Shown: positions 1-64,000, counted from the stretch's first letter. The stretch is 64,000 nt of DNA from Candidatus Obscuribacterales bacterium (GCA_020054205.1 JAGVLS010000017.1:1-64000); one strand, 5' to 3'. Notes: generated by a model from the sequence alone, not told the origin. Numbers and translations are program-made.

Positions 1-149
1 AATTTTTCTGACTTCTATCCTTATGTTTACAATTAATATTGGCTGGCTCGTCGGTGCGGGATTGTATTGTCAGAATTTTGTTTATTTTTCTGACCTTTTA
101 GTTGGTAGCAAAAATATATGGTCAATAACAAGTTTAAGATAGCCTATTT

Positions 150-172
150 AGGCAAGTTATGATTGCCTTTTT
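150..172 (+). terminator. hairpin with T-run, + strand
   Basis: AGGCAA (150-155), 7-nt loop, TTGCCT (163-168), then a run of five T. The T-run is on the + strand, so it would end a + strand transcript arriving from left of the window and converging on the c-di-GMP gene. It overlaps that gene's stop codon (171-173). On the minus strand the same hairpin lacks a T-run. The region 1-149 shows no gene. Confidence 0.45.
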
Positions 173-3100
173 ATGCAGTCGGCTGTTCCCCATCCATTTC
201 AGCAAGTACAGCCAAGAATATATCTACTAGCAAAGGATCAAATTGTGAGCCAGAGGCATTTTTGAGCACCCGCTGTGCTTTTTCTTTTGTCATTGCTTTT
301 CTATAGGGTCGATCACTAATCATCGCATGATAAGCATCAACTATTGCTACTATACGAGCAGCAAGTGGTATTTCTTCCCCTCTCAATCCTCGCGGATAAC
401 CAGTACCATCCCAACACTCATGATGATTTTCGAGAATATCGCATATTTCTTTTAAAGCATGAATTGGACGAAACATTTGAGCACCAAGCACTGGATGTTG
501 CATAAGTATTTTCAATTCATCAGGTGTAGCTTGCCCTTCGCGATTAATTACTTCCTCTGGAATAGATAGTAATCCCACATCATGCAATAAACTAGCAACA
601 CGCACTTGTTCTATTTGTCTATCAGATAAGCCTAATACTTTGGCAACCATAGCAGCAAAACGAGCAGTTTCTAAATGATGTACTTTGTTATACTCAGATT
701 TTGCATATAAAGCTCCAGCCATAGTCTTAACCATTTCCACAACTTCTGGCAGCATAATATCTGCATTGGCTGCATCAGTTGATTCAGACGCAGCTTTAGA
801 TGACGGCAAGGAATGGGATTGCATTTCAGCTGGTATGGGTACTTGAGATGGCACTTGAGATTGTGTCCCCAATTCTGTTGGGGATTGACTGTGCGACGGA
901 GGTTGAATTTGAGATGAAGGTTGAGGTTGGGATGGAGGTTGAGGTTGGGATGGAGGTTGAGTTTGAGGCGAAGATTGAATTTGAGGTGGAACTTGAATGT
1001 GAAATGAAGATTGAATGTGTGGTGGGAGTGGAAGTGGAGTTAAAAGCTGAGAACTAGTTTCAACATCACTTTTTGTAGGCTCATCCTTTGCAGGCACATA
1101 TTGTCCAGCCGCACTTGCGTTTTGCATAGATTCACTTGCATTTTCTATAGACCCACTTGCATTTCGTGCCGCTTTCTTTTCAGACAATTCATTTTCAAAT
1201 TCATGAAATAATAAGTCAGAAGCTATATGAACTTGATCTCGTCCCATACGTTTAGACATATACAGGGCCTTATCGGCAAGCTCTAGTAAACGATGCTGAG
1301 TTTGTGAATCATCCGGGTAAGTTGCCACACCCATAGATGCTGTTATAGATAATTCAAGATCTCCTTGTTTAATTTCTTCTTTCGCTAATGATCTGCGTAA
1401 ACGTTCTGCAACGATAAGAGCGCCTTCTTGATTAATTTCAGGCAGAATTAATAAAAATTCTTCACCACCGTAGCGCACTGGAATATCTACATCACGGCAG
1501 TCTCGCTTAACTATACGAGCAATTGATTTCAGAACCACATCACCTACTGGGTGACCATACGTATCATTAATGGATTTAAAATGATCAACATCAATCATAA
1601 TTACAGATACATTACGTTGATAACGTTCTGCTACTCTTAGTTGTTCAGTTAGTTTTTCTTGCCCAGTTCTGTGATTAACTAGACCAGTTAAACCATCAGT
1701 AGTAGCTTGCTTTTCAACACGTTTATAAAGTCTTGTATTTTTTAAACCAATAGCTATTTGATTTGCTGCTTGACTTAGAAAGTCTCCATTGCTTGAAGAC
1801 CATTGAGCTTCTGACTCACATTTATGTCCACCTAAAATGCCAAATAACTGATCACCATCAGTAATTGGTGCATAAAACAATGAATACATATAGAAGTGAG
1901 ACAATATTTCTTCTCTGAAAGGCTCAACATTTTTGTCTCGCTTAACATCGTTTACTAGGAGTATTTGATCTTTAGGAAAATTAGATCTAAAAATTTCAAG
2001 AATAGCAAGATCTAAATTTCGATCAATAAGTTTATACGCTTCATTACTTACATATTCCCTGCGAATTGTATCCATGGGTTCTTCCATATCAGGAAGTACA
2101 ACAAAACAACAATCCAATTTAAGATAGCCAGCAATACTTTCCAACATTTCATCTATATTGGCATCAATATTTAAAGACCTTCGAATAATATCGCTTATCC
2201 GACGCAACAAGAGATCTTGGTGTCCTCTCATTGCTATTTCTTTCTTAGTAATATTAAGCAAACGATTTGCTTGCTCTAATTTTTCATTTTCTTTAGTGAC
2301 TTTCAAATTTGCAATACGTTCTTTTTCATGATGTTGTTCAAGACGTTGAGCATAATCTTCTAAGAGTTGTAATTGAACAGCTAATTCTCTTTCAGTTCGC
2401 CTAAGTCTAAGCAATGCTCTAACATGAGCTAACAATTCAGCTTCTAAACAATTATCAGCTATACAATCATCAGCGCCAGCATCTAAGCCTTCTATTTTAC
2501 TTTCTGCATTTGTGCTAGAGACAACTAAAATAACAGGCAAATATCGCCACTGATGTGAATGTTTTACTTTTTTACAAAGACTATATTGTGAATATCCTTC
2601 TAAGGCACTAGCGAGAATAATTAAATCTATTGGTTCATTATTTAAATGTGCAATTGCTTTTTCTTCATCATCAGCTTCAATAACTTTATAGTGCTGAGAA
2701 AGAATTCTCACAAGTCTTCTTCTTACACCTCTGTCATGATGAGCTATTAATAGGAGGTCATTATGAGTAGTTTCTGAATTCAACAGTGTAGTTTCACTAG
2801 AAGACAAATTCGGCATACGGGCATAGAGGTTTTGTCCAATTAGCTTTAAAGTAGAAATATCCTTTTCTTCAATTTCTTTTGTGGTATCAAGAGAAATAAC
2901 ACGCAATAATCCTTTAACTGTTTTATTGTTTTTATCTAAGCCATCTGCAATCGGCACAACTAGATAAGGGAACCCCGTATCAGCTCCCGTTGATTTATCA
3001 GTTCGAAATAATTTGCGAGCATAGACTTTACCAGACCAGGGATTTAAAGTTTGTTTCACGTGCTGAGCGATCGAACTCATTGCTTCAGTAGCTAGCTCAT

Positions 3101-3353
3101 GATTTGTATCCACCAATTCTTCAACGGAATACTGCAAACTATCATTTTCATCTTGCTGGCTAGAAAATGACACTAAATTAACTACTTTAGGACCATAGGC
3201 TAAGTCGATAATGCCATAATCAAAACCAAGAATATTACATATATGTAGCCGCAAAGCATCAATTTCTTGCTTAGGCAAAATATCAGCTGGCAGATTATCT
3301 GCTATTTGATCTTTATTAGTAGTATCATCCGAACTTGTCACAATTTTTCTCAA
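171..3353 (-). CDS. GAF / degenerate receiver / GAF / GGDEF / HD-GYP signalling protein
   Basis: Predicted cytosolic c-di-GMP protein of 1060 residues with no membrane segment. Order seen: GAF-like region (about 30-180), CheY-like receiver fold (about 198-320), coiled coil (325-375), second GAF (about 385-545), GGDEF domain (about 550-715) with GGEEF at 629-633 and an RxxD inhibitory site five residues before it, a Pro/Gln/Ser linker (about 770-830), and HD-GYP with HD at 924-925 and GYP at 985-987. The catalytic motifs of both cyclase and phosphodiesterase are intact, so it may make and break c-di-GMP. The receiver lacks the phospho-acceptor Asp (sequence LIILASALEG) and the usual Lys, so it is probably not phosphorylated. 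The listed start is TTG; GTG at 3341 is an alternative. It lies 36 bp behind asnB on the same strand. Confidence 0.9.
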   Translation of the reverse strand: MRKIVTSSDDTTNKDQIADNLPADILPKQEIDALRLHICNILGFDYGIIDLAYGPKVVNLVSFSSQQDENDSLQYSVEELVDTNHELATEAMSSIAQHVKQTLNPWSGKVYARKLFRTDKSTGADTGFPYLVVPIADGLDKNNKTVKGLLRVISLDTTKEIEEKDISTLKLIGQNLYARMPNLSSSETTLLNSETTHNDLLLIAHHDRGVRRRLVRILSQHYKVIEADDEEKAIAHLNNEPIDLIILASALEGYSQYSLCKKVKHSHQWRYLPVILVVSSTNAESKIEGLDAGADDCIADNCLEAELLAHVRALLRLRRTERELAVQLQLLEDYAQRLEQHHEKERIANLKVTKENEKLEQANRLLNITKKEIAMRGHQDLLLRRISDIIRRSLNIDANIDEMLESIAGYLKLDCCFVVLPDMEEPMDTIRREYVSNEAYKLIDRNLDLAILEIFRSNFPKDQILLVNDVKRDKNVEPFREEILSHFYMYSLFYAPITDGDQLFGILGGHKCESEAQWSSSNGDFLSQAANQIAIGLKNTRLYKRVEKQATTDGLTGLVNHRTGQEKLTEQLRVAERYQRNVSVIMIDVDHFKSINDTYGHPVGDVVLKSIARIVKRDCRDVDIPVRYGGEEFLLILPEINQEGALIVAERLRRSLAKEEIKQGDLELSITASMGVATYPDDSQTQHRLLELADKALYMSKRMGRDQVHIASDLLFHEFENELSEKKAARNASGSIENASESMQNASAAGQYVPAKDEPTKSDVETSSQLLTPLPLPPHIQSSFHIQVPPQIQSSPQTQPPSQPQPPSQPQPSSQIQPPSHSQSPTELGTQSQVPSQVPIPAEMQSHSLPSSKAASESTDAANADIMLPEVVEMVKTMAGALYAKSEYNKVHHLETARFAAMVAKVLGLSDRQIEQVRVASLLHDVGLLSIPEEVINREGQATPDELKILMQHPVLGAQMFRPIHALKEICDILENHHECWDGTGYPRGLRGEEIPLAARIVAIVDAYHAMISDRPYRKAMTKEKAQRVLKNASGSQFDPLLVDIFLAVLAEMDGEQPTA
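919..960. repeat. 18-bp tandem repeat in the Pro/Gln linker
   Basis: GGTTGAGGTTGGGATGGA occurs twice back to back (919-936, 937-954), and a third copy starts and then degenerates. It encodes the SQPQPP units of the linker between the GGDEF and HD-GYP domains. Because 18 bp is a multiple of three, copy changes would keep the frame. Confidence 0.8.
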
Positions 3354-3389
3354 CTTTAGCTTTAATACTAATTCTATCTTAATTTTTCC

Positions 3390-5273
3390 CTATCGAAAAT
3401 ATTTTTGCCACCACCATTGAAACATGAATAAAGTCCATAATTCTTTCCGCCTATCAAAACGCCCCTGTCTATGTTCCGTCAGTAAACTATTTACATAATC
3501 AAAATTGAATATGCTTTGCTGTTTAATAAAACTTTGAGATAAAAACTCATCTACTAATGACTTAAAATCATCATTAAGCCATTTAGCAACTGGTATACCA
3601 AAACCTTTTTTAGGACGTTTGAGAATTTTTTCTGGCAAATGTGATATTAATGCCTTTTTCAACAAATATTTAGTAGTTAGTCCATTGACTTTAAATTTTT
3701 CTGGCAAAGATAAAGCAAATTCAACAACCGGATACGCTAAAAACGGTAATCTTACTTCAAGAGACGCTGCCATAGAGGCACGATCTGACTTTACGAGTAG
3801 ATCATCGGGCAAATATGTATTCATATCTAATTGCATGATTTTGGACACAATATCATTTTTATTTGAATTTCCATTTTGTGAATGGTAGAAAGACAATTCT
3901 TTTTCAGAGTTCAATACAAGCAAATCTGATTTAATTAAACGATCATGCTCTTTTAAAGGAATGGCTCCCATCCAATGTAAGTGCCTGGCAATTGATGGTT
4001 CGTTAGCTGAATTGATAAAGCGTTTTGCTTTAAAATCAAAACTTAAATTATTATGTGAAACAGGCAAGCTGCGAATAGCAGGCTCAAGAATGGTCTTACG
4101 TAATATCTTTGGTATATTAAGCCAGTAAGACACAAGTCTATGAGCTTGGTAAGTTGGATAGCCACCAAATAATTCATCACCACCTTCTCCTGCTAAAGCT
4201 ACTTTTACTTGCTGCCTTGTCATTTTAGATAAGAAATAAGTTGGCACAATGGAAGCATCAGCAATAGGTTCATCTACATATTGCCATAATTCTTCCAACA
4301 TATTTAGAGCAAGCTTAGAAGGGAATTGATAAATATTATGCTCACAGTTTAAATGACGAGCAACAGTTTTAGCATGTTCAGATTCATCAAATGAACTTTC
4401 CTCAAAACCAATAGAAAATGTTTTTATTTTCTCTCCTGCCTTGTAAGAAGCAAGCGCAGCAATAGCTGACGAATCAATTCCTCCAGATAGAAATACACCA
4501 AGAGGCACGTCAGCAATTAGTCTTAGCTCGGTCGAACGTCCTAATAATTCAATCAGTTTTTCTTTAGCTTCATTTTCATTGGTAATTGTTTTATCAATTT
4601 TTGGCTGCCAGTATTTTCCGGTTTTAACATTTCCATTTTTCACAAGCAAAAAATGCGCTGGTGGTAATTTACTAATACCAGCAAAAATAGAATCAGGCGA
4701 TGGAACGTATTCTAAAGCTAAATATTTTTGCAAAGCACTAAAATTAACTTGTTTGCTTACTTTAGGATGGGCCAGGACAGCTTTAATTTCCGATCCAAAA
4801 ACAAGTTCACCTTCAAAAACACCATAATGCAGTGGTTTTTCTCCCATACGATCACGGGCAATAAACAATTGTTTTTCTTTACTGTCCCATATGGCAAAAG
4901 CAAACATGCCTTCTAAATAATTTAAGCAATCAATACCAAACTCTTCATACAAATGAACTATTACTTCCGTATCAGAAGCTGTTTTTAACACATGCCCCTT
5001 GGCAATAACTATTTTTTGTAATTCATGGAAGTTATATATTTCGCCGTTAAAAACAATCCAGATAGTGCCATCTTCATTACAAATAGGCTGATGACCGCTA
5101 ACCAGATCAATTATTGATAAGCGCCTCATGCCAAGAGATGCTGGTCCAATGTTTTTGCGACCTTCATCATCTGGTCCCCTGTGATACATGCTCTTAAGCA
5201 TTGCTTGAAGAATAACTTCTCCATCACCAATGTCTTGACCATTCAGTCTTAAATAGCCAGCGATGCCGCACAT
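3390..5273 (-). CDS. asnB: asparagine synthase (glutamine-hydrolysing)
   Basis: Converts aspartate, glutamine and ATP to asparagine. The 627-residue protein starts MCGIAGYL, so Cys2 becomes the N-terminal nucleophile of the class II glutaminase domain (about 2-190). The ATP-binding synthetase domain carries the pyrophosphate loop SGGIDSS at 263-269. The C-terminal stretch LPEKILKRPKKGFGIP is typical of the family. Length matches AsnB proteins of about 620-640 residues. A strong GGAGGGA lies about 12 nt upstream of the ATG. A role in capsule or glycan amidation is possible for AsnB paralogues, but no glycan genes are nearby. Confidence 0.95.
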   Translation of the reverse strand: MCGIAGYLRLNGQDIGDGEVILQAMLKSMYHRGPDDEGRKNIGPASLGMRRLSIIDLVSGHQPICNEDGTIWIVFNGEIYNFHELQKIVIAKGHVLKTASDTEVIVHLYEEFGIDCLNYLEGMFAFAIWDSKEKQLFIARDRMGEKPLHYGVFEGELVFGSEIKAVLAHPKVSKQVNFSALQKYLALEYVPSPDSIFAGISKLPPAHFLLVKNGNVKTGKYWQPKIDKTITNENEAKEKLIELLGRSTELRLIADVPLGVFLSGGIDSSAIAALASYKAGEKIKTFSIGFEESSFDESEHAKTVARHLNCEHNIYQFPSKLALNMLEELWQYVDEPIADASIVPTYFLSKMTRQQVKVALAGEGGDELFGGYPTYQAHRLVSYWLNIPKILRKTILEPAIRSLPVSHNNLSFDFKAKRFINSANEPSIARHLHWMGAIPLKEHDRLIKSDLLVLNSEKELSFYHSQNGNSNKNDIVSKIMQLDMNTYLPDDLLVKSDRASMAASLEVRLPFLAYPVVEFALSLPEKFKVNGLTTKYLLKKALISHLPEKILKRPKKGFGIPVAKWLNDDFKSLVDEFLSQSFIKQQSIFNFDYVNSLLTEHRQGRFDRRKELWTLFMFQWWWQKYFR

Positions 5274-5373
5274 ATTCTAATTAACTCCCTCCATATTAAT
5301 TGTCCTCCATTGCTGCTTTAGGCGCACTAAATGACAACGAAGCATGTCACAAAAGAGATGCTAGACTAATAAG

Positions 5374-5952
5374 ATGACAAGACATATTTTAAATCAAAGG
5401 TTTTTTAAAAGATCTACTTTAACTGTAGCGAGAGAATTGCTTGGATTATCGCTTTTTCGTCGTTTTGATGATGGCAATATTGTTTCAGCTGAAATAGTTG
5501 AAGTGGAAGCTTATACAGCAGATGATCCTGCATGCCACGCGTATAAAGGGCTAACCAAACGAACATCAGTTATGTTTGGCCCACCAGGATATGCATATGT
5601 TTATTTTATTTATGGTATGTATCATTGTTTAAATGTGGTTACCGAACCTGATGGAATTGCCGGTGCTGTGCTTATTCGTGCTATTTCTTCTGACAAAGCT
5701 AATGGTCCAGGAAAATTGTGCAAGCGATTGCAAATTACAAATGAGCATAATGGTATAAATTTACTCGATAATACAGGTGAGCTGTGGCTTGGCTATAATA
5801 AGTCATATAAAGATACTGAAATTATTTCAACTACTCGCATTGGTATATCACAAGCACAAGATAGATTATGGCGATATTATGTAAAAGATAATCCGTATGT
5901 ATCTACCTATAAGACTAATGCAAAAAACAAAAAACCAATACTCATCAAATAA
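5374..5952 (+). CDS. mpg: 3-methyladenine DNA glycosylase (AAG/MPG family)
   Basis: Base-excision repair enzyme that removes alkylated purines. The 192-residue protein shows the family landmarks in order: ARELLG near the N-terminus, the catalytic-Glu segment AEIVEVEAY, the HAYKG and RTSVMFGPPGYAYVYFIYGM block, and NGPGKLCK. Length is normal for bacterial members (about 190-210). It is divergent from asnB across a 100-bp gap. Its end overlaps the VanZ-like gene. No strong ribosome site is visible. Confidence 0.93.
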   Translation: MTRHILNQRFFKRSTLTVARELLGLSLFRRFDDGNIVSAEIVEVEAYTADDPACHAYKGLTKRTSVMFGPPGYAYVYFIYGMYHCLNVVTEPDGIAGAVLIRAISSDKANGPGKLCKRLQITNEHNGINLLDNTGELWLGYNKSYKDTEIISTTRIGISQAQDRLWRYYVKDNPYVSTYKTNAKNKKPILIK

Positions 5953-6400
5953 TAGTCCACTTAACGCTAGCAAGCACAATAAAACCTGGCTTATTGCTTG
6001 GACATTTACAATTGGTTGGATGATCGTAATTTATATTTTTTCCAGTCAAACTAATTCAAATGAACAAACACAAGCTGTGTTTGGCAATTGGAATTATCTT
6101 GTTAGAAAAGGTGCTCATTTAAGTGAATATACAATTTTATTTTGTCTATTGAGCTGGGCAATAATTTCTACAAAAAATACTTTTACTGATTTAAGAAGTT
6201 TTCTTTTTACAAAAAATAATTTTGCCTTCGCTTTTTTAATAGCTTTTCTTTATTCTTTAACTGATGAATGGCATCAATCTTTTGTTCCAGGGCGCAGTGC
6301 TTCTCTAGGCGATGTTGGCATAGATACAATTGGTATTTGCTTAGGATATTTGTCCTTCAAATTTGTATCCTACGCCATGCACGTTTTTAATAAGAGATGA
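5897..6400 (+). CDS. VanZ-like membrane protein
   Basis: A 167-residue protein with the VanZ-family pattern: a first membrane segment followed by FSSQ, then VRKGAHLSEYTIL, and a late LTDEWHQSFVPGRSASLGDVGIDTIG block. Four membrane segments are likely. VanZ proteins are linked to glycopeptide resistance in enterococci, but most members have unknown roles. The gene overlaps the end of the glycosylase gene by 56 bp; an ATG at 5918 would reduce this to 35 bp. Neither has a clear ribosome site, so translation may be coupled to the upstream gene. Confidence 0.85.
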   Translation: MYLPIRLMQKTKNQYSSNNSPLNASKHNKTWLIAWTFTIGWMIVIYIFSSQTNSNEQTQAVFGNWNYLVRKGAHLSEYTILFCLLSWAIISTKNTFTDLRSFLFTKNNFAFAFLIAFLYSLTDEWHQSFVPGRSASLGDVGIDTIGICLGYLSFKFVSYAMHVFNKR

Positions 6401-6517
6401 CTTACCATCGATATCAATTTTATTTTTAAGTTTTTCAACACATGTTCCAATGTCTCAGCTGATCGCTCAGAATCTATTGTATGTTCTGACGAATTTAAAA
6501 CAAATTCTCCCACTTTA

Positions 6518-6556
6518 AAATAGTCGAGAAATTTTTACACTTCTCGACTATTTATT
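6518..6556. terminator. bidirectional intrinsic terminator
   Basis: A perfect 13-bp stem: AAATAGTCGAGAA (6518-6530), 10-nt loop, TTCTCGACTATTT (6541-6553). A-rich sequence lies before it and T-rich after it, so it can work on both strands. It sits between the convergent VanZ-like gene (+) and rpoD (-). Confidence 0.8.
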
Positions 6557-6588
6557 GTTAGCTATCTAAGGATGGAGTAATAAACTCT

Positions 6589-7614
6589 TTATAGATATTC
6601 TCTTAAGCGAGATGAGCGTCCTGGTTGGCGCAATTTTCTAAGTGCTTTAAACTCAATTTGTCTTACACGTTCACGAGTAACGGTAAACAATTGACCAACT
6701 TCTTCAAGGGTTCTTTGACGTCCATCATCAAGTCCAAAACGCAAACGTAGAACATCACGCTCACGGGGAGTTAGCTCATTAAGCATACGAGCTAAATCCT
6801 GACGCAACAATTCATGAGTAACAGTTGTCTCAGGACGTTCTGCTTCAGAATCTTCAATAAAATCACCCAAACGAGAATCTTCTTCTTTACCAATTGGGGT
6901 CTCTAAAGAAATTGGTTCTTTAGCAGCCTTAATTATTTCATGCAGCTTAACCAATGAAACTCCCATAGATCTGGCAAGCTCTTGTTCTGTTGGTTTGCGA
7001 TTGTATTCTTGAGCTAATTGGCGTGTAACTTTTTTTAGTTTATTGATGGTTTCAACCATATGCACTGGTACACGAATTGTACGAGATTTATCAGCTAGCG
7101 CACGAGTGATAGCTTGACGAATCCACCAAGTTGCATATGTAGAGAATTTATAACCACGCTCATGGTCAAATTTCTCAGCAGCACGGATTAATCCTAGATT
7201 ACCTTCTTGAATCAAATCAAGAAAAGACAATCCTCTACCTATATATTTTTTAGCAATTGACACAACCAAGCGCAAATTAGCTTGTACTAGCTTTCGCTTA
7301 GCCATCATATCGCCTTGCAAAATTTTTCTAGCTAATTCAATTTCTTCATCAGGCTTTAAAAGCTGTATTCTGCCAATTTCTCGCAAATAAAGTCTCACAG
7401 AGTCTTCTGTAGCAATTTCACGAGTTGATGGCATTTCAATTGGCTCATCATCATCGTCATCTAAACTATTATCTTCATCATCAATAATAGTGAATGTATC
7501 TGCTTCATCCAATAAATCTAATTCTTCTAATTCACTACGCTTAGCAATATTTTCGTCTTCTACGAGAAGCCCACCCATAGATCTTTCACCGTCTTGAGCT
7601 GTTTTTTTCGCCAT
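6589..7614 (-). CDS. rpoD: primary RNA polymerase sigma factor (sigma-70/SigA)
   Basis: Housekeeping sigma factor of 341 residues. Seen: region 1.2 ([16 protein letters not shown]), region 2 with the -10 recognition helix ([21 protein letters not shown]), region 3 ([13 protein letters not shown]), region 4 helix-turn-helix ([20 protein letters not shown]) and the REYL C-terminus. Region 1.1 is absent; instead there is a short acidic N-terminus with a [13 protein letters not shown] stretch. This short form resembles cyanobacterial SigA. The frame extends to a TTG at 7653, but ATG at 7614 has GAGGA at the right distance and starts with MAKK, so I chose it. Confidence 0.96.
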
Positions 7615-8039
7615 AATGTCCTCATTCGAAAGTATGTCGCATTGCTCTTTCAAGCAACTGTTTTCTAGTTTGATATATTGATTTAGGCAAGCTCAAAATT
7701 ATTTAATGATCTAATTGATGATCCAAGAATATTCAAGCCCAATCGAATAATGTTTTGCTGTCAAGAATTACGTTCTTAAAACATGATATGTGCACAAAGT
7801 AAATTCAAGGACAATCTGAATAGTTCTATAAGCTTTCAGTTTTTACTTATTTATTCCTTTTACTTTGCAAGTCTTTATTTGCTTGGCAACAAACCTAGTA
7901 TAAGGGCGTCCACTCAACTTGGCGCATCATGTTACAAGAGATTAACACCATATTTAGAACAGTCCGGTAATTAACTAAATCACACAATTTTCAAGAGATA
8001 AGCTTAAACAAAACTCAGCTAGACTGCCGTGGGCAGACT
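7615..8039. other. 425-bp region upstream of rpoD, no gene
   Basis: This lies between rpoD and uvrB, both on the minus strand, and probably holds the rpoD promoter and leader. A TTGACA on the minus strand (complement of 7760-7765) has no convincing -10 partner. A 63-codon + strand frame at 7783-7974 lacks a ribosome site and looks random. I see no RNA gene here. Confidence 0.4.
8024..8036 (-). terminator. possible weak terminator of uvrB
   Basis: CTGCC (8024-8028), GTG loop, GGCAG (8032-8036), just after the uvrB stop. On the minus strand a T-rich stretch follows only after about nine bases, so the assignment is weak. Confidence 0.3.
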
Positions 8040-10064
8040 TTACCTTCCTCTTTTGTTAGCTATATGTTTTTGCAAAATCATAAGCTTGTCTCTTAGCTCA
8101 GCTGCTTTTTCAAAATCAAGCATTTTTGCAGCTTCCTTCATTTGTTTATCAATTGTTTTAACAAGCTTTGGTAAATCTAAATTATTCAATTCAATTTGTT
8201 CAGATAATGTTTCAGGATCAACAATTGTTCTAGCTACTGGAGATTCTCTTGTGCGCAGTGAATCTATAAGCAAATTAGTAGTGTCTTTTACAATTGTTGT
8301 TGGCGTAATATTATGCTCTTTGTTATAAGCACTTTGCAGTTGTCTACGCCTTTCAGTTTCTGACATAGCTTTTTTCATCGAATCTGTCATACGCTCAGCA
8401 TATAAAATCACTTTGCCGCCAACATTACGTGCGGCTCTACCTATAGTTTGCACAAGTGATTTTTCTGCTCTTAGAAATCCTTCTTTATCCGCTTCCATAA
8501 TGGCGACCAAACTAACTTCTGGCAAATCAAGCCCTTCTCTCAATAAATTGACACCAACCAATACATCAAATTCTCCAAGACGTAAGTCTTGCAATAATTC
8601 AATTCTATCTAATGCTTTTACATCACTGTGTAGCCAGCGAACTCTTATTCCTATTTGTTGCAAGTATTCAGTCAAATCTTCAGCCATACGTTTAGTGAGC
8701 GTAGTTACCAAAACACGTTCACCAATTTTTGCTCTTTCTTTTATTTCCTTAATTAAATCATCGATTTGATTAGCTATAGGTCTTACTTCTACAGCTGGAT
8801 CTACCAAACCAGTTGGTCTAATAATTTGCTCTACAATTTGTGCACTCTGTTTTAACTCTTCATCACCTGGAGTAGCAGACACAAATAATACTTTGCCAAC
8901 TTTTTCAAAAAATTCTTGCGACGTCAGTGGTCTATTATCACGCGCGCAGGGAAGTCGAAAACCATATTCTATTAATGTATCTTTACGGGAGCGATCTCCG
9001 TGATACATTCCTTTAAGCTGGGGGGTAGATACATGCGACTCATCGATAAAAGTCAAAAAGCCATCTTGCCCAAATTTTCTCACAAAATAATCTATTAAAG
9101 TTTGCGGTGGCTGTCCTTTCGCTCTACCTTCTAATATGCGTGAGTAATTTTCAATGCCATTGCAATAACCTACTTCTTTAAGCATTTCAATATCAAATTG
9201 TGTTCTTTGTTTTAGACGCTGGGCTTCAACTAACTTACTTTCTTTTACAAGCTCAGCTACACGTTCTTGCAATTCTACTTCAATTTGAGCAATAGAGCGC
9301 TCAAGTTCTTCTTCATCTGCCACATAATGTTTTGCTGGATAAATACGAATATTATCAGTAGGATTTTCTAATTCACCAGTAATAGGATTAACAATGATAA
9401 TTCTTTCAATTTCATCGCCAAAAAATTCTATTCTAACTATCTTTTCTTCGTAAGGAGGATAAACTTCTACAACATCCCCTTTAGCTCTAAATCTAGCTCT
9501 TTCTACTACAAGATCATTACGTTCATAATAAATGCCAACTAATTGGCGTAAAAGGTCATTGCGTTCAATGCTTTCACCAACTGCAATTTCAATAGCATGG
9601 GACAAATAACGCTCTGGTACACCCAAACCATAGATACAGCTCACTGAGCTTACAACAATAACATCATTACGCTCCCACAAGGAGCGTGTAGTTGAATGCC
9701 TTAGCCTATCAATTTCATCATTTATACTTGCTTCCTTTTCAATATAAGTATCAGAAGATGGAATATAAGATTCTGGTTGATAATAGTCGTAATAAGAAAT
9801 GAAATACTCAACGGCGTTATTTGGAAAAAATTCTCTGAATTCATTACATAGCTGTGCCGCAAGAGTTTTATTATGCGCTAAAACAAGCGCTGGCATTTGA
9901 GTTTGAGCAATTACATGAGCCATTGTCATGGTCTTGCCAGAACCTGTCACTCCTAACAAAGTCTGATAATGATGGTTTTTAGCAATGCCTTCCGACAATA
10001 ATTTAATAGCCTTAGGTTGATCACCAGCAGGCTCAAATTTAGATACTACCTCAAAATTTGGCAT
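8040..10064 (-). CDS. uvrB: excinuclease ABC subunit B
   Basis: Damage-verifying helicase-like subunit of UvrABC nucleotide excision repair. The 674-residue length is normal. Seen: Walker A GVTGSGKT at 38-45, the beta-hairpin segment beginning YYDYYQPESYIP that inserts into DNA, helicase motifs including FIDESHVS and the VQTIGRAARN block, and a C-terminal UVR motif (MLDFEKAAELRDKL) for UvrC/UvrA contact. It lies 41 bp before tatA on the same strand. uvrA is elsewhere in this window, at 50.7-53.6 kb. Confidence 0.97.
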   Translation of the reverse strand: MPNFEVVSKFEPAGDQPKAIKLLSEGIAKNHHYQTLLGVTGSGKTMTMAHVIAQTQMPALVLAHNKTLAAQLCNEFREFFPNNAVEYFISYYDYYQPESYIPSSDTYIEKEASINDEIDRLRHSTTRSLWERNDVIVVSSVSCIYGLGVPERYLSHAIEIAVGESIERNDLLRQLVGIYYERNDLVVERARFRAKGDVVEVYPPYEEKIVRIEFFGDEIERIIIVNPITGELENPTDNIRIYPAKHYVADEEELERSIAQIEVELQERVAELVKESKLVEAQRLKQRTQFDIEMLKEVGYCNGIENYSRILEGRAKGQPPQTLIDYFVRKFGQDGFLTFIDESHVSTPQLKGMYHGDRSRKDTLIEYGFRLPCARDNRPLTSQEFFEKVGKVLFVSATPGDEELKQSAQIVEQIIRPTGLVDPAVEVRPIANQIDDLIKEIKERAKIGERVLVTTLTKRMAEDLTEYLQQIGIRVRWLHSDVKALDRIELLQDLRLGEFDVLVGVNLLREGLDLPEVSLVAIMEADKEGFLRAEKSLVQTIGRAARNVGGKVILYAERMTDSMKKAMSETERRRQLQSAYNKEHNITPTTIVKDTTNLLIDSLRTRESPVARTIVDPETLSEQIELNNLDLPKLVKTIDKQMKEAAKMLDFEKAAELRDKLMILQKHIANKRGR

Positions 10065-10105
10065 GATCGAATTCTCAATCCAAAATTATGGAAGTGGTAA
10101 AGGAT

Positions 10106-10336
10106 TTATTTTTTGCCTTCGCTTTTAGGAGATTGAGAATTGCTTTGAGAAGAATCTTCCTCGTTAGCAGGAGGATTAATAGACGATTTCACCTCATCTT
10201 GCACATCTTTCAAAGACTTCTTAAAATTTCCAATCCCTTGTCCTAAAGATTTACCTAATTCAGGCAATTTCTTAGGTCCAAATATAACCAAGGCAATAGC
10301 AAAAATAAGGGCAAGTTCACCTGGTCCAGGAATCAT
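10106..10336 (-). CDS. tatA: Sec-independent translocase protein TatA
   Basis: Pore-forming subunit of the twin-arginine export system. The 76-residue protein has one N-terminal membrane helix (about 6-20), the hinge FGPKKLPELGKSLG, an amphipathic helix and an acidic, Ser-rich tail. TatA/B/E share this layout; the short length and hinge favour TatA (or the combined TatA/E type). tatC is not in this window. Confidence 0.92.
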   Translation of the reverse strand: MIPGPGELALIFAIALVIFGPKKLPELGKSLGQGIGNFKKSLKDVQDEVKSSINPPANEEDSSQSNSQSPKSEGKK

Positions 10337-10393
10337 TTTAATACTTATGCCTCACTTGACTTTACTATTAGATCCTAACATATTGTTATCAAC

Positions 10394-10421
10394 AAAAACG
10401 ACCTATTTAAGGCTGTTTTTT
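10394..10421. terminator. candidate terminator between the secreted hydrolase gene and tatA
   Basis: An imperfect hairpin: AAAAAC at 10394-10399 and CCT at 10402-10404 pair with AGG at 10410-10412 and GTTTTT at 10415-10420. It has A-runs on one side and T-runs on the other. It would end the minus-strand glyS-hydrolase transcript before tatA. The stem is interrupted, so this is tentative. Confidence 0.35.
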
Positions 10422-10434
10422 GCTAATTTGCTGA

Positions 10435-11850
10435 TTAGTTACTTTTGCTTGCCCCGTTATCATAGATTGTTAGGGGTTTTTCGATTTGAGAATTTAAATT
10501 ATTAAAGTACTTGCGATCTGCAAGCTCAGAAATCGCTGCTTCCATATATACATAATCAGGCAGAAGCCCTTCTGGTTCTAAATATTCTTCCATAGCTGAA
10601 GCGTCAAGAGATGAATTTGGTAAATTAGATACAAAATTATGACTGCTCATATCACCAACCATTCCAACATAAAGAGGATCTGGATTTAGTCTAACAAAAG
10701 CAATCTTTCCCTCCAGCCAATTATTGTATTGCAAACAAATATGCCCATGATCAGATTGTCTTTGCAAATGATCAATTGTGCTACCAAAAATAACAACCAT
10801 AAGATTTGGCATTTTTTTGCACACATCTGAAATAAAAAGTGAGCCATCTCTTTCATCAAAATATGCTTGAGACTCATTCAAACTAGCTACAGTAGATGGC
10901 CAATTATCACCAAAAACTTTAAGTCTTAGCAGCGCTTTTGTTATTTGAGGAGAATAAATTTGTTTTTCCAAACCTATATCACTCAAATAGGGCAAAGCAA
11001 ATTCTAAAGCCTCATCCCATTGCTTGTTATTATTCTCATCAAAGAAAAGAATTCCAGGAAGATTAGATTGACCAATCTTTTTGTTGAACTGAGACTTTCT
11101 AACAGTTACAGCATCAAAACACAACTTTCTAAAATCAACTAAACATTTTCCAGTAGCAGCACTACCTAACCGATAATGCCTATTTGTTATGTAATCATAA
11201 GCACTACCCAAACAGGGAGGATAAAATAAAGAACCAACCGGGCTTTCATAAAAAGTGACAAAGCTAACACAAGATAATTCTTGAGCCCACTTTGCTAAAG
11301 CAGCTAATATAATATTGCCACCATTAGACCAACCAACCAAACCTATTGAAGGATTGTATACTTTCACAGGCACTATAGCTGATAATTTTTTTCCTTTTAC
11401 ATCGGTAGTTTTTCCACTAGCAAACTCAATAACATCTTTTAAAGCAGTTTGACAATTAATACCTGCCATATCGTATATACCAGAAGAGGAATATCCCTTT
11501 TTGCCTGTACCCGGATAAGCAAAACGCACTTCAACAAAACCTGATTGAGCTGCATGCATAGAAAAATCAATACCACTAGGTATTTCTTCTGATGGCACAA
11601 CTACAATAACAGGGGCACCTTCTTTATAGCGAGGTTTATTGGGATATAAAACATTTACCGCAATTCCTTGACCTGGTGCCACTTTAGACGGAATGAAAGT
11701 GCTAATAGATTCTTCTTCAACCATTGGCGGTATTGTTATTGAAGATGATGTTGAAATATCAGTTAAAGCAAACACGGTTTTTGCATTAGATATAACAAGT
11801 GAAAATATCAAAGAAAATATAAAAACGTATAAAACAATTTTGAATCGCAT
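10435..11850 (-). CDS. secreted alpha/beta-hydrolase-like protein
   Basis: A 471-residue exported protein with a signal peptide (hydrophobic about 4-28). The central region fits an alpha/beta hydrolase: a strand VIVVVPSE, then GLVGWSNGGNIILAAL with a GxSxG-type nucleophile elbow (Ser in GWSNG), and a late SDHGHICL segment that could supply the catalytic His. Between them lies a large insertion, including HYRLGSAATGKCLVDF, that I do not recognise. The substrate is unknown. It lies 8 bp after glyS; AAGG precedes the ATG and overlaps the glyS end, so the two are probably co-transcribed. Export suggests envelope or extracellular action. Confidence 0.65.
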   Translation of the reverse strand: MRFKIVLYVFIFSLIFSLVISNAKTVFALTDISTSSSITIPPMVEEESISTFIPSKVAPGQGIAVNVLYPNKPRYKEGAPVIVVVPSEEIPSGIDFSMHAAQSGFVEVRFAYPGTGKKGYSSSGIYDMAGINCQTALKDVIEFASGKTTDVKGKKLSAIVPVKVYNPSIGLVGWSNGGNIILAALAKWAQELSCVSFVTFYESPVGSLFYPPCLGSAYDYITNRHYRLGSAATGKCLVDFRKLCFDAVTVRKSQFNKKIGQSNLPGILFFDENNNKQWDEALEFALPYLSDIGLEKQIYSPQITKALLRLKVFGDNWPSTVASLNESQAYFDERDGSLFISDVCKKMPNLMVVIFGSTIDHLQRQSDHGHICLQYNNWLEGKIAFVRLNPDPLYVGMVGDMSSHNFVSNLPNSSLDASAMEEYLEPEGLLPDYVYMEAAISELADRKYFNNLNSQIEKPLTIYDNGASKSN

Positions 11851-11858
11851 GTTATGCC

Positions 11859-14003
11859 TTAAAGCAAAAGGGGTTGTAGTTTTTTAAAATCGCAAATCGT
11901 CGCAAAATAACAATTGATCGACTTAAGCAGTCCATGTCTATTAAGTCGTTTTGTCATATCAGGATCATTTACCATCACATTATCAAAAAAAGCATCTACC
12001 TTTGAGACAAGCGTAGATAAAAGTTCCATCAATTCCATATACTCAGCATAAGAAGTTGGTTTTACAAAATTATTATTTGCTTCCCAAACATTTACTACTT
12101 CTTTTTCAAAAGAATGCCACAATTCGGTTTCGTAGGTACTATCAAACAACTTAGGATCGAAAGTATTATTTTCATCCTTACCATTTAAGATATTGCCAAT
12201 TCGCACACCTGCTCTAATTACAGAGAGCCCTTTATCCGAGCCAGCTAAATTAGCCAAACAACGACAACGATCGAGCATATCTTTTACATCAGCAAGTGGA
12301 TTTCCATGAGACAATACCGACTCAACAATGTCTTTATTAAAACCATTATCAATCAGTTTTATTCTAAGCCTACTAACTAAAAATTCTCTGAGTTCTATCA
12401 TTGTAGTATCGAAATTGAAATTACGTTTTTTAGTTAATTTCGATTCAACTAAATTCAGCAATAATTCTAGCAATGCTGAAACATTTATCCGATATTCAGA
12501 AAGACCATCTATTAAGATATCAATTATCCCTTGGCACTGTCGCCTTAACGCATAAGGATCAGAAGAACCGCTAGCACGTCTACCTAATGCAAACAACCCA
12601 ACTATATTATCCAGCTTATCTACAAGTGAAACCAATTTACCAATTAAATCAGATGGAATACTATCATCATGGGCTCTTGGTGAATAATGTGAGGCAATGC
12701 CAGCTGCAACAGCTTGTGTTTGATTTTCTAATTGTGCATACCACGAACCTACATAACCTTGTAATTCTGGTAATTCTCTAACTAAATTAGTGACCAGATC
12801 GTTTTTACAAAGCTCCGCAGTTGTTTTTAAATCTTGAATTACTTTTGTCTCTAGATTTAAGCTATCCGCCAGTATAGATACGGTATTTACCAATCTTTCT
12901 ATTTTGTCGCAATAACTACCTAATCCTTCTTGGAAGGTTAATTGCTTCAATTTTTCGCGATGTGAACTAAGCTTAGTTTTTAAATCATCAAAATAAAAAA
13001 ACCTGCCGTCAGCTAATCTAGCCTTCAATACTCTTTCGTTGCCTTGCTTGATATTATCTTTTGCTTTTTGAGAGTCATTATTAGCAATAGCAATAAAATA
13101 AGACAATAGCTTTGCATTACCATCAGTTTTATTTTCTTCAAGCGGAAAATATCTTTGATGATGAACCATAACAGTTTCAATTAACATGTCTGGGAGTTCT
13201 AAATATTCTTTTGCAAACTCACCTAGAATAGGTGATGGCCACTCAGTAATATTTACAACTTCATCAAGCAATGCTCCAGATGTTTGGCGTGCTCTACCAG
13301 AAATTGTTTTAGCTACTTTGTTTATTCCATCTAAAATAACTTGCTTGCGTTCATTTGCGTCAACTAACACTTTGGCATTTCTAAGCGAACTTATATAAGC
13401 TGCAGGACTATCAATTATAATTTTACCTGGGGCTAGTACACGATTACCAAATGTATATTTATCAGATTGGATGCCGTCTACATTTAGTTTTAATTCTTCT
13501 TTGTCTAAAATAGAAACTATCCATCTAATTGGACGAGAAAATTTTAAGTCTCCATTTCCCCAACGCATTAAGCGCTCACCAGAAATTTTATTTATTACCT
13601 GAGGAATAATATTAGCTAGAACAGATGATGCAGATTCTCCTTTCACCGTCAAATCTGCCATCAAATAAAGTGTGCCGCTAATTTCTTCATGCTTTAAGTC
13701 TTTTACTTCAATTCCATGTTTTTGAGCAAATCCAAGGGCTGCTGGCAATGGATTTTTGTTAGCATCAAAACTAGATTTTACTGGTGGTCCTTTAACACGT
13801 TTATTGATGGTAGCTTGAGTTGACGCTAAATCATTTATAATTGCACTTAAGCGACGTGGCGTGCCATAAGTATCAATTGATTGATACGAAAGCCTAGCTT
13901 CATCTAAAGCATTTGAAAGTAAACCTTTAAGACGTTGCCTAGCCTCATCAATAAAATTAGCTGGCAGTTCTTCGGTTCCAATCTCAAGTAAATAATTTGG
14001 CAT
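11859..14003 (-). CDS. glyS: glycyl-tRNA synthetase beta subunit
   Basis: The beta chain of the alpha2beta2 bacterial GlyRS, needed for tRNA recognition. The 714-residue protein begins MPNYLLEIGTEELPANF, the classic GlyS start. It contains RLMRWG, VVNITEWPSPILGEF, ELPELQGYVGSWYA, and the SSDPYALRRQCQGI block of the HD-like region, with a C-terminal anticodon-binding-type domain (DALR-like). The alpha subunit gene glyQ is not adjacent and must lie outside the window. The gap to the divergent Cys-rich gene is 154 bp. Confidence 0.96.
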   Translation of the reverse strand: MPNYLLEIGTEELPANFIDEARQRLKGLLSNALDEARLSYQSIDTYGTPRRLSAIINDLASTQATINKRVKGPPVKSSFDANKNPLPAALGFAQKHGIEVKDLKHEEISGTLYLMADLTVKGESASSVLANIIPQVINKISGERLMRWGNGDLKFSRPIRWIVSILDKEELKLNVDGIQSDKYTFGNRVLAPGKIIIDSPAAYISSLRNAKVLVDANERKQVILDGINKVAKTISGRARQTSGALLDEVVNITEWPSPILGEFAKEYLELPDMLIETVMVHHQRYFPLEENKTDGNAKLLSYFIAIANNDSQKAKDNIKQGNERVLKARLADGRFFYFDDLKTKLSSHREKLKQLTFQEGLGSYCDKIERLVNTVSILADSLNLETKVIQDLKTTAELCKNDLVTNLVRELPELQGYVGSWYAQLENQTQAVAAGIASHYSPRAHDDSIPSDLIGKLVSLVDKLDNIVGLFALGRRASGSSDPYALRRQCQGIIDILIDGLSEYRINVSALLELLLNLVESKLTKKRNFNFDTTMIELREFLVSRLRIKLIDNGFNKDIVESVLSHGNPLADVKDMLDRCRCLANLAGSDKGLSVIRAGVRIGNILNGKDENNTFDPKLFDSTYETELWHSFEKEVVNVWEANNNFVKPTSYAEYMELMELLSTLVSKVDAFFDNVMVNDPDMTKRLNRHGLLKSINCYFATICDFKKLQPLLL

Positions 14004-14119
14004 AGCTCCTATTATCTTACAAAGTCAGCAAAAGACGATATAAGGCGTTTAATTTTGTCCTCTAAAATTTATCATTTATTTACTCCAATCTTCCTGTTTG
14101 CAGCTAGAATAGGAATAAG

Positions 14120-14136
14120 CCTTGTATGAAACAAGG
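14120..14136 (+). promoter_or_regulatory. hairpin in the leader of the small Cys-rich gene
   Basis: CCTTGT (14120-14125), ATGAA loop, ACAAGG (14131-14136). It ends 9 nt before the AGGAGG ribosome site at 14146-14151. It could affect translation, but no alternative pairing with the ribosome site is visible. Confidence 0.3.
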
Positions 14137-14157
14137 TATTTATATAGGAGGCTAAAC

Positions 14158-14307
14158 ATGAAACGATTAAATATGCAATTTCTGTTTGCAGCAATTGTTT
14201 TAGTGCTTGCCGCATGGACAATTCTTGGACAACAAAGCATTGCTTCAAATGCTTGCTGTGGACAAGGACTACCGTGCTGTGAGTCAGTAAGTGCTTGCTG
14301 TAATTAA
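14158..14307 (+). CDS. 49-residue Cys-rich secreted or membrane-anchored peptide
   Basis: I do not recognise this protein. It has a hydrophobic helix (about 6-24) and a short tail with seven Cys in paired form: ACCGQGLPCCESVSACCN at the very end. The tail looks like a metal- or redox-active cluster outside the membrane. A perfect AGGAGG six bases before the ATG at 14158 makes translation likely and decides the start; the frame also extends to a TTG at 14122. It is 18 bp before another Cys-rich secreted gene, suggesting a shared transcript and role. Confidence 0.7.
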   Translation: MKRLNMQFLFAAIVLVLAAWTILGQQSIASNACCGQGLPCCESVSACCN

Positions 14308-14325
14308 TTCTCTGGTATTTAAATA

Positions 14326-14733
14326 ATGAAAACTGTTGCCAACAACATACTTAAGCTAATTAAACCTTTGTTTCTCATGAGCCTTTGCATAGCAGGACTT
14401 TTGGTAAATCAAACGTGTTTATGTGCTCCCATGTTATTACATAATAATGATGAAATAAGCTGCACACATATGGCAAGCAGCAATTGCTGTTGTCACGATA
14501 GCGCGCAGTCATCATTAACAAAAGGCAATTGTTGTGATAGCAAAAACAATAAGTATGTAATGCAGTTTTCAGATACAAGCTCCAAAGAATGGGTACCAGT
14601 ACAAAACAGCCAAAAGAGTTTTATTTGTCTTTTCGCCTTTAGACAAACAGCAAAAACTTATAACTTGAGACTGTTGAATGGACTCATAAAACCAGAGAGG
14701 GTCTATTTATTAAATAGATCACTTTTGATTTAA
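14326..14733 (+). CDS. Cys/His-rich secreted protein
   Basis: A 135-residue protein of unknown function. Hydrophobic N-terminus (about 12-32) ending near TCLCAP suggests export. The mature part has a His/Cys cluster, CTHMASSNCCCHDS and later GNCCDS, followed by a region without recognisable domain. Small exported proteins with CC/H clusters often sit next to heavy-metal efflux genes in bacteria, so metal binding is a reasonable inference, but no transporter is next to it here. It follows the 49-residue Cys-rich gene by 18 bp and converges on the ferredoxin gene. Confidence 0.55.
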   Translation: MKTVANNILKLIKPLFLMSLCIAGLLVNQTCLCAPMLLHNNDEISCTHMASSNCCCHDSAQSSLTKGNCCDSKNNKYVMQFSDTSSKEWVPVQNSQKSFICLFAFRQTAKTYNLRLLNGLIKPERVYLLNRSLLI

Positions 14734-14753
14734 AAATCGTTTTTGTTTACCTA

Positions 14754-15062
14754 TTATTTTTGTTTTCCTCGCCCATCGTAAAACAGTCTTTTTACTGGGC
14801 AATCTTCTATTAGATGCTTTTCTACAATTTCTTTAGCATCTGATACTTTTACACGCGCGTACCAAACAGCATCTGGATAGACAACCATTACTGCACCATT
14901 GCCGCATTGATCTAAACAACCAGACTTGTTAATTCGAATTTGTTTTTTTAAACCTTTATCTTTTACAATCTCACGCAAACGATCACAGAGATCTTTGCTG
15001 CCTTCTTTAGGACAAGTTTTTCCTTCTGTACAAACAAAAACATGTTTTTTATAAATGTCCAT
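14754..15062 (-). CDS. thioredoxin-like [2Fe-2S] ferredoxin
   Basis: A 102-residue protein of the Shethna-type, thioredoxin-fold [2Fe-2S] family. Seen: VFVCTEGKTCP near the N-terminus and SGCLDQCGNGAVMVVYPDAVWY, giving the Cys set that ligates the cluster (first Cys at 11, later pair at about 49 and 53). The DAVWYARV strand and the following helix are typical. Such proteins act as electron carriers or resemble the NuoE C-terminal domain. The redox partner is unknown. It is a single gene, convergent with the Cys-rich pair. Confidence 0.85.
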   Translation of the reverse strand: MDIYKKHVFVCTEGKTCPKEGSKDLCDRLREIVKDKGLKKQIRINKSGCLDQCGNGAVMVVYPDAVWYARVKVSDAKEIVEKHLIEDCPVKRLFYDGRGKQK

Positions 15063-15193
15063 ATCAATCTCTTACTAATTGCTTACAAATCTTCTATATA
15101 ATCATTTCACATCGCCATCATCAAATATAACTAATAATAAGGGACTTAAGTCTAGTTAACCTGTATTTTCGTTGCAATTTCTTCTCAATTTCC

Positions 15194-15222
15194 TTGACTT
15201 CATATGTATAAATTGCCAAAAT
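15194..15222 (+). promoter_or_regulatory. candidate promoter of rplJ-rplL
   Basis: TTGACT (15194-15199), 17-nt spacer, CAAAAT (15217-15222). It lies just upstream of the L10 leader. The -10 matches the consensus at four of six bases. Confidence 0.5.
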
Positions 15223-15229
15223 GGCTGCA

Positions 15230-15403
15230 TGTCTTATAGATGCAAATCTAGAAGACGACCTAAGACAGCGCGGTGTCAAGTAATCACTTGCCGAAAAGCG
15301 AAAGCTGCCAGCTAGAGGTCACAAATCGGCAAACTAGTCGAATTAGGTAGAATCCAATCCTACCCATTGTGATCCCTTTAGGTAAATACCAAAGGGGTTT
15401 TTT
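15230..15403 (+). ncRNA. ribosomal protein L10 leader with attenuator
   Basis: A structured leader before rplJ. GACCT (15257-15261) can pair with AGGTC (15316-15320), closing a domain that contains AAGACAGCGCGGTG, similar to the AGACAG...GGTG element of known L10 leaders. It ends with an intrinsic terminator: CCCTTT and GGTA (15374-15384) pair with TACC and AAAGGG (15387-15396), followed by six T (15398-15403). In known systems the L10(L12)4 complex binds this RNA to repress its own operon; that mechanism is inferred here by analogy. Confidence 0.8.
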
Positions 15404-15458
15404 ATTTGAAAAATCTCCTGGTTAAGAATAGTTAAGACAATTACTTAAGGAGCCAAAA

Positions 15459-15986
15459 ATGGCCACAAAAGAAAAAAAACAAGAAATTGTCCAAGAGCTT
15501 GAGCGTATATTCAGTCAAACAGAAGTTGCAATAGTTGCTGATTTGAATGGATTTACAGTTGAAGAAATTACCAAATTTCGACGCAAGCTAGATAAAGATG
15601 AGGCAAAATGCCGAATAGCAAAAAACACGCTAATAAAATTAGCTAGCAAAGATAGTAAGTTTGCTCAAATCTCTGAAGTATTGCATGGACCTAGTGCTTT
15701 GATTTATTCAAGCGCTGACCCAGCACAACCAGCTAAAACAGCTGTTGAATATTTCAAAAGTTTGAAAAAAGGTTCTATACGCGGGGCAGTATTTGAAGGC
15801 AAATTATTGAACGAAAGCGATGTAAAAGCATTAGCTAGTCTGCCAAGCAAACATGAACTTCTATCTCAAATTGTAAGCAGTTTAGCTGCTCCAACTTCTG
15901 GCATAGTTTCGATTCTAAACACAATTATTGGTGACATTGGTAACTTAGCAGAAGAAGTAGCTAAGAAAAACAACAATGCTGCCTAA
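15459..15986 (+). CDS. rplJ: 50S ribosomal protein L10
   Basis: Stalk base protein that carries L7/L12 dimers. The 175-residue protein shows the N-terminal rRNA-binding domain (KKQEIVQELERIF..VAIVADLNGFTVEEITKFRRKL, KNTLIKLA) and the C-terminal helix that binds L12. The start is supported by AAGGAG just upstream. It is followed by rplL 40 bp later. The usual rplK-rplA and rpoB neighbours are not present: an unrelated ferredoxin gene is upstream and a TPR gene downstream. Confidence 0.97.
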   Translation: MATKEKKQEIVQELERIFSQTEVAIVADLNGFTVEEITKFRRKLDKDEAKCRIAKNTLIKLASKDSKFAQISEVLHGPSALIYSSADPAQPAKTAVEYFKSLKKGSIRGAVFEGKLLNESDVKALASLPSKHELLSQIVSSLAAPTSGIVSILNTIIGDIGNLAEEVAKKNNNAA

Positions 15987-16026
15987 AAACACAAGATAAT
16001 TGCATAATACTTAAGGAGAAAAATAA

Positions 16027-16416
16027 ATGGCTACAAAATTATCAGTTGATGATTTACTCGATCAAATCGGCTCACTAACATTACTTGAAGCAGCTGATTT
16101 GAAAAAGAAAATGGAAGACAAGTTTGGTGTTACAGCTGCTGCTCCTGCTGTAATGATGGCTGCCCCAGGCGCTGGCGCTGGTGCTGCCGGTGGTGCTGAA
16201 GAAAAAACCGAGTTTGATGTAATACTAGCTTCGGTTGGCGACAAAAAACTCGATGTACTAAAAGTTGTACGTGAAGTAACTGGATTAGCACTTAAAGAAG
16301 CCAAAGATTTAGTGGATAGCGCTCCTAAACCTGTCAAAGAAAAGATAAAGAAGGAAGACGCCCAACAAATGAAAGCCAAACTGGAAGCAGCTGGTGCTAA
16401 GGTAGAAATTAAGTAA
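16027..16416 (+). CDS. rplL: 50S ribosomal protein L7/L12
   Basis: Multicopy stalk protein that recruits translation GTPases. The 129-residue protein has the N-terminal dimerisation domain ([26 protein letters not shown]), an Ala/Gly hinge (about 38-58), and the conserved C-terminal domain ([41 protein letters not shown]). AAGGAG precedes the ATG. It is followed by a strong terminator. Confidence 0.98.
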
Positions 16417-16428
16417 TTAATTAAACTC

Positions 16429-16456
16429 AAAAAGCCGGCCTCAAGCCGGCTTTTTT
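16429..16456 (+). terminator. intrinsic terminator of rplJL
   Basis: AAAAAGCCGGC (16429-16439), loop CTCAA, GCCGGCTTTTTT (16445-16456). The GC-rich six-bp core plus the T-run is a textbook terminator, 13 bp after the rplL stop. Confidence 0.92.
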
Positions 16457-16495
16457 GTGCTTTAATACCTAGACAACACTAATAAATAGCAAATT

Positions 16496-18058
16496 ATGCA
16501 ATGCCCAAGTTGTGGACTTTATCATCCTAAAGGTTATGAACAATGTGTCTCTTGTGGAACACATTTTGCCTCTCAAGTTGAGCAGGCAAATACAGAACCT
16601 ACACAAACAACAAAAGAAAACAAAACAAGCTCTTTGAAAAGAGAAATTTTAGGTAAGCCTAAAAAAATGCCAACTAGTATTGGCATTTTTATTGCTTGTC
16701 TAATTTTGCTCATATCAGCTGGTGTCACAATATTTTTTCTAACTAGGCCATCTGAAAACGAACATTTATATCAAGTAGGACAAAAACAATTAGCCAATAA
16801 TCAATTTGCATTTGCTGTAAAAACTTTTGAGAAAGCATATGCCTTAAAACCTAATGAACCTAAAATGCTTCTTGCTTTGGCAAGAGCCTACGTAGGAATT
16901 GATCAAATTGAAAAAGCTTGGCAATGCATAGTGCAAGCTCAACAATTAGGATTAGGTGTAGCAGCTGAGCCTGCTTTAGCTTCAGATTTAGCTAATTATT
17001 ATCGCTTACACAATCAATATGAAAGAGCTATTCAGTTATTACGTCCTTTGGCAGATGCTAATATTGCCAATAAAAAAGCTGAATTAGCTGATCTTGATGC
17101 CTTATTTGGCGATGATTCACTCACAAATGGTAATACCAGACAAGCACTTAAGTGCTGGGAAGAAGTACAAACACTTAAAGAAGGCTCGCGTTATAAAGAA
17201 GCAGAAAGCCGATTGAGTACTATTTATCAAAAACTAGCAAATGAAGCTCTTTCAAATGGAGATGAAGAAGAAGCTCTAAAATGTCTAAATAAACTAAACA
17301 TATTAGCCCCTAGTGCTTACAGCTACGAAAAAACAGCTGACATTTATCAGCAACAAGGCAAATTTGACTTAGCCATGGATCAATTGCGCAAAGCAATAAA
17401 ATTATCTGAATCATCAAGTTTTTTAGATAAAAAGCTAGCGAATATGATGGCACAAAAAGGCAAAGAATTAATTGATGCAGGAGAATCTGAAGAAGGATTT
17501 GGTTATTTGCAACAAGCTCAAAGCTTGGACAACAAAATAAAAGTTCCGCCAGCTGCCGTGCGCAATAGCAAAATTACAATAGATCCAAATACAGGATTAG
17601 CTCATATTAGTGCTAACGTATGGAATCCTGGTCCAAATGAAATTAACTATTTAACTGTAAGAGTAGAACTTTTTGATACAGCAAGATCAAACCCAGTTTG
17701 GTCAAGAGAACAAAGAATAATTGATGAATTCGTGCCACCGCTTGCTCCTAAAGAAACAAAGCCATTTGAATTCACAAGTGGATTTAGTGCAAAAAATGAT
17801 GGCAGCATGGAATTTAGAGTGTATTTAGATGGGGCTTTTTATAAAGCGTATCCAATTGGTGATAAAACACGTATTTCTAAAACAAACAAAAGTGACGATA
17901 GCACAAGCGAACCCAAAAAAATTATTAGTGAACCAATAAAAAATATTCGTCCACAAGAAAATTTATCACCTAGCTTATTAGATAATAATGCCCTTGACGA
18001 ACAAGACCACAGCAGGGGACTAAGTCCTGAGGAAAAAACATTGCGAGACTTAGACTAA
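16496..18058 (+). CDS. zinc-ribbon, membrane-anchored TPR protein
   Basis: A 520-residue protein. Cytosolic N-terminus carries a zinc ribbon, Cys3, Cys6, Cys17 and Cys20. One membrane helix (about 61-84) follows, so the rest is periplasmic. The middle (about 95-355) is built of TPR-like repeats. Residues about 360-465 look like a beta-sandwich of the FxLYD kind (NPGPNEINYLTVRVELFD). The tail is polar and likely disordered. Function unknown; such proteins often act as envelope scaffolds. It converges on the next gene with a two-base gap. Confidence 0.8.
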   Translation: MQCPSCGLYHPKGYEQCVSCGTHFASQVEQANTEPTQTTKENKTSSLKREILGKPKKMPTSIGIFIACLILLISAGVTIFFLTRPSENEHLYQVGQKQLANNQFAFAVKTFEKAYALKPNEPKMLLALARAYVGIDQIEKAWQCIVQAQQLGLGVAAEPALASDLANYYRLHNQYERAIQLLRPLADANIANKKAELADLDALFGDDSLTNGNTRQALKCWEEVQTLKEGSRYKEAESRLSTIYQKLANEALSNGDEEEALKCLNKLNILAPSAYSYEKTADIYQQQGKFDLAMDQLRKAIKLSESSSFLDKKLANMMAQKGKELIDAGESEEGFGYLQQAQSLDNKIKVPPAAVRNSKITIDPNTGLAHISANVWNPGPNEINYLTVRVELFDTARSNPVWSREQRIIDEFVPPLAPKETKPFEFTSGFSAKNDGSMEFRVYLDGAFYKAYPIGDKTRISKTNKSDDSTSEPKKIISEPIKNIRPQENLSPSLLDNNALDEQDHSRGLSPEEKTLRDLD

Positions 18059-18060
18059 AA

Positions 18061-18855
18061 TTAAGGCATATAACCAAGCTTTTTTGCTTTTGCTAAATCT
18101 TTTTGAGCCAATTTAGACTCACCTGTTTTTTCATAAGACTTTCCGCGATAATAATATGCTTCATCAGCATCATCATTCAAATCTATAGCTTCTGACAAAT
18201 CTTTTATAGCCAGTTTATATTGTTTCAATTCATAATAAGCAATTCCACGATTTATAAAAGAATCAGCATCATCAGAGTCCAAGCTAATAGCTTTATTAGC
18301 ATCAGCTATTGCATTTTGAAACTTGCCTATTTGTCTATAATTATAACTACGATTACTATAGCCAGCTATTTCCTCAGGATCAATTTTAATAGCCTCTGAA
18401 CAATCTGATATAGCTTTATCATGTTCTTCTAAACAACCATATGCATAACAGCGCCAACTGTATGAATTAGCACATTTAGGATCTAATTTTATTGCCTGAG
18501 AAAAATCATCAATAGCTTCTTCATAATCTTCCAGTTTTACGCGACATATACCAATAGAAAGTAATAACTCATGATCATGAGGATTTAGTTTTATAGCTCG
18601 AGAATAATCAGCCATAGCTTTTTGATATTCTTTTAGTTCATAATAAGCCTCTCCTCTTTTATAGTACAAATCGGCACATTTAGGATCGGCTTCTATATCT
18701 TTGCTAAATTCTTCCACTGCTTTTTTGTAATTTTCCATTTTGTAATACATCTCACCACGAAAGCGAGAGACATTTTTGAAAGAACTACATGCAGAAATAT
18801 TACATATGCAAAATAAAACAAAAACAATTTTGATAAATCTATTGAAATCACGCAT
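18061..18855 (-). CDS. TPR-repeat lipoprotein
   Basis: A 264-residue protein with a lipobox ISAC, so Cys23 is the probable lipidation site. The mature part is about seven consecutive TPR units with well-kept consensus (AxxxYxxAIxLDPxxxxAYxxRG). It is the last gene of the bamA-skp-lpxD-lpxC-DUF4139 run, 18 bp after the DUF4139 gene. A role as an outer-membrane assembly or scaffold lipoprotein, comparable in layout to TPR lipoproteins of the Bam or Pil systems, is possible but not shown by the sequence. Confidence 0.82.
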   Translation of the reverse strand: MRDFNRFIKIVFVLFCICNISACSSFKNVSRFRGEMYYKMENYKKAVEEFSKDIEADPKCADLYYKRGEAYYELKEYQKAMADYSRAIKLNPHDHELLLSIGICRVKLEDYEEAIDDFSQAIKLDPKCANSYSWRCYAYGCLEEHDKAISDCSEAIKIDPEEIAGYSNRSYNYRQIGKFQNAIADANKAISLDSDDADSFINRGIAYYELKQYKLAIKDLSEAIDLNDDADEAYYYRGKSYEKTGESKLAQKDLAKAKKLGYMP

Positions 18856-18873
18856 ATTGCTTAAAGTTTAAAT

Positions 18874-20355
18874 TTATGGATGTTTAATTTCTAATACATA
18901 AGTAAGTACATTTTTGCCTTTAGCTGGCACTTTTGGAGTAAATTCAAATGTATGTGCATCTTTTTTTACATATGGTTCGCTGGAAGAAATAACTTTCCAA
19001 TTTCCGTATGCATGCTCAATACAAGTTACATTTACATCAGAATCTTTTTGATTTCTCAGTTCAATTTCGTATGTATATCTAATGACTTTATTTGATACTT
19101 GCACAGAATTCATAAGTTTCTTTTCTGCCACTATATCAAAAGCATTACCTAAATACAGCCTCACCTTTTCATTGGCTGCAGTATGATCAACCATATCTTC
19201 ACCAACAAATTCCAGTGCACCATCTTTATCTTTCTTATAAACCCTTACTTTGCCTTTAGGCATGGGTACACCAAGATGATTTTCTTGAGAATTGACAAAT
19301 TCTACTTTTACTTGCACTTTTTTTGCATTATCATCACCACCATATCCACCGCCATAATATGGCTGCCCATCTGATGGTCCTTCAAATGTATACAGTTTTT
19401 TGACATTAATATTATTGCCAGCAAATAAGCTTAATTGTTTGGTTTCATTATTGAGCACACTTGTTTTACCCAATAACGTATATAAATGATATTCAGCAAA
19501 AGCTGCTTCTTGAAATTGAGGCTGAGGCGCCATAGATGCATCCATAGCAGCAGCTTCACCTCTCATAAACATCATTTTTGGTGGTTGAGCTCTATGCACA
19601 TCACCAGCCATAAGTTTTAAAGCAGCATTTTTATAACTAGCACCAGATTTATTATCTAAAGTTACCCAGCTAGTTAAGTCCAATTGACTATCATTGTCGT
19701 TTAATACAGCTACATAATCACAATGCCAATTAAGTCCTTGTGTTTGATAACTAATTTGAGATTTGTGCTTACCAGGTTTTGTAGATTCTAATTTCCATAG
19801 AAGTGAAGGCTTAGCTACAAGCCCAGAAGGTAATTCAGCTAATTCTACTTGTCCACGCGGATTTAAAACAATGCCGTCGACTGTTTTTACTACCAGTCCT
19901 TGTGATCGTTCATAAGTATTGCCACTTGGATCAGAGACAAAATTAGAAGGGGGATTAAGCAGTGTACCAACAATTTCTTGTGTTTGACCGGCAGGCAGAA
20001 TTTGTTTGAACTTAACGGTTTTACCTACTGATTTTGATAAAATAGTTGTTGGATCAAGTAAATCATATTGGTAGTTTTGTTCTCTTACCACCACAGTGTT
20101 TGGTGCACTTAAAGAAGCAAAACTAACAGAAGTAGGATCTATTTTTGCTGCTACATCTTCAAAACGAAGGTAATTAATACCTTGTTTTAAGTCAACATTG
20201 CGTTCATCTTTAACAACAGCGAAGTTTTGATTATATACAGTTAGATTTACACCTTGAGGTTCAGATACTGTCGTTATTTCTTCTTGAGCGCTGACAGATA
20301 TTTGTGACATCAAAGATAAAGTTAAAGCAAGAACGGCGTTTTTTGTAAGTTTCAT
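18874..20355 (-). CDS. secreted DUF4139 family protein
   Basis: A 493-residue exported protein. Signal peptide MKLTKNAVLALTLSLMSQISVSAQ, then a beta-rich region starting VNLTVYNQNFAVVKDERNVDL, typical of DUF4139 proteins, with KSQISYQTQGLNWHCDYVAVL and the late RVYKKDKDGALEFVGEDMVDH block. The biochemical function of the family is unknown. I chose ATG at 20355, which has AAAGGA eight bases upstream and starts the signal peptide. An ATG at 20379 overlaps the lpxC stop but has no ribosome site. Confidence 0.85.
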   Translation of the reverse strand: MKLTKNAVLALTLSLMSQISVSAQEEITTVSEPQGVNLTVYNQNFAVVKDERNVDLKQGINYLRFEDVAAKIDPTSVSFASLSAPNTVVVREQNYQYDLLDPTTILSKSVGKTVKFKQILPAGQTQEIVGTLLNPPSNFVSDPSGNTYERSQGLVVKTVDGIVLNPRGQVELAELPSGLVAKPSLLWKLESTKPGKHKSQISYQTQGLNWHCDYVAVLNDNDSQLDLTSWVTLDNKSGASYKNAALKLMAGDVHRAQPPKMMFMRGEAAAMDASMAPQPQFQEAAFAEYHLYTLLGKTSVLNNETKQLSLFAGNNINVKKLYTFEGPSDGQPYYGGGYGGDDNAKKVQVKVEFVNSQENHLGVPMPKGKVRVYKKDKDGALEFVGEDMVDHTAANEKVRLYLGNAFDIVAEKKLMNSVQVSNKVIRYTYEIELRNQKDSDVNVTCIEHAYGNWKVISSSEPYVKKDAHTFEFTPKVPAKGKNVLTYVLEIKHP

Positions 20356-20375
20356 ATTTTGTTCCTTTAAGCAGC

Positions 20376-21179
20376 TCATTTTGGCAAATGACGATGAAGT
20401 CGCTTTGCCAATTCAACATCTAATTCATGTCCACCTTTAATACTAATAAATCTGGCCTTCCATTCCATAGGGTTAACCCCAGCAAGAGATAAATCCCCAA
20501 TTAAATCTAATAATTTATGACGTACCGGTTCGTCTTCAAAATGAAGTTCTTTACTAAAGCCATCATTTGTTAAGCTTATTTGATCTTCAATACCTAATAA
20601 TTTATGCTCTTGCATAGAACCAAAAGTTCTAGCTTGAGCAATTTCACTTATTTCCATATCAGCGGTCCATGTCTGCCAACGCTTACCAATTGCTTTATGA
20701 TCCCAGTCCATCATATAAGTCATGGAAAAACTATCATCGGCAATAGCAATGAGCGCTCGATCATGTTTTTTTATCATTATCGTATCGTTAAGGATAATAT
20801 GAGATGATTTTTTATTTTGTTGCCAATTGTTTTTTTGAAATAAATCTATCCAGACTTGAGCACTACCATCAGCCAATGGCATTTCCGGTCCATCTACTAT
20901 CACCAATAAATCATCTAAGCCTAAAAGACTAGTAGCTGCTAAAAAATGTTCAACTATACAAAGTCTATTGTTCTCAATACCTAATACAACATTTCTCAGT
21001 GTATTTACCACATAATCATGTTTAGCTGGTATAAGACATGAAGAGTGAGTATCTTTATTTTCCAATTGAAATACAATTCCATGTCCTTTTGGTTTTGGAA
21101 TTATTTCAACAGTAATATTTTTCTTGGAAGTAACTCCAATACCTTTATAAACAATTGAAGATTTATCGATTGTATTCAT
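20376..21179 (-). CDS. lpxC: UDP-3-O-acyl-N-acetylglucosamine deacetylase
   Basis: Zinc enzyme of the committed step of lipid A synthesis, cytosolic. The 267-residue protein is shorter than the Escherichia coli enzyme (305). Seen: VEHFLAA with the first zinc His, DGSAQ, RHKLLDLIGDLSLAG with the second His and zinc Asp, and KGGHELD with the active-site His. The usual N-terminal GLHSG-type motif is replaced by GVTSKK. It lies 9 bp after lpxD and is the third lipid A or outer-membrane gene in a row. Confidence 0.93.
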   Translation of the reverse strand: MNTIDKSSIVYKGIGVTSKKNITVEIIPKPKGHGIVFQLENKDTHSSCLIPAKHDYVVNTLRNVVLGIENNRLCIVEHFLAATSLLGLDDLLVIVDGPEMPLADGSAQVWIDLFQKNNWQQNKKSSHIILNDTIMIKKHDRALIAIADDSFSMTYMMDWDHKAIGKRWQTWTADMEISEIAQARTFGSMQEHKLLGIEDQISLTNDGFSKELHFEDEPVRHKLLDLIGDLSLAGVNPMEWKARFISIKGGHELDVELAKRLHRHLPK

Positions 21180-21188
21180 AGTTGATAG

Positions 21189-22304
21189 CTAGCGAACCAA
21201 TTGTTTTTCATTTAAAGCTTTTTCTAAACTATCAACCTTCTTTTGCAAAGCGCGAAAGTCAGTTAACATTTTAGGCAACTTGCGCACGTGGGCTACTTGG
21301 TTGAAGAAATCACGTGCTGGTTGAGCTGGCACACCACACATTACTTCTTGATCGGCAATATCTTTCATAACTGCAGCTTTGCCTTCCAATATGGCATCTT
21401 TTCCGACGTTAATATGATCTTTAATACCTACTTGCCCAGCTAAAACTGCTCTATCACCAATTACAGAAGAGCCAGCTATACCTGTTTGGGATACGATAAG
21501 CGCTTCTCTGCCGACGCGGACATTGTGTGCAATCATAACTAAATTATCAATCTTTGTGCCTTTGCCAATGATGGTGGCACCCATAGTGGCACGATCTATT
21601 GTGGCATTGGAACCAACTTCAACATCGTCTTCAATAATGACTGTGCCAATGTTTGAGATTTTAAGCAAAGGATTAGGCTCATCAGATAATTCTTTAATGC
21701 CTGCAATTCTAAGTTCCATATTTGATGGACGCTCAGTTACATAACTAAAGCCGTCTGCACCAATACTTGCTCCTTGCTGCATTATTACCCTGTTGCCAAT
21801 TTTTATATAATCAGCAATCATACAGCCTGGATGAAATAGACAATCTAAACCAATTTCAACTTCACCACCTATAGTTACATTGGCCATTATTTTTGTTCTA
21901 TCGCCAATTTTTGTTTTAGGTCCAATTACAACATTTGCTCCAATAGCAACGTCTTTGCCTAATTCACAAGTGGCATCAACAATAGCGCTAGGATGAATTC
22001 CTACTTCAGGCATATATCTTTTGGGAGCAATTGCTGCCAACATTTTTTGCAAAGCAAGTAGTGGTCGCTTTACTGTAATTGCCGGTATATCTGTTTTTAC
22101 AGAATCAGGAATCAAGACAGCTGAAGCTTTACACTTAGTTATTTCAGCAATATATTTTGGATCAAAAAATAAAGCTATATCTCCTTCTTTAGCAGTAAGC
22201 GGAGACAAAGCAACACTCTTTACTTTTACTTGAGCATCTCCTTCTGTTTTACCACCAATCAGAGCTGCTATTTCAGCTAAACTTAGTTCTTTGGGAAGAT
22301 TCAT
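21189..22304 (-). CDS. lpxD: UDP-3-O-acylglucosamine N-acyltransferase
   Basis: Adds the second acyl chain in lipid A synthesis, acting after LpxC. The 371-residue protein has the N-terminal uridine-binding domain (about 1-100), then a left-handed beta-helix of hexapeptide repeats (IGANVVIG, IGDRTKI, IEDDVEVGSN) and the catalytic-His segment MIAHNV at about 255, ending in a C-terminal helix (about 330-370). Length and order fit LpxD. fabZ and lpxA, often next in other genomes, are not here. Confidence 0.95.
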   Translation of the reverse strand: MNLPKELSLAEIAALIGGKTEGDAQVKVKSVALSPLTAKEGDIALFFDPKYIAEITKCKASAVLIPDSVKTDIPAITVKRPLLALQKMLAAIAPKRYMPEVGIHPSAIVDATCELGKDVAIGANVVIGPKTKIGDRTKIMANVTIGGEVEIGLDCLFHPGCMIADYIKIGNRVIMQQGASIGADGFSYVTERPSNMELRIAGIKELSDEPNPLLKISNIGTVIIEDDVEVGSNATIDRATMGATIIGKGTKIDNLVMIAHNVRVGREALIVSQTGIAGSSVIGDRAVLAGQVGIKDHINVGKDAILEGKAAVMKDIADQEVMCGVPAQPARDFFNQVAHVRKLPKMLTDFRALQKKVDSLEKALNEKQLVR

Positions 22305-22339
22305 ATAAATACCTAGCGATAATGTCCTTTTAACTAAGA

Positions 22340-22371
22340 AGAATTAGCTGACAATATTGTCAGCTAATTCT
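22340..22371. repeat. perfect 32-bp palindrome between skp and lpxD
   Basis: The left arm AGAATTAGCTGACAAT (22340-22355) is followed directly by its exact reverse complement (22356-22371) with no spacer. As RNA it would form a stem of about 14 bp with a tiny loop. T-richness after it on the minus strand is weak, so it may be a terminator, an RNA processing site, or a protein-binding operator. Confidence 0.85.
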
Positions 22372-22390
22372 ATACATGTACTCAATTACT

Positions 22391-22939
22391 CTACTTTGTT
22401 GCTGTTGGACGTTGAGTCTTAGCAGCAGTACTAGCTGACAAACGTTTCATTACACCATCTGTCAAATCTACACCACCAGATAAAACTACTGGCATTACAG
22501 CACCACCAAGGTTAAAGCCTTTTGAGAAAACAATGTCTACTTTGTGCAAAGTAGCTTCAGCTTTAATAGCAGAATCAATTTCTGTTTCTAATTGATTTTC
22601 CATGCCTTGCGCTCTAGCTTGAATCTTTTTTAACTCATCGTCAATTTGTGCTTGTAATCGACGTTGAAGTCCTTCTAATTCAGCCGGTGGCTTATTAGCT
22701 TTTTTAGCTTCTTCGTATTGCTTATTGGCATCCTCTACCAATTTTTGCATCTTTTCATCTAACTTTTTTAGCTCATCAGCTGCTTGCTGAGCTTTAGTGT
22801 AACTAGTAACTACTTTGTCTCTATCAACTACTCCAATAGATTTGGTAGCAGCTGTTTGAGCAAAACCAGCTCCACCCAATGTACAAAGAGCTATTGCTGA
22901 ACTTAATAAAGTTACGACAGCCTTATGAGAACTTGCCAT
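22391..22939 (-). CDS. skp: OmpH/Skp-type periplasmic chaperone
   Basis: Periplasmic holdase for outer-membrane proteins. The 182-residue protein has a signal peptide (cleavage near GFAQ), then IGVVDRDKVVTSYTKAQ, which matches the Skp beta-strand start, and a long charged coiled coil (about 55-125) that forms the tentacle, ending with a beta segment VDIVFSKGFNLGG. Its place between bamA and lpxD is the common Skp context. The frame extends to a TTG at 22951, but ATG at 22939 is preceded by GGAGGGG. Confidence 0.88.
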   Translation of the reverse strand: MASSHKAVVTLLSSAIALCTLGGAGFAQTAATKSIGVVDRDKVVTSYTKAQQAADELKKLDEKMQKLVEDANKQYEEAKKANKPPAELEGLQRRLQAQIDDELKKIQARAQGMENQLETEIDSAIKAEATLHKVDIVFSKGFNLGGAVMPVVLSGGVDLTDGVMKRLSASTAAKTQRPTATK

Positions 22940-23025
22940 TGCCCCTCCCAACTTGATTGAATCTAGACTCGAAGCTAAGTTTACACTATAGGCAGTCTGC
23001 TAACTATTAAAGGAAACTGACATTG

Positions 23026-25008
23026 TTAAAACTTGTCACCAAATCCCAAAGTAAATCTAGGTGTAAATTTACCCAAAGCAGTGCTAATAAGAGGCATACC
23101 ATAATCTATCCTAATTAATCCTACATAAGGCAAATTCATTCTCAGCCCAACGCCTACAGCTGCACCCATACTTGCCCTTTGATAAAAGTTATTGACTAAA
23201 CCATTACCATATGAGCGACCGACATCAAAAAATGTCACTGCACGAACATTTTTTTCAACAGCATTGACAAAGGCTCCATATCGAGAAGATTTAGACATCT
23301 TAGGCAATGGTAAACGCATACGCAATTCAGCGCTTGCCATAAGCATACCGGTGCCTGTGCCTAAATCAGAAAATGTACGATAGCCTCTCAGTCCATTCCA
23401 ACCACCCAATCTATACTGAGCAAATTGTGGCATGCCACCAATGCCAGTTCCACCTTGAACATTGAATGCAAGTGTACTGGTTTTACCAACTGGTATAAAT
23501 TTACTGACACTTGCTCCAAGTTTTGCAAAGCTAGCACCATTTATTCCAATTGATGGTCCTGCTGTAACTTTTCCAAAACTTCCTTTTCTTGGATCGAACA
23601 TGCTATCACGCGTATCGTAATATAAAGTAGGACTAAGTGAAAAATAAGTTCCACCTTTAAGTTGTGAATTACGAATCTGTTGAGCAGCCATCTGAGCTGA
23701 TGCTACATCATATGCTTTACCTAATTTAAGTGCTTGTTGGGTAAGAAAACCATTTGGTCCAGTTAAAGTACCAAAATCTTTAAGAGCAGTATTTTCACCT
23801 AATAGTCCTAAGCTATAGCTAAAATGCCCACGCCCTGGACGAGTAAATGTAATATTTGCTCCTAATGTTTTTTGTTGTGATTCATCAATGAGCATGCTGC
23901 CATAATTGCGAGCAAAACCACTTACAGCCATTGAAGTATTAGTGCCACGTATATTAGGTTCTATAAATGATGCTTCAAATTGATAAGTTTTGCTATTAGG
24001 TAAAAACGTAGTGCCAGCATTATTAATCGTATTTGATAGCTGATTGAACATGCCAGAGCCCATCTGAGAATTGAAAGATACAATTTGTCCGCGTCCTCTA
24101 AAATTACTATCTGAAAAACTAAAAGATCCAAAAGGACCAGCTATTGTATCGACACCACCACCCAAGCCAATGGATCCAGTGCGCTTTTCGTCAACTTCAA
24201 CTTTCAATGTATATTTGTCTGGATGATCAGGTGAGGGAGTTAGACTTCGTTTTATATCCTGAAAATAACCATTGCCATATAACTTACGTAAGTCATTAGT
24301 CAACTGACGCTCATTGTATACAGTGCCTGGTTTTATTTTAATAGCATTGCGAATAATAAAATCTTTGGTTTTTTTATTTCCAATAATTTTAACGTCATTA
24401 ATGACACCTTCGTCTATATTGATAGAAACACTGCCATCGGGATCATCTTTTACATCAACAATACGAGCAAGCATAAAACCTTTTTCGTGATAGGCTCGCT
24501 CTACCTTATCAATGGCTTGTGATAATTGAGTTAAGTTTTGTGGTTTGCCTAACTGATCGGCAAAAAGCTGAGATAAATCACCACTGGATAAAACTGTATT
24601 TCCTTGAAAAGCAAATTGAGTCACAGGAGCATTTTCTTGTACTCTAATTTTTAGAAGTACTCCCGATCCACCCATCTCCGGTATTACTTGCAAACTTTTA
24701 TCGTCAAAATAGCCCATGCTATTTACTGCTTTTAAATCTTGCATAACTTGATCGCGATCAAAGCGATCACCACGTCGCGTTTTGACTACACCTAAAATAT
24801 CTTCAGCTGGAACTAATCGATTACCTTCAACAGTGACATTCTCAACTGTTAAATCATTTATATTTTCAGAAATTTCAGCTTTTAATTCTTCTGCTTTGAC
24901 ACTTTGACTAAAAAACAAAGGAGAAATAAATACGATAAGCTGCAAACATACACAAAGTATGCTCACAAAAACTTGGCAATAATTTTTATAAAACTTGCTG
25001 GTAGGCAT
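23026..25008 (-). CDS. bamA: outer-membrane assembly factor BamA (Omp85)
   Basis: Inserts beta-barrel proteins into the outer membrane. The 660-residue protein has a signal peptide (to about SVKA at 39), three POTRA-like domains (about 52-285; NDLTVENVTVEGNRLVPAEDIL starts the first), and a C-terminal 16-strand barrel with the GLRGYR-type loop at GGWNGLRGYRTF and final strand TPRFTLGFGDKF ending in Phe. Three POTRA domains instead of five is the cyanobacterial and related arrangement. It leads the envelope gene run. Confidence 0.94.
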   Translation of the reverse strand: MPTSKFYKNYCQVFVSILCVCLQLIVFISPLFFSQSVKAEELKAEISENINDLTVENVTVEGNRLVPAEDILGVVKTRRGDRFDRDQVMQDLKAVNSMGYFDDKSLQVIPEMGGSGVLLKIRVQENAPVTQFAFQGNTVLSSGDLSQLFADQLGKPQNLTQLSQAIDKVERAYHEKGFMLARIVDVKDDPDGSVSINIDEGVINDVKIIGNKKTKDFIIRNAIKIKPGTVYNERQLTNDLRKLYGNGYFQDIKRSLTPSPDHPDKYTLKVEVDEKRTGSIGLGGGVDTIAGPFGSFSFSDSNFRGRGQIVSFNSQMGSGMFNQLSNTINNAGTTFLPNSKTYQFEASFIEPNIRGTNTSMAVSGFARNYGSMLIDESQQKTLGANITFTRPGRGHFSYSLGLLGENTALKDFGTLTGPNGFLTQQALKLGKAYDVASAQMAAQQIRNSQLKGGTYFSLSPTLYYDTRDSMFDPRKGSFGKVTAGPSIGINGASFAKLGASVSKFIPVGKTSTLAFNVQGGTGIGGMPQFAQYRLGGWNGLRGYRTFSDLGTGTGMLMASAELRMRLPLPKMSKSSRYGAFVNAVEKNVRAVTFFDVGRSYGNGLVNNFYQRASMGAAVGVGLRMNLPYVGLIRIDYGMPLISTALGKFTPRFTLGFGDKF

Positions 25009-25039
25009 GAAGATTTCTTATTGACCAGGCTGACATGTT

Positions 25040-25067
25040 ATTTTAACACGACGTAATATATTGCCAA
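25040..25067 (-). promoter_or_regulatory. candidate bamA promoter
   Basis: On the minus strand TTGGCA (complement of 25062-25067), 16-nt spacer, TAAAAT (complement of 25040-25045), about 30 bp before the bamA start. It would drive the whole bamA-skp-lpxD-lpxC run. Confidence 0.4.
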
Positions 25068-25179
25068 GGTGTTTCATAGCCAAATCTTATCAACTTAAAA
25101 CAAACCAACATTCTCTTGACTTCACGCAATCACTTGGCATGCAAATTATCTGCGATTCATGTGTATGGACAATAAGAAA

Positions 25180-26679
25180 CTATTCAAACCAGCCAATTGG
25201 TTGTGGATCTAAGTTCAAATTGATTTGTTTAATTTCAGTATAAGCATCCAAACCAAAAGTACCTAATTCACGTCCCCAGCCGCTTTGTTTGTAGCCGCCC
25301 CATGGACATTCAACATAAGTATTGTGATAACCATTTATCCATGTAATACCAGCTTTAATTGCTTTAATTACATTGTAAGCACGAGTTACATCAGATGTGA
25401 AAACAGCACCAGCTAATCCATAAGGAGTATCATTTGCTAATTTAATAGCTTCACTTTCACCTTTGAATTTTTGCACTACAGCTACTGGTCCAAAAATTTC
25501 TTCTTGTACAATGCGCATATTTGGTTTTACGTTGGAGAAAATGGTTGGATTTACAAAATAACCTTCACCATATTTGCCACCTTTAAGCTGCTCTCCACCC
25601 AATTCCAATTTGGCTCCTTCTTTTTGACCAATTTGAATATATTCAAGCACACGCTTCATTTGTGTCTCACTAACTAATGGTCCCATTTCAGTTTCAGAGT
25701 CTAATCCAGGACCTACTCTTATTTTTTTAGCGCGAGCAACAAATTTGCTTACAAAAGTATCGTAAATAGATTCTTCTACTATAAAGCGTGACCCAGCAGA
25801 GCATACTTGCCCGGCATTGCAGAATATAGCAAACAAAGCATAATCAACAGCTGTATCTACATCAAAATCAGAAAATACAACCATTGGTGATTTACCACCA
25901 AGCTCAAGAGTAACTTTTTTCAAATTGCCTAAAGCAGCTTGGGCAACAGCTTTACCAGTTTTAACAGAACCAGTAAAAGCTACTTTATCAACTAAATTAC
26001 TGTGAGCAATTGGTTGTCCAGCTGTTGGCCCATCACCCAATACAATATTTACTACGCCTTGGGGTAATTCTAATTCTTCAAGAATTTTTGCTAAATAAAC
26101 AGCCGTCAGTGGTGTGTATTCACTTGGTTTAAGCACACATGTATTACCGGCAGCCAGTGCTGGTGCCAATTTCCAAGCAGCCATTAATAATGGGTAATTC
26201 CATGGAACTATTTGTCCACAAACTCCAATTGGCTCTCTTACTACAGTAGAAAACGATGGGGCCGGTACATTTACTGCTTGTCCGCTTGGCTTAGTAATAA
26301 GCCCAGCATAATATCTAAAACAATTAGCAGAATCAGCAATATCATATTGTGATTCACGTAATGGCTTGCCACCATTTATAGTTTCAAGCTCTGCCAATTC
26401 AGATGCTTTTTCATCAATTTTGTCTGCTAGTTTAAACAAAAATTGAGCACGCTCAGCTGCTGTTAGTTTTGGCCATGGACCTTCATCAAATGCTTTGCGA
26501 GCAGCTTTAATAGCTTTTTCTACTTGCTCACGTGATGCTTCAGATACTTTGCACAATTCTTTACCAGTAGCAGGACTAAATAAAGTTCGCTCGGAAGCTC
26601 CATCCTCAAATTTTCCATTGATCCATAATTGCCATTTTTGATTTACTTTAACTTTTGGTGCCAATAGAGTTTGACTCAT
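25180..26679 (-). CDS. NAD(P)-dependent aldehyde dehydrogenase
   Basis: Oxidises an aldehyde to the acid. The 499-residue protein is a canonical ALDH: N-terminal oligomerisation strand, VPWNYPLLMAAWKLAPALAAGN cofactor-binding block, FTGSVKTGK, catalytic Glu259 in LELGGKSP and catalytic Cys293 in GQVCSAGSR, EEIFGPV. The overall pattern is closest to betaine-aldehyde or other omega-amino-aldehyde dehydrogenases, but the substrate cannot be read from the sequence. GGAGGA lies close before the ATG. It is a single gene. Confidence 0.93.
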   Translation of the reverse strand: MSQTLLAPKVKVNQKWQLWINGKFEDGASERTLFSPATGKELCKVSEASREQVEKAIKAARKAFDEGPWPKLTAAERAQFLFKLADKIDEKASELAELETINGGKPLRESQYDIADSANCFRYYAGLITKPSGQAVNVPAPSFSTVVREPIGVCGQIVPWNYPLLMAAWKLAPALAAGNTCVLKPSEYTPLTAVYLAKILEELELPQGVVNIVLGDGPTAGQPIAHSNLVDKVAFTGSVKTGKAVAQAALGNLKKVTLELGGKSPMVVFSDFDVDTAVDYALFAIFCNAGQVCSAGSRFIVEESIYDTFVSKFVARAKKIRVGPGLDSETEMGPLVSETQMKRVLEYIQIGQKEGAKLELGGEQLKGGKYGEGYFVNPTIFSNVKPNMRIVQEEIFGPVAVVQKFKGESEAIKLANDTPYGLAGAVFTSDVTRAYNVIKAIKAGITWINGYHNTYVECPWGGYKQSGWGRELGTFGLDAYTEIKQINLNLDPQPIGWFE

Positions 26680-26939
26680 AAAAGGATAATTCCTCCGGAT
26701 AACAAAGTATCTATAAGTTTTTGACTATGCTTGTAAGAGCTGTTAAATCTACTTCAAGCAAATTTCAGTTAGGATGCCAATTTCAATATAATACTACAGC
26801 TTATGATTTAAATCCTGTTGCCAAGGAACTTAAACAAAGCATTGTCATTTAAGCTAGATAAGCTTGAGACTAAGATGGATCTCAGAAACAAAGAAATAGG
26901 TACAATTAGAAATAAATACTAATAAGGAATTTTGTCAGA

Positions 26940-27638
26940 ATGTTCACCAAGTCACTTTTCAACTCATTATTTATTTCGTTGTCGCTTGTCTTTTGTTTCT
27001 TGGTAGGACAATTAGGACACACCGCAAATTTAGATAAATTAGCAGTTGATGAATATAATAAAGGACATTATTCCCAAGCTCTTGCTTCATTTAAACAAAT
27101 TGTTAAAACACATCCCAATAGTGTCTTTTGTCATTATTATATGGGTCTTTGTTATCAACGTTTAAATCAAATTGCATTAGCTCGACAAGAATATAATTGG
27201 GTTGTACAAAATAGCCTTGATACAAGCATGAAACCATATGCTCAACGTGCATTAGGTCAATTAAGCCAATATCAAAGTAAAAGAAATTACTCAGGCGGCA
27301 ACACATCTGATGTAAGTGCAAAAACTAATGTTTCACCAGTAAGCTATAGTGGTGGCAGACCAAAAATTCTTGAATTTTCAGCTACTTGGTGTGGTCCTTG
27401 TAAAAAATTTGCACCCATATTTGATACTGTCAAAAGTTCATATCAAAGTCGCGCAGACTTTCAAAGCATTGATATTGATGATGAAAGACATAAAGAATTA
27501 GTCAATAAATATTCAGTTACAAGTGTGCCAACTATTGTTTTTCTAAATGGACAAGGCAAAGTTATGGACATACATCATGGCACAATGAGCGAAGCTGGTT
27601 TTACAGGCCGAATTGACCAGTTATTACAAGGCAAATAA
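26940..27638 (+). CDS. secreted TPR-thioredoxin fusion
   Basis: A 232-residue exported protein: signal peptide (about 1-30), two to three TPR-like units (about 33-108), a Ser/Lys-rich linker, then a thioredoxin domain (about 135-232) with active site WCGPCK at 150-155 and the cis-Pro segment SVPTIVF. It should act as a periplasmic thiol-disulfide protein, with the TPR part selecting the partner. The stop is two bases before the tmk ATG, so the two are translated together although their functions are unrelated. Confidence 0.88.
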   Translation: MFTKSLFNSLFISLSLVFCFLVGQLGHTANLDKLAVDEYNKGHYSQALASFKQIVKTHPNSVFCHYYMGLCYQRLNQIALARQEYNWVVQNSLDTSMKPYAQRALGQLSQYQSKRNYSGGNTSDVSAKTNVSPVSYSGGRPKILEFSATWCGPCKKFAPIFDTVKSSYQSRADFQSIDIDDERHKELVNKYSVTSVPTIVFLNGQGKVMDIHHGTMSEAGFTGRIDQLLQGK

Positions 27639-27640
27639 AA

Positions 27641-28279
27641 ATGAAAGGACTGTTCATTACATTAGAAGGACCGGAAGGAGCTGGTAAATCTACACAGCTT
27701 AAATTGTTGTCTAAACATTTGACAGATATTGGCATTGAGCATGTAATCACGCGCGATCCTGGTGGAACACCTCTAGGAAAACCAATTCGTCGCATTTTAT
27801 TGAATTCAGAAGAATCAATTAGTCCTCTTACTGAATTATTATTATATGAAGCAGATAGAGCTCAAAATGTATTTGAAGTAATTTTGCCTAATTTAGAAGC
27901 TGGTCGTATAGTTTTTTGTGATCGTTATATCGACTCAACGATTGCCTATCAAGGATATGGACGCAATTTAGACTTAGATCTCATTCAAATGCTAAATGAC
28001 ACCGCAACCAATAAATTAAAGCCAGATATGACTATTTTATTTGATATTGAAAGTAGCGCTGGATTAGCACGTTTGCACCCAAGCGGACATGATCGTTTAG
28101 AAAAAGAAGCATTGGAATTTCATCAAAAAGTAAGAGCTGGTTATTTAGAATTAGCTAAAAATGAACCAGAACGTTTTCGTATTTTAGACGCTTCCGCTGC
28201 AATGAGTTCTGTTCAAGATCAATTTAGACAATTTTTGTCTGAATTAATCCCTGCTTTAAAAATACAATCAGCTTGTTAA
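27641..28279 (+). CDS. tmk: thymidylate kinase
   Basis: Phosphorylates dTMP to dTDP. The 212-residue protein has the P-loop GPEGAGKS at 10-17, the DPGG segment after strand two, DRYIDSTIAYQGYGR with the TMP-binding residues, and a short LID. The length is normal. It is convergent with the next gene with a six-base gap. Confidence 0.96.
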   Translation: MKGLFITLEGPEGAGKSTQLKLLSKHLTDIGIEHVITRDPGGTPLGKPIRRILLNSEESISPLTELLLYEADRAQNVFEVILPNLEAGRIVFCDRYIDSTIAYQGYGRNLDLDLIQMLNDTATNKLKPDMTILFDIESSAGLARLHPSGHDRLEKEALEFHQKVRAGYLELAKNEPERFRILDASAAMSSVQDQFRQFLSELIPALKIQSAC

Positions 28280-28285
28280 ATTAGA

Positions 28286-28933
28286 TTATTTAACTGAACG
28301 AGCAATTTCTGCAGATAATAAATCTAAATCACGGCGTATATTATCATCATCACTATCATTCATACTGCCGCCTTGAGCTGCATGCATAGAATAATATTTT
28401 CTAGTTATGTCTTTTAGGCGTCGGCTTAGACGAGTATAGTCATTAACGCTAACTTTACTTTTTTCTTTTGATTCATCCAAATATTTTTCTATATCTGAAA
28501 ACATAGTTGAAATAGGCGGTTTAGAAGCTGTGGTAGCACCTTGTTGAACTACAACAATTGGTTGAGCACCATAAGCAACACCAGGTCTTACCATCCAAGG
28601 ATAATAATAGCCAGATGGTGCACGCCAATATCCACCAAAATTGCCAAAACGAAAATAGCCACCGGTAGATGGCACAGGTGCGCCATACGCTGGTGCCCCA
28701 TAGACAGGGGCACCATAAACTGGATATTGCGGAGTACCATAAAATGGTCTTACACCAGGGCGATAATATGGATTTGCATAAGGATTGGCGTATGGATTTA
28801 CTTGTGGATTTAAATAAGGATTAGAACCAGGAGTAATTGTTGTAATACCAGGTTGACTTGTATTAGATTGAGCAAAAGCTGTTGTTGATGCTAATAATAT
28901 TGAAAATACTGACAGCAATAATTGTCTTTTCAT
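28286..28933 (-). CDS. secreted Pro/Tyr/Gly-rich protein
   Basis: A 215-residue protein of unknown function. Signal peptide MKRQLLLSVFSILLASTTAFAQ; then low-complexity repeats of NPY(A/L) (about 40-65) and YGAPVYGAPAYGAP (about 70-90), and a charged helical C-terminus (about 145-215) with SRRLKDITRKYY. The repeats suggest an extended, surface-exposed segment, and the helical end a binding domain. I chose ATG at 28933, which has AAGGA upstream; the frame extends to 28951. Confidence 0.7.
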   Translation of the reverse strand: MKRQLLLSVFSILLASTTAFAQSNTSQPGITTITPGSNPYLNPQVNPYANPYANPYYRPGVRPFYGTPQYPVYGAPVYGAPAYGAPVPSTGGYFRFGNFGGYWRAPSGYYYPWMVRPGVAYGAQPIVVVQQGATTASKPPISTMFSDIEKYLDESKEKSKVSVNDYTRLSRRLKDITRKYYSMHAAQGGSMNDSDDDNIRRDLDLLSAEIARSVK

Positions 28934-29236
28934 AATGTCCTTAATATGCATATATTACCTTTGCCTTAATTTTAACAGATGCAAAAGTGATATTAAGAAC
29001 TTATATATTCAAAATAATATAGGGTAAGCCACTACTTATTAGAGTTCTGCTTATCGTGTCCAAGGATCATAAATATTAAGCAGTGGCAAACCCTTTATAA
29101 ATCAAGCATCAAATGTTGGGGCACTTATAGCTTGAAGGTTTTCAAATGACAGGAACAATTATTGATGTAATTAAATACTAAACAATTAATTTCCAACAAT
29201 GGAATTGGAAAGCAAGCATTTGTAAAAGTTTGCAAT
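28934..29236. other. 303-bp gap, holds a long inverted repeat
   Basis: It lies upstream of the Pro/Tyr/Gly-rich gene and downstream of the small membrane-protein gene, all on the minus strand. Apart from the inverted repeat at 29021-29094 listed separately, I see no gene or RNA. Confidence 0.5.
29021..29094. repeat. imperfect inverted repeat, 18-nt arms
   Basis: AGGGTAAGCCACTACTTA (29021-29038) is nearly complementary to TAAGCAGTGGCAAACCCT (29077-29094), with GCCACT/AGTGGC, CTTA/TAAG and AGGGT/ACCCT as paired blocks and a 38-nt loop. It has no T-run. It could be a structured 5' UTR for the minus-strand gene at 28286-28933 or a remnant of a small inverted-repeat element. Confidence 0.55.
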
Positions 29237-29608
29237 CTAAAACCACTGGAAATTCATTTCTTCAGCTGTTAAATGAACAAGGATTAGACTCCAAAAAGCA
29301 AATAAACCAATAGAGGGTAATTTGAGAGAACCAACATGAGGTAATTGCCCAGCCGTTGATAACGCAATCAATCCTGGAATCATTAGCAAAATACAAAAGA
29401 TGGATAACTTTCTAAATACAGCTAAAAGTGGCACACCAGTTTTATGTTTTTGTTTCCGCAAATAAAGCCCTAATAAGCCAATGAGACAAGCTAATATTAA
29501 TCCATGTACTGCTGCTTCAAAGCCAACCGTACATACAACGATACCAATTGCATGCCAAACATTTGCTATAACAGCATCTAAATTTATACTTTGTACATTA
29601 GTATCCAT
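29237..29608 (-). CDS. small membrane protein after a two-component system
   Basis: A 123-residue protein that I do not recognise. It has three likely membrane helices (about 15-48, 65-84, 100-115) with a basic loop RKQKHKTG between the first and second. It follows the histidine kinase gene by 28 bp in the same direction, so it may be co-transcribed and either a sensor accessory or a target. Confidence 0.6.
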   Translation of the reverse strand: MDTNVQSINLDAVIANVWHAIGIVVCTVGFEAAVHGLILACLIGLLGLYLRKQKHKTGVPLLAVFRKLSIFCILLMIPGLIALSTAGQLPHVGSLKLPSIGLFAFWSLILVHLTAEEMNFQWF

Positions 29609-29636
29609 ACCACAATCCTCATTTGCTTTTATTATT

Positions 29637-31067
29637 CTAGTTTCTGACCAGCTGACCTTCTACAACTTCATTTGCCTGTGGCTCATCACCATCTATATTT
29701 GGAAAACGAACAATTACTTTGGTGCCTTTTCCAGCTTCACTTAATTCAATTTTGGCAGCATGAGCTTCGGCAATTTCCCGTACAATAGCAAGTCCAAGCC
29801 CACTACCAGTTACACGCGAGCCAAGTATTCTGTAAAATCTCTCAAATACTCTTTCTCTTTCGTGTTCAGGAATACCAGGACCATTATCGTCAACAATAAG
29901 TGTTGGACAAAGTTGATTTGCCACCCTGACTGTTACATTACCCCCATCTTGAGTGTATAAGATTGCATTTTCAATCAAATTACAAACAAGATCATGAAGA
30001 CTAGTTGCATCTCCCATGATTGAAACATCATGTCGAGAACCATCAAAGCCTAAATCAATTCCTTTAGCAAGTGCTTGTGAGACTAATTCTCTTGTTGCAT
30101 TGCGAGCTATTAGATTAAGATCTAATTCTTCACGTTTTATTGATTTTAAAGCACTGGGCTCTAGTCTAGCTAGAGCTAGAAGTTGTTGCACAAGCCTTGT
30201 CGCTCTATCGGCACTGGTGCTAATTTGTCTCAATGAATGATGCAAGTCTTTAGGATTATCAACTCGCAAAGCTAATTCAGTTTGTGTTTTTAAACCAGCA
30301 AGTGGAGTTCTCAATTGATGCGCTGCGTTAGCAACAAATCTTTTTTGTGCTTCTCTATCTTCTCGCAAACGTTCAAGCAAGTCATTAATAGCATTTACTA
30401 ACGGTTTTACTTCTTGGGGAGCATCATCTTCAATTACTGGTCGCAAATCGGATGGGCTGCGACTTAAAACAGCATTTTGTAATGTTTTAAGTGGAGCAAG
30501 ACCTCTTGCCACACCAAACCAAACAGCTGCTGCTGCTAGCAAAATCAATAATAATTGCGGTAAAACCACTCCCAATAAAATACTTTGAGTAAGCGCTTCC
30601 CGTCCCAATACAGTTTCAGCTGCTTGAATGACAATATAATGTTTAGAATCAGATGGGATTGGCATTGCAATAGCTACAATTCTAGCTAATCGCTTATTTA
30701 TATAAGCATCACGGAAATCTGGTTCTTCAACAGATATATCATCAAAATCAGGTTTAGGAACTGAAGCATCACCTGATATATACTCTCCTTTTTCAGATAT
30801 GATTTGATAAAACGCCTGATCTTTTTCGTTTTGTTTTAAGATGGCCATAGCAATTGGCGGTAAGTCTAAAATTGGCTTATTGCCATCAAATTGTAATTTG
30901 CTTGCAATAACACGGGCAGAATCTAATAAGCTATCGTCATAAGCACTAGTTGCAAAATCAATTGCTAGAAAATAAGTAATTGCACCAGAGATTAGCCACA
31001 AAGTCATAATTGGTATTAATAACCAACTTAAAAGCTGTTTTCTAATTGATGAAGTAAATGCTTTCAT
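29637..31067 (-). CDS. membrane sensor histidine kinase (QseC/TctE type)
   Basis: A 476-residue two-pass sensor kinase. Seen: membrane helix at about 12-34, a periplasmic region of the 2CSK_N kind (about 36-160), second helix (about 163-185), HAMP-like linker, HisKA with His250 in FVANAAHQLRTPLAG, and HATPase_c with NLIENAILYT, DDNGPGIP, ERFYR and GSGLGLAIV. The N-terminal domain type is common in tricarboxylate and quorum-related kinases, but the signal is unknown. The start overlaps the stop of the response-regulator gene by four bases (ATGA). Confidence 0.93.
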   Translation of the reverse strand: MKAFTSSIRKQLLSWLLIPIMTLWLISGAITYFLAIDFATSAYDDSLLDSARVIASKLQFDGNKPILDLPPIAMAILKQNEKDQAFYQIISEKGEYISGDASVPKPDFDDISVEEPDFRDAYINKRLARIVAIAMPIPSDSKHYIVIQAAETVLGREALTQSILLGVVLPQLLLILLAAAAVWFGVARGLAPLKTLQNAVLSRSPSDLRPVIEDDAPQEVKPLVNAINDLLERLREDREAQKRFVANAAHQLRTPLAGLKTQTELALRVDNPKDLHHSLRQISTSADRATRLVQQLLALARLEPSALKSIKREELDLNLIARNATRELVSQALAKGIDLGFDGSRHDVSIMGDATSLHDLVCNLIENAILYTQDGGNVTVRVANQLCPTLIVDDNGPGIPEHERERVFERFYRILGSRVTGSGLGLAIVREIAEAHAAKIELSEAGKGTKVIVRFPNIDGDEPQANEVVEGQLVRN

Positions 31068-31732
31068 TTATTTTTTTCCAACAAATAACCTAAACCACGG
31101 ATTGTTCGCACACTCAGACCAAAAGGTTCCAGCCGTTTTCTCAATCTATGAATATGAACTTCAATAGCATTGTGGCTAACTTCTTCATCCCATCCATACA
31201 TATGTTCTAGTAATTGTTCTTTACTCACTACACGATTAGGACGTTGCAATAATATCTCAAGTACGGATAATTCTTTTGCCGATAATTCAACTGGTTGGTT
31301 TTCGATATCTAAATGACGATTGATAGTATCAAAACGGATAGGACCATATGAAATTTCAGTTTCAGAGCCATAATTACTGCGTCTAATTAATGCCCGCACA
31401 CGCGCTTCTAATTCTGGCAAATCAAAAGGTTTTGTAATATAGTCATCTGCTCCTAAATTTAAATTGGTAACTCTATCTTCAAGCCCATCACGGGCCGTTA
31501 GAATTAAAACTGGCAATTTTCTGCCACGACCTCTCAATCTTTTTAATACTTCTTGTCCATCAATACCAGGCAAGCCTAAATCAAGAATAACCAAATCAAA
31601 AGGATGAGAAACTAGAGCTTGATCGGCATCATTTCCACTAGTTACTTGATCAACAGCATAACCAAATTGTTTCAATGCTTTAGATATGCCATCTGAAAGC
31701 ACTTCATCATCTTCAGCTAGGAGTATCCGCAT
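31064..31732 (-). CDS. OmpR-family response regulator
   Basis: A 222-residue regulator: receiver domain (about 1-115) with acidic pocket E7/D8/D9, phospho-acceptor Asp51 in LVILDLGLPG, and Lys in TKPF; then a winged-helix DNA-binding domain (about 128-220; VELSAKELSVLEILLQRPNRVVSKEQL). It is the partner of the kinase that starts in its stop codon. The upstream 237-bp space is shared with the divergent aminotransferase operon, which is a candidate target by position only. Confidence 0.95.
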   Translation of the reverse strand: MRILLAEDDEVLSDGISKALKQFGYAVDQVTSGNDADQALVSHPFDLVILDLGLPGIDGQEVLKRLRGRGRKLPVLILTARDGLEDRVTNLNLGADDYITKPFDLPELEARVRALIRRSNYGSETEISYGPIRFDTINRHLDIENQPVELSAKELSVLEILLQRPNRVVSKEQLLEHMYGWDEEVSHNAIEVHIHRLRKRLEPFGLSVRTIRGLGYLLEKNK

Positions 31733-31969
31733 ACGCTAAAAGATTCCTCTTTATAACCCCGCGCACAAGTTTTTATTTGCTTGCCACGTATGGCTAAAAG
31801 AAATATATCACTGGGAACAAAGCAATAATATATGTATAAGCGCCTCTAAAAATAGTCTTAGACATAAGCCTTAAGTAAATTGTAAGTTTCATGAAAGGTC
31901 CAAGGTTTATTTTTAGTTTGGTGTTTTAACGTTTAGTAGATTTAACTTCACATTGTTTTTAGAGGCTTA

Positions 31970-33412
31970 ATGAGCACAAATATCACCCAATCGCAATCTC
32001 AAGCAGTTTCTCAATCGGCACAAATAACTGATTTCAGCCAAGCATCGGAAGATGAATTACTAAAAGTTGAATCAGAAGTTTGTTCATATGGCGATACGGT
32101 TCATTATGCTGAAAAACCAAAGTTTTTCACCAATTGTCAAGGAAGTTATTTGTACGATGGACAAAACACTGAATATTTAGATTTGCAAATGTGGTATTCA
32201 GCCGTCAATTTAGGTTATGCCAACGAACGCATAAATAATGCTTTAAAAAATCAAATTGATAATTTGCCACAGCTTGCCTGTCAATACTTACATAAAGAGA
32301 AAGTGTTATTGGCTGAAAAACTTTCAGGAAGTATAAAACGTAGCTTCAACGAAAAAGGGCGAATTCATTTCAATGTTGGTGGTGCCCAAGCAATTGAAGA
32401 TGCATTAAAATTAGTGAGAAAACATACTGGCAAGAGCCGCATGCTGGCCTTTGAAGGTGGCTACCACGGACGTACACTAGGCGCCTCTGCTATCACTTCA
32501 TCATATAGATATAGAGAAGCTTATGGTGAATTTGGTGATCGAGCAGAATTTGTTCCATTCCCTTATTGTTTCCGCTGCCCTTATGGCAAGAAAAAAGAAA
32601 CTTGTGGCATGTATTGCATAGAACAAATTGAAAGAAAATTTGATCATGAATACACTGGTTGGTGGAATCCAAAAACTCAAAAATCAGAATTTGGTGCTTT
32701 CTTTATTGAAGTAATTCAAGGTACAGGTGGATATATTGCTGCACCCAAAGGTTATTTTGAGCGATTAGCAAAAATCTTAAAAGAAAGAGGCATTTTACTA
32801 ATTGACGATGAAATCCAAATGGGTTTTTTCCGCACCGGTAAGCTTTGGGCATTTGAACATATTAATGCCAAGCCAGATGTATTGGTATTTGGCAAAGCAT
32901 TGACAAATGGTTTAAATCCACTTTCTGGAATTTGGGCTAAAGAAGAGCTTATAACTCCTGAAAAATTTGGACCTGGTTCCACACATTCTACCTTTTCTTC
33001 TAATTCATTGGGTACTGCTACTGGTTTAGAAGTAATGAAAATGTTTGAGGAAGGTAATTGGGAAAAAGAAATAACGGAAAAAGGCAATTACTTTTTGGAT
33101 ATCATCAAAAACCTTCAACGTAAACACAAAGAAATAGGTGATGTTGATGGTACAGGTTTAGCATTACGCATGGAGATGTGTGAAGCTGATGGTTATACAG
33201 CAAGTCGACGACTTGCCGACAAGATGTTCCAATTAGGTTTAGACGGCAATTTAAAAGCCAATGGTAAAACGATGGGGTTAATTTTAGATATTGGTGGTTA
33301 TTACAAAAACGTAGTTACCTTAGCTCCATCTTTAACCATAACTAAAGCCGAGATGGACCAAGCACATGATCTCCTTGATTTAGTTATTACTCAATCGAAA
33401 GCTGAGCTATAA
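31970..33412 (+). CDS. class III PLP-dependent aminotransferase
   Basis: A 480-residue enzyme of the 4-aminobutyrate/acetylornithine aminotransferase group. Seen: DLQMWYSAVNLGY, NVGGAQAIEDALKLVRKHTG, EGGYHGRTLGA, LLIDDEIQMGFFRTGK with the PLP-ring Asp, and the PLP Lys309 in FGKALTNG. A Cys cluster (Cys200, 203, 212, 216) in an inserted loop, CFRCPYGKKKETCGMYC, is like that of GabT-group enzymes. The substrate is unknown. GAGG stands five bases before the ATG. It opens a four-gene operon with a HAD phosphatase, a hydrolase and a small secreted protein. Confidence 0.9.
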   Translation: MSTNITQSQSQAVSQSAQITDFSQASEDELLKVESEVCSYGDTVHYAEKPKFFTNCQGSYLYDGQNTEYLDLQMWYSAVNLGYANERINNALKNQIDNLPQLACQYLHKEKVLLAEKLSGSIKRSFNEKGRIHFNVGGAQAIEDALKLVRKHTGKSRMLAFEGGYHGRTLGASAITSSYRYREAYGEFGDRAEFVPFPYCFRCPYGKKKETCGMYCIEQIERKFDHEYTGWWNPKTQKSEFGAFFIEVIQGTGGYIAAPKGYFERLAKILKERGILLIDDEIQMGFFRTGKLWAFEHINAKPDVLVFGKALTNGLNPLSGIWAKEELITPEKFGPGSTHSTFSSNSLGTATGLEVMKMFEEGNWEKEITEKGNYFLDIIKNLQRKHKEIGDVDGTGLALRMEMCEADGYTASRRLADKMFQLGLDGNLKANGKTMGLILDIGGYYKNVVTLAPSLTITKAEMDQAHDLLDLVITQSKAEL

Positions 33413-33414
33413 GC

Positions 33415-34128
33415 ATGAAAAGAAAATTGCACATATTCTGTGATTTTGATGGCACTATAACAAAAGGCGACACAACAGATTTTCTATTGGAAGAATTAGC
33501 AGATCCCGCCTGGAGAGATGTAGAAAAAGAATGGGAAGCTGGAAAAATTGGCTCAAAAGAATGTATGCAAAAACAAGTCCCATTGATTCGTGGCGGCACG
33601 GAAGCTGTAATTGCAGCTTTGAAGTCTGTCAAAGTTGAACAAAGTTTTGCTCCATTTGCTAATTGGTGCAGACAAAAACAAATACCACTCACAATAGTAA
33701 GCGATGGAATTGATTTTGTTATTAGGCATATTTTGTCTCGCGAAGAAATTCTAGTAAATGGCATTATTGCTAATCATTTGAGTGAAAATGAATTTGGTTA
33801 TTTAAGCCTCTCTTCTCCTAAGCAACCTGGTTATGGTGCCAGCTGCAGCTCTGGTGTGTGCAAGTGCCAAGTGCTAAGCGCTGAGGTAAGCAATCCAGTT
33901 AAAGTTGTAATAGGTGACGGACGTAGTGATTTTTGTTGGGCTCCAGAAGCTGATATATTATTTGCAAAATCAAAGTTATATAGTTATTGCCAAACAAATA
34001 ATATTGCTTGTCGTTCGTTTGCTAATTTCTCCGATATAAGAATGGCACTTGAAGAAATACTTGTTCCTCAAACAGCACAAGAAATTGCTCCTCAATTTGT
34101 ACAAGAATTTCCTGCCTGGGCTTCTTAA
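33415..34128 (+). CDS. MtnX-like HAD phosphatase
   Basis: A 237-residue haloacid-dehalogenase superfamily phosphatase of subclass IB. Asp10 and Asp12 in FCDFDGTI are the nucleophile and acid-base. TIVSDGI gives motif II, and IGDGRSDFCWA motif IV. It resembles MtnX and related phosphatases, but there is no methionine-salvage gene nearby and the Cys run GASCSSGVCKC is a family feature. The start is two bases after the aminotransferase stop, so translation is coupled, and both probably act in one pathway. Confidence 0.85.
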   Translation: MKRKLHIFCDFDGTITKGDTTDFLLEELADPAWRDVEKEWEAGKIGSKECMQKQVPLIRGGTEAVIAALKSVKVEQSFAPFANWCRQKQIPLTIVSDGIDFVIRHILSREEILVNGIIANHLSENEFGYLSLSSPKQPGYGASCSSGVCKCQVLSAEVSNPVKVVIGDGRSDFCWAPEADILFAKSKLYSYCQTNNIACRSFANFSDIRMALEEILVPQTAQEIAPQFVQEFPAWAS

Positions 34129-34143
34129 TTAAATCCGATCAAT

Positions 34144-35595
34144 ATGCATAATTATAATTCTTCTAGCGAATCAGACTTTCAAAATCGCAAAAATCATATT
34201 GGAATATTGCTTTTGCATGGGCTAACTGGCATGCCTTCAGAAATGCGTCCTGTCGAAAAACATTTTCGTCAATTAGGCTATATCGTATCTGCCCCTGTAT
34301 TAGCTGGACATGGAAGTACTAACGATGATTTGCTTAATTGCAAATGGCAAGATTGGCTTTCTGGAGTTTTGCAAGCACGAGACGAGTTATTAGCACAATG
34401 CGAAAAGATAATTATATGTGGACTTTCTATGGGTGCATCACTTGCCACTTTAATTGCCAATGATGAGCGCGTGATAGGCTTAATTTTATTATCTCCTACA
34501 CTTGCCTATGATGGTTCAGGAATTAATAGTCTTCCTAGCCAACGTCATATAAGAAGTCGCATTATACAAAGTATATTGCATCTTACATGCAGCACCTTTC
34601 CGCTTGTAGGCAAGATTTGTTATTGGACAGAAAGTCCACCTTATGGACTACAAGATGAAAGACTACAAAGACAAATAACCAAAGCAATCGAAGCGGCTAA
34701 ACGTGGTGAAAGTAACGAATTTGGCTTATTTAGAACATATTTCACATCCTTACATCAAATGAATTATCTATCCGATGAATTTAGAGCAAAAGCAAAATAT
34801 GTAAAATGTCCAGCGCTCATTATTCATAGTTTAGAAGATACAATTGCCACCATATTTAATGCCACAGAAACTTATGCCAAACTTGGCACAAAAGATAAAT
34901 GTCTAACTTTTTTAACTGGTTGCGATCATGTTATGACATTAGATTTGAAGCGCAAACAAGTGATTAATATAATTGATAATTTTACTCAGCGCGTTGTAAG
35001 TGGCAAAAAAAATAATGAACTAAAACCTGCTGATAACAAACCTTTTTTAACTGTAACTGTCGAACCATTGGTTGAATTCAACGAAACTTTTCATCAATTA
35101 TTTCCGCATGAATCACAATCAGCTAAATTGACTGAATACATGCACAAACTTGGTCCTGAATTTGTAGACTTCCACAGTATTATTGTAAAAAACAACAATA
35201 CTCCCATAATATTATTGCCTACCTTCTTAAGTATAGGCAGACTAAGTAATTCATGGTCAGACTTTGTTGAAAAATCAGCACTTATATTTGGCACACCAGT
35301 CAGATTACTAGCTCGTATAAATTTATTTGGTATTGGCATTACTGAAAAAGAATTGGGTATAGTCGGCATAAGTAATGCAATTGATGCTAATCAAAAAAAT
35401 CAAGCATGGCAATTGTGTTTGAAAGTAACAAAAGCTCTTTCTAATTCGCTTAGAGCAAAAATTGTGTTTTTAAAAGACTTGAATGCAAGCAATTTGGATA
35501 AAATTAAAAGTCCACATTCTTTGCCTATTATAAAAAAACAAGCAAAAGTAGTAAATATAAAACGACTAGAAAAACTTCAAACAAATCGAAAATAA
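34144..35595 (+). CDS. lipase-like alpha/beta hydrolase fused to an acyltransferase-like domain
   Basis: A 483-residue two-part protein without signal peptide. Part one (about 15-280) is a carboxylesterase/monoacylglycerol-lipase fold: oxyanion HGLTG at 25-29, nucleophile Ser95 in GLSMG, an acid in HSLEDTIA and His in GCDHVMT. Part two (about 300-465), with VEFNETFHQLFP, PIILLPTFLS and KIVFLKDLNASN, looks like the first half of a GNAT/FemAB-like acyltransferase family known near such genes, but stops where the second half should begin. The assignment of part two is tentative. It follows the HAD gene by 15 bp. Confidence 0.7.
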   Translation: MHNYNSSSESDFQNRKNHIGILLLHGLTGMPSEMRPVEKHFRQLGYIVSAPVLAGHGSTNDDLLNCKWQDWLSGVLQARDELLAQCEKIIICGLSMGASLATLIANDERVIGLILLSPTLAYDGSGINSLPSQRHIRSRIIQSILHLTCSTFPLVGKICYWTESPPYGLQDERLQRQITKAIEAAKRGESNEFGLFRTYFTSLHQMNYLSDEFRAKAKYVKCPALIIHSLEDTIATIFNATETYAKLGTKDKCLTFLTGCDHVMTLDLKRKQVINIIDNFTQRVVSGKKNNELKPADNKPFLTVTVEPLVEFNETFHQLFPHESQSAKLTEYMHKLGPEFVDFHSIIVKNNNTPIILLPTFLSIGRLSNSWSDFVEKSALIFGTPVRLLARINLFGIGITEKELGIVGISNAIDANQKNQAWQLCLKVTKALSNSLRAKIVFLKDLNASNLDKIKSPHSLPIIKKQAKVVNIKRLEKLQTNRK

Positions 35596-35611
35596 ATTGA
35601 GGTATTTATAA

Positions 35612-35986
35612 ATGGCTTACAAGATTTTCTTTGTCACAATCATAAGTGTTTTTGTGATGAATTTATCTCTTAGCTTAGCAAATGAATTTAAGCGCGAAGA
35701 AATAATGGTAATAAATCTAAATCACGGGGAAAATTCCAGCGGCTCACTTATCGTCAATTCACTAAAAGAAACACGCAAAATGACAAAAGGTCTTGATAAA
35801 GCATTAAGACAAATAGAACAAGTAAATAAAAACTATGCTAAATCTAAAGGACACCCAGACAATAATTATTTGGAAACAAATAATTTGAAAGAAGCATTAG
35901 AAACAGCAAAGCTCTTAGAAAAACAATTACAAGAATCCTTGACCGAATTAAAAGCATCAATACAACAAGCACTAATTAGCAATTAG
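35612..35986 (+). CDS. small secreted coiled-coil protein
   Basis: A 124-residue protein with a signal peptide (cleavage near SLA-NEF) and a helical mature part likely to form a coiled coil (about 50-120; KGLDKALRQIEQVNKNY and ETAKLLEKQLQESLTELKASIQQ). I do not recognise it. It ends the aminotransferase operon, 16 bp after the hydrolase, and its stop touches the stop of the convergent gene (35986/35987). Confidence 0.6.
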   Translation: MAYKIFFVTIISVFVMNLSLSLANEFKREEIMVINLNHGENSSGSLIVNSLKETRKMTKGLDKALRQIEQVNKNYAKSKGHPDNNYLETNNLKEALETAKLLEKQLQESLTELKASIQQALISN

Positions 35987-36691
35987 CTATCTTCGTCTTT
36001 GTCCCATTAATTGATAAGTAACTTTAGCTCGTACTTTGCCTTCATTTGGCTTGACGATAGATATACGTTCAAGCCCAGAGAATTGAGCGCCACCGCCACC
36101 CAGCATCATTACAATTGCTTCTTGAGCCATAGTATTACCAATTTGATGTTGGTAGCGTATCCAGGCAGTGTTTCCTTGTACTTTATCTACAGTCAATTGT
36201 GTTCTTACACCAGTATCTGAAACAATAGAATAACCATTATTAGGATTGCCTTCAATTTGCCAGGTATTACTTGTATTAGGTGCAAAAGCTTGATTAGCTC
36301 CTGCTTGAAATTCAGGAATTGCCTCTACTTTTTGTCTTTGTCCTATTACTTGCCATACTCCTAAAAAATTAACTGGCAAAACTGCTTTTGTTGGAGTTTG
36401 CGGTCGCATAACAGGTGGGGGTGCAACATTTTGATTGATATTAGCTCTTAAATTTTGTTTTGGTGCAATAGGGGCGGCATTTGGTCTCATTGGCTGCCCA
36501 ACCATTTGTGGCGCAGGATAAGATGGATAATCAGCATAACCAGGATTTTCCATTTGATACTTTTGTTCAACACCTAATTTAAAAGGTTCTTTTTGTTCAG
36601 ATTGAGCAAAAGCTATGTTGGAGACATAAGAAGATAGTAAATTGAAAACTATAAACGAATGCAGCGCAAGGCTTTTTGCAGATTGTGCCAT
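35987..36691 (-). CDS. secreted Pro/Asn-rich protein with a beta-rich C-terminus
   Basis: A 234-residue protein of unknown function. Signal peptide up to about FAQS; Pro/Ala/Asn/Gln-rich middle (about 25-115); C-terminal region (about 120-234) with LGVWQVIGQRQKVEA, NTWQIEGNPNNGYSIVSDTGV and the final VRAKVTYQLMGQRRR, which looks like a small lipocalin-like or beta-barrel fold. I chose ATG at 36691, which has GGAGG five bases before it; the frame extends further upstream to 36733. Confidence 0.65.
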   Translation of the reverse strand: MAQSAKSLALHSFIVFNLLSSYVSNIAFAQSEQKEPFKLGVEQKYQMENPGYADYPSYPAPQMVGQPMRPNAAPIAPKQNLRANINQNVAPPPVMRPQTPTKAVLPVNFLGVWQVIGQRQKVEAIPEFQAGANQAFAPNTSNTWQIEGNPNNGYSIVSDTGVRTQLTVDKVQGNTAWIRYQHQIGNTMAQEAIVMMLGGGGAQFSGLERISIVKPNEGKVRAKVTYQLMGQRRR

Positions 36692-36793
36692 TATTGCCTC
36701 CAAATCTTCAGAATTAGTACTTATTCTAACCAATAAAACAAAAATAAAGGCTTCGTTTCATCTTAATTTGTGAAAAAGCCAAATATTTATCTT

Positions 36794-37609
36794 TTATCTC
36801 TTAGATTTACCAGTTAATTTATTGCTCGACAACATATTTCTTTTATTGGCGACAAAACTACTAACTTTTTTTTGAACTTGTACCGTGGCTGTACTTTTAG
36901 ATTTTGGTGGGGCAGACGTTTTTTGAGCAGGTAAAGCCGGTTTAGCTGTTTGTGTTTCAACTTTAGCGGGTGGTGCTGGCTCTGTCTCTGGTATGTTTGC
37001 AATACCACCCATATCTTGAGAAAAACCTATTTCATTCAATAATTGATATGCAGTTTCACCAGTTTGAGTAGTTGGTTCTGCTTGAACTATTTCTACTAGA
37101 GGAGCTAAAGCTTCTGGTACACGATTTTGTTTTACTAAAAATTGTGCTTTAAGCAATTGTCCTTGTCGCTTTAATTGCCCAAGCTTAAAAGCTGCTTCTT
37201 TTTCAGATTCTCCTTTTGCTTTAGTAGCATCATGTTTGACAAATGCTAAATATAAACGCCAATGAGCATCAGCTAAATCTGATAGCCAGGATAAATAGTC
37301 ATTAATTCTCTCTTGGAAATCATGAGCTGGTAATGAATACATCAAATTCCTCAGTTCTTCTAAGCGCAAACTAGCTTCATTGGCGCTCACAGGCAATTTG
37401 TAATAATCACTTTTGTTATTGTTTGTACTGGTGGCAGGTTTTGTCACAGGCATATTTTGTTTTTGAATAGAAGCATTGCCACCACCAGGCACAGGAGCTG
37501 ACATATATTCATCAGCCTTTACTTGACTAGTTAAACTTGTCAGTCCTAAAAATGAAACTAAGACAAAACTAGATATGATTGGCTTAACAGTATCTCTTGA
37601 TAAAGGCAT
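36794..37609 (-). CDS. secreted alpha-helical, basic-tailed protein
   Basis: A 271-residue protein of unknown function. Signal peptide MPLSRDTVKPIISSFVLVSF followed by SLTSQVKADE. A helical domain (about 60-190) has HDFQERINDYLSWLSDLADAHWRLYLAFVKHD, which may be TPR-like. The C-terminus is low-complexity, Pro/Ala/Lys-rich and strongly basic (KSTATVQVQKKV...KSKR). The frame extends to a TTG at 37681, but ATG at 37609 has TTGGAG upstream and begins the signal peptide. Confidence 0.65.
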   Translation of the reverse strand: MPLSRDTVKPIISSFVLVSFLGLTSLTSQVKADEYMSAPVPGGGNASIQKQNMPVTKPATSTNNNKSDYYKLPVSANEASLRLEELRNLMYSLPAHDFQERINDYLSWLSDLADAHWRLYLAFVKHDATKAKGESEKEAAFKLGQLKRQGQLLKAQFLVKQNRVPEALAPLVEIVQAEPTTQTGETAYQLLNEIGFSQDMGGIANIPETEPAPPAKVETQTAKPALPAQKTSAPPKSKSTATVQVQKKVSSFVANKRNMLSSNKLTGKSKR

Positions 37610-37710
37610 TTGAACTCCAAGTAATTTAGATATAGACTGGCCGATGATTTTAGCAAAATTCACTAAAGTTTCATATGCCAATAAATTATTGCTAGTAAAA
37701 TAAATAGCTT

Positions 37711-39258
37711 ATGTCATTAAAATCTAGGTTATTTCAAACCAAATCACCACAAGCTTTAATTGATGAAGCATCAGAGCCAGATAGGCTCATGAAAAAAACT
37801 TTGACAAAGTTTGATTTAATAGCTTTTGGAGTTGGTGCCACAATTGGCTCAGGAATATTTGCTTTAACAGGTACTGCTGCAGCTGGACAAGTAGTATCAT
37901 CGTATGGAATCTGGTCCACACCAATTGTAAATTTTATTCTTGGCGATAGCATTGGACGCTTAGGAGCTGGTCCTGCTATTGTCATTTCATTCATTATTGC
38001 TTCAATTGCCTGTGGACTAACAGCAATGTGTTATGCAGAATTAGCAGCAATGATACCAGTATCAGGATCTGCTTATACTTTTGCTTATGCTTCTTTAGGA
38101 GAAATAATTGCTTGGATAATTGGCTGGGATTTAATTTTAGAATATGCAGTAGGCAATATTGCTGTTGCTGTTAGTTGGTCAGATTATTTCTTACACTTTT
38201 TACATGGACTAACAGGACTCAAATTACCTTTATGGCTTACATGTGACACTACCACTGCTTTAGCAAGAGCAACAACACTAACTGCTAATCGCGAACTTTA
38301 TTCTACTTTAGATTTACCACAAATTTTTGGACATTCTTTTGCTTTAAATGTACCGGCATTTTTTATAGTAGCAGCTGTTACTTATTTACTTTTCATTGGT
38401 ATTAAAGAAAGTGCCAAAGTTAATAGCATCATTGTTTTTATTAAAGTTGCTATTGTCTTATTTTTTGTTGTCTATGGAATTGCATTTGTCAATCCCAACA
38501 ATTGGGTTCCTTTTGTACCAAATGGCTGGGCAGCTGTAATGGGTGGAGCCGCAATTGTTTTCTTTAGCTTCATTGGCTTTGATGCAGTAAGCTCTACTGC
38601 CGAAGAAACAAAAAATCCTCAAAAAGATATGCCCGTGGGTATGATTGGTAGCCTGATAATTTGCACAATTTTATATGTATTAGTTTCATTAGTTTTAACA
38701 GGCATATTGCCCTATACAACATATGCCAATGACGCAGCGCCAGTAGCCACAGCATTACAAAAAACAAATTGTAATTTAGCCAATATATTGGTTTGTTTAG
38801 GAGCATTAGCTGGTATGACTTCAGTATTGCTTGTATTTCAATTAGGACAACCAAGAATATTTATGGCAATGGCACGTGATGGATTATTGCCAAAAATATT
38901 TGCTAAGCTCCATCCGAAATTTCGCACACCTGTAATTCCTACGGTATTAACTGGTGCATTTGTTGCTTTTGCAGCTTTATTTATTGATATTGGACAAGCT
39001 GCTGAATTAACTAACATAGGCACATTATTTGCATTTATTTTGGTAGCAGCAGGAGTAATTATTTTAAGAAAAAAATCTCCAGAACAAAGCCGCCCATTTA
39101 AATGTCCGTTCTCACCAATACTTCCCTTATTGGCTATATTATCTTGTTTTACTCTTATGCTAAGCTTACCGATAATTACTTGGATAAGATTTGCTATCTG
39201 GATGGCTTTCGGTATGGCAATTTATTTTGGTTGGCGTTTAAGAGGGAAGGTTTGTTAA
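37711..39258 (+). CDS. amino-acid permease (APC superfamily)
   Basis: A 515-residue inner-membrane transporter of the cationic amino-acid type. It has 12 or more membrane segments, with the APC signature FGVGATIGSGIFALTGTAA in helix 1, GSAYTFAYASLGEIIAWIIGW for helices 3-4, FSFIGFDAVSSTAEETKNPQKDMP, and RIFMAMARDGLLPKIFAKLHPKFRTPV. This fits the CAT/YfnA group. Cationic amino acids are likely substrates by family only. It is divergent from the secreted basic-tailed gene. Confidence 0.92.
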   Translation: MSLKSRLFQTKSPQALIDEASEPDRLMKKTLTKFDLIAFGVGATIGSGIFALTGTAAAGQVVSSYGIWSTPIVNFILGDSIGRLGAGPAIVISFIIASIACGLTAMCYAELAAMIPVSGSAYTFAYASLGEIIAWIIGWDLILEYAVGNIAVAVSWSDYFLHFLHGLTGLKLPLWLTCDTTTALARATTLTANRELYSTLDLPQIFGHSFALNVPAFFIVAAVTYLLFIGIKESAKVNSIIVFIKVAIVLFFVVYGIAFVNPNNWVPFVPNGWAAVMGGAAIVFFSFIGFDAVSSTAEETKNPQKDMPVGMIGSLIICTILYVLVSLVLTGILPYTTYANDAAPVATALQKTNCNLANILVCLGALAGMTSVLLVFQLGQPRIFMAMARDGLLPKIFAKLHPKFRTPVIPTVLTGAFVAFAALFIDIGQAAELTNIGTLFAFILVAAGVIILRKKSPEQSRPFKCPFSPILPLLAILSCFTLMLSLPIITWIRFAIWMAFGMAIYFGWRLRGKVC

Positions 39259-39268
39259 CCTTCCCTCT
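39241..39268 (+). terminator. hairpin overlapping the permease stop codon
   Basis: A perfect 12-bp stem: AGAGGGAAGGTT (39241-39252), loop TGTT, AACCTTCCCTCT (39257-39268). The permease stop codon (39256-39258) lies in the loop and first stem bases. There is no T-run, so it is either a factor-assisted terminator or a 3'-end-protecting structure between the convergent permease and Hsp20 genes. Confidence 0.65.
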
Positions 39269-39298
39269 CCTCTGGTGTCAACCAAAAGCTATGTGCTT

Positions 39299-39862
39299 TT
39301 ACTTAACTGCAATTTCTTTACCACGAACATTGTTTTCTTCACGTCCACCAACACGAGTTTTCATGCTAGGAATGCGAGTTTCAAATGTTCCGGCAGAAAC
39401 TGGTACACGCATTGCTGTTTCTAATTTAGGAACACTTATGTATAAGATACCGCGATCTAAACGTGCTTCAATACGATCGTGAATGATTATACTTTCAAAT
39501 TCAAAATGACGCACTAAATAAGCTGGCAATTCTTTGCGAATAACAGCAGCTCTTTCTTCAAACATTACTGGTGTACGTTTAGCAACAACAGTAAGAAGAT
39601 TTTCTTCAACTTTAAGTTCAACATCATCTAAAACAACACCAGGAAGAGCAACTTCGATTATGTATTGGTCATCCATTTCTAAAACATCAGCATGTGGTGT
39701 GCACGATGTTAATTGATTATGTGTCCAGCCCAAGCCAAATGGATATTCAAATTGATTAAGTCCATATTGATTTTGTTGTCCAAAATAATGAGAGAAAAAT
39801 GGTCTTCTAATTTGTACAGTATTTTGTACTGAATATTGTTTCATTTGTCGATTGTAAAACAT
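39299..39862 (-). CDS. Hsp20 / small heat-shock protein
   Basis: ATP-independent chaperone. The 187-residue protein has a divergent, Gln/Phe/Tyr-rich N-terminal arm (about 1-60), then an alpha-crystallin domain (about 65-160: YIIEVALPGVVLDDVELKVEENLLTVVAKR and the hallmark RGILYISVPK), and a short tail. I chose ATG at 39862 because GGAGGA lies seven bases upstream; the frame extends to 39913. The long structured leader fits a regulated stress gene. Confidence 0.9.
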   Translation of the reverse strand: MFYNRQMKQYSVQNTVQIRRPFFSHYFGQQNQYGLNQFEYPFGLGWTHNQLTSCTPHADVLEMDDQYIIEVALPGVVLDDVELKVEENLLTVVAKRTPVMFEERAAVIRKELPAYLVRHFEFESIIIHDRIEARLDRGILYISVPKLETAMRVPVSAGTFETRIPSMKTRVGGREENNVRGKEIAVK

Positions 39863-40247
39863 CAAGCATTCCTCCAAATTGATATGCATTTGAACGCCAG
39901 GCTTAAGCCACAAAGTTAGCTAGCTTGCCTTAGCGCTTGGCTTTACTCTGTGATATATAAACCCGGGTTTCCGATTCCGTTAACTCCATCTTAGCTGAGA
40001 GGAATTTCCTTTTACCCTTTGTTTAGAATTACTTTCGTTTTCATCTTGGAATGTCATGGATAGTGCATTTCAGCCATTTGTCATTCTACTTGCTACCAAA
40101 AACGCTATGCAAAGCATATGCAATAGCAATATATTTAGATCTCGAAAAAATTAGCAAATTTCGAAAATCAAGTGCTTTATTTTTTGATTTTTTGATGATT
40201 TTTAGCAGTTACAAATAGCTCTTGCTCTATGCGCAAAATTAATGACT
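39863..40247. other. 385-bp Hsp20 upstream region
   Basis: It contains the Hsp20 leader with GGCTTAAGCC (39900-39909), a candidate promoter with an internal palindrome (39954-39983), and a nested inverted repeat: TTGCTA (40090-40095) pairs with TAGCAA (40124-40129), enclosing TATGC/GCATA (40106-40118). No CIRCE element and no gene were seen. Confidence 0.5.
39954..39983 (-). promoter_or_regulatory. candidate Hsp20 promoter with palindromic operator
   Basis: On the minus strand TTAACG (complement of 39978-39983), 18-nt spacer, TATATA (complement of 39954-39959). The spacer holds a perfect 12-bp palindrome AAACCCGGGTTT (39959-39970), which touches the -10 element. A repressor bound there would block the promoter. 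Confidence 0.45.
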
Positions 40248-40799
40248 TTACTTTTGTCGTTTAATAGATGAATTTGTTTTTTTATTTTTCTTTTGCTGAA
40301 TATACTTTGATACTGCGTTTAATTTACTTTCGATTTCTATGAGCTTGTTTTCTGCATCCGTTATTTCTCTATCTACCGTACTTGCTTCGGCTTTAGCTTG
40401 TACTAGTTCTTTACGACTCACAACACCTTCTTTATATAAAGTCTCGAATAATTGAGCATGTTCTTTTTTTTCACTCGTAGCTTCACGAATATTGTCTACT
40501 GTTTCTTTTTGTTTATTTAGCTCACTTTGTGTATTTACTTGCAATTTTTCAAGCTCAGTTAAACTTAGATACTCAAAAGGTATGGATAATGGTCCATAGG
40601 TGCCTCCAACTAAAGCTGTCTCAGGTGGTGGCGGTGGAATAAGTCTATCTTTTTTGAGAGTTGACGACTTATTTTTCTTTTGAACTTGCTTAGTCTCAGC
40701 CTTAGTCTTAGCTGGTGTCTTTTCAGCTGATAAACAAGGCAAATTAATTGTTATTACTAATAATAACGATAAGACAGTTTTTTGCATCAGTTTTTTCAC
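40248..40799 (-). CDS. secreted coiled-coil protein, adaptor-hairpin-like
   Basis: A 183-residue protein: signal peptide (cleavage near CLSA), Lys/Thr-rich spacer, RLIPPPPPETA, then a long helical pair (about 85-170). The turn, LYKEGVVSRKELVQAKAEAS, closely resembles the tip of the helical hairpin of periplasmic membrane-fusion (HlyD/AcrA) proteins, but no lipoyl or beta-barrel domain is present. Function unknown. The start is GTG at 40799; ATG at 40787 is an alternative. Confidence 0.6.
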   Translation of the reverse strand: MKKLMQKTVLSLLLVITINLPCLSAEKTPAKTKAETKQVQKKNKSSTLKKDRLIPPPPPETALVGGTYGPLSIPFEYLSLTELEKLQVNTQSELNKQKETVDNIREATSEKKEHAQLFETLYKEGVVSRKELVQAKAEASTVDREITDAENKLIEIESKLNAVSKYIQQKKNKKTNSSIKRQK

Positions 40800-40859
40800 T
40801 TTGTAACCACTTACTTCTATACTATATAATTTGTATGAATTATAGGCTATGCTTCTTTA

Positions 40860-41666
40860 ATGAATGAAAATATCTCAATACTTGTTCTTGGCGATGTAAT
40901 CGGTAAACCTGGTCGCGAAGCAGTCATAAATTTTCTTACAAAAAGCCGACCAGAAGTCGACCTTATAATTACTAATGTCGAAAATTCATCTCATGGTTTT
41001 GGCATAACAGAACAAAACATTTTAGACTTGGAAAAAGTTGGTGTTAAAGTATTTACCGGTGGCAATCATACTTTTGATCGCAAAGAAGTATTTTCATTCA
41101 TAGATAAATATCCACACGTATTAAGACCAGCAAATTACCCAGAAGGCACACCCGGTAATGGCTCATATATTATCGATGTCGCTCAAGTAAAAGTAGCAGT
41201 CATAAATATACAAGGACGTGTATTTATGGAGCCATTAAGATCACCATTTTTAATTGTCGATGAAATAATTGCCAAAATTAAAGACGAAGTAAAAATCATT
41301 ATAGTTGATATGCATGCAGAAGCAACAGCTGAAAAGGTAGCAATGGGTTGGTATCTCGACGGCAAAGTCTCTACTATGCTTGGCACTCATACTCATGTGC
41401 AAACAGCTGATGAAAGAATATTACCAGGTGGAACTGCTTACATAACAGATATTGGTTGTTGTGGACCAATAAATGGTGTAATTGGCATGGAAAAAGAATC
41501 TGTATTTAGAAGGCTAGTTAAACAATTGCCATCTCGCTTAGAAGTAGCTGATGGACCCGCAGCTGTTTCAGGCATAATTATTGAAATAAATAAGTCCACT
41601 GGACGCGCCTCACGCATAGAACGTGTTTATCAAATTTGCAAAACAGAAGCTAATTCTGAGAGCTAA
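40860..41666 (+). CDS. ymdB: YmdB-family metallophosphoesterase
   Basis: A 268-residue dinuclear-metal phosphodiesterase of the TIGR00282 family, whose Bacillus member acts on cyclic nucleotides and affects development and biofilms. Seen: LGDVIGKPGREAV, NVENSSHGFG, TGGNHTFDRKEV, IVDMHAEATAEKVAMGWYLDGKVS, GTHTHVQTADERILPGGTAYITDIGCCGP. All metal ligands look intact. It is followed by a PHP phosphoesterase gene two bases later. Confidence 0.92.
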   Translation: MNENISILVLGDVIGKPGREAVINFLTKSRPEVDLIITNVENSSHGFGITEQNILDLEKVGVKVFTGGNHTFDRKEVFSFIDKYPHVLRPANYPEGTPGNGSYIIDVAQVKVAVINIQGRVFMEPLRSPFLIVDEIIAKIKDEVKIIIVDMHAEATAEKVAMGWYLDGKVSTMLGTHTHVQTADERILPGGTAYITDIGCCGPINGVIGMEKESVFRRLVKQLPSRLEVADGPAAVSGIIIEINKSTGRASRIERVYQICKTEANSES

Positions 41667-41668
41667 AT

Positions 41669-42514
41669 ATGTTTTGTGACTTACATATACACACCCATTA
41701 TTCAGATGGTAATTGGTCACCCAAAGAAGTAGTTGAAGAAGCCATAAGACTAAAACTAGCAGCTATTGCCATTACCGATCATGATACAACAGCTGGAATT
41801 GAAGAAGCTACTGATATAGCTAGCAAACGAATTAAAATCATCCCTGGTATCGAATTTAATACCATTTACACTGATATTAATGACCAAAAACAAGATGTGC
41901 ATATACTAGGATATTTCATTGACCCAAATAATAAACACTTACAAAATGCAATTGGTTTACAAAAAGAAGCAAGAATTGAATTAGTAAATAATACAATTCA
42001 AAAATTTGCTGATTACAAAATTCAATTGAGTTTTGACCAAATAAAAAAATGTGCTTCCTTAGGCTCAATTGGACGCCCGCATATATGCCAAGCTTTAGTA
42101 AACGAAAAAATTGTTAGCTCAATAGATGAAGCATTTGAACTAGTAATGAATAAAGCTTCAAAATTTTATTTAAAAAGAAATTCTATACCTAGTAAATTAG
42201 CCATTGAAGCTATTGTTTTATCCGGCGGCATCGCATCTTTAGCTCATCCTTTATATAATAGTTCTGTATATAATAATTCTGCCAATAAAGAGAGTTTAGA
42301 ATATTTGTTAAAAGACTTAATGACCTCTGGGCTTAAAGCAGTAGAAGTTTATCACTCGAGACATTCACTAGATGATATTGAACATTTAAAACAATTGACC
42401 GATAAATATAATTTATATGTAACCGGTGGTTCTGATTGTCACGGTCCATTTGAAAATAATCCAGCTTTATTAGGGACAGTAAAAATTCCTTACTCAAGCA
42501 CTTTATTTATTTGA
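41669..42514 (+). CDS. PHP-domain phosphoesterase (RNase AM/YciV-like)
   Basis: A 281-residue PHP protein with metal-binding HIHTHYSDG near residue 6, ITDHDTTAG, GIEFNT, an internal insert (about 95-155), ASLAHPLYN and GGSDCHGP. Relatives are 3',5'-nucleoside bisphosphate phosphatases and 5'-3' exoribonucleases (RNase AM). With the YmdB-type gene directly before it, a role in RNA or nucleotide turnover is plausible. Its last 25 bp overlap the end of the convergent gene. Confidence 0.88.
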   Translation: MFCDLHIHTHYSDGNWSPKEVVEEAIRLKLAAIAITDHDTTAGIEEATDIASKRIKIIPGIEFNTIYTDINDQKQDVHILGYFIDPNNKHLQNAIGLQKEARIELVNNTIQKFADYKIQLSFDQIKKCASLGSIGRPHICQALVNEKIVSSIDEAFELVMNKASKFYLKRNSIPSKLAIEAIVLSGGIASLAHPLYNSSVYNNSANKESLEYLLKDLMTSGLKAVEVYHSRHSLDDIEHLKQLTDKYNLYVTGGSDCHGPFENNPALLGTVKIPYSSTLFI

Positions 42515-42939
42515 TTACCAAGCACATGATTATCTACTTCTCCAGAATATGACCATGTAAGCTTTGAGTTCTTATCAAATACAGCTTGATAAGGAATATA
42601 ACCTTGATAATAAGTATTTATCATAGATTTAGCTTGATTATTTATTGGACGATCAACATCAATAACAATAAATTTTATATTTGCTTCCCGATATTTTTTA
42701 TATAGGCTTATTAATCTTTTTGCTTGTCGATTAGTATTTAAATCACCAGAGGCACCAAGAAATAAAAATGTTGCTTTACCTTTTTCAATAGCAACATCAT
42801 CCATTTTTTTTCCAATTATGGGAAAGCCTCTATCTAAATCATGCACATACGAAATATCACTAATTAAATCCAAATCGTAGGCTGAATAACAAGGTGCAAT
42901 TGCTACTACCAATAAACAAAAAAGTGTTAAAAGCTTCAT
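42490..42939 (-). CDS. secreted thioredoxin-fold protein lacking the CxxC motif
   Basis: A 149-residue exported protein with a signal peptide (MKLLTLFCLLVVAIAPCYSA). The mature part looks like a thioredoxin fold: KATFLFLGASGDLNTNRQAKRLISLY followed by NIKFIVIDVD and YIPYQAVFDKNSKLTWSYSGEV. The usual CxxC is replaced by ASGD, so it is not a classical oxidoreductase. I chose ATG at 42939, which starts the signal peptide and clears the upstream gene; the open frame extends to 43029. Confidence 0.65.
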   Translation of the reverse strand: MKLLTLFCLLVVAIAPCYSAYDLDLISDISYVHDLDRGFPIIGKKMDDVAIEKGKATFLFLGASGDLNTNRQAKRLISLYKKYREANIKFIVIDVDRPINNQAKSMINTYYQGYIPYQAVFDKNSKLTWSYSGEVDNHVLGNQINKVLE

Positions 42940-42946
42940 AAAGTCT

Positions 42947-43285
42947 CTATAGTTTATTAAAATCTGACGCTTTAACACCGTGAACGAAACGAGACCATTT
43001 TTGTTGTTCGTAACCAGAGGCGTATTCATATAAAACTTTCAATAAACGTTTGCCGCTATCAGAATGAGCACTAAAAATATAATGAGCATTATTATAGGCG
43101 GTATAAGGACCTGACAAATCGTCCATGTCTTCAATATCGACATTTAATTCACTTCTTAAAATTTTATCTTCTAAAGTTTCTGGCGGTAATGTTAAACGTT
43201 CCCAGAGCCATCTGCCTAAAACTTGGGTAGCGTCAGTTTCCTGGCAACTATTATGCAAATATCTAGCAAAAGCTTCTAAAATCAT
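42947..43285 (-). CDS. conserved-looking protein of unknown function
   Basis: A 112-residue soluble, probably helical protein that I do not recognise. AAGGG lies 7 bases before the ATG. Features: ARYLHNSCQETDATQVLGRWLWERLTL at the N-terminus and a His/Trp-rich end (YEQQKWSRFVHGVKASDF). It is followed 7 bp later by the thioredoxin-fold gene, suggesting co-expression. The partner protein is exported; this one is not. Confidence 0.6.
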   Translation of the reverse strand: MILEAFARYLHNSCQETDATQVLGRWLWERLTLPPETLEDKILRSELNVDIEDMDDLSGPYTAYNNAHYIFSAHSDSGKRLLKVLYEYASGYEQQKWSRFVHGVKASDFNKL

Positions 43286-43713
43286 GACTGGCCCTTAATT
43301 AATGTTACTTAATCCTTTGTCCTTTTGCCTGTATATACCTAGAAAATCAGGTTTTTCACTATTGTCATTATATTATAGCGAAATCATATTTGGTCAAAAA
43401 GATATTACAAGTTACCAAGGGGCATCCTGAATAGCCAATTTTATTGTAAAATATAAAAAAGGAGCTCTGCATTCATCTGTTTGTAGAATTTCTATCTAGG
43501 CAAACAATACGCTTATACAGTGTTTAGTTTCCTTCCAAAAAGTTTTTTTTGTTATCAATAATTATGGCAAGATTACACGCTAGTGGTCTTCCAGCTAGCC
43601 CAGCCAATAACAAGCTTTAAAACACCAATTTTCTTATTGTTCGGAGAACAATCATAAATAAGTCGTTAGCAATTAGGCCCATCGAGCATGGCCAAAAAAA
43701 TTCTAGTGAAGAT
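43286..43713. other. 428-bp gap upstream of the radical-SAM gene
   Basis: It contains a candidate + strand promoter, TTGTCA (43362-43367), 17-nt spacer, CATATT (43385-43390), and a hairpin ATTGTTC (43636-43642), GGA loop, GAACAAT (43646-43652). A long 5' leader of about 310 nt would result. A good AAAGGAG at about 43460 has no ATG or GTG after it. No gene was found. Confidence 0.45.
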
Positions 43714-46434
43714 GTGAGTACTGGCGAATTTTCGAAAGTACTTACTGAGGAATTGCTTTTTCAGGTTAACCGCCCAGGACAATATTTAGGGAATGAGTGG
43801 GGAGCTTACAAAAAGGATTTCAGTCAAGCAAAAGTTAGATTATGTTTTGCCTTTCCTGATTTATATGAATTGGGAATGTCGAATTTTGGGCAAAGAATTC
43901 TTTATCAGCTCGTAAATAACAATAGTGAATTTATGGCTGATAGAACTTATGCCGTTGAAAGCGATTTAGAAGCAATACTGCGTAAGAAAAATATTCCTTT
44001 ATGGGGCTTTGAAACTAGACAACCATTGTCCAATTTCGAGTTAATTGGCTTTTCTTTACAGTATGAGCTTACTTATACCAATATTTTAAATATGCTTGAT
44101 TTAGCTCATATTCCATTGGTTAGTGAAGATAGAGAAAGTTTATTTCCGCTTTTATTTGCTGGTGGTCCAAGCACCGTCAATCCAGAACCAATGGCCAAAT
44201 TCATGGACTTTTTTATTATTGGCGATGGTGAATCAGTATTACCTGCAATTATGGAATTATTGAAGGGCTTTTTAAACAAGGCACATAATTTTGATGAGAA
44301 AGAAAAGAAAAAAGAATTTTTAAAACAGCTTGCACAAAATATAGAAGGTGTTTATGTGCCAAGACTTTATGAACCAATGCAAGATGCAAAATCTCCTCAG
44401 CCTCAACCAATTATTGATAATATTGCCAAGCAAGTTAAAAGATTAGTTGAGCCTCTAAACAATAATAACCAACCAACTAAATCCATTGTTCCTTATTTAT
44501 CCCTTATTCACGACAGACAAGTTTTAGAAGTAAGGCGTGGCTGTGATCGAGGATGTCGTTTTTGTCAACCTGGCTATACATTTTTACCAGTCCGTGAGCG
44601 AAGTACTGATGATTTGCTAAAATTAAGCACTGAAGCTTTAACTAATACCGGTTATGACGAATATTCATTATTATCTTTATGTGTTAGCGACTATACATCT
44701 TTGCATGAAACAGTACGTGCTTTAAACAGACAGCATCAAAACGATCATGCTTCAATGTCTTTTCCAAGTCAAAGAGCAGATCGGATGAATCTTGATGTAG
44801 CCAATGAGCTTAAAGCTGTTAGGAAAAGCGGTATCACCTTGGCACCAGAGGCTGGAACTGAGCGCTTAAGAGCTGTAATTAATAAAGGATTAAATCACAA
44901 ACAAATTATTGATGCAATTACTTCTGCCTATACAGCTGGTTGGACATCAATCAAGCTATATTTTATGATTGGTCTACCCACTGAAGAAGACAGTGATTTA
45001 GAAGGAATAATCGATATTTTAAAAGAAGCAACCAATAAAACTAATGTATTGCGAAAAGAAAAAAATATCAAGCAAAAAATAGACTTTACTTGTACAATTT
45101 CTAATTTTGTACCAAAACCATTTACACCATTTCAATGGTATGGACAAATTAGTATCGATGAAACTATAAGACGACAAGAATATCTTAAGACAAAATTGAA
45201 AGAAGCAAAACTTTATAACGTAAAACTCAATTTTACAGATCCTGAAATGAGCTTGATGGAAGTAGTCATGTCGAGAGGCGATCGTAAAATTGGCGACTTA
45301 ATTTTAAAAGCCTGGCAAAAAGGAGCAATTTTTGACGCTTGGAACGATCGCTTTAAAATGGAAATATGGAAAGAAGCTGCCCATGAGTTAGATCTATCGC
45401 TTGAATTATTAGCAAGTACAAATCGAGAAGTAGGATCTGAGCAGCCCTGGGACGTAATAAATGTTGGACTAAATAATTGGTGGTTGGTTAACGAATGGAA
45501 AAAAGCCCTAGATGTTAAAGAAACAGCCAATTGCACTGAAAACACATGTCATGCATGCGGAATTTGTACAGAATTAAAGACAGAGCATGTATTAGCTGAA
45601 CCAAAAGAAGAAGTACTTGGCAAAAATCCATTTGTTAAAAAACTCACTGTGACCAAGGAAGATAATAATCACCCGTCAATATTTGTCCCTGAATTTACCA
45701 ATAATTCAAATGTATCTACCACTAGTGCTTGCCGATTTTTGTTTGAGTTTTGCAAGCTAGGAGAACTTAAATTTATCTCTCACTTAGATTTATTGCATTT
45801 ATTTGCTCGGGCTGCAAAACGGGCAAAGCTAAAAGTTGCTTATACAGAAGGGTTTAATCCTAAAGAAAAAATTTCTTTGGCTCTTTCATTATCTCTATTT
45901 GCAGAAGGCCATGCTGAAATTGGAGAAATTGAATTATCCGAGACAATCTCGGCAGAACAATTTATGTTAGCTATAAATAGCCAACTACCAAGCGAAATAC
46001 AAATTACTCGTGCTAAAGAAATAACTAATAAGCGTCACTCTCTAAATGAACTTATTGCAAGAGCTCGTTATCGAGCATATATTCCAAGGCATATTTCCAC
46101 TAATTTCAATATAACCTCAAAAGCTATTAAGCAAAAAGTTCAAGAAGTACTGGCAAGTAATTCTTTATTAGTGACAAGTCCCATTAAGACTTCTCACAAA
46201 AAGAACAAAGTGTCAGACACTGTTACTAAAACACATGATATTCGCCCTGGCATTTTTTCTTTAACAGTTAAAAACGATAAGGATATAACTGTTGAATTTG
46301 AAATAGCACATGGTAGTCAAATGCATGTGAAACCTATGGATTTATTAAAGTCAATCGGTTTTGAATCGATATGGCGTATAGCCCGTATTGAGCTAACTAA
46401 CAAGGAGGCAACTCCGTTGTTTGAGTGTTGTTAG
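43714..46434 (+). CDS. radical SAM protein TIGR03960 fused to TIGR03936
   Basis: A 906-residue fusion. N-terminal two-thirds (about 1-620): FPDLYELGMSNFGQRILY start, a B12-binding-like fold, and the radical-SAM core with Cys277, Cys281 and Cys284 (GCDRGCRFC) and GTERLRAVINKG. A Cys cluster, CTENTCHACGIC, closes this part. The C-terminal part (about 670-900) is DUF2344/TIGR03936 (RFLFEFCKLGELKFISHLDLLHLFARAAKRA). The two are often adjacent genes next to RNase E/G; the product is unknown. The start is GTG with a weak ribosome site. Confidence 0.9.
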   Translation: MSTGEFSKVLTEELLFQVNRPGQYLGNEWGAYKKDFSQAKVRLCFAFPDLYELGMSNFGQRILYQLVNNNSEFMADRTYAVESDLEAILRKKNIPLWGFETRQPLSNFELIGFSLQYELTYTNILNMLDLAHIPLVSEDRESLFPLLFAGGPSTVNPEPMAKFMDFFIIGDGESVLPAIMELLKGFLNKAHNFDEKEKKKEFLKQLAQNIEGVYVPRLYEPMQDAKSPQPQPIIDNIAKQVKRLVEPLNNNNQPTKSIVPYLSLIHDRQVLEVRRGCDRGCRFCQPGYTFLPVRERSTDDLLKLSTEALTNTGYDEYSLLSLCVSDYTSLHETVRALNRQHQNDHASMSFPSQRADRMNLDVANELKAVRKSGITLAPEAGTERLRAVINKGLNHKQIIDAITSAYTAGWTSIKLYFMIGLPTEEDSDLEGIIDILKEATNKTNVLRKEKNIKQKIDFTCTISNFVPKPFTPFQWYGQISIDETIRRQEYLKTKLKEAKLYNVKLNFTDPEMSLMEVVMSRGDRKIGDLILKAWQKGAIFDAWNDRFKMEIWKEAAHELDLSLELLASTNREVGSEQPWDVINVGLNNWWLVNEWKKALDVKETANCTENTCHACGICTELKTEHVLAEPKEEVLGKNPFVKKLTVTKEDNNHPSIFVPEFTNNSNVSTTSACRFLFEFCKLGELKFISHLDLLHLFARAAKRAKLKVAYTEGFNPKEKISLALSLSLFAEGHAEIGEIELSETISAEQFMLAINSQLPSEIQITRAKEITNKRHSLNELIARARYRAYIPRHISTNFNITSKAIKQKVQEVLASNSLLVTSPIKTSHKKNKVSDTVTKTHDIRPGIFSLTVKNDKDITVEFEIAHGSQMHVKPMDLLKSIGFESIWRIARIELTNKEATPLFECC

Positions 46435-46482
46435 CAATTAAGTTTTACAAAATAGTCAAATTAAAATAAATAGAAGGATGTT

Positions 46483-48360
46483 ATGAACAAGTCAATAATA
46501 ATTTCAGAAGAAGACAATATTGCTGCTCTTTTTGAAAATGATCGAGTAGTAGAATTTTTTGTCAACAGAGGCGAATTGCTTCTCGGTGATATTTACACAG
46601 CTGTAGTAGAAAATATTTTGCCAGGTATTGATGCCGCTTTCGTAAATTTAGGCAAAGACAAAATGGGATTCCTACACGCTAATGATGTTCCTGGACAAGG
46701 TGCTCTTAGAGAAAGATTGGTTCCAAAACAAAAGCTTTTGGTACAAATTACAAAAGAACCTACTGGACATAAAGGTCCAAGAGTATCGACTGCAATTAGT
46801 TTGCCAGGAAGATTTTTGGTTTTAGTACCAGAAGAAAGAGGCGTTTCTATATCAAGACGCATAGCTGAAGCTAAAGAAAGAGCACGCTTAAAGGCGTTAG
46901 TAAACTTGATGAAGCCACCTGGCGTAGGGCTAATAATTCGAACAGAAGCTAAAGGACAAGGGGACAACGAACTTTTTGAAGACTTTGAAACACTCTGGGA
47001 TCGCTGGCAATCTATTGTTTCAGAAAGTGAATCATCTATTGGACCCACCCTCATTTACCGTGATCAAGATTTGCTTTTCAGAGTAATTCGCGACGCGTAT
47101 TCACATGAAGTCTCAGAAATTATTGTCGATTCTGCTGATGGACAAAAACGTGCCGAAGAATATTTAACTGGTTGGGCTCATAAGCATACAAAGGTATTAC
47201 AACATCTTGGCGAAGAGCCAATTTTAATTGCTCATGGATTAGATAGAGAAATTGAACTTGCTTTATCTGATAGAGTAGATTTGCCAAGCGGCGGGCATTT
47301 AAATGTTCAGCCTACTGAAGCTTTAACTGTAATAGATGTAAATTCAGGTAAATTTACAAGCTCACGCACACAAGCAGAAACAGTAAGGCGTACCAATTTA
47401 GAAGCTGCCCAAGAAATTCCAAGGCAATTGCGCTTACGCAATATTGGTGGCATGGTTATTGTTGACTTTATCGATATGGATAGCAGACGTGACCAACAAC
47501 AAGTGCTAGAAGCATTCCAAAGAACATTGGAAGATGATCGCGCTAAACCTCAAATTGGACAATTATCAGATTTAGGACTTGTTGAATTAACTAGAAGAAG
47601 ACAAGGACAAAGTTTAAGAGAATTGTTTACAACACATTGTCCTACTTGTTATGGATTGGGCGTTGTTCCTAATTTAGAGTTAGGACAAGGAGAATTTCGT
47701 AGAGTTATTAGCTTCAAACCTAAAGAAGACGACACAAAAGGACGTGGACAAAATCGTTATGGCAATAGGCAGCAAAACATGCTTAGAGCAGTAAGCACTA
47801 TTAACGGACGGGTAAAGCCTTTAGTTAGCAGTCCTGAAGTTGAGGTGGAAATTGATGAAAATCTTGCTGATGTTCCAGAAGAAATTCTTGAACAAATGCC
47901 GGATGAACTTTTAGGCAATGAGAAAAAAGTTTCAGAGTTTGCAAACAGACGCATGGGTGCTGACTCTAACGAAGGATTATCTCGCTTTGGTGATGATGAA
48001 GATACAGAAATTGAAGCCGAAGAGAAAAATGACATTTCTGAAAGTTCTGTCACTGAAGATATAAGCGATAGAGAAGATTTTGAAGGGCAAGACGACTCAG
48101 ATGAAGAAGAATTTGAAAGTGATGACTCTGAAACATCTTCTCAGCACGAGCCTGCTGCCAGTCCTTATGAAACAGAAGTTGATCCGGTAACAGGAGTTTA
48201 TCGCCTGAAAGCAAAATCACAGAATGAAGACCATGAGGATTATGCTCCATCAAATTTTGTTTTCACAGGTGAAGACAGTTCTTCCGACGATGGCACTCAG
48301 TTAGAGCTTAATTTGGAAACTGCCTCAACAGCCAGCGATCAAAATCAAGATCAGGACTAA
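46483..48360 (+). CDS. rne: RNase E/G family endoribonuclease
   Basis: A 625-residue endoribonuclease for rRNA maturation and mRNA decay. Seen: S1 domain (about 35-130; GDIYTAVVENILPGIDAAFVNLG), RNase H-like and DNase I-like catalytic parts with VIDVNSGKFTSSR and IGGMVIVDFIDM (metal-binding Asp), and the zinc-link CPTC at 386-389. The C-terminal about 150 residues are acidic and disordered, probably for protein partners. AAGGATGTT precedes the ATG. It follows the radical-SAM gene by 48 bp, a known association. The Rng/Rne split cannot be decided. Confidence 0.95.
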   Translation: MNKSIIISEEDNIAALFENDRVVEFFVNRGELLLGDIYTAVVENILPGIDAAFVNLGKDKMGFLHANDVPGQGALRERLVPKQKLLVQITKEPTGHKGPRVSTAISLPGRFLVLVPEERGVSISRRIAEAKERARLKALVNLMKPPGVGLIIRTEAKGQGDNELFEDFETLWDRWQSIVSESESSIGPTLIYRDQDLLFRVIRDAYSHEVSEIIVDSADGQKRAEEYLTGWAHKHTKVLQHLGEEPILIAHGLDREIELALSDRVDLPSGGHLNVQPTEALTVIDVNSGKFTSSRTQAETVRRTNLEAAQEIPRQLRLRNIGGMVIVDFIDMDSRRDQQQVLEAFQRTLEDDRAKPQIGQLSDLGLVELTRRRQGQSLRELFTTHCPTCYGLGVVPNLELGQGEFRRVISFKPKEDDTKGRGQNRYGNRQQNMLRAVSTINGRVKPLVSSPEVEVEIDENLADVPEEILEQMPDELLGNEKKVSEFANRRMGADSNEGLSRFGDDEDTEIEAEEKNDISESSVTEDISDREDFEGQDDSDEEEFESDDSETSSQHEPAASPYETEVDPVTGVYRLKAKSQNEDHEDYAPSNFVFTGEDSSSDDGTQLELNLETASTASDQNQDQD

Positions 48361-48378
48361 ATAAAAAGAGAATAAAAG

Positions 48379-49434
48379 TTAGCTTCTCGGCATATACATG
48401 CTAAGGCTATAACCAAAGCGAACAGCTGTGGACGTCATTTCAGGTGGCAACATGGATACTTCTATGCGCGCTTGCGGATCTTTTTCAATCAATTGCATCA
48501 TAGAGCTTATATTGGTCACATATTTTTGCTCTTCAACATAAAAAGAGCCAATAAATTCACCTTTGTATACAAAGCCTAAACAAGTACCTCCCTCTGTCGG
48601 TAAAGACAAGGCAATACAAGCTGTTTGTTCTCTATCCTTGAGCCAATTTATAATATACTCAAAATATGTTTTTGAATCATGTTCATCAGTACGATCAACA
48701 GGATAACCTAAGAATAAGGCTGACATAGATAATGCTACTTGTTCAGGCAAATCATAAATTACAACATTGGTTTCTGGTAAAGACAAATCTTTCATCATGA
48801 ATTGCAGGGAACCTTCTGTCGGTTGAGGTTCACTCAATGTTTTGTTGCCATAAATACAACCAACTACTCTGCCTTTATAAAGTAATGCAGCAGAGCGCGA
48901 TGGAACTTCTTCAGAAAATACTTTCATGCAACCAGTGCGCATGCCACCTTCCAAATCAGTAATTAGCCACATTAGATCATGATCTCCCACTTTAACTGGC
49001 TCAGGTAATTCACCTTCAACAGGAGGAAGTATCAAATCTACAGCTCTTTTGAGCTTAAAATTTACTGGTTTATTGCCAGCCCAAACTTGAAAGGCCATTT
49101 CTGACTCACTTTGTGGTCCAGCATAAGCCCCTTTCATTGGGCCTTCAAGTTGATTTTGCCAATCGCCTCGTTTTATATCAGATTTACGGACATCATTTAC
49201 TTGAGCACCAGACAAACGAGAACGTAATAAAACCCTATTTTTATCAACACAAACAAATTCAGCTAAAACCTCTTCCCCTATCTTTAGCTTTTGTTCAGTC
49301 GGCAAAAATCCAGGCAAATTATCTTTAGGAATCTTAACGGCATAACCACCAAGCTCTGCAGCTACTACTTTGCAGACAACATTTTGTCCGGCTTTATATC
49401 CAGTCAATTTCCAAAAGTTAAGAGGTTTATTCAT
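48379..49434 (-). CDS. S1-like domain protein with a duplicated C-terminal unit
   Basis: A 351-residue protein that I do not recognise. The N-terminal 70 residues look like an S1/OB fold (GQNVVCKVVAAELGGYAVKIP...GEEVLAEFVCVDKNRVLLRSR). The rest has two similar halves: SAALLYKGRVVGCIYGNK...LPEQVALSMSALFLGYP and GTCLGFVYKGEFIGSFYVEEQ...PPEMTSTAVRFGYSLS. It converges on the RNase E/G gene with an 18-bp gap. It is the last gene of the run fur, FeoA-like, zinc-ribbon. Confidence 0.65.
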   Translation of the reverse strand: MNKPLNFWKLTGYKAGQNVVCKVVAAELGGYAVKIPKDNLPGFLPTEQKLKIGEEVLAEFVCVDKNRVLLRSRLSGAQVNDVRKSDIKRGDWQNQLEGPMKGAYAGPQSESEMAFQVWAGNKPVNFKLKRAVDLILPPVEGELPEPVKVGDHDLMWLITDLEGGMRTGCMKVFSEEVPSRSAALLYKGRVVGCIYGNKTLSEPQPTEGSLQFMMKDLSLPETNVVIYDLPEQVALSMSALFLGYPVDRTDEHDSKTYFEYIINWLKDREQTACIALSLPTEGGTCLGFVYKGEFIGSFYVEEQKYVTNISSMMQLIEKDPQARIEVSMLPPEMTSTAVRFGYSLSMYMPRS

Positions 49435-49462
49435 AAGAATGCGTATTGGTCTTTTATATAGT

Positions 49463-49756
49463 TTATCTTACATGAAAAAGCCAAGAAAATAGAGCTTTTC
49501 CAGCGGCAAATCCTTTATCTATTTTATGCTTAACTACACTTATATCTTTGCTTTGGCTATTTTCTATAATTCTTGCCGCTTCCGTACAGCTGTTTAATTT
49601 TTGTTCCCCATGACAAGCGTTACAATTACTACTTGCACAATTATTCTCTGTTTCAAACCAGCTATTGCAGCGAAAACATAGGGTTTGACTGCCTAAACTG
49701 CCATTAGGCATATAGGGAGCTAAGCATTTTGGACAATTTAGTAATTTATTAGCCAT
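49463..49756 (-). CDS. small zinc-ribbon protein
   Basis: A 97-residue protein with CPKC near residue 8, CFRC at about 27, then CASSNCNACH, suggesting one or two zinc sites. The C-terminal half is helical (KHKIDKGFAAGKALFSWLFHVR). I do not recognise a family. It lies between the FeoA-like and S1-like genes on the same strand with short gaps, so it is probably part of the fur run. Confidence 0.6.
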   Translation of the reverse strand: MANKLLNCPKCLAPYMPNGSLGSQTLCFRCNSWFETENNCASSNCNACHGEQKLNSCTEAARIIENSQSKDISVVKHKIDKGFAAGKALFSWLFHVR

Positions 49757-49763
49757 TTAATAA

Positions 49764-49982
49764 TTAGGGGAGCTCAACTTCAATAATAGAGGCTATATCA
49801 TGCCCAATGGCAATTTCTAACTGATTCCAGGAAATAATCGTTGGGCCATTTTTTATATTCTTTTCTACTTTAATTATGGAACCAATATCAAGTCCAAAAC
49901 GTAAAGTCTGGTATGTAATTTCATTGCCACCAGTTGCCTTAATTTTAACGTTTTGTCCTTGTTTTGCTTCGCTTAATAACAA
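49764..49982 (-). CDS. FeoA-like protein
   Basis: A 72-residue SH3-like protein of the FeoA family: LSEAKQGQNVKIKATGG, LRFGLDIGSIIKVEKNI and the end GHDIASIIEVELP. FeoA normally assists FeoB in ferrous-iron uptake, and the domain also occurs in DtxR-type regulators; FeoB is not in this window. The start is TTG because no ATG or GTG exists in frame. It lies 31 bp after fur, which supports an iron link. Confidence 0.75.
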   Translation of the reverse strand: MLLSEAKQGQNVKIKATGGNEITYQTLRFGLDIGSIIKVEKNIKNGPTIISWNQLEIAIGHDIASIIEVELP

Positions 49983-50013
49983 CTTTTGCTTAGCCTTTTT
50001 CTTACACTATGGG

Positions 50014-50538
50014 TTATTTTATTGCCTTATGAGAATTGTCCTTAACTTGCCGACAACTTTCACAAACACCAAATATTTTAAATTGGGCATCAATAACTTC
50101 AAAGCTATGTCTTTGTCCTATTTTTTGTCCTGCTTCTTCTAAAAAATGATCTTCAAATTCAATTGTGAGATTACAGCTAATACAAATAATATGCTGATGC
50201 GGCACTTTATCTTGTTTTAGTTCATAGTGTTTATGCCCTTCGGCAAAGGCTAATTCTCTTAAAAGTCCTAAAGTAGAAAGTAATTTCAAAGTGCGATATG
50301 TAGTTGCTAAACTAACCTGAGAACCTTTTTGCAATAATTGCGCATAAAGTTCTTCTGCAGATAAATGTGTGCCGTGCGGTTGCTCACGAAAAATTTGTAA
50401 TATAGTCTCTCTTTGCTGAGTAATTCTATGTCCTTTTTTACGCAAACTAGCAAGTTCTGGAGCAAGATTTTCTCCTTGCCCTTCAAAAGCTCGATCGTTA
50501 GAGCTCAGCGGTTTATCTTGTGAAATAATGCGCACCAC
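50014..50538 (-). CDS. fur: Fur-family transcriptional regulator
   Basis: A 174-residue metal-sensing repressor. Winged-helix part: RKKGHRITQQRETILQIF and VSLATTYRTLKLLSTLGLL (recognition helix). Dimer and metal part: HQHIICISCNLTIEFEDHF and a second CxxC, CESC, for the structural zinc site. The N-terminus is longer than usual. The start is GTG and is uncertain. Fur, Zur and PerR cannot be told apart with confidence; the FeoA-like gene next to it favours iron. Confidence 0.87.
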   Translation of the reverse strand: MVRIISQDKPLSSNDRAFEGQGENLAPELASLRKKGHRITQQRETILQIFREQPHGTHLSAEELYAQLLQKGSQVSLATTYRTLKLLSTLGLLRELAFAEGHKHYELKQDKVPHQHIICISCNLTIEFEDHFLEEAGQKIGQRHSFEVIDAQFKIFGVCESCRQVKDNSHKAIK

Positions 50539-50690
50539 AATTTTAATAGAGAAAGTTAAACGTAAGAATTATCCAGCAAATATAAAAGTATATCTATAGA
50601 CCAGCCTTTTTATATTACTGCTATTTATTGTTTAATTCCAAGCAAATTAGAACAAATGTCAACAGATTAATAAACGAACAAAGATTAAGC

Positions 50691-53588
50691 CTATCTTAGA
50701 TCAAGCGCTAATTGTCCCTGACTAACTTTATCTTTTAAACACTTAACTAAATATTGCCCCGTATAAGACTCTCTACATTTAGCGACAAGCTCAGGTGTAC
50801 CAGTTACAACTATTGTTCCACCTTTGTCTCCACCATCAGGACCTAAATCAATAATATGATCAGCTTGTTTTATTACATCCAAGTTATGCTCAATTACTAT
50901 TACAGTATTACCCGCATCCACTAATTTATTTAAAACAACCAACAATTTATCAACATCTGCAAAAGATAAACCAGTTGTTGGTTCATCAAGAATATAAATT
51001 GTTTTGCCAGTAGAACGTCTAGATAATTGTTCAGCTAATTTTACTCTTTGTGCTTCGCCACCAGAGAGTGTTGTCGCCGGTTGACCAAGTTTTATATAAT
51101 CGAGACCAACTTCTTTTAAAGTCTCGAGTTTAGAGGACGCTTTTGGGATATTGGAAAAAAACTGATGTCCTTCTTCCACAGTCATCTCTAAAACATCAGA
51201 TATAGAACATCCTTTAAATTTCACTTCTAAAGTTTCTTTGTTATAACGCGCGCCTTTGCATATATCACATGTCACAAAAACAGAAGGCAAGAAATTCATT
51301 TCAATTTCATTCATTCCTTCTCCACGACATGCCTCACATCGTCCACCTTTAACATTGAAAGAAAAACGCCCTGGCAAATAGCCTCGTACTTTTGCTTCAT
51401 TAGTTGTAGAAAAAACTTCTCGAATTACATCAAATAAGCCTGTATAAGTAGCAGGATTAGAACGTGGCGTGCGTCCAATTGGAGATTGATCAATATCAAT
51501 TACTTTATCAAAATTATCTGCTCCTTCTATAGAATCAATACCATCTGGTTTTGGACAACTACCATATACACTATGTAATAAATATTGATAAAGTAAGTCA
51601 TTAACTAAAGTACTTTTTCCTGAGCCACTTACACCAGTAACCACAGTAAATTTACCCAATTCAATTTCAAGATCAATATCTTTTAAATTATTACGTTTAG
51701 CACCATTAATAGTTAGTTTAAGACCATTTCCTTTGCGTCTTTTAGCTGGCACTGGTATTTGTTTTCTATGAGAAAGATAAGCGCCAGTAGAAGAATTTGC
51801 TGATTTCAAAACATCATCAATAGTACCTTCAGCAACAACTTTTCCACCGTGTACACCTGCTCCCGGTCCAATATCAATTACCCAATCTGCTTGACGAATA
51901 GTTTCTTCATCATGTTCAACAACTAAAAGTGTATTACCTAAATCTCGTAAATTTTTCAGTGTCGCCAATAATTTGTCATTGTCTTTTTGATGTAAACCAA
52001 CGGATGGTTCATCCAATACATACAATACACCAGATAATTGTGAGCCTATTTGAGTAGCTAATCTAATGCGCTGAGCTTCACCACCCGATAAAGTATTAGC
52101 GCGCCTATCTAGTGTCAAATAACCAAGTCCTACATCAACTAAAAATCTAAGTCTACTAGTAATTTCAATTAATACTTGATGGGCAATGGTTTTTTGTCTA
52201 TTACCTAGAGACTGCGGTAATTTATTTAATGCAATATGACAATTTTCGCAAGACATCGCACAAAGTTCAATAATAGATAAATCACCAACAGTAACAGCTA
52301 ATCCTTGTGGTTTTAGTCTTTGTCCATCACAAGAAAAACAAGGCATTTCTTTCATATAAGTTTCTATATCTTGTTTTACTTTATCTGAAGATGATTCTTC
52401 ATAACGTCTCTTTAAATTATTAATTACACCTTCAAATGCTTTTTTATACGTCCAGAATTCTTTGCCATCAAATGAATCATGTGATAATTTTATTTTTTCA
52501 TCACCAGAACCATATAATATAGCCCGCTGATTGGCTTTTGTTAATTTGTTAAATGGTTCATTGACACTAAATTTATAGTGTTTGGCAACAGAAGCTAAAA
52601 TTTGATCATAATAAGAATTCCCTGTGCGAGCCCAGGGATGAATAGCTCCTTCAGATAAACTTTTAGATGGATCGATTACAACTAAAGATGGATCTACTTC
52701 ATAAGTAAAACCTAAACCATGGCAGTCTTCACATGCACCATATGGACTATTAAAACTAAAAGTTCTCGGTTCTATTTCCGCAAAACTAATATTACAATCC
52801 GCACAAGCAAAACGCTCCGAGAAAGTCATTTGTTTGCCTTCGTCTAAAATATCAACAATAACAACGGACTTTCCCCACTTTAAAGCTAGAGAAACGCTAT
52901 CAGCTAATCTCGAGCGAGAACTTGCTTTAACTACAATTCTGTCGATAACAAGATCTATATTGTGCTTTTTGTTTTTATCAATTTCAATATCATCTTCAAG
53001 ATGATATACAGTGCCATCTACACGCACACGAGCAAAGCCTTCTTTTCCTAAATCTTTAAGCAAAGCTGAATATTCACCTTTACGCCCAGAAATTATGGGA
53101 GCCAGTATTTGAATTTTAGTGCTTTCTTTTAAGTCCAAAATAGAATCCACAATTTGGTCTATTGTTTGTGGATTAATTTCCTTTTTACACTTGGGACAAT
53201 GAGGGATACCAATGCGCGCGTATAAAAGTCTCAAATAATCATAAATTTCAGTGACTGTGCCTACTGTAGAACGTGGATTATGACTGGTTGCTTTTTGATC
53301 AATAGAAATAGATGGGCTTAGCCCTTCTATAGCATCTACATCTGGTTTATCCAATTGTCCTAAAAACTGCCTAGCATAAGCTGATAATGATTCGACATAA
53401 CGTCTTTGCCCTTCAGCAAATATAGTGTCAAAAGCAAGCGATGATTTGCCAGAGCCTGAAACACCAGTGATAACTACTAATTTATTGCGTGGAATTGTGA
53501 CATCAATATTTTTCAAATTGTGTTGTCTAGCTCCACGGACAACTATTTTGTCAGTAGCTTGGCTAGAATTATTTAACTGATTTTTCAT
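50691..53588 (-). CDS. uvrA: excinuclease ABC subunit A
   Basis: Damage-recognition ATPase of nucleotide excision repair. The 965-residue length is normal (about 940-970). It has two ABC modules: Walker A GVSGSGKS at 42-49 and again near 640 ([13 protein letters not shown]), two ABC signatures ([12 protein letters not shown] and [12 protein letters not shown]), and zinc-binding CxxC pairs (CPKC, CADC, CEDC, CEAC, CDIC). It is divergent from the isochorismatase gene over 188 bp. No known SOS box is seen. Confidence 0.97.
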
Positions 53589-53652
53589 ATTTACTATCTG
53601 CCATCAGATATTTCCGTGGACCCATTCATTAAATAAACAACGCTAAAAGTGA

Positions 53653-53658
53653 ATTATA
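53653..53658 (-). promoter_or_regulatory. possible -10 element of uvrA
   Basis: TATAAT on the minus strand (complement of 53653-53658), 65 bp before the uvrA start. No good -35 is present, so this is only a candidate. Confidence 0.3.
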
Positions 53659-53776
53659 GTCTATTAAATATAATCTTTCTACTAGATTAATAGCTCCCTT
53701 AATAAAGAGAACCTGGAAAATAGTAAAAATAAGTTCTAAACTTTAATGTAGACAAAACTTTGGAGGCAAGCTGAAA

Positions 53777-54364
53777 ATGAAATTACCAGCTAATGCTGTT
53801 TTACTAATTATTGACGTTCAAAAAGGTTTTGATAATATTTCCCATTGGGGTAAACGTAATAATAAAAACGCAGAGCAAGTTATGTCTCAATTGCTTTCTT
53901 TTTGGCGTGAAAATAAAAGACCAGTTATTCATATAAAGCATAATTCAACTGAAATAAATTCGCCTCTACGTCCTGAATTACCAGGTAATGCATTTAAAGA
54001 CGAAGTAAAACCACAACTGAATGAAAAGATTTTTGAAAAAGAAGTAAATAGTGCCTTTATTGGTACAGAACTAGAAAAATATTTGAAAGATAATAGTTTA
54101 AACACTTTAGTTATTGTTGGGCTTACTACCGATCATTGTGTTTCAACAACAGCACGCATGGCTAGTAATTTAGGCTTTAAGGTTTATGTAGTTGAAGATG
54201 CTACAGCGACTTTTGAGCGCATTGGTTATGATGGCTCAATTTATACAGCTGAACAAATGCACGAATTAGCTTTAGCAAGCTTACACAACGAGTTTGCACT
54301 GGTAATAAAGTCTACGCAAATGATTGATACTCTTGTTTTTAACGACCAAATACATGAGCTATGA
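53777..54364 (+). CDS. isochorismatase-like cysteine hydrolase
   Basis: A 195-residue enzyme of the isochorismatase/nicotinamidase superfamily. The triad is readable: Asp13 (LLIIDVQKGF), a Lys in HIKHNSTE or nearby, and Cys121 in TTDHCVSTTARMASNLGF, preceded by the cis-peptide segment GLTTDH. The substrate cannot be told. GGAGG precedes the ATG. The last 26 bp overlap the end of the convergent DUF445 gene. Confidence 0.88.
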   Translation: MKLPANAVLLIIDVQKGFDNISHWGKRNNKNAEQVMSQLLSFWRENKRPVIHIKHNSTEINSPLRPELPGNAFKDEVKPQLNEKIFEKEVNSAFIGTELEKYLKDNSLNTLVIVGLTTDHCVSTTARMASNLGFKVYVVEDATATFERIGYDGSIYTAEQMHELALASLHNEFALVIKSTQMIDTLVFNDQIHEL

Positions 54365-55646
54365 CTTGCATCACCTGCCAGATTTTTTCAAACAATCCAA
54401 AATTGACAGCAACTTGAATTAAGCCTAAAAGTAAGCCAATAAATGCTCCTAAATATTCAAGCCATTTAAGTTCTTGCTTGCAGATACGTTTTACAACAGC
54501 TTCTAATTGCTGTGGTGAAAATAGATCTATTTTCCTAGCGATTAAGCCATAAATACCTAAAGCTGGTATGGCTTTTTCTAAAAGCCCACCCAGACCTCTT
54601 TTTAAATAAGCATAAGCAAAAGCAGAAATAGAACGTTTGGTTTTAGTAATCCATTCAACTGGAATTGAGCCAGGATTAAATTTGATAATTGCTGATTGTA
54701 CAGTGCCCATCGATTCTGATTCAATGCGACTTACAGCTACTAAGATATCTTCTCTATGTTCAACTAAAAATGTCTCAACAAAACTAATTAGATTTTGACG
54801 AATTTTGGCAACAGTCTCTACAGGTAATGAGCGCAAATTGAAATTAGTGATGCGATTAGCTAATTGATCTCTTATAGAAAATCGCTTCAACAAATCAACA
54901 ATTAATTTTTTTGCTCCATCAGAATCTTTTTCTAAAAAGTTACGGCATTCATAACAAACTCTCTTTACTCCAATAATTCTAGCTAAGAGTCTATATGGAC
55001 CACTAGCATGATTGTGAATAGATTCTTCTAAAGCATTGATATTTTGTGGAGTTAAAAGAAAAACAAGCCCAGAACGAATTTTATCTGGCGTAAAAACACT
55101 TTCCATTAATCTATCTGCTAATTCATCAGCTTGATAGGCAGAAATGCGCGCGGATAAAACAATTTGATCAAAAATTTTCTCTGTTATTACAGAAATCCTT
55201 TTATCGGCTCCCTTGTCAAGCCCTTCAACAATTGATATGACTAATTGTTGTAATAAGGCAGGGCTTAATTCAGATAAGCCTTGCGCCAATCTATGTAATT
55301 GTTCAGTGTCGCGAAATTCACTTAAAACAGCATCCACAATACTATCGACAGCTACATATATATTGTCGTTAGTAACTAAATTTTCTGCTTGTCCTTTAAT
55401 ATCAGTTGTAGTTAAGAGAGTATCAGTAATTGTTGTGGCAACAGCTTGAGAAAGCTTATTGCGGCGTTTAGGAAAAATTCCTGGTGTACAAGGTATTTGC
55501 CATTTTGTAAATGGAAAATAGTAAGCATTATAAGGATGAAACAAAGCCCAAATTGCCATAGCGGTAGCAAGCCAACCGTGAAATGTATAAAACACGAGCG
55601 GAAAAATAACTTTTACTGTCAGATCATGCAATGCTTGCGATTCCAC
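54339..55646 (-). CDS. DUF445 family membrane protein
   Basis: A 435-residue protein of the DUF445/YheB-like family. N-terminal membrane segment (about 10-35), then AYYFPFTKWQIPCTPGIFPKRRNKLSQAVATTITDTLLT, the family landmark, repeated helical coiled regions (about 80-380), and a C-terminal membrane segment (about 405-425). Function unknown. Start GTG at 55646 with TAGGT upstream. Downstream end overlaps the isochorismatase-like gene. Confidence 0.88.
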   Translation of the reverse strand: MESQALHDLTVKVIFPLVFYTFHGWLATAMAIWALFHPYNAYYFPFTKWQIPCTPGIFPKRRNKLSQAVATTITDTLLTTTDIKGQAENLVTNDNIYVAVDSIVDAVLSEFRDTEQLHRLAQGLSELSPALLQQLVISIVEGLDKGADKRISVITEKIFDQIVLSARISAYQADELADRLMESVFTPDKIRSGLVFLLTPQNINALEESIHNHASGPYRLLARIIGVKRVCYECRNFLEKDSDGAKKLIVDLLKRFSIRDQLANRITNFNLRSLPVETVAKIRQNLISFVETFLVEHREDILVAVSRIESESMGTVQSAIIKFNPGSIPVEWITKTKRSISAFAYAYLKRGLGGLLEKAIPALGIYGLIARKIDLFSPQQLEAVVKRICKQELKWLEYLGAFIGLLLGLIQVAVNFGLFEKIWQVMQVIAHVFGR

Positions 55647-55787
55647 GTTTTACCTATTTTAAGTTTTTCGACAATTACATATGTATTAGCATATGATATA
55701 CCAGAATATACTAGTAGCTTTCATGTCAACAAAATCGTAGACTTATTCTTGTCACATTAAGTTTCGCTGTTTACAAAGAGGTGTCCA

Positions 55788-56723
55788 TTGCCTGACAACC
55801 AAACACGAATAACAAAGTTAATATCTAGTCTTGCACTGCTTACATTTATATTTGTACCATATACATTTGCAGCAGCACCTGTACCACCTCCTTTGCCTGG
55901 CATAGCAAGAACATATAATGAATGTATAGAGCAAGGACAAGCTGCTCTAGCTAATGCTTATTATCAACAAGCCTCAGAATTATTTAGAAAAGCAATTCAA
56001 CTTAATCCAAGTCAAATGGAAGCTCATTTTGGTATGGGCATTGCTCTTAGCAAATTACAACAAGATGAAGCAGCTATGGTGGAATTATTTGAAGCTTTGA
56101 GATTAAAACCGCAAGCCATTGAAGTTCGTTTTGAAATTGGCAATGTAATGATGAAACAAGAAAGCTTTGACGAGGCAGCTGGACAATTTCTACAAGTTTT
56201 AAAAGTAGATCCCAATAATTTAGCTGCTCGCGGCAATCTTGGTATTTGTTATGAAAAGAAAAATCAAATTGATTCAGCAATCAATGAATTTAAATATATT
56301 ATCCAAGTAAATCCAAAAGATGTTTCTGCTCACTACAACTTAGCTTGTGCATATGAGTTTAAAGAATTATACGAGGATGCAGCAAATGAATATAAACAAA
56401 CAATAGCCCTTGATCCTAATTGTTCAATGGCATATGTTGGCTTAGGAAATTGTTTAATTAATAAGCAAGAACTAAAATCAGCAATTATTTTGGAAAAACG
56501 CGCCGTAGAAATTTATCCCAACAATCATTATGCCTACATTGTTATGGGTAGAGCATATGAATTAAGCAATGACAAATCTGAAGCTTTGGATGCTTATAAA
56601 AAGGCTATTCAAATTAGCCCCAAAGATCCATACTGCCAACGTCTATTGCAAAATCTAATTAAAGCTAGCACTGATAGATTGCGTTCGCGGACAGCAGCAG
56701 CTCAAAATATTATTCCTCAATAG
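55788..56723 (+). CDS. secreted TPR protein
   Basis: A 311-residue protein: signal peptide (about 1-28, ending FAAA), Pro-rich linker, then seven TPR units (about 40-290), e.g. AVEIYPNNHYAYIVMGRAYELSNDKSEALDAYKKAI. The start is TTG with AAGAGGTG just upstream, which decides it. It is followed 11 bp later by another secreted TPR gene, and the two probably form one unit; they may be paralogues. Confidence 0.82.
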   Translation: MPDNQTRITKLISSLALLTFIFVPYTFAAAPVPPPLPGIARTYNECIEQGQAALANAYYQQASELFRKAIQLNPSQMEAHFGMGIALSKLQQDEAAMVELFEALRLKPQAIEVRFEIGNVMMKQESFDEAAGQFLQVLKVDPNNLAARGNLGICYEKKNQIDSAINEFKYIIQVNPKDVSAHYNLACAYEFKELYEDAANEYKQTIALDPNCSMAYVGLGNCLINKQELKSAIILEKRAVEIYPNNHYAYIVMGRAYELSNDKSEALDAYKKAIQISPKDPYCQRLLQNLIKASTDRLRSRTAAAQNIIPQ

Positions 56724-56734
56724 GCATTTTTATA

Positions 56735-57541
56735 ATGAAAGCAAAAATCTTTTTATTGTCCATATTTATCATAGCCTCAAACATAAGCTTTGTTTGTGCC
56801 AACAATAATCAAGAAAAAGAAGACATTGAAAGTTCAATTATTCGCTATCGAGCAGCTATAGAAGTCAGCCCCAAAAATCCAGATTTACATTTAAAACTCG
56901 CCAATATGTATTTATTAGCAGGCAAATTAGATGAGGCAATAAGCGAATTCAATAAAACATATAATATGGATCGCCGTAACTATGAAGCACAAATAGGGCT
57001 TGCCCGTGCTTATATCCGCAAGCAAGAATTTGATAAAGCTATTAATGCTTATAAACAAGCACTAAAAAGCAATCCTAATAATGCTGATTTGCATTTTCGC
57101 TTAGGGCAAGTCTTGAGTTTCAAAAAAGCAGATAATGAAGCAATGGCAGAATTTCAACAAGCCATAAAACTAAATAACGCGCATGCTGGCGCACATAGAG
57201 AATTAGGTGCACTACTTGGATTTAAAGGAAATTTAGAAGCACAAGTACAAGAAGAAAAGAAAGCAATTCAAATTCAACCTAATGATCCAGACGCTCATTT
57301 TTATTTAGGCTCAGCACTTATGACTTTAGATAAGCTAAAAGAAGCTCAAAGCAGTTTTGAAAAATGTATAAGCTTAGATCCAAAATTTGCTCAAGCTCGT
57401 CATTTGCTAGCGGTTACTTTAGCTGCTCAGGAAAATTTTGATGAGGCAATTAAACAAGAGGAAACGGCAATAAGATTAGAGCCAGATAATCCAAGTTTCA
57501 AATCGACCTTGAAAAAAATAAAAGCCAAGAAAAATAAATAG
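56735..57541 (+). CDS. secreted TPR protein
   Basis: A 268-residue protein with a signal peptide (about 1-22, ending VCA) and about six to seven TPR units, e.g. AIEVSPKNPDLHLKLANMYLLAGKLDEAISEFNKTY. It is the second of a tandem pair of secreted TPR genes upstream of ftsZ. Basic C-terminus (KKIKAKKNK). No domain besides TPR is visible. Confidence 0.82.
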   Translation: MKAKIFLLSIFIIASNISFVCANNNQEKEDIESSIIRYRAAIEVSPKNPDLHLKLANMYLLAGKLDEAISEFNKTYNMDRRNYEAQIGLARAYIRKQEFDKAINAYKQALKSNPNNADLHFRLGQVLSFKKADNEAMAEFQQAIKLNNAHAGAHRELGALLGFKGNLEAQVQEEKKAIQIQPNDPDAHFYLGSALMTLDKLKEAQSSFEKCISLDPKFAQARHLLAVTLAAQENFDEAIKQEETAIRLEPDNPSFKSTLKKIKAKKNK

Positions 57542-57863
57542 CCAATAGAATAAGAAAAATAAATAACTAGTTACAATTTACAAATTCTCATAAATTACTT
57601 TTACTTCTATAAAACAGCCACCAAATCATAAGTCAAGGGACTGGCAACCGCAATAAACGCACACCAGTAAACTCATTTCTTGGAAGAAGCTTAACAACTT
57701 CCATACTTTGACATCTTGCAAATAGACCGAAGAAGGATTACGATCAGCAAGGTCTAGAGCTCAGAAGAAATTGGCGTGAGTTATTATGGCTTTTGAGCCC
57801 TTTTTAAATCCTATAAATGTAGGTACAAAACGGACATTCCATATATAAGTGAGGTTATCAGTC
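57542..57863. other. 322-bp ftsZ upstream region
   Basis: It probably contains the ftsZ promoter. TTGACA at about 57709 lacks a fitting -10; TATAAA at about 57812 lacks a good -35. A 20-codon frame (57786-57848) ends just before ftsZ but has no ribosome site. No RNA gene was seen. Confidence 0.4.
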
Positions 57864-58991
57864 GTGACGGACAAAACCGAAAGATTCGACAGGTTCAATA
57901 ACAACGATCTAAATAAAGCCAATATAAAAGTAGTGGGTGTTGGCGGCGCGGGCTCCAATGCTGTTAACCGCATGATTTCTGCTGGCTTAAGTGGGATTGA
58001 GTTTTGGGCCTTAAATACAGATGCACAAGCATTAGAATTAACAGCTGCTAAAAATCGTATGCAGTTGGGCACAAAATTGACACGCGGCTTAGGAGCTGGT
58101 GGCAATCCTACTATTGGTTCAAAAGCAGCCGAAGAAAGCAAAGAAGAAATTGCCGAAGCATTAGCTGGCGCTGACATGGTATTCGTTGCAGCTGGTATGG
58201 GCGGCGGTACAGGTACAGGAGCTGCTCCTATTGTTGCTGAAGTAGCAAAAGACAATGATGCTCTTACCGTAGGCGTGGTAACAAAACCATTCTTATTTGA
58301 AGGAAGAAAGCGCAGTACACAAGCTGATAATGGTATTGCTGAATTAAAAGAACGTGTAGATACACTGATTGTAATTCCAAACCAAAGATTATTAGAAGTT
58401 GTTGATCACAGAGCTTCTATGCAAGATGCTTTCGTTGAAGCAGATAAAGTATTGATGCAAGGTGTGCAAGCCATATCTGACATCATTACAGTACCAGGCT
58501 TAATTAACGTTGACTTTGCTGACGTCAAAGCAATTATGCAAGATGCTGGATCTGCATTAATGGGTCTTGGACGGGCAACAGGTGAAGGTAGAGCAGTTGA
58601 AGCTGCCCGCAATGCTATCAATAGCCCATTGTTAGAAACAACAATTGATGGTGCTGCTGGTGTGATATTCACCGTAACTGGTGGACCAGATCTCACATTG
58701 CATGAAGTTCAAGAAGCAGCAAATGTTGTTTACTCATCAGTATCTGATGATGCAAACATTATATTTGGTGCAGTAATAGATGAGCGCTTACATGGTGAAG
58801 TCTTAATTACTGTAATTGCTACTGGTTTTGATCTTTCATTTCAACCACCAGCAAAACAAAAAGTTGCAGTAGGAGTAGGATTGGGAACACAAACACCACC
58901 TCCTAGCAAAACTTCTGAGTTTAAAAAACTAGCTTCTGATATTTTGGATATCCCAGAATTTTTAAGAGCTAGAGATAAAGCTGGTAAGTAA
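57864..58991 (+). CDS. ftsZ: cell-division protein FtsZ
   Basis: Tubulin-like GTPase that forms the division ring. The 375-residue protein has the GTP signature GGGTGTG at 113-119, [16 protein letters not shown] at the N-terminus, the T7 loop [11 protein letters not shown] with catalytic Asp, and the C-terminal peptide [10 protein letters not shown] that binds membrane tethers, linked by a short segment. I chose GTG at 57864, with GAGG nine bases upstream, over GTG at 57849. No ftsA or ftsQ is adjacent. Confidence 0.97.
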
Positions 58992-59019
58992 AAGCTAAAA
59001 TAAGCAAATTTAATTGCGA

Positions 59020-59049
59020 ATAAGCCATGGTAGAGATATCATGGCTTAT
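59020..59049 (+). terminator. hairpin after ftsZ
   Basis: ATAAGCCATG (59020-59029), 10-nt loop, CATGGCTTAT (59040-59049), followed by AAATTT. It is a perfect 10-bp stem with a weak T-run, 28 bp after the ftsZ stop. Confidence 0.5.
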
Positions 59050-59078
59050 AAATTTAGGGATTATCTTAGAGCTACACA

Positions 59079-59564
59079 ATGCGAATTAACCTTGTTATTA
59101 CTGGCGGCACTATAGATGGGATTGACGGACAGGCTCTCCCTGGTCACAAAAGCATCATAGCTAATTATATCCAATCGATTAATCCATATTTTCAAATTAT
59201 TGAGAATGTAGTTTGTTTAAAAGATAGTCGCTTTGTTACTGATGACGATCGAAAAAACATACTGCAAACAATTACCACATCATCAGATAATTTATTTCTT
59301 GTTACCCATGGAACATTCACAATGAGTGAAACCGCTGAATATTTATTGCAATACAAAAATATGCTAGAAAATAAAACTATTATTTTCGTTGGTTCATTTG
59401 TTCTTGGGCTTATAAATTCTGATGGTCCATTCAATTTAGGTTTTGCTATTAAGGCATTAATAGACGAAAAACCTGGCATTTATATAGCAATGAATGGACA
59501 TGTGTTTGCCGCAGGCACAACCTACAAAGACGAAACACAAAATAAATTCATTTTAAAACCTTAG
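59079..59564 (+). CDS. single-domain asparaginase-like protein
   Basis: A 161-residue protein matching only the N-terminal domain of L-asparaginases: ITGGTIDG with Thr11 in the nucleophile position, VTHGTFTMSETAEYL (76-90), GSFVLG, SDGPFNLGFA and MNGHVFAAG. The C-terminal domain of about 130 residues is missing. In the second motif the normally conserved TDT is TFT, so the Asp that binds the substrate alpha-amino group is lost. It may be a binding protein or act on another amide. It converges on the lipoprotein gene. Confidence 0.78.
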   Translation: MRINLVITGGTIDGIDGQALPGHKSIIANYIQSINPYFQIIENVVCLKDSRFVTDDDRKNILQTITTSSDNLFLVTHGTFTMSETAEYLLQYKNMLENKTIIFVGSFVLGLINSDGPFNLGFAIKALIDEKPGIYIAMNGHVFAAGTTYKDETQNKFILKP

Positions 59565-59572
59565 AGCTAAAT

Positions 59573-60154
59573 TTATTTACTCGATACAACTAAAGTTTTG
59601 CTTTTATCCATTGAGTCTAGAAGCGCTTTCCCATCTGCCCCAGCGCCCATAATTGCATAGTCCTTCCCATCTGCTGTCAAATTGTAAGTAATTTGTCCGG
59701 CAGGCATTGTTATCGGTAAATTAGCACGAGTATTTTCAATATCAACAACATTGCCCAATGACAAACCATTGGCTTTGGTTAATGGATTTATTATGCCGTT
59801 GGGACTATCTTTTTTTATAAAAGGAAGCAAATCATCAGGATTGGCAGCATAAGTATTTCCATGCTCTACGGCATATACTTCTGCAGCAATTTGTACAACG
59901 CGCATATTATTATAAATACGACTATTAATCATTTCTGCTTTTGCATTTTTAATAGCTTCTTGTTCTTCTTTTGAAGCTCCTGCCAAGGACATTTGAGTAG
60001 CTGCATTATCATAAGTACTAGTATCTTGCAGAGCTGATAATGCTTTATCACCTTCAGCTTTTTTATTCTCAACATTGCCTGACTGCATACCACAGGCTGT
60101 TAAAGATAAGCTTGTGAGTATAATAATTACTCTTTTAAATTGTTTTTTGTCCAT
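59573..60154 (-). CDS. lipoprotein with a pilin-like domain
   Basis: A 193-residue protein with lipobox LTAC, Cys21 the lipidation site. After a linker (about 25-75), INSRIYNNMRVVQIAAEVYAVEHGNTYAANPDDLLPFIK followed by NPLTKANGLSL and the end GQITYNLTADGKDYAIMGAGADG closely resemble the globular part of type II secretion or type IV pilin-like proteins. The pilin methylation site and hydrophobic helix are replaced by a lipid anchor. Function unknown. It follows the TolC-type gene by 8 bp. Confidence 0.65.
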   Translation of the reverse strand: MDKKQFKRVIIILTSLSLTACGMQSGNVENKKAEGDKALSALQDTSTYDNAATQMSLAGASKEEQEAIKNAKAEMINSRIYNNMRVVQIAAEVYAVEHGNTYAANPDDLLPFIKKDSPNGIINPLTKANGLSLGNVVDIENTRANLPITMPAGQITYNLTADGKDYAIMGAGADGKALLDSMDKSKTLVVSSK

Positions 60155-60162
60155 ATTTACTC

Positions 60163-61395
60163 TTACAACTCCTCTCCTGTAGCAGATTCTAAATCACTAA
60201 TAGCTTCTTGGTTCTGTATTAAAATTTTTAGATAACTAAGCTCAATATTAGCTCTATGTGTATCAGCTTCTACTAAAGTATCCACGGTAAGTTTTCCTAT
60301 TGTATGCACTTTTTTCGATTGAGCTTGTAAATTTTGAGCTTCTGGTACTAAGTGACGCTCATGTATATTAAGACGATCTAGAGTGTGTTGATAAGTGGTA
60401 TAAGCATTGGTAATAGCAAGGGCTACATGATTTTGAATTGCTTGCCGAGCTGCATTTAATTGTAATTGGCGTGCATGAGCTTCTTGAATTGGTCCTTGTT
60501 GTCTATTTAAGATTGGTAAATCAACATAACCAATAGCAAATACACTAAATTGTGATTTTTCCGGTGGTGTGACTAAATCTGGGCCAACAGCAAAAATAAA
60601 ATTGGGAATACGATTTGCTTTAGCTAATTGCAATTCATGATGGGTTACTTTGATTTGAGCTTGATTGCGAATCAGATCTGGAGACTTTAGCAAACTAGCC
60701 TCTAACAATTGATTAAGAGGAGTATTTCCTCTAATTGTTGTGCGTGGTTTTTCAAGAATAAGATCGGTATCAAATGGTTGATATAGTAAGCTATTTAAAT
60801 TATGCAAAGCGATTTTTTCTTCGTATAAAATATTTGCCAGATCATTGCGTGTCGTTGTTTCAACAAATTCAATTTGTACTTGATTTTCAAAACTAGGATT
60901 TTCATGCTGAAATTCATCATAATGCTGTACCAATAATTCAAGAATTCGTCTTTTTTCACGCTGCAAATACAATTGTGCATAGGCTAATCTAACAGCACGA
61001 CGTAATTGCAACAATTCAGATCTAAATTCTGCTGTTACTACTTGTCGTCTTTCTTCAGCGGCTTTAACTCGATTGCGAATTTTGCCACCTAATGGCACTA
61101 CTTGTTGAATACCAAGACGATAGCTATCTTCAGCAACACCGTTATCACTTAATAAAATTGGATTGGGCAAAGCCTTTGCTGTCACTACTTCAGCACTTGC
61201 AATTTTTGCTTTAGCAAGTTCTGCCTTAATTCCTAAATTTCTCTCTACAGCAATTTCTACCGCTTGATCAAGCGATAGATTCATGACGGGCTTAGCCGTT
61301 GGCAGTTCAATTATTTCAAAAGATTTTGCAAATGCAACTGAAGGCACCAGTATTAAAATGAGTATTAATAAGACAAGTACAAATAATCTATTCAT
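60163..61395 (-). CDS. TolC-family outer-membrane efflux protein
   Basis: A 410-residue protein with signal peptide (FAKS) and the two-fold repeated helical layout of outer-membrane efflux proteins: LSLDQAVEIAVERNLGIKAELAKAKIASAEVVTAKALPNPIL, then the second half LLEASLLKSPDLIRNQAQIKVTHHELQLAKANRIPNF. The pattern fits the CzcC-like, metal-efflux side of the family better than classic TolC. The partner pump and adaptor genes are not adjacent; hppA is upstream and a lipoprotein gene follows. Confidence 0.85.
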   Translation of the reverse strand: MNRLFVLVLLILILILVPSVAFAKSFEIIELPTAKPVMNLSLDQAVEIAVERNLGIKAELAKAKIASAEVVTAKALPNPILLSDNGVAEDSYRLGIQQVVPLGGKIRNRVKAAEERRQVVTAEFRSELLQLRRAVRLAYAQLYLQREKRRILELLVQHYDEFQHENPSFENQVQIEFVETTTRNDLANILYEEKIALHNLNSLLYQPFDTDLILEKPRTTIRGNTPLNQLLEASLLKSPDLIRNQAQIKVTHHELQLAKANRIPNFIFAVGPDLVTPPEKSQFSVFAIGYVDLPILNRQQGPIQEAHARQLQLNAARQAIQNHVALAITNAYTTYQHTLDRLNIHERHLVPEAQNLQAQSKKVHTIGKLTVDTLVEADTHRANIELSYLKILIQNQEAISDLESATGEEL

Positions 61396-61431
61396 ACTAT
61401 TTCTTCAGTTGCAAAATTTGCATATCAGTAA

Positions 61432-63522
61432 TTAACGAGCAAGAAATCCAATTAATAGCAAAGCTACGATATTCAAAATCTTGATCATCGGGTTAATAGC
61501 AGGACCAGCTGTGTCTTTATATGGATCACCCACAGTGTCTCCAGTTACAGCTGCTTTATGAGCCTCCGATCCTTTGCCACCATGATGTCCTTCTTCAATA
61601 TATTTTTTAGCATTATCCCAAGCACCACCACCAGAGGTCATTGAAATGGCAACGAATATGCCTGTAACGATACTGCCTACCAGAACACCACCAAGCATTT
61701 TTGCAGCTGCAAATTGTCCAGGTAATGCTTGATTGAGCCAGAGTGCACCAGCAGCTGCAATAACGACTGGAGTTAATACTGGCAATAATGCTGGAACAAC
61801 CATCTTTTTGATAGCAGCTTTAGTTACGATATCAACGCAAGTGCCATATTCTGGTTTGGCAGTGCCTGCCATAATGCCTGGAATAGCTTTGAATTGCCTA
61901 CGTACTTCTTCTACTACTAGAGCACCAGCAGAACCAACTGCCTCCATGGCCAATGCTGCAAACAAGAATGGAATTAGCCCACCTAAGAATAAGCCACAAA
62001 GTACATACGGGCTGGATAAGTCAAAGTTCAAATTAGTTACGTTCAAACCATTAGCCTGTGCTTTGTCATACAACTCTTGAGTGTAAGAAGCAAATAACAC
62101 AATTGCAGCTAATCCAGCTGAACCGATAGCATAACCTTTGGTAACAGCTTTAGTTGTATTACCTACTGCATCCAATGGATCAGTTACTGCTCTAACTTCT
62201 TTTGGCATTTCTGACATTTCAGCAATACCACCAGCGTTATCAGTGATTGGACCATAAGAGTCAATAGCAACAATTATGCCAGCCATACTGAGCATTGACA
62301 TAGCCGCTAATGCTACACCAAATACACCAGCTAAGGTATAAGAAACCAAAATACCAATGATAATTACAATAACAGGCAAAGCTGTAGAGCGCATAGACAC
62401 TGCCAAACCAGCAATGATATTGGTGGCATGACCAGTTTCTGATGCTTTAGCAATACTTTGTACTGGTTTATAAGCAGTAGATGTGTAGTATTCAGTGATC
62501 CAGACTAGTGCGCCAGTTACAAACAAACCAACCATAGCTGCTTCCCAATAAACAGGATAACCATGTGGCAATCCACGCATCATTTTGGAAGTTACAAAAT
62601 AGAATGCAATTGCAGCCAAGACACCAGCAGCAATTAATCCTTTATAGAGAGCTCCCATAATATTGTTGTCTTTGCCTAATTTGACAAAGAATGTTCCTAA
62701 TATAGAAGCAATAATGGAAACGCCACCTAATACCAATGGATAAAGCATAATATTGGTATTGCCAGCAGCAATTAAGTCTTTAAATGTAATAGAAGCCAAA
62801 AGCATGGTAGCAACAGCTGTTACAGCGTATGTTTCAAATAAATCTGCTGCCATACCAGCACAATCACCAACGTTATCGCCAACATTATCAGCAATAACGG
62901 CTGGATTTCTTGGATCATCTTCAGGAATACCAGCTTCAACTTTTCCTACCAAGTCAGCACCAACGTCAGCTGCTTTGGTATAAATACCGCCGCCCAATCG
63001 AGCAAAAACTGAAATTAAGCTTGCTCCAAAACCAAGTCCAATGAGGGCATTAACATCTTGGGTGTAAATATAAAAACCAGAGACACCTAAAAGTCCTAAA
63101 CCAACAACTAAAAGTCCAGTAACTGAGCCACCTTTAAAAGCAACATCAAGTGCTTTGCCTAATCCATGGCGAGCAGCTTCGGCAGTACGCACATTAGCCC
63201 TTACTGATACATACATACCAACAAAGCCAGAGGCTGCACTCAGTACTGCTCCAACTGCAAATCCCAAGGCTGTCATCCAGTTAAGGGTAAAGCCGATAAT
63301 AGCAAAGAGCACAACGCCTACACCAAGGACAGTGGCATATTGGCGATTCATGTAAGCACTTGCACCTTCTTGAATAGCACGAGCAATTTCTTGCATACGC
63401 TCATTGCCAGCCGGTAGCTTCAAAATCCAACCAGCGACAGCTGCTCCATAAGCAATTGCTGCGACTGCACAGATAATTGGTCCGTATGAACTTGCAATTT
63501 CAACAAATTCTTGGCTTGTCAT
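61432..63522 (-). CDS. hppA: K+-independent H+-translocating pyrophosphatase
   Basis: Membrane-integral ion pump driven by pyrophosphate. The 696-residue protein has about 16 membrane helices and the signature [41 protein letters not shown], and [14 protein letters not shown]. Lys458 and Thr461 in [10 protein letters not shown] mark the K+-independent H+-pumping subclass (Ala/Gly at these places mark K+-dependent). Start ATG with GGGAG upstream. The gene is divergent from the partial gene at 63775. Confidence 0.96.
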
Positions 63523-63735
63523 TTCGAAACTCCCTTTGTCCTATTCATTGGTTACTAATTAAAATCCGGCTTGCAATACAACAAGTTACGGCAGTCAAGA
63601 TGCTGGAATCCAGTCCAGCTCGACTTAATTTAAAGGTTACCAAAATTTGTGAGCGTAAATTTTAACTATGCCTCACAAGCGATCAGCAGAGTTTTCAAGA
63701 GAACGCTAAAACCCTTCTGCAATCCGGCTTTGTCA

Positions 63736-63744
63736 TGTTAGAAT
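63736..63744 (+). promoter_or_regulatory. candidate extended -10 promoter of the last gene
   Basis: TGT followed by TAGAAT (63739-63744), the extended -10 pattern, 30 bp before the start codon at 63775. No good -35 is present. Confidence 0.4.
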
Positions 63745-63774
63745 AGCTCCCAACTAGAAAGTTAAGGTGCTCTC

Positions 63775-64000
63775 ATGTCGCGTAGATTCCATTTATTGGC
63801 ATCTAGCACTTTTTTATTTCTAGTATTTTTTTTCCTAAGCCAAATGGCAATATCCCAACAGATATCTTTTTTAGGTAGGAATATAAATGCCATCAATTAT
63901 ATTGATGCCAACGTTGACAGTAATAAGTTAGTTTTTGGCACATCTTTAAATCATTATTGGCCAGCTCCCACCATCAGATATTTCCCAGGAGACGCTGGCA
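63775..64000 (+). CDS. secreted protein of unknown function, partial (cut at the window edge)
   Basis: The first 75 codons of a gene that continues past the window. AAGGTG (63764-63769) precedes the ATG. The N-terminus is a signal peptide (RRFHLLASSTFLFLVFFFLSQMAIS), followed by QQISFLGRNINAINYIDANVDSNKLVFG. Function cannot be told from the visible part. Confidence 0.75.
   Translation, partial: MSRRFHLLASSTFLFLVFFFLSQMAISQQISFLGRNINAINYIDANVDSNKLVFGTSLNHYWPAPTIRYFPGDAG

Follow-up and report, generated by a model that had tools for sequence, protein, structure and literature searches.

Three adjacent genes of a Candidatus Obscuribacterales genome, encoding an aminotransferase-fold enzyme (AT), a HAD phosphatase and an alpha/beta hydrolase, are a real unit whose association exceeds chance and recurs across phyla, in gut- and soil-dwelling relatives of cyanobacteria as well as in Pseudomonas and Rhizobium. 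At a rough probability of 0.4, we read them as this locus's half of a conserved biosynthetic module that spreads horizontally and makes an amine, which is then coupled and flipped or exported; the module probably makes and places an amine-containing lipid or small molecule. The functional unit is larger than four genes and also comprises two-component regulators, a Fem/GNAT transferase and paired small transporters. The window (the whole stretch of 64,000 nucleotides that was analysed) contains the following features at this locus:

31970..33412, + strand: gene 1, class-III PLP enzyme with aminotransferase fold (Aminotran_3, PF00202, E 3.6e-75)
33415..34128, + strand: gene 2, MtnX-like HAD-IB phosphatase (TIGR01489, 97.7 bits, cut-off 81.55)
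34144..35595, + strand: gene 3, alpha/beta hydrolase (residues 1 to about 290, PF12146) fused to the N-terminal half of a Fem/GNAT-type transferase
35083..35508, + strand: half-transferase region in gene 3 (residues 314-455, hmmsearch E 3.4e-13)
35612..35986, + strand: gene 4, short protein with a hydrophobic N-terminus
31064..31732, - strand: OmpR-type response regulator (PF00072 and PF00486), divergent from the operon
29637..31067, - strand: sensor histidine kinase with a 2CSK_N domain (PF08521, HisKA, HATPase_c)

The coordinates of the four ORFs agree exactly with an earlier note on this DNA, which had claimed four same-strand genes separated by gaps of 2, 15 and 16 bp and read them as one operon. 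A promoter and terminator scan of the locus stayed at chance level and gives no evidence either way, and Rfam had no match there. Considering that no photosystem reaction-centre gene was found in the window genome and that the AT of another genome in its phylum is identical to the one on Planktothrix plasmid p3, the host belongs to Cyanobacteriota but is non-photosynthetic. LpxC-, LpxD- and BamA-like proteins are encoded in the window, so an outer membrane is probable.

The coupling of genes 1-3 was examined in 98 AT loci with at least 2.5 kb of flank on both sides, which span Vampirovibrionia-like cyanobacterial relatives, Pseudomonadota and others. The HAD gene lies on the same strand within 300 bp of the AT gene in 86 of them and the hydrolase gene within 1.6 kb in 73; co-occurrence of AT and HAD in gene neighborhoods, which had been proposed as a check, was thus found, and independent occurrence of the genes in relatives was not borne out. 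At least 587 AT relatives are present in the genome collection, and among the best 80 of these loci the HAD and the hydrolase were each detected in 72, despite many short contigs. Every AT-containing genome among 40 relatives has the HAD, usually directly downstream. Within the window's order, genomes with and without AT differ in the presence of the HAD (17/17 vs 1/10), the hydrolase (16/17 vs 1/10) and the transferase (17/17 vs 1/10), genome counts that ignore kinship and are phylogenetically non-independent, although the synteny itself crosses phyla. Plasmids of Rhizobium, Agrobacterium, Sinorhizobium and Xanthomonas carry ATs of 57-60% identity with an adjoining HAD and a nearby hydrolase, and in one genome (G140) the HAD and the hydrolase are fused in one protein. 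The usual order in Gastranaerophilales-like genomes is HAD, AT and hydrolase, followed by a 110-residue protein without a Pfam match, apparently a four-helix membrane protein; a second HAD that seemed to occur in these loci was a clustering artefact, Pfam identifying it as the hydrolase. The AT copies of Bartonella and Pigmentiphaga, which have neither HAD nor hydrolase nearby, count against our reading. In the AT tree, the window sequence groups with Obscuribacterales-like sequences (99), Gastranaerophilales-like sequences form a group of their own, and the Planktothrix plasmid copy is nested inside Pseudomonadota, a pattern that points to both long retention and horizontal transfer in the evolution of the module.

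The operon claim therefore stands for genes 1-3, which are coupled across phyla, and does not extend to gene 4, whose adjacency is local only. Gene 4, which has no family match in Pfam or NCBIfam, had been counted in the set as a small secreted protein. Its homologues occur at unlinked places in nearly all genomes of the window's family, including 10/10 family genomes without the AT, and gene 4 is on these grounds excluded from the unit. An arginase-fold enzyme often joins the AT unit outside the window genome (42 of the best 80 of at least 587 AT loci); it was rejected as a part of the window's system, since the window genome lacks it and only 1 of the 40 genomes searched has it.

The AT belongs to the class-III PLP superfamily by both its Aminotran_3 domain and its PLP lysine, Lys309, which is invariant in 119/119 orthologues, as is Asp280. 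It falls outside the 2-oxoglutarate-dependent omega/ornithine/GABA aminotransferases: none of the 25 equivalog models listed was reached at its cut-off (best 268 vs 552 bits), and position 450 is Thr in 119/119 orthologues. The aligned homologues 9wqz (Ala/Ser racemase, 178 bits) and 7vno (454-aa GABA-AT-like protein, 157 bits) resemble the AT in fold type, PLP lysine and aspartate but carry Arg at this position. We take this Arg to be the substrate-carboxylate contact in GABA and ornithine aminotransferases, and its loss suggests a substrate or donor lacking the usual carboxylate contact. An insertion in the window AT contains Cys200, Cys203, Cys212 and Cys216, a cluster that the earlier note had used as an AT marker. 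Cys200, Cys203 and Cys212 are present in all 31 sequences comprising the window, Obscuribacterales-like and Gastranaerophilales-like copies but in only 21-22 of the 88 other orthologues (about a quarter), and Cys216 is nearly universal; thus, the cluster does not define this enzyme.

The HAD phosphatase is placed in the MtnX-like HAD-IB subfamily by its TIGR01489 score and its motifs. Residues D10, D12, S96, K150, D168 and D172 are invariant in about 110 orthologues, and so is a C149-K-C151 signature. Its closest solved relative is 2fea, the 2-hydroxy-3-keto-5-methylthiopentenyl-1-phosphate phosphatase MtnX, with which it has the HAD-IB fold and the catalytic motifs in common; it differs from MtnX in the C-K-C motif, in having a class-III PLP enzyme as partner instead of mtn genes, and in failing the MtnX equivalogs by wide margins (88.2 vs 303.2 bits for TIGR03333 and 105.4 vs 292 bits for NF007103).

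The hydrolase matches the Hydrolase_4/monoacylglycerol lipase-like family, and the Ser-Asp-His triad of that group is Ser95-Asp232-His262 in the window copy. The Asp and His are invariant (104/104), whereas 76 copies have Ser as the nucleophile and 28 have Cys; a rhizobial group and all 14 Gastranaerophilales-like copies are among the Cys forms. A Cys at this position would fit an enzyme that transfers acyl groups instead of simply hydrolysing. The triad and motifs of residues 1-290 are those of its relatives, the thermostable monoacylglycerol lipase and Est30-type carboxylesterases, from which the hydrolase differs in the Ser-to-Cys switch in 28/104 copies, the half-transferase fusion and the synteny with AT and HAD. 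Its extension covers positions 22-163 of the 383-position transferase profile, so that the catalytic C-terminal half is absent, and it matches the transferase of a related genome (G019) with a tblastn E-value of 1.3e-12. An AlphaFold model of the fused protein, made from a single sequence, was set aside (pLDDT 37).

The full-length acyltransferase-type partner that the earlier note had suggested looking for was found in relatives and in the window genome itself, where contig C15 (G000:C15) encodes a full-length Fem/GNAT-type transferase with two small transporters after it. In relatives whose hydrolase gene is separate from AT and HAD, this gene usually adjoins the transferase, and such loci often carry a response regulator and histidine kinase of the same type, two small transporters and a 3-hydroxyacyl-CoA dehydrogenase (3HCDH). 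The OmpR-type regulator recurs beside either the AT-HAD or the hydrolase-transferase locus in relatives, and a homologue of the 2CSK_N kinase (32% identity) lies directly upstream of the Rhizobium cluster. The transferase is absent from Gastranaerophilales-like genomes and G140, most of which keep the HAD-AT-hydrolase set, and is therefore not essential to the core trio. In relatives, PF04339 (FemAB_like) and PF13480 score above cut-off, and a profile search of PDB chains gave no match at E<=0.1. A model of the Pseudomonas putida orthologue (pLDDT 89) has the tandem-GNAT fold of Fem and MprF proteins, with Foldseek matches to Sbb17/Sba18, MprF, A-PGS and FemX (E 1e-12 to 1e-10); the top ones, Sbb17/Sba18, are aminoacyl-tRNA-dependent streptothrisamine peptide synthases, and at the 10-14% identity of these fold matches aminoacyl-tRNA and acyl-CoA donors are not told apart. 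The best NCBIfam matches of the first C15 small transporter are ArnF and then ArnE, far below their cut-offs (40.5 vs 99 bits for NF002816 and 36.1 vs 92 bits for NF011625). The transferase locus has tandem small membrane proteins in common with the ArnE/ArnF flippase of the aminoarabinose pathway, but no other arn genes were seen beside the copies examined.

The adjacency of AT, HAD and hydrolase, the co-occurrence within the family, the G140 fusion, the C15 locus and the conserved catalytic residues are counted in favor of the amine module, as are the placement of unlinked hydrolases beside the transferase, the ArnF/ArnE resemblance of the small transporter, the fold matches of the transferase model, the lipid-type neighbours and the lpiA-acvB and MprF precedents. 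From these we infer a pathway in which the PLP enzyme may aminate a small ketone or aldehyde that bears a phosphate, or rework a C-N bond in some other way; the HAD would strip the phosphate to give a free amine or amino alcohol, and the Fem/MprF-like transferase would couple this amine with an acyl or aminoacyl group. Through an acyl-enzyme on Ser or Cys, the hydrolase could transfer or edit the ester or amide so formed, the pair of small transporters might flip or export the product, and the two-component pair would control the pathway. A PLP enzyme and a phosphatase feeding Fem-type coupling is the most economical reading, and an envelope or lipid role is plausible. Lipid-type neighbours of module copies (desaturase, CFA synthase, KS, ACP and 3HCDH) favour an envelope lipid, whereas exporters, plasmid carriage and the best fold matches favour a secreted molecule.

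It is possible, if on the unlikely side, that the genes form a specialised-metabolite cluster, in which AT and HAD would make an amino-sugar- or amino-polyol-like block, the Fem/GNAT protein would attach to it an acyl group or an amino acid, the hydrolase would act as a thioesterase for off-loading or trans-acylation, and the product would be secreted. The streptothrisamine synthases as top fold matches, the Cys nucleophile in 28/104 hydrolases, and the plasmid carriage with a Planktothrix copy nested among Pseudomonadota are consistent with this, as are ABC/HlyD/TolC exporters beside the Agrobacterium and Xanthomonas copies, KS/ACP and a DegT aminotransferase in some copies, and cyanobacterial homologues (41-42%) adjoining a glucokinase-like gene, a HAD, alcohol dehydrogenases and an NTase-like gene. 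However, the window operon is without a large exporter, and regular presence with partners in the window's family together with two-component control looks more like envelope physiology. A specific form of the amine module, an N-acyl amino-alcohol lipid of serinol or ethanolamine type, appears improbable: amination of a triose phosphate by the AT, dephosphorylation by the HAD, and N- or O-acylation by the GNAT protein and hydrolase would match how an AT and a phosphoserine phosphatase-like HAD-IB enzyme can turn a phosphate ester into an amino alcohol, and desaturase, CFA synthase and 3HCDH neighbours agree with it, but the substrate named here is guesswork. A role in everyday central metabolism, be it methionine salvage, ornithine/polyamine or GABA turnover, with operon partners that are there by coincidence, is disfavoured as improbable. 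The MtnX-like superfamily of the HAD, the class-III nature of the AT and the arginase-fold gene in 42/80 wider loci speak for it; against it are missed equivalogs (88 and 105 vs 303 and 292 bits for MtnX; 268 vs 552 for the best AT model), the carboxylate Arg lost in 119/119 AT orthologues, and an arginase-fold gene that the window genome lacks and that only 1/40 genomes searched has.

Returning to the amine module, genes that stay together across lineages this far apart, non-photosynthetic cyanobacterial relatives among them, probably make a product under selection. A bolder version remains doubtful: a mobile system making its own amine headgroup with the PLP enzyme and HAD, and attaching and translocating it through a split MprF-like set of transferase, flippase and hydrolase, might yield a new class of amine-decorated membrane lipids. 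Its carriers would be Obscuribacterales-like bacteria, Pseudomonas and rhizobia, and Gastranaerophilales-like lineages would have a reduced version. In Pseudomonas and Rhizobium the module is a genetically tractable starting point in the search for a secreted amine or a new kind of membrane lipid, and it would assign a role to proteins whose present annotations stop at 'MtnX-like phosphatase', 'class III-fold aminotransferase' or 'GNAT family'. The view that no known pathway fits held up, none having been found; likewise, no description of the module was found in open-access papers, and subscription papers could hold one.

Among known systems, MprF joins a synthase and a flippase (PMC8131360), and the lpiA-acvB operon pairs a transferase with an alpha/beta hydrolase (PMC13197417). 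A Brucella protein with a GNAT domain also turned up in the literature (PMC8488576). AcvB is periplasmic, whereas the window hydrolase has no obvious signal peptide, a difference counted against our reading. The module has in common with MprF, A-PGS, FemX and lpiA-acvB the transferase fold and the combination of a transferase with an alpha/beta hydrolase, flipping being a separate function, but differs from them in having no sequence-level match to solved structures and no fused membrane domain, with paired small transporters in the place of that domain and an additional AT and HAD. As a whole, it could be an analogue, split over several genes, of MprF-plus-hydrolase or of Arn-type amine decoration that also supplies its own amine. 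What is new relative to lpiA-acvB and MprF is this dedicated amine supply and the split architecture.

Genes of the window outside the aminotransferase-HAD-hydrolase operon include the following:

20376-25008, strand opposite to the operon: LpxC-like, LpxD, small Skp-like and BamA-like genes
25180-26679: aldehyde dehydrogenase, nearest to betaine-aldehyde dehydrogenase
35612-35986, + strand: gene 4, encoding a small protein whose N-terminus is hydrophobic and which belongs to no Pfam family

The LpxC-like to BamA-like genes lie ~7-11 kb upstream of the operon, and no family match was found for the small Skp-like protein. The cell is probably diderm, with lipid A genes. The aldehyde dehydrogenase scored 606 bits against betaine-aldehyde dehydrogenase, slightly below the cut-off of 669. 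Gene 4 is conserved in nearly all genomes of the window's family, at unlinked places.

Two HAD matches carry a single in-frame stop each (TAG in L041 of genome G019, TGA in L042 of G010), reflecting either sequencing error or decay. An aminotransferase-transferase-arginase variant on a Bartonella sp. plasmid (L137) adjoins MBOAT and AlgX-like SGNH genes, with neither HAD nor hydrolase near its aminotransferase.

Plasmid p3 of the photosynthetic cyanobacterium Planktothrix rubescens (L116/L141; also G289) bears a HAD-aminotransferase locus neighboured by PhyH oxygenase, SDR-like and DUF6309 genes. Because this aminotransferase is nested among Pseudomonadota in the tree, it looks acquired. Two cyanobacteria have 41-42% identical aminotransferases (L127 in G110 and L128 in G206), which adjoin glucokinase-like, HAD, zinc alcohol dehydrogenase and NTase-like genes, a neighbourhood reminiscent of aminocyclitol or amino-sugar clusters.
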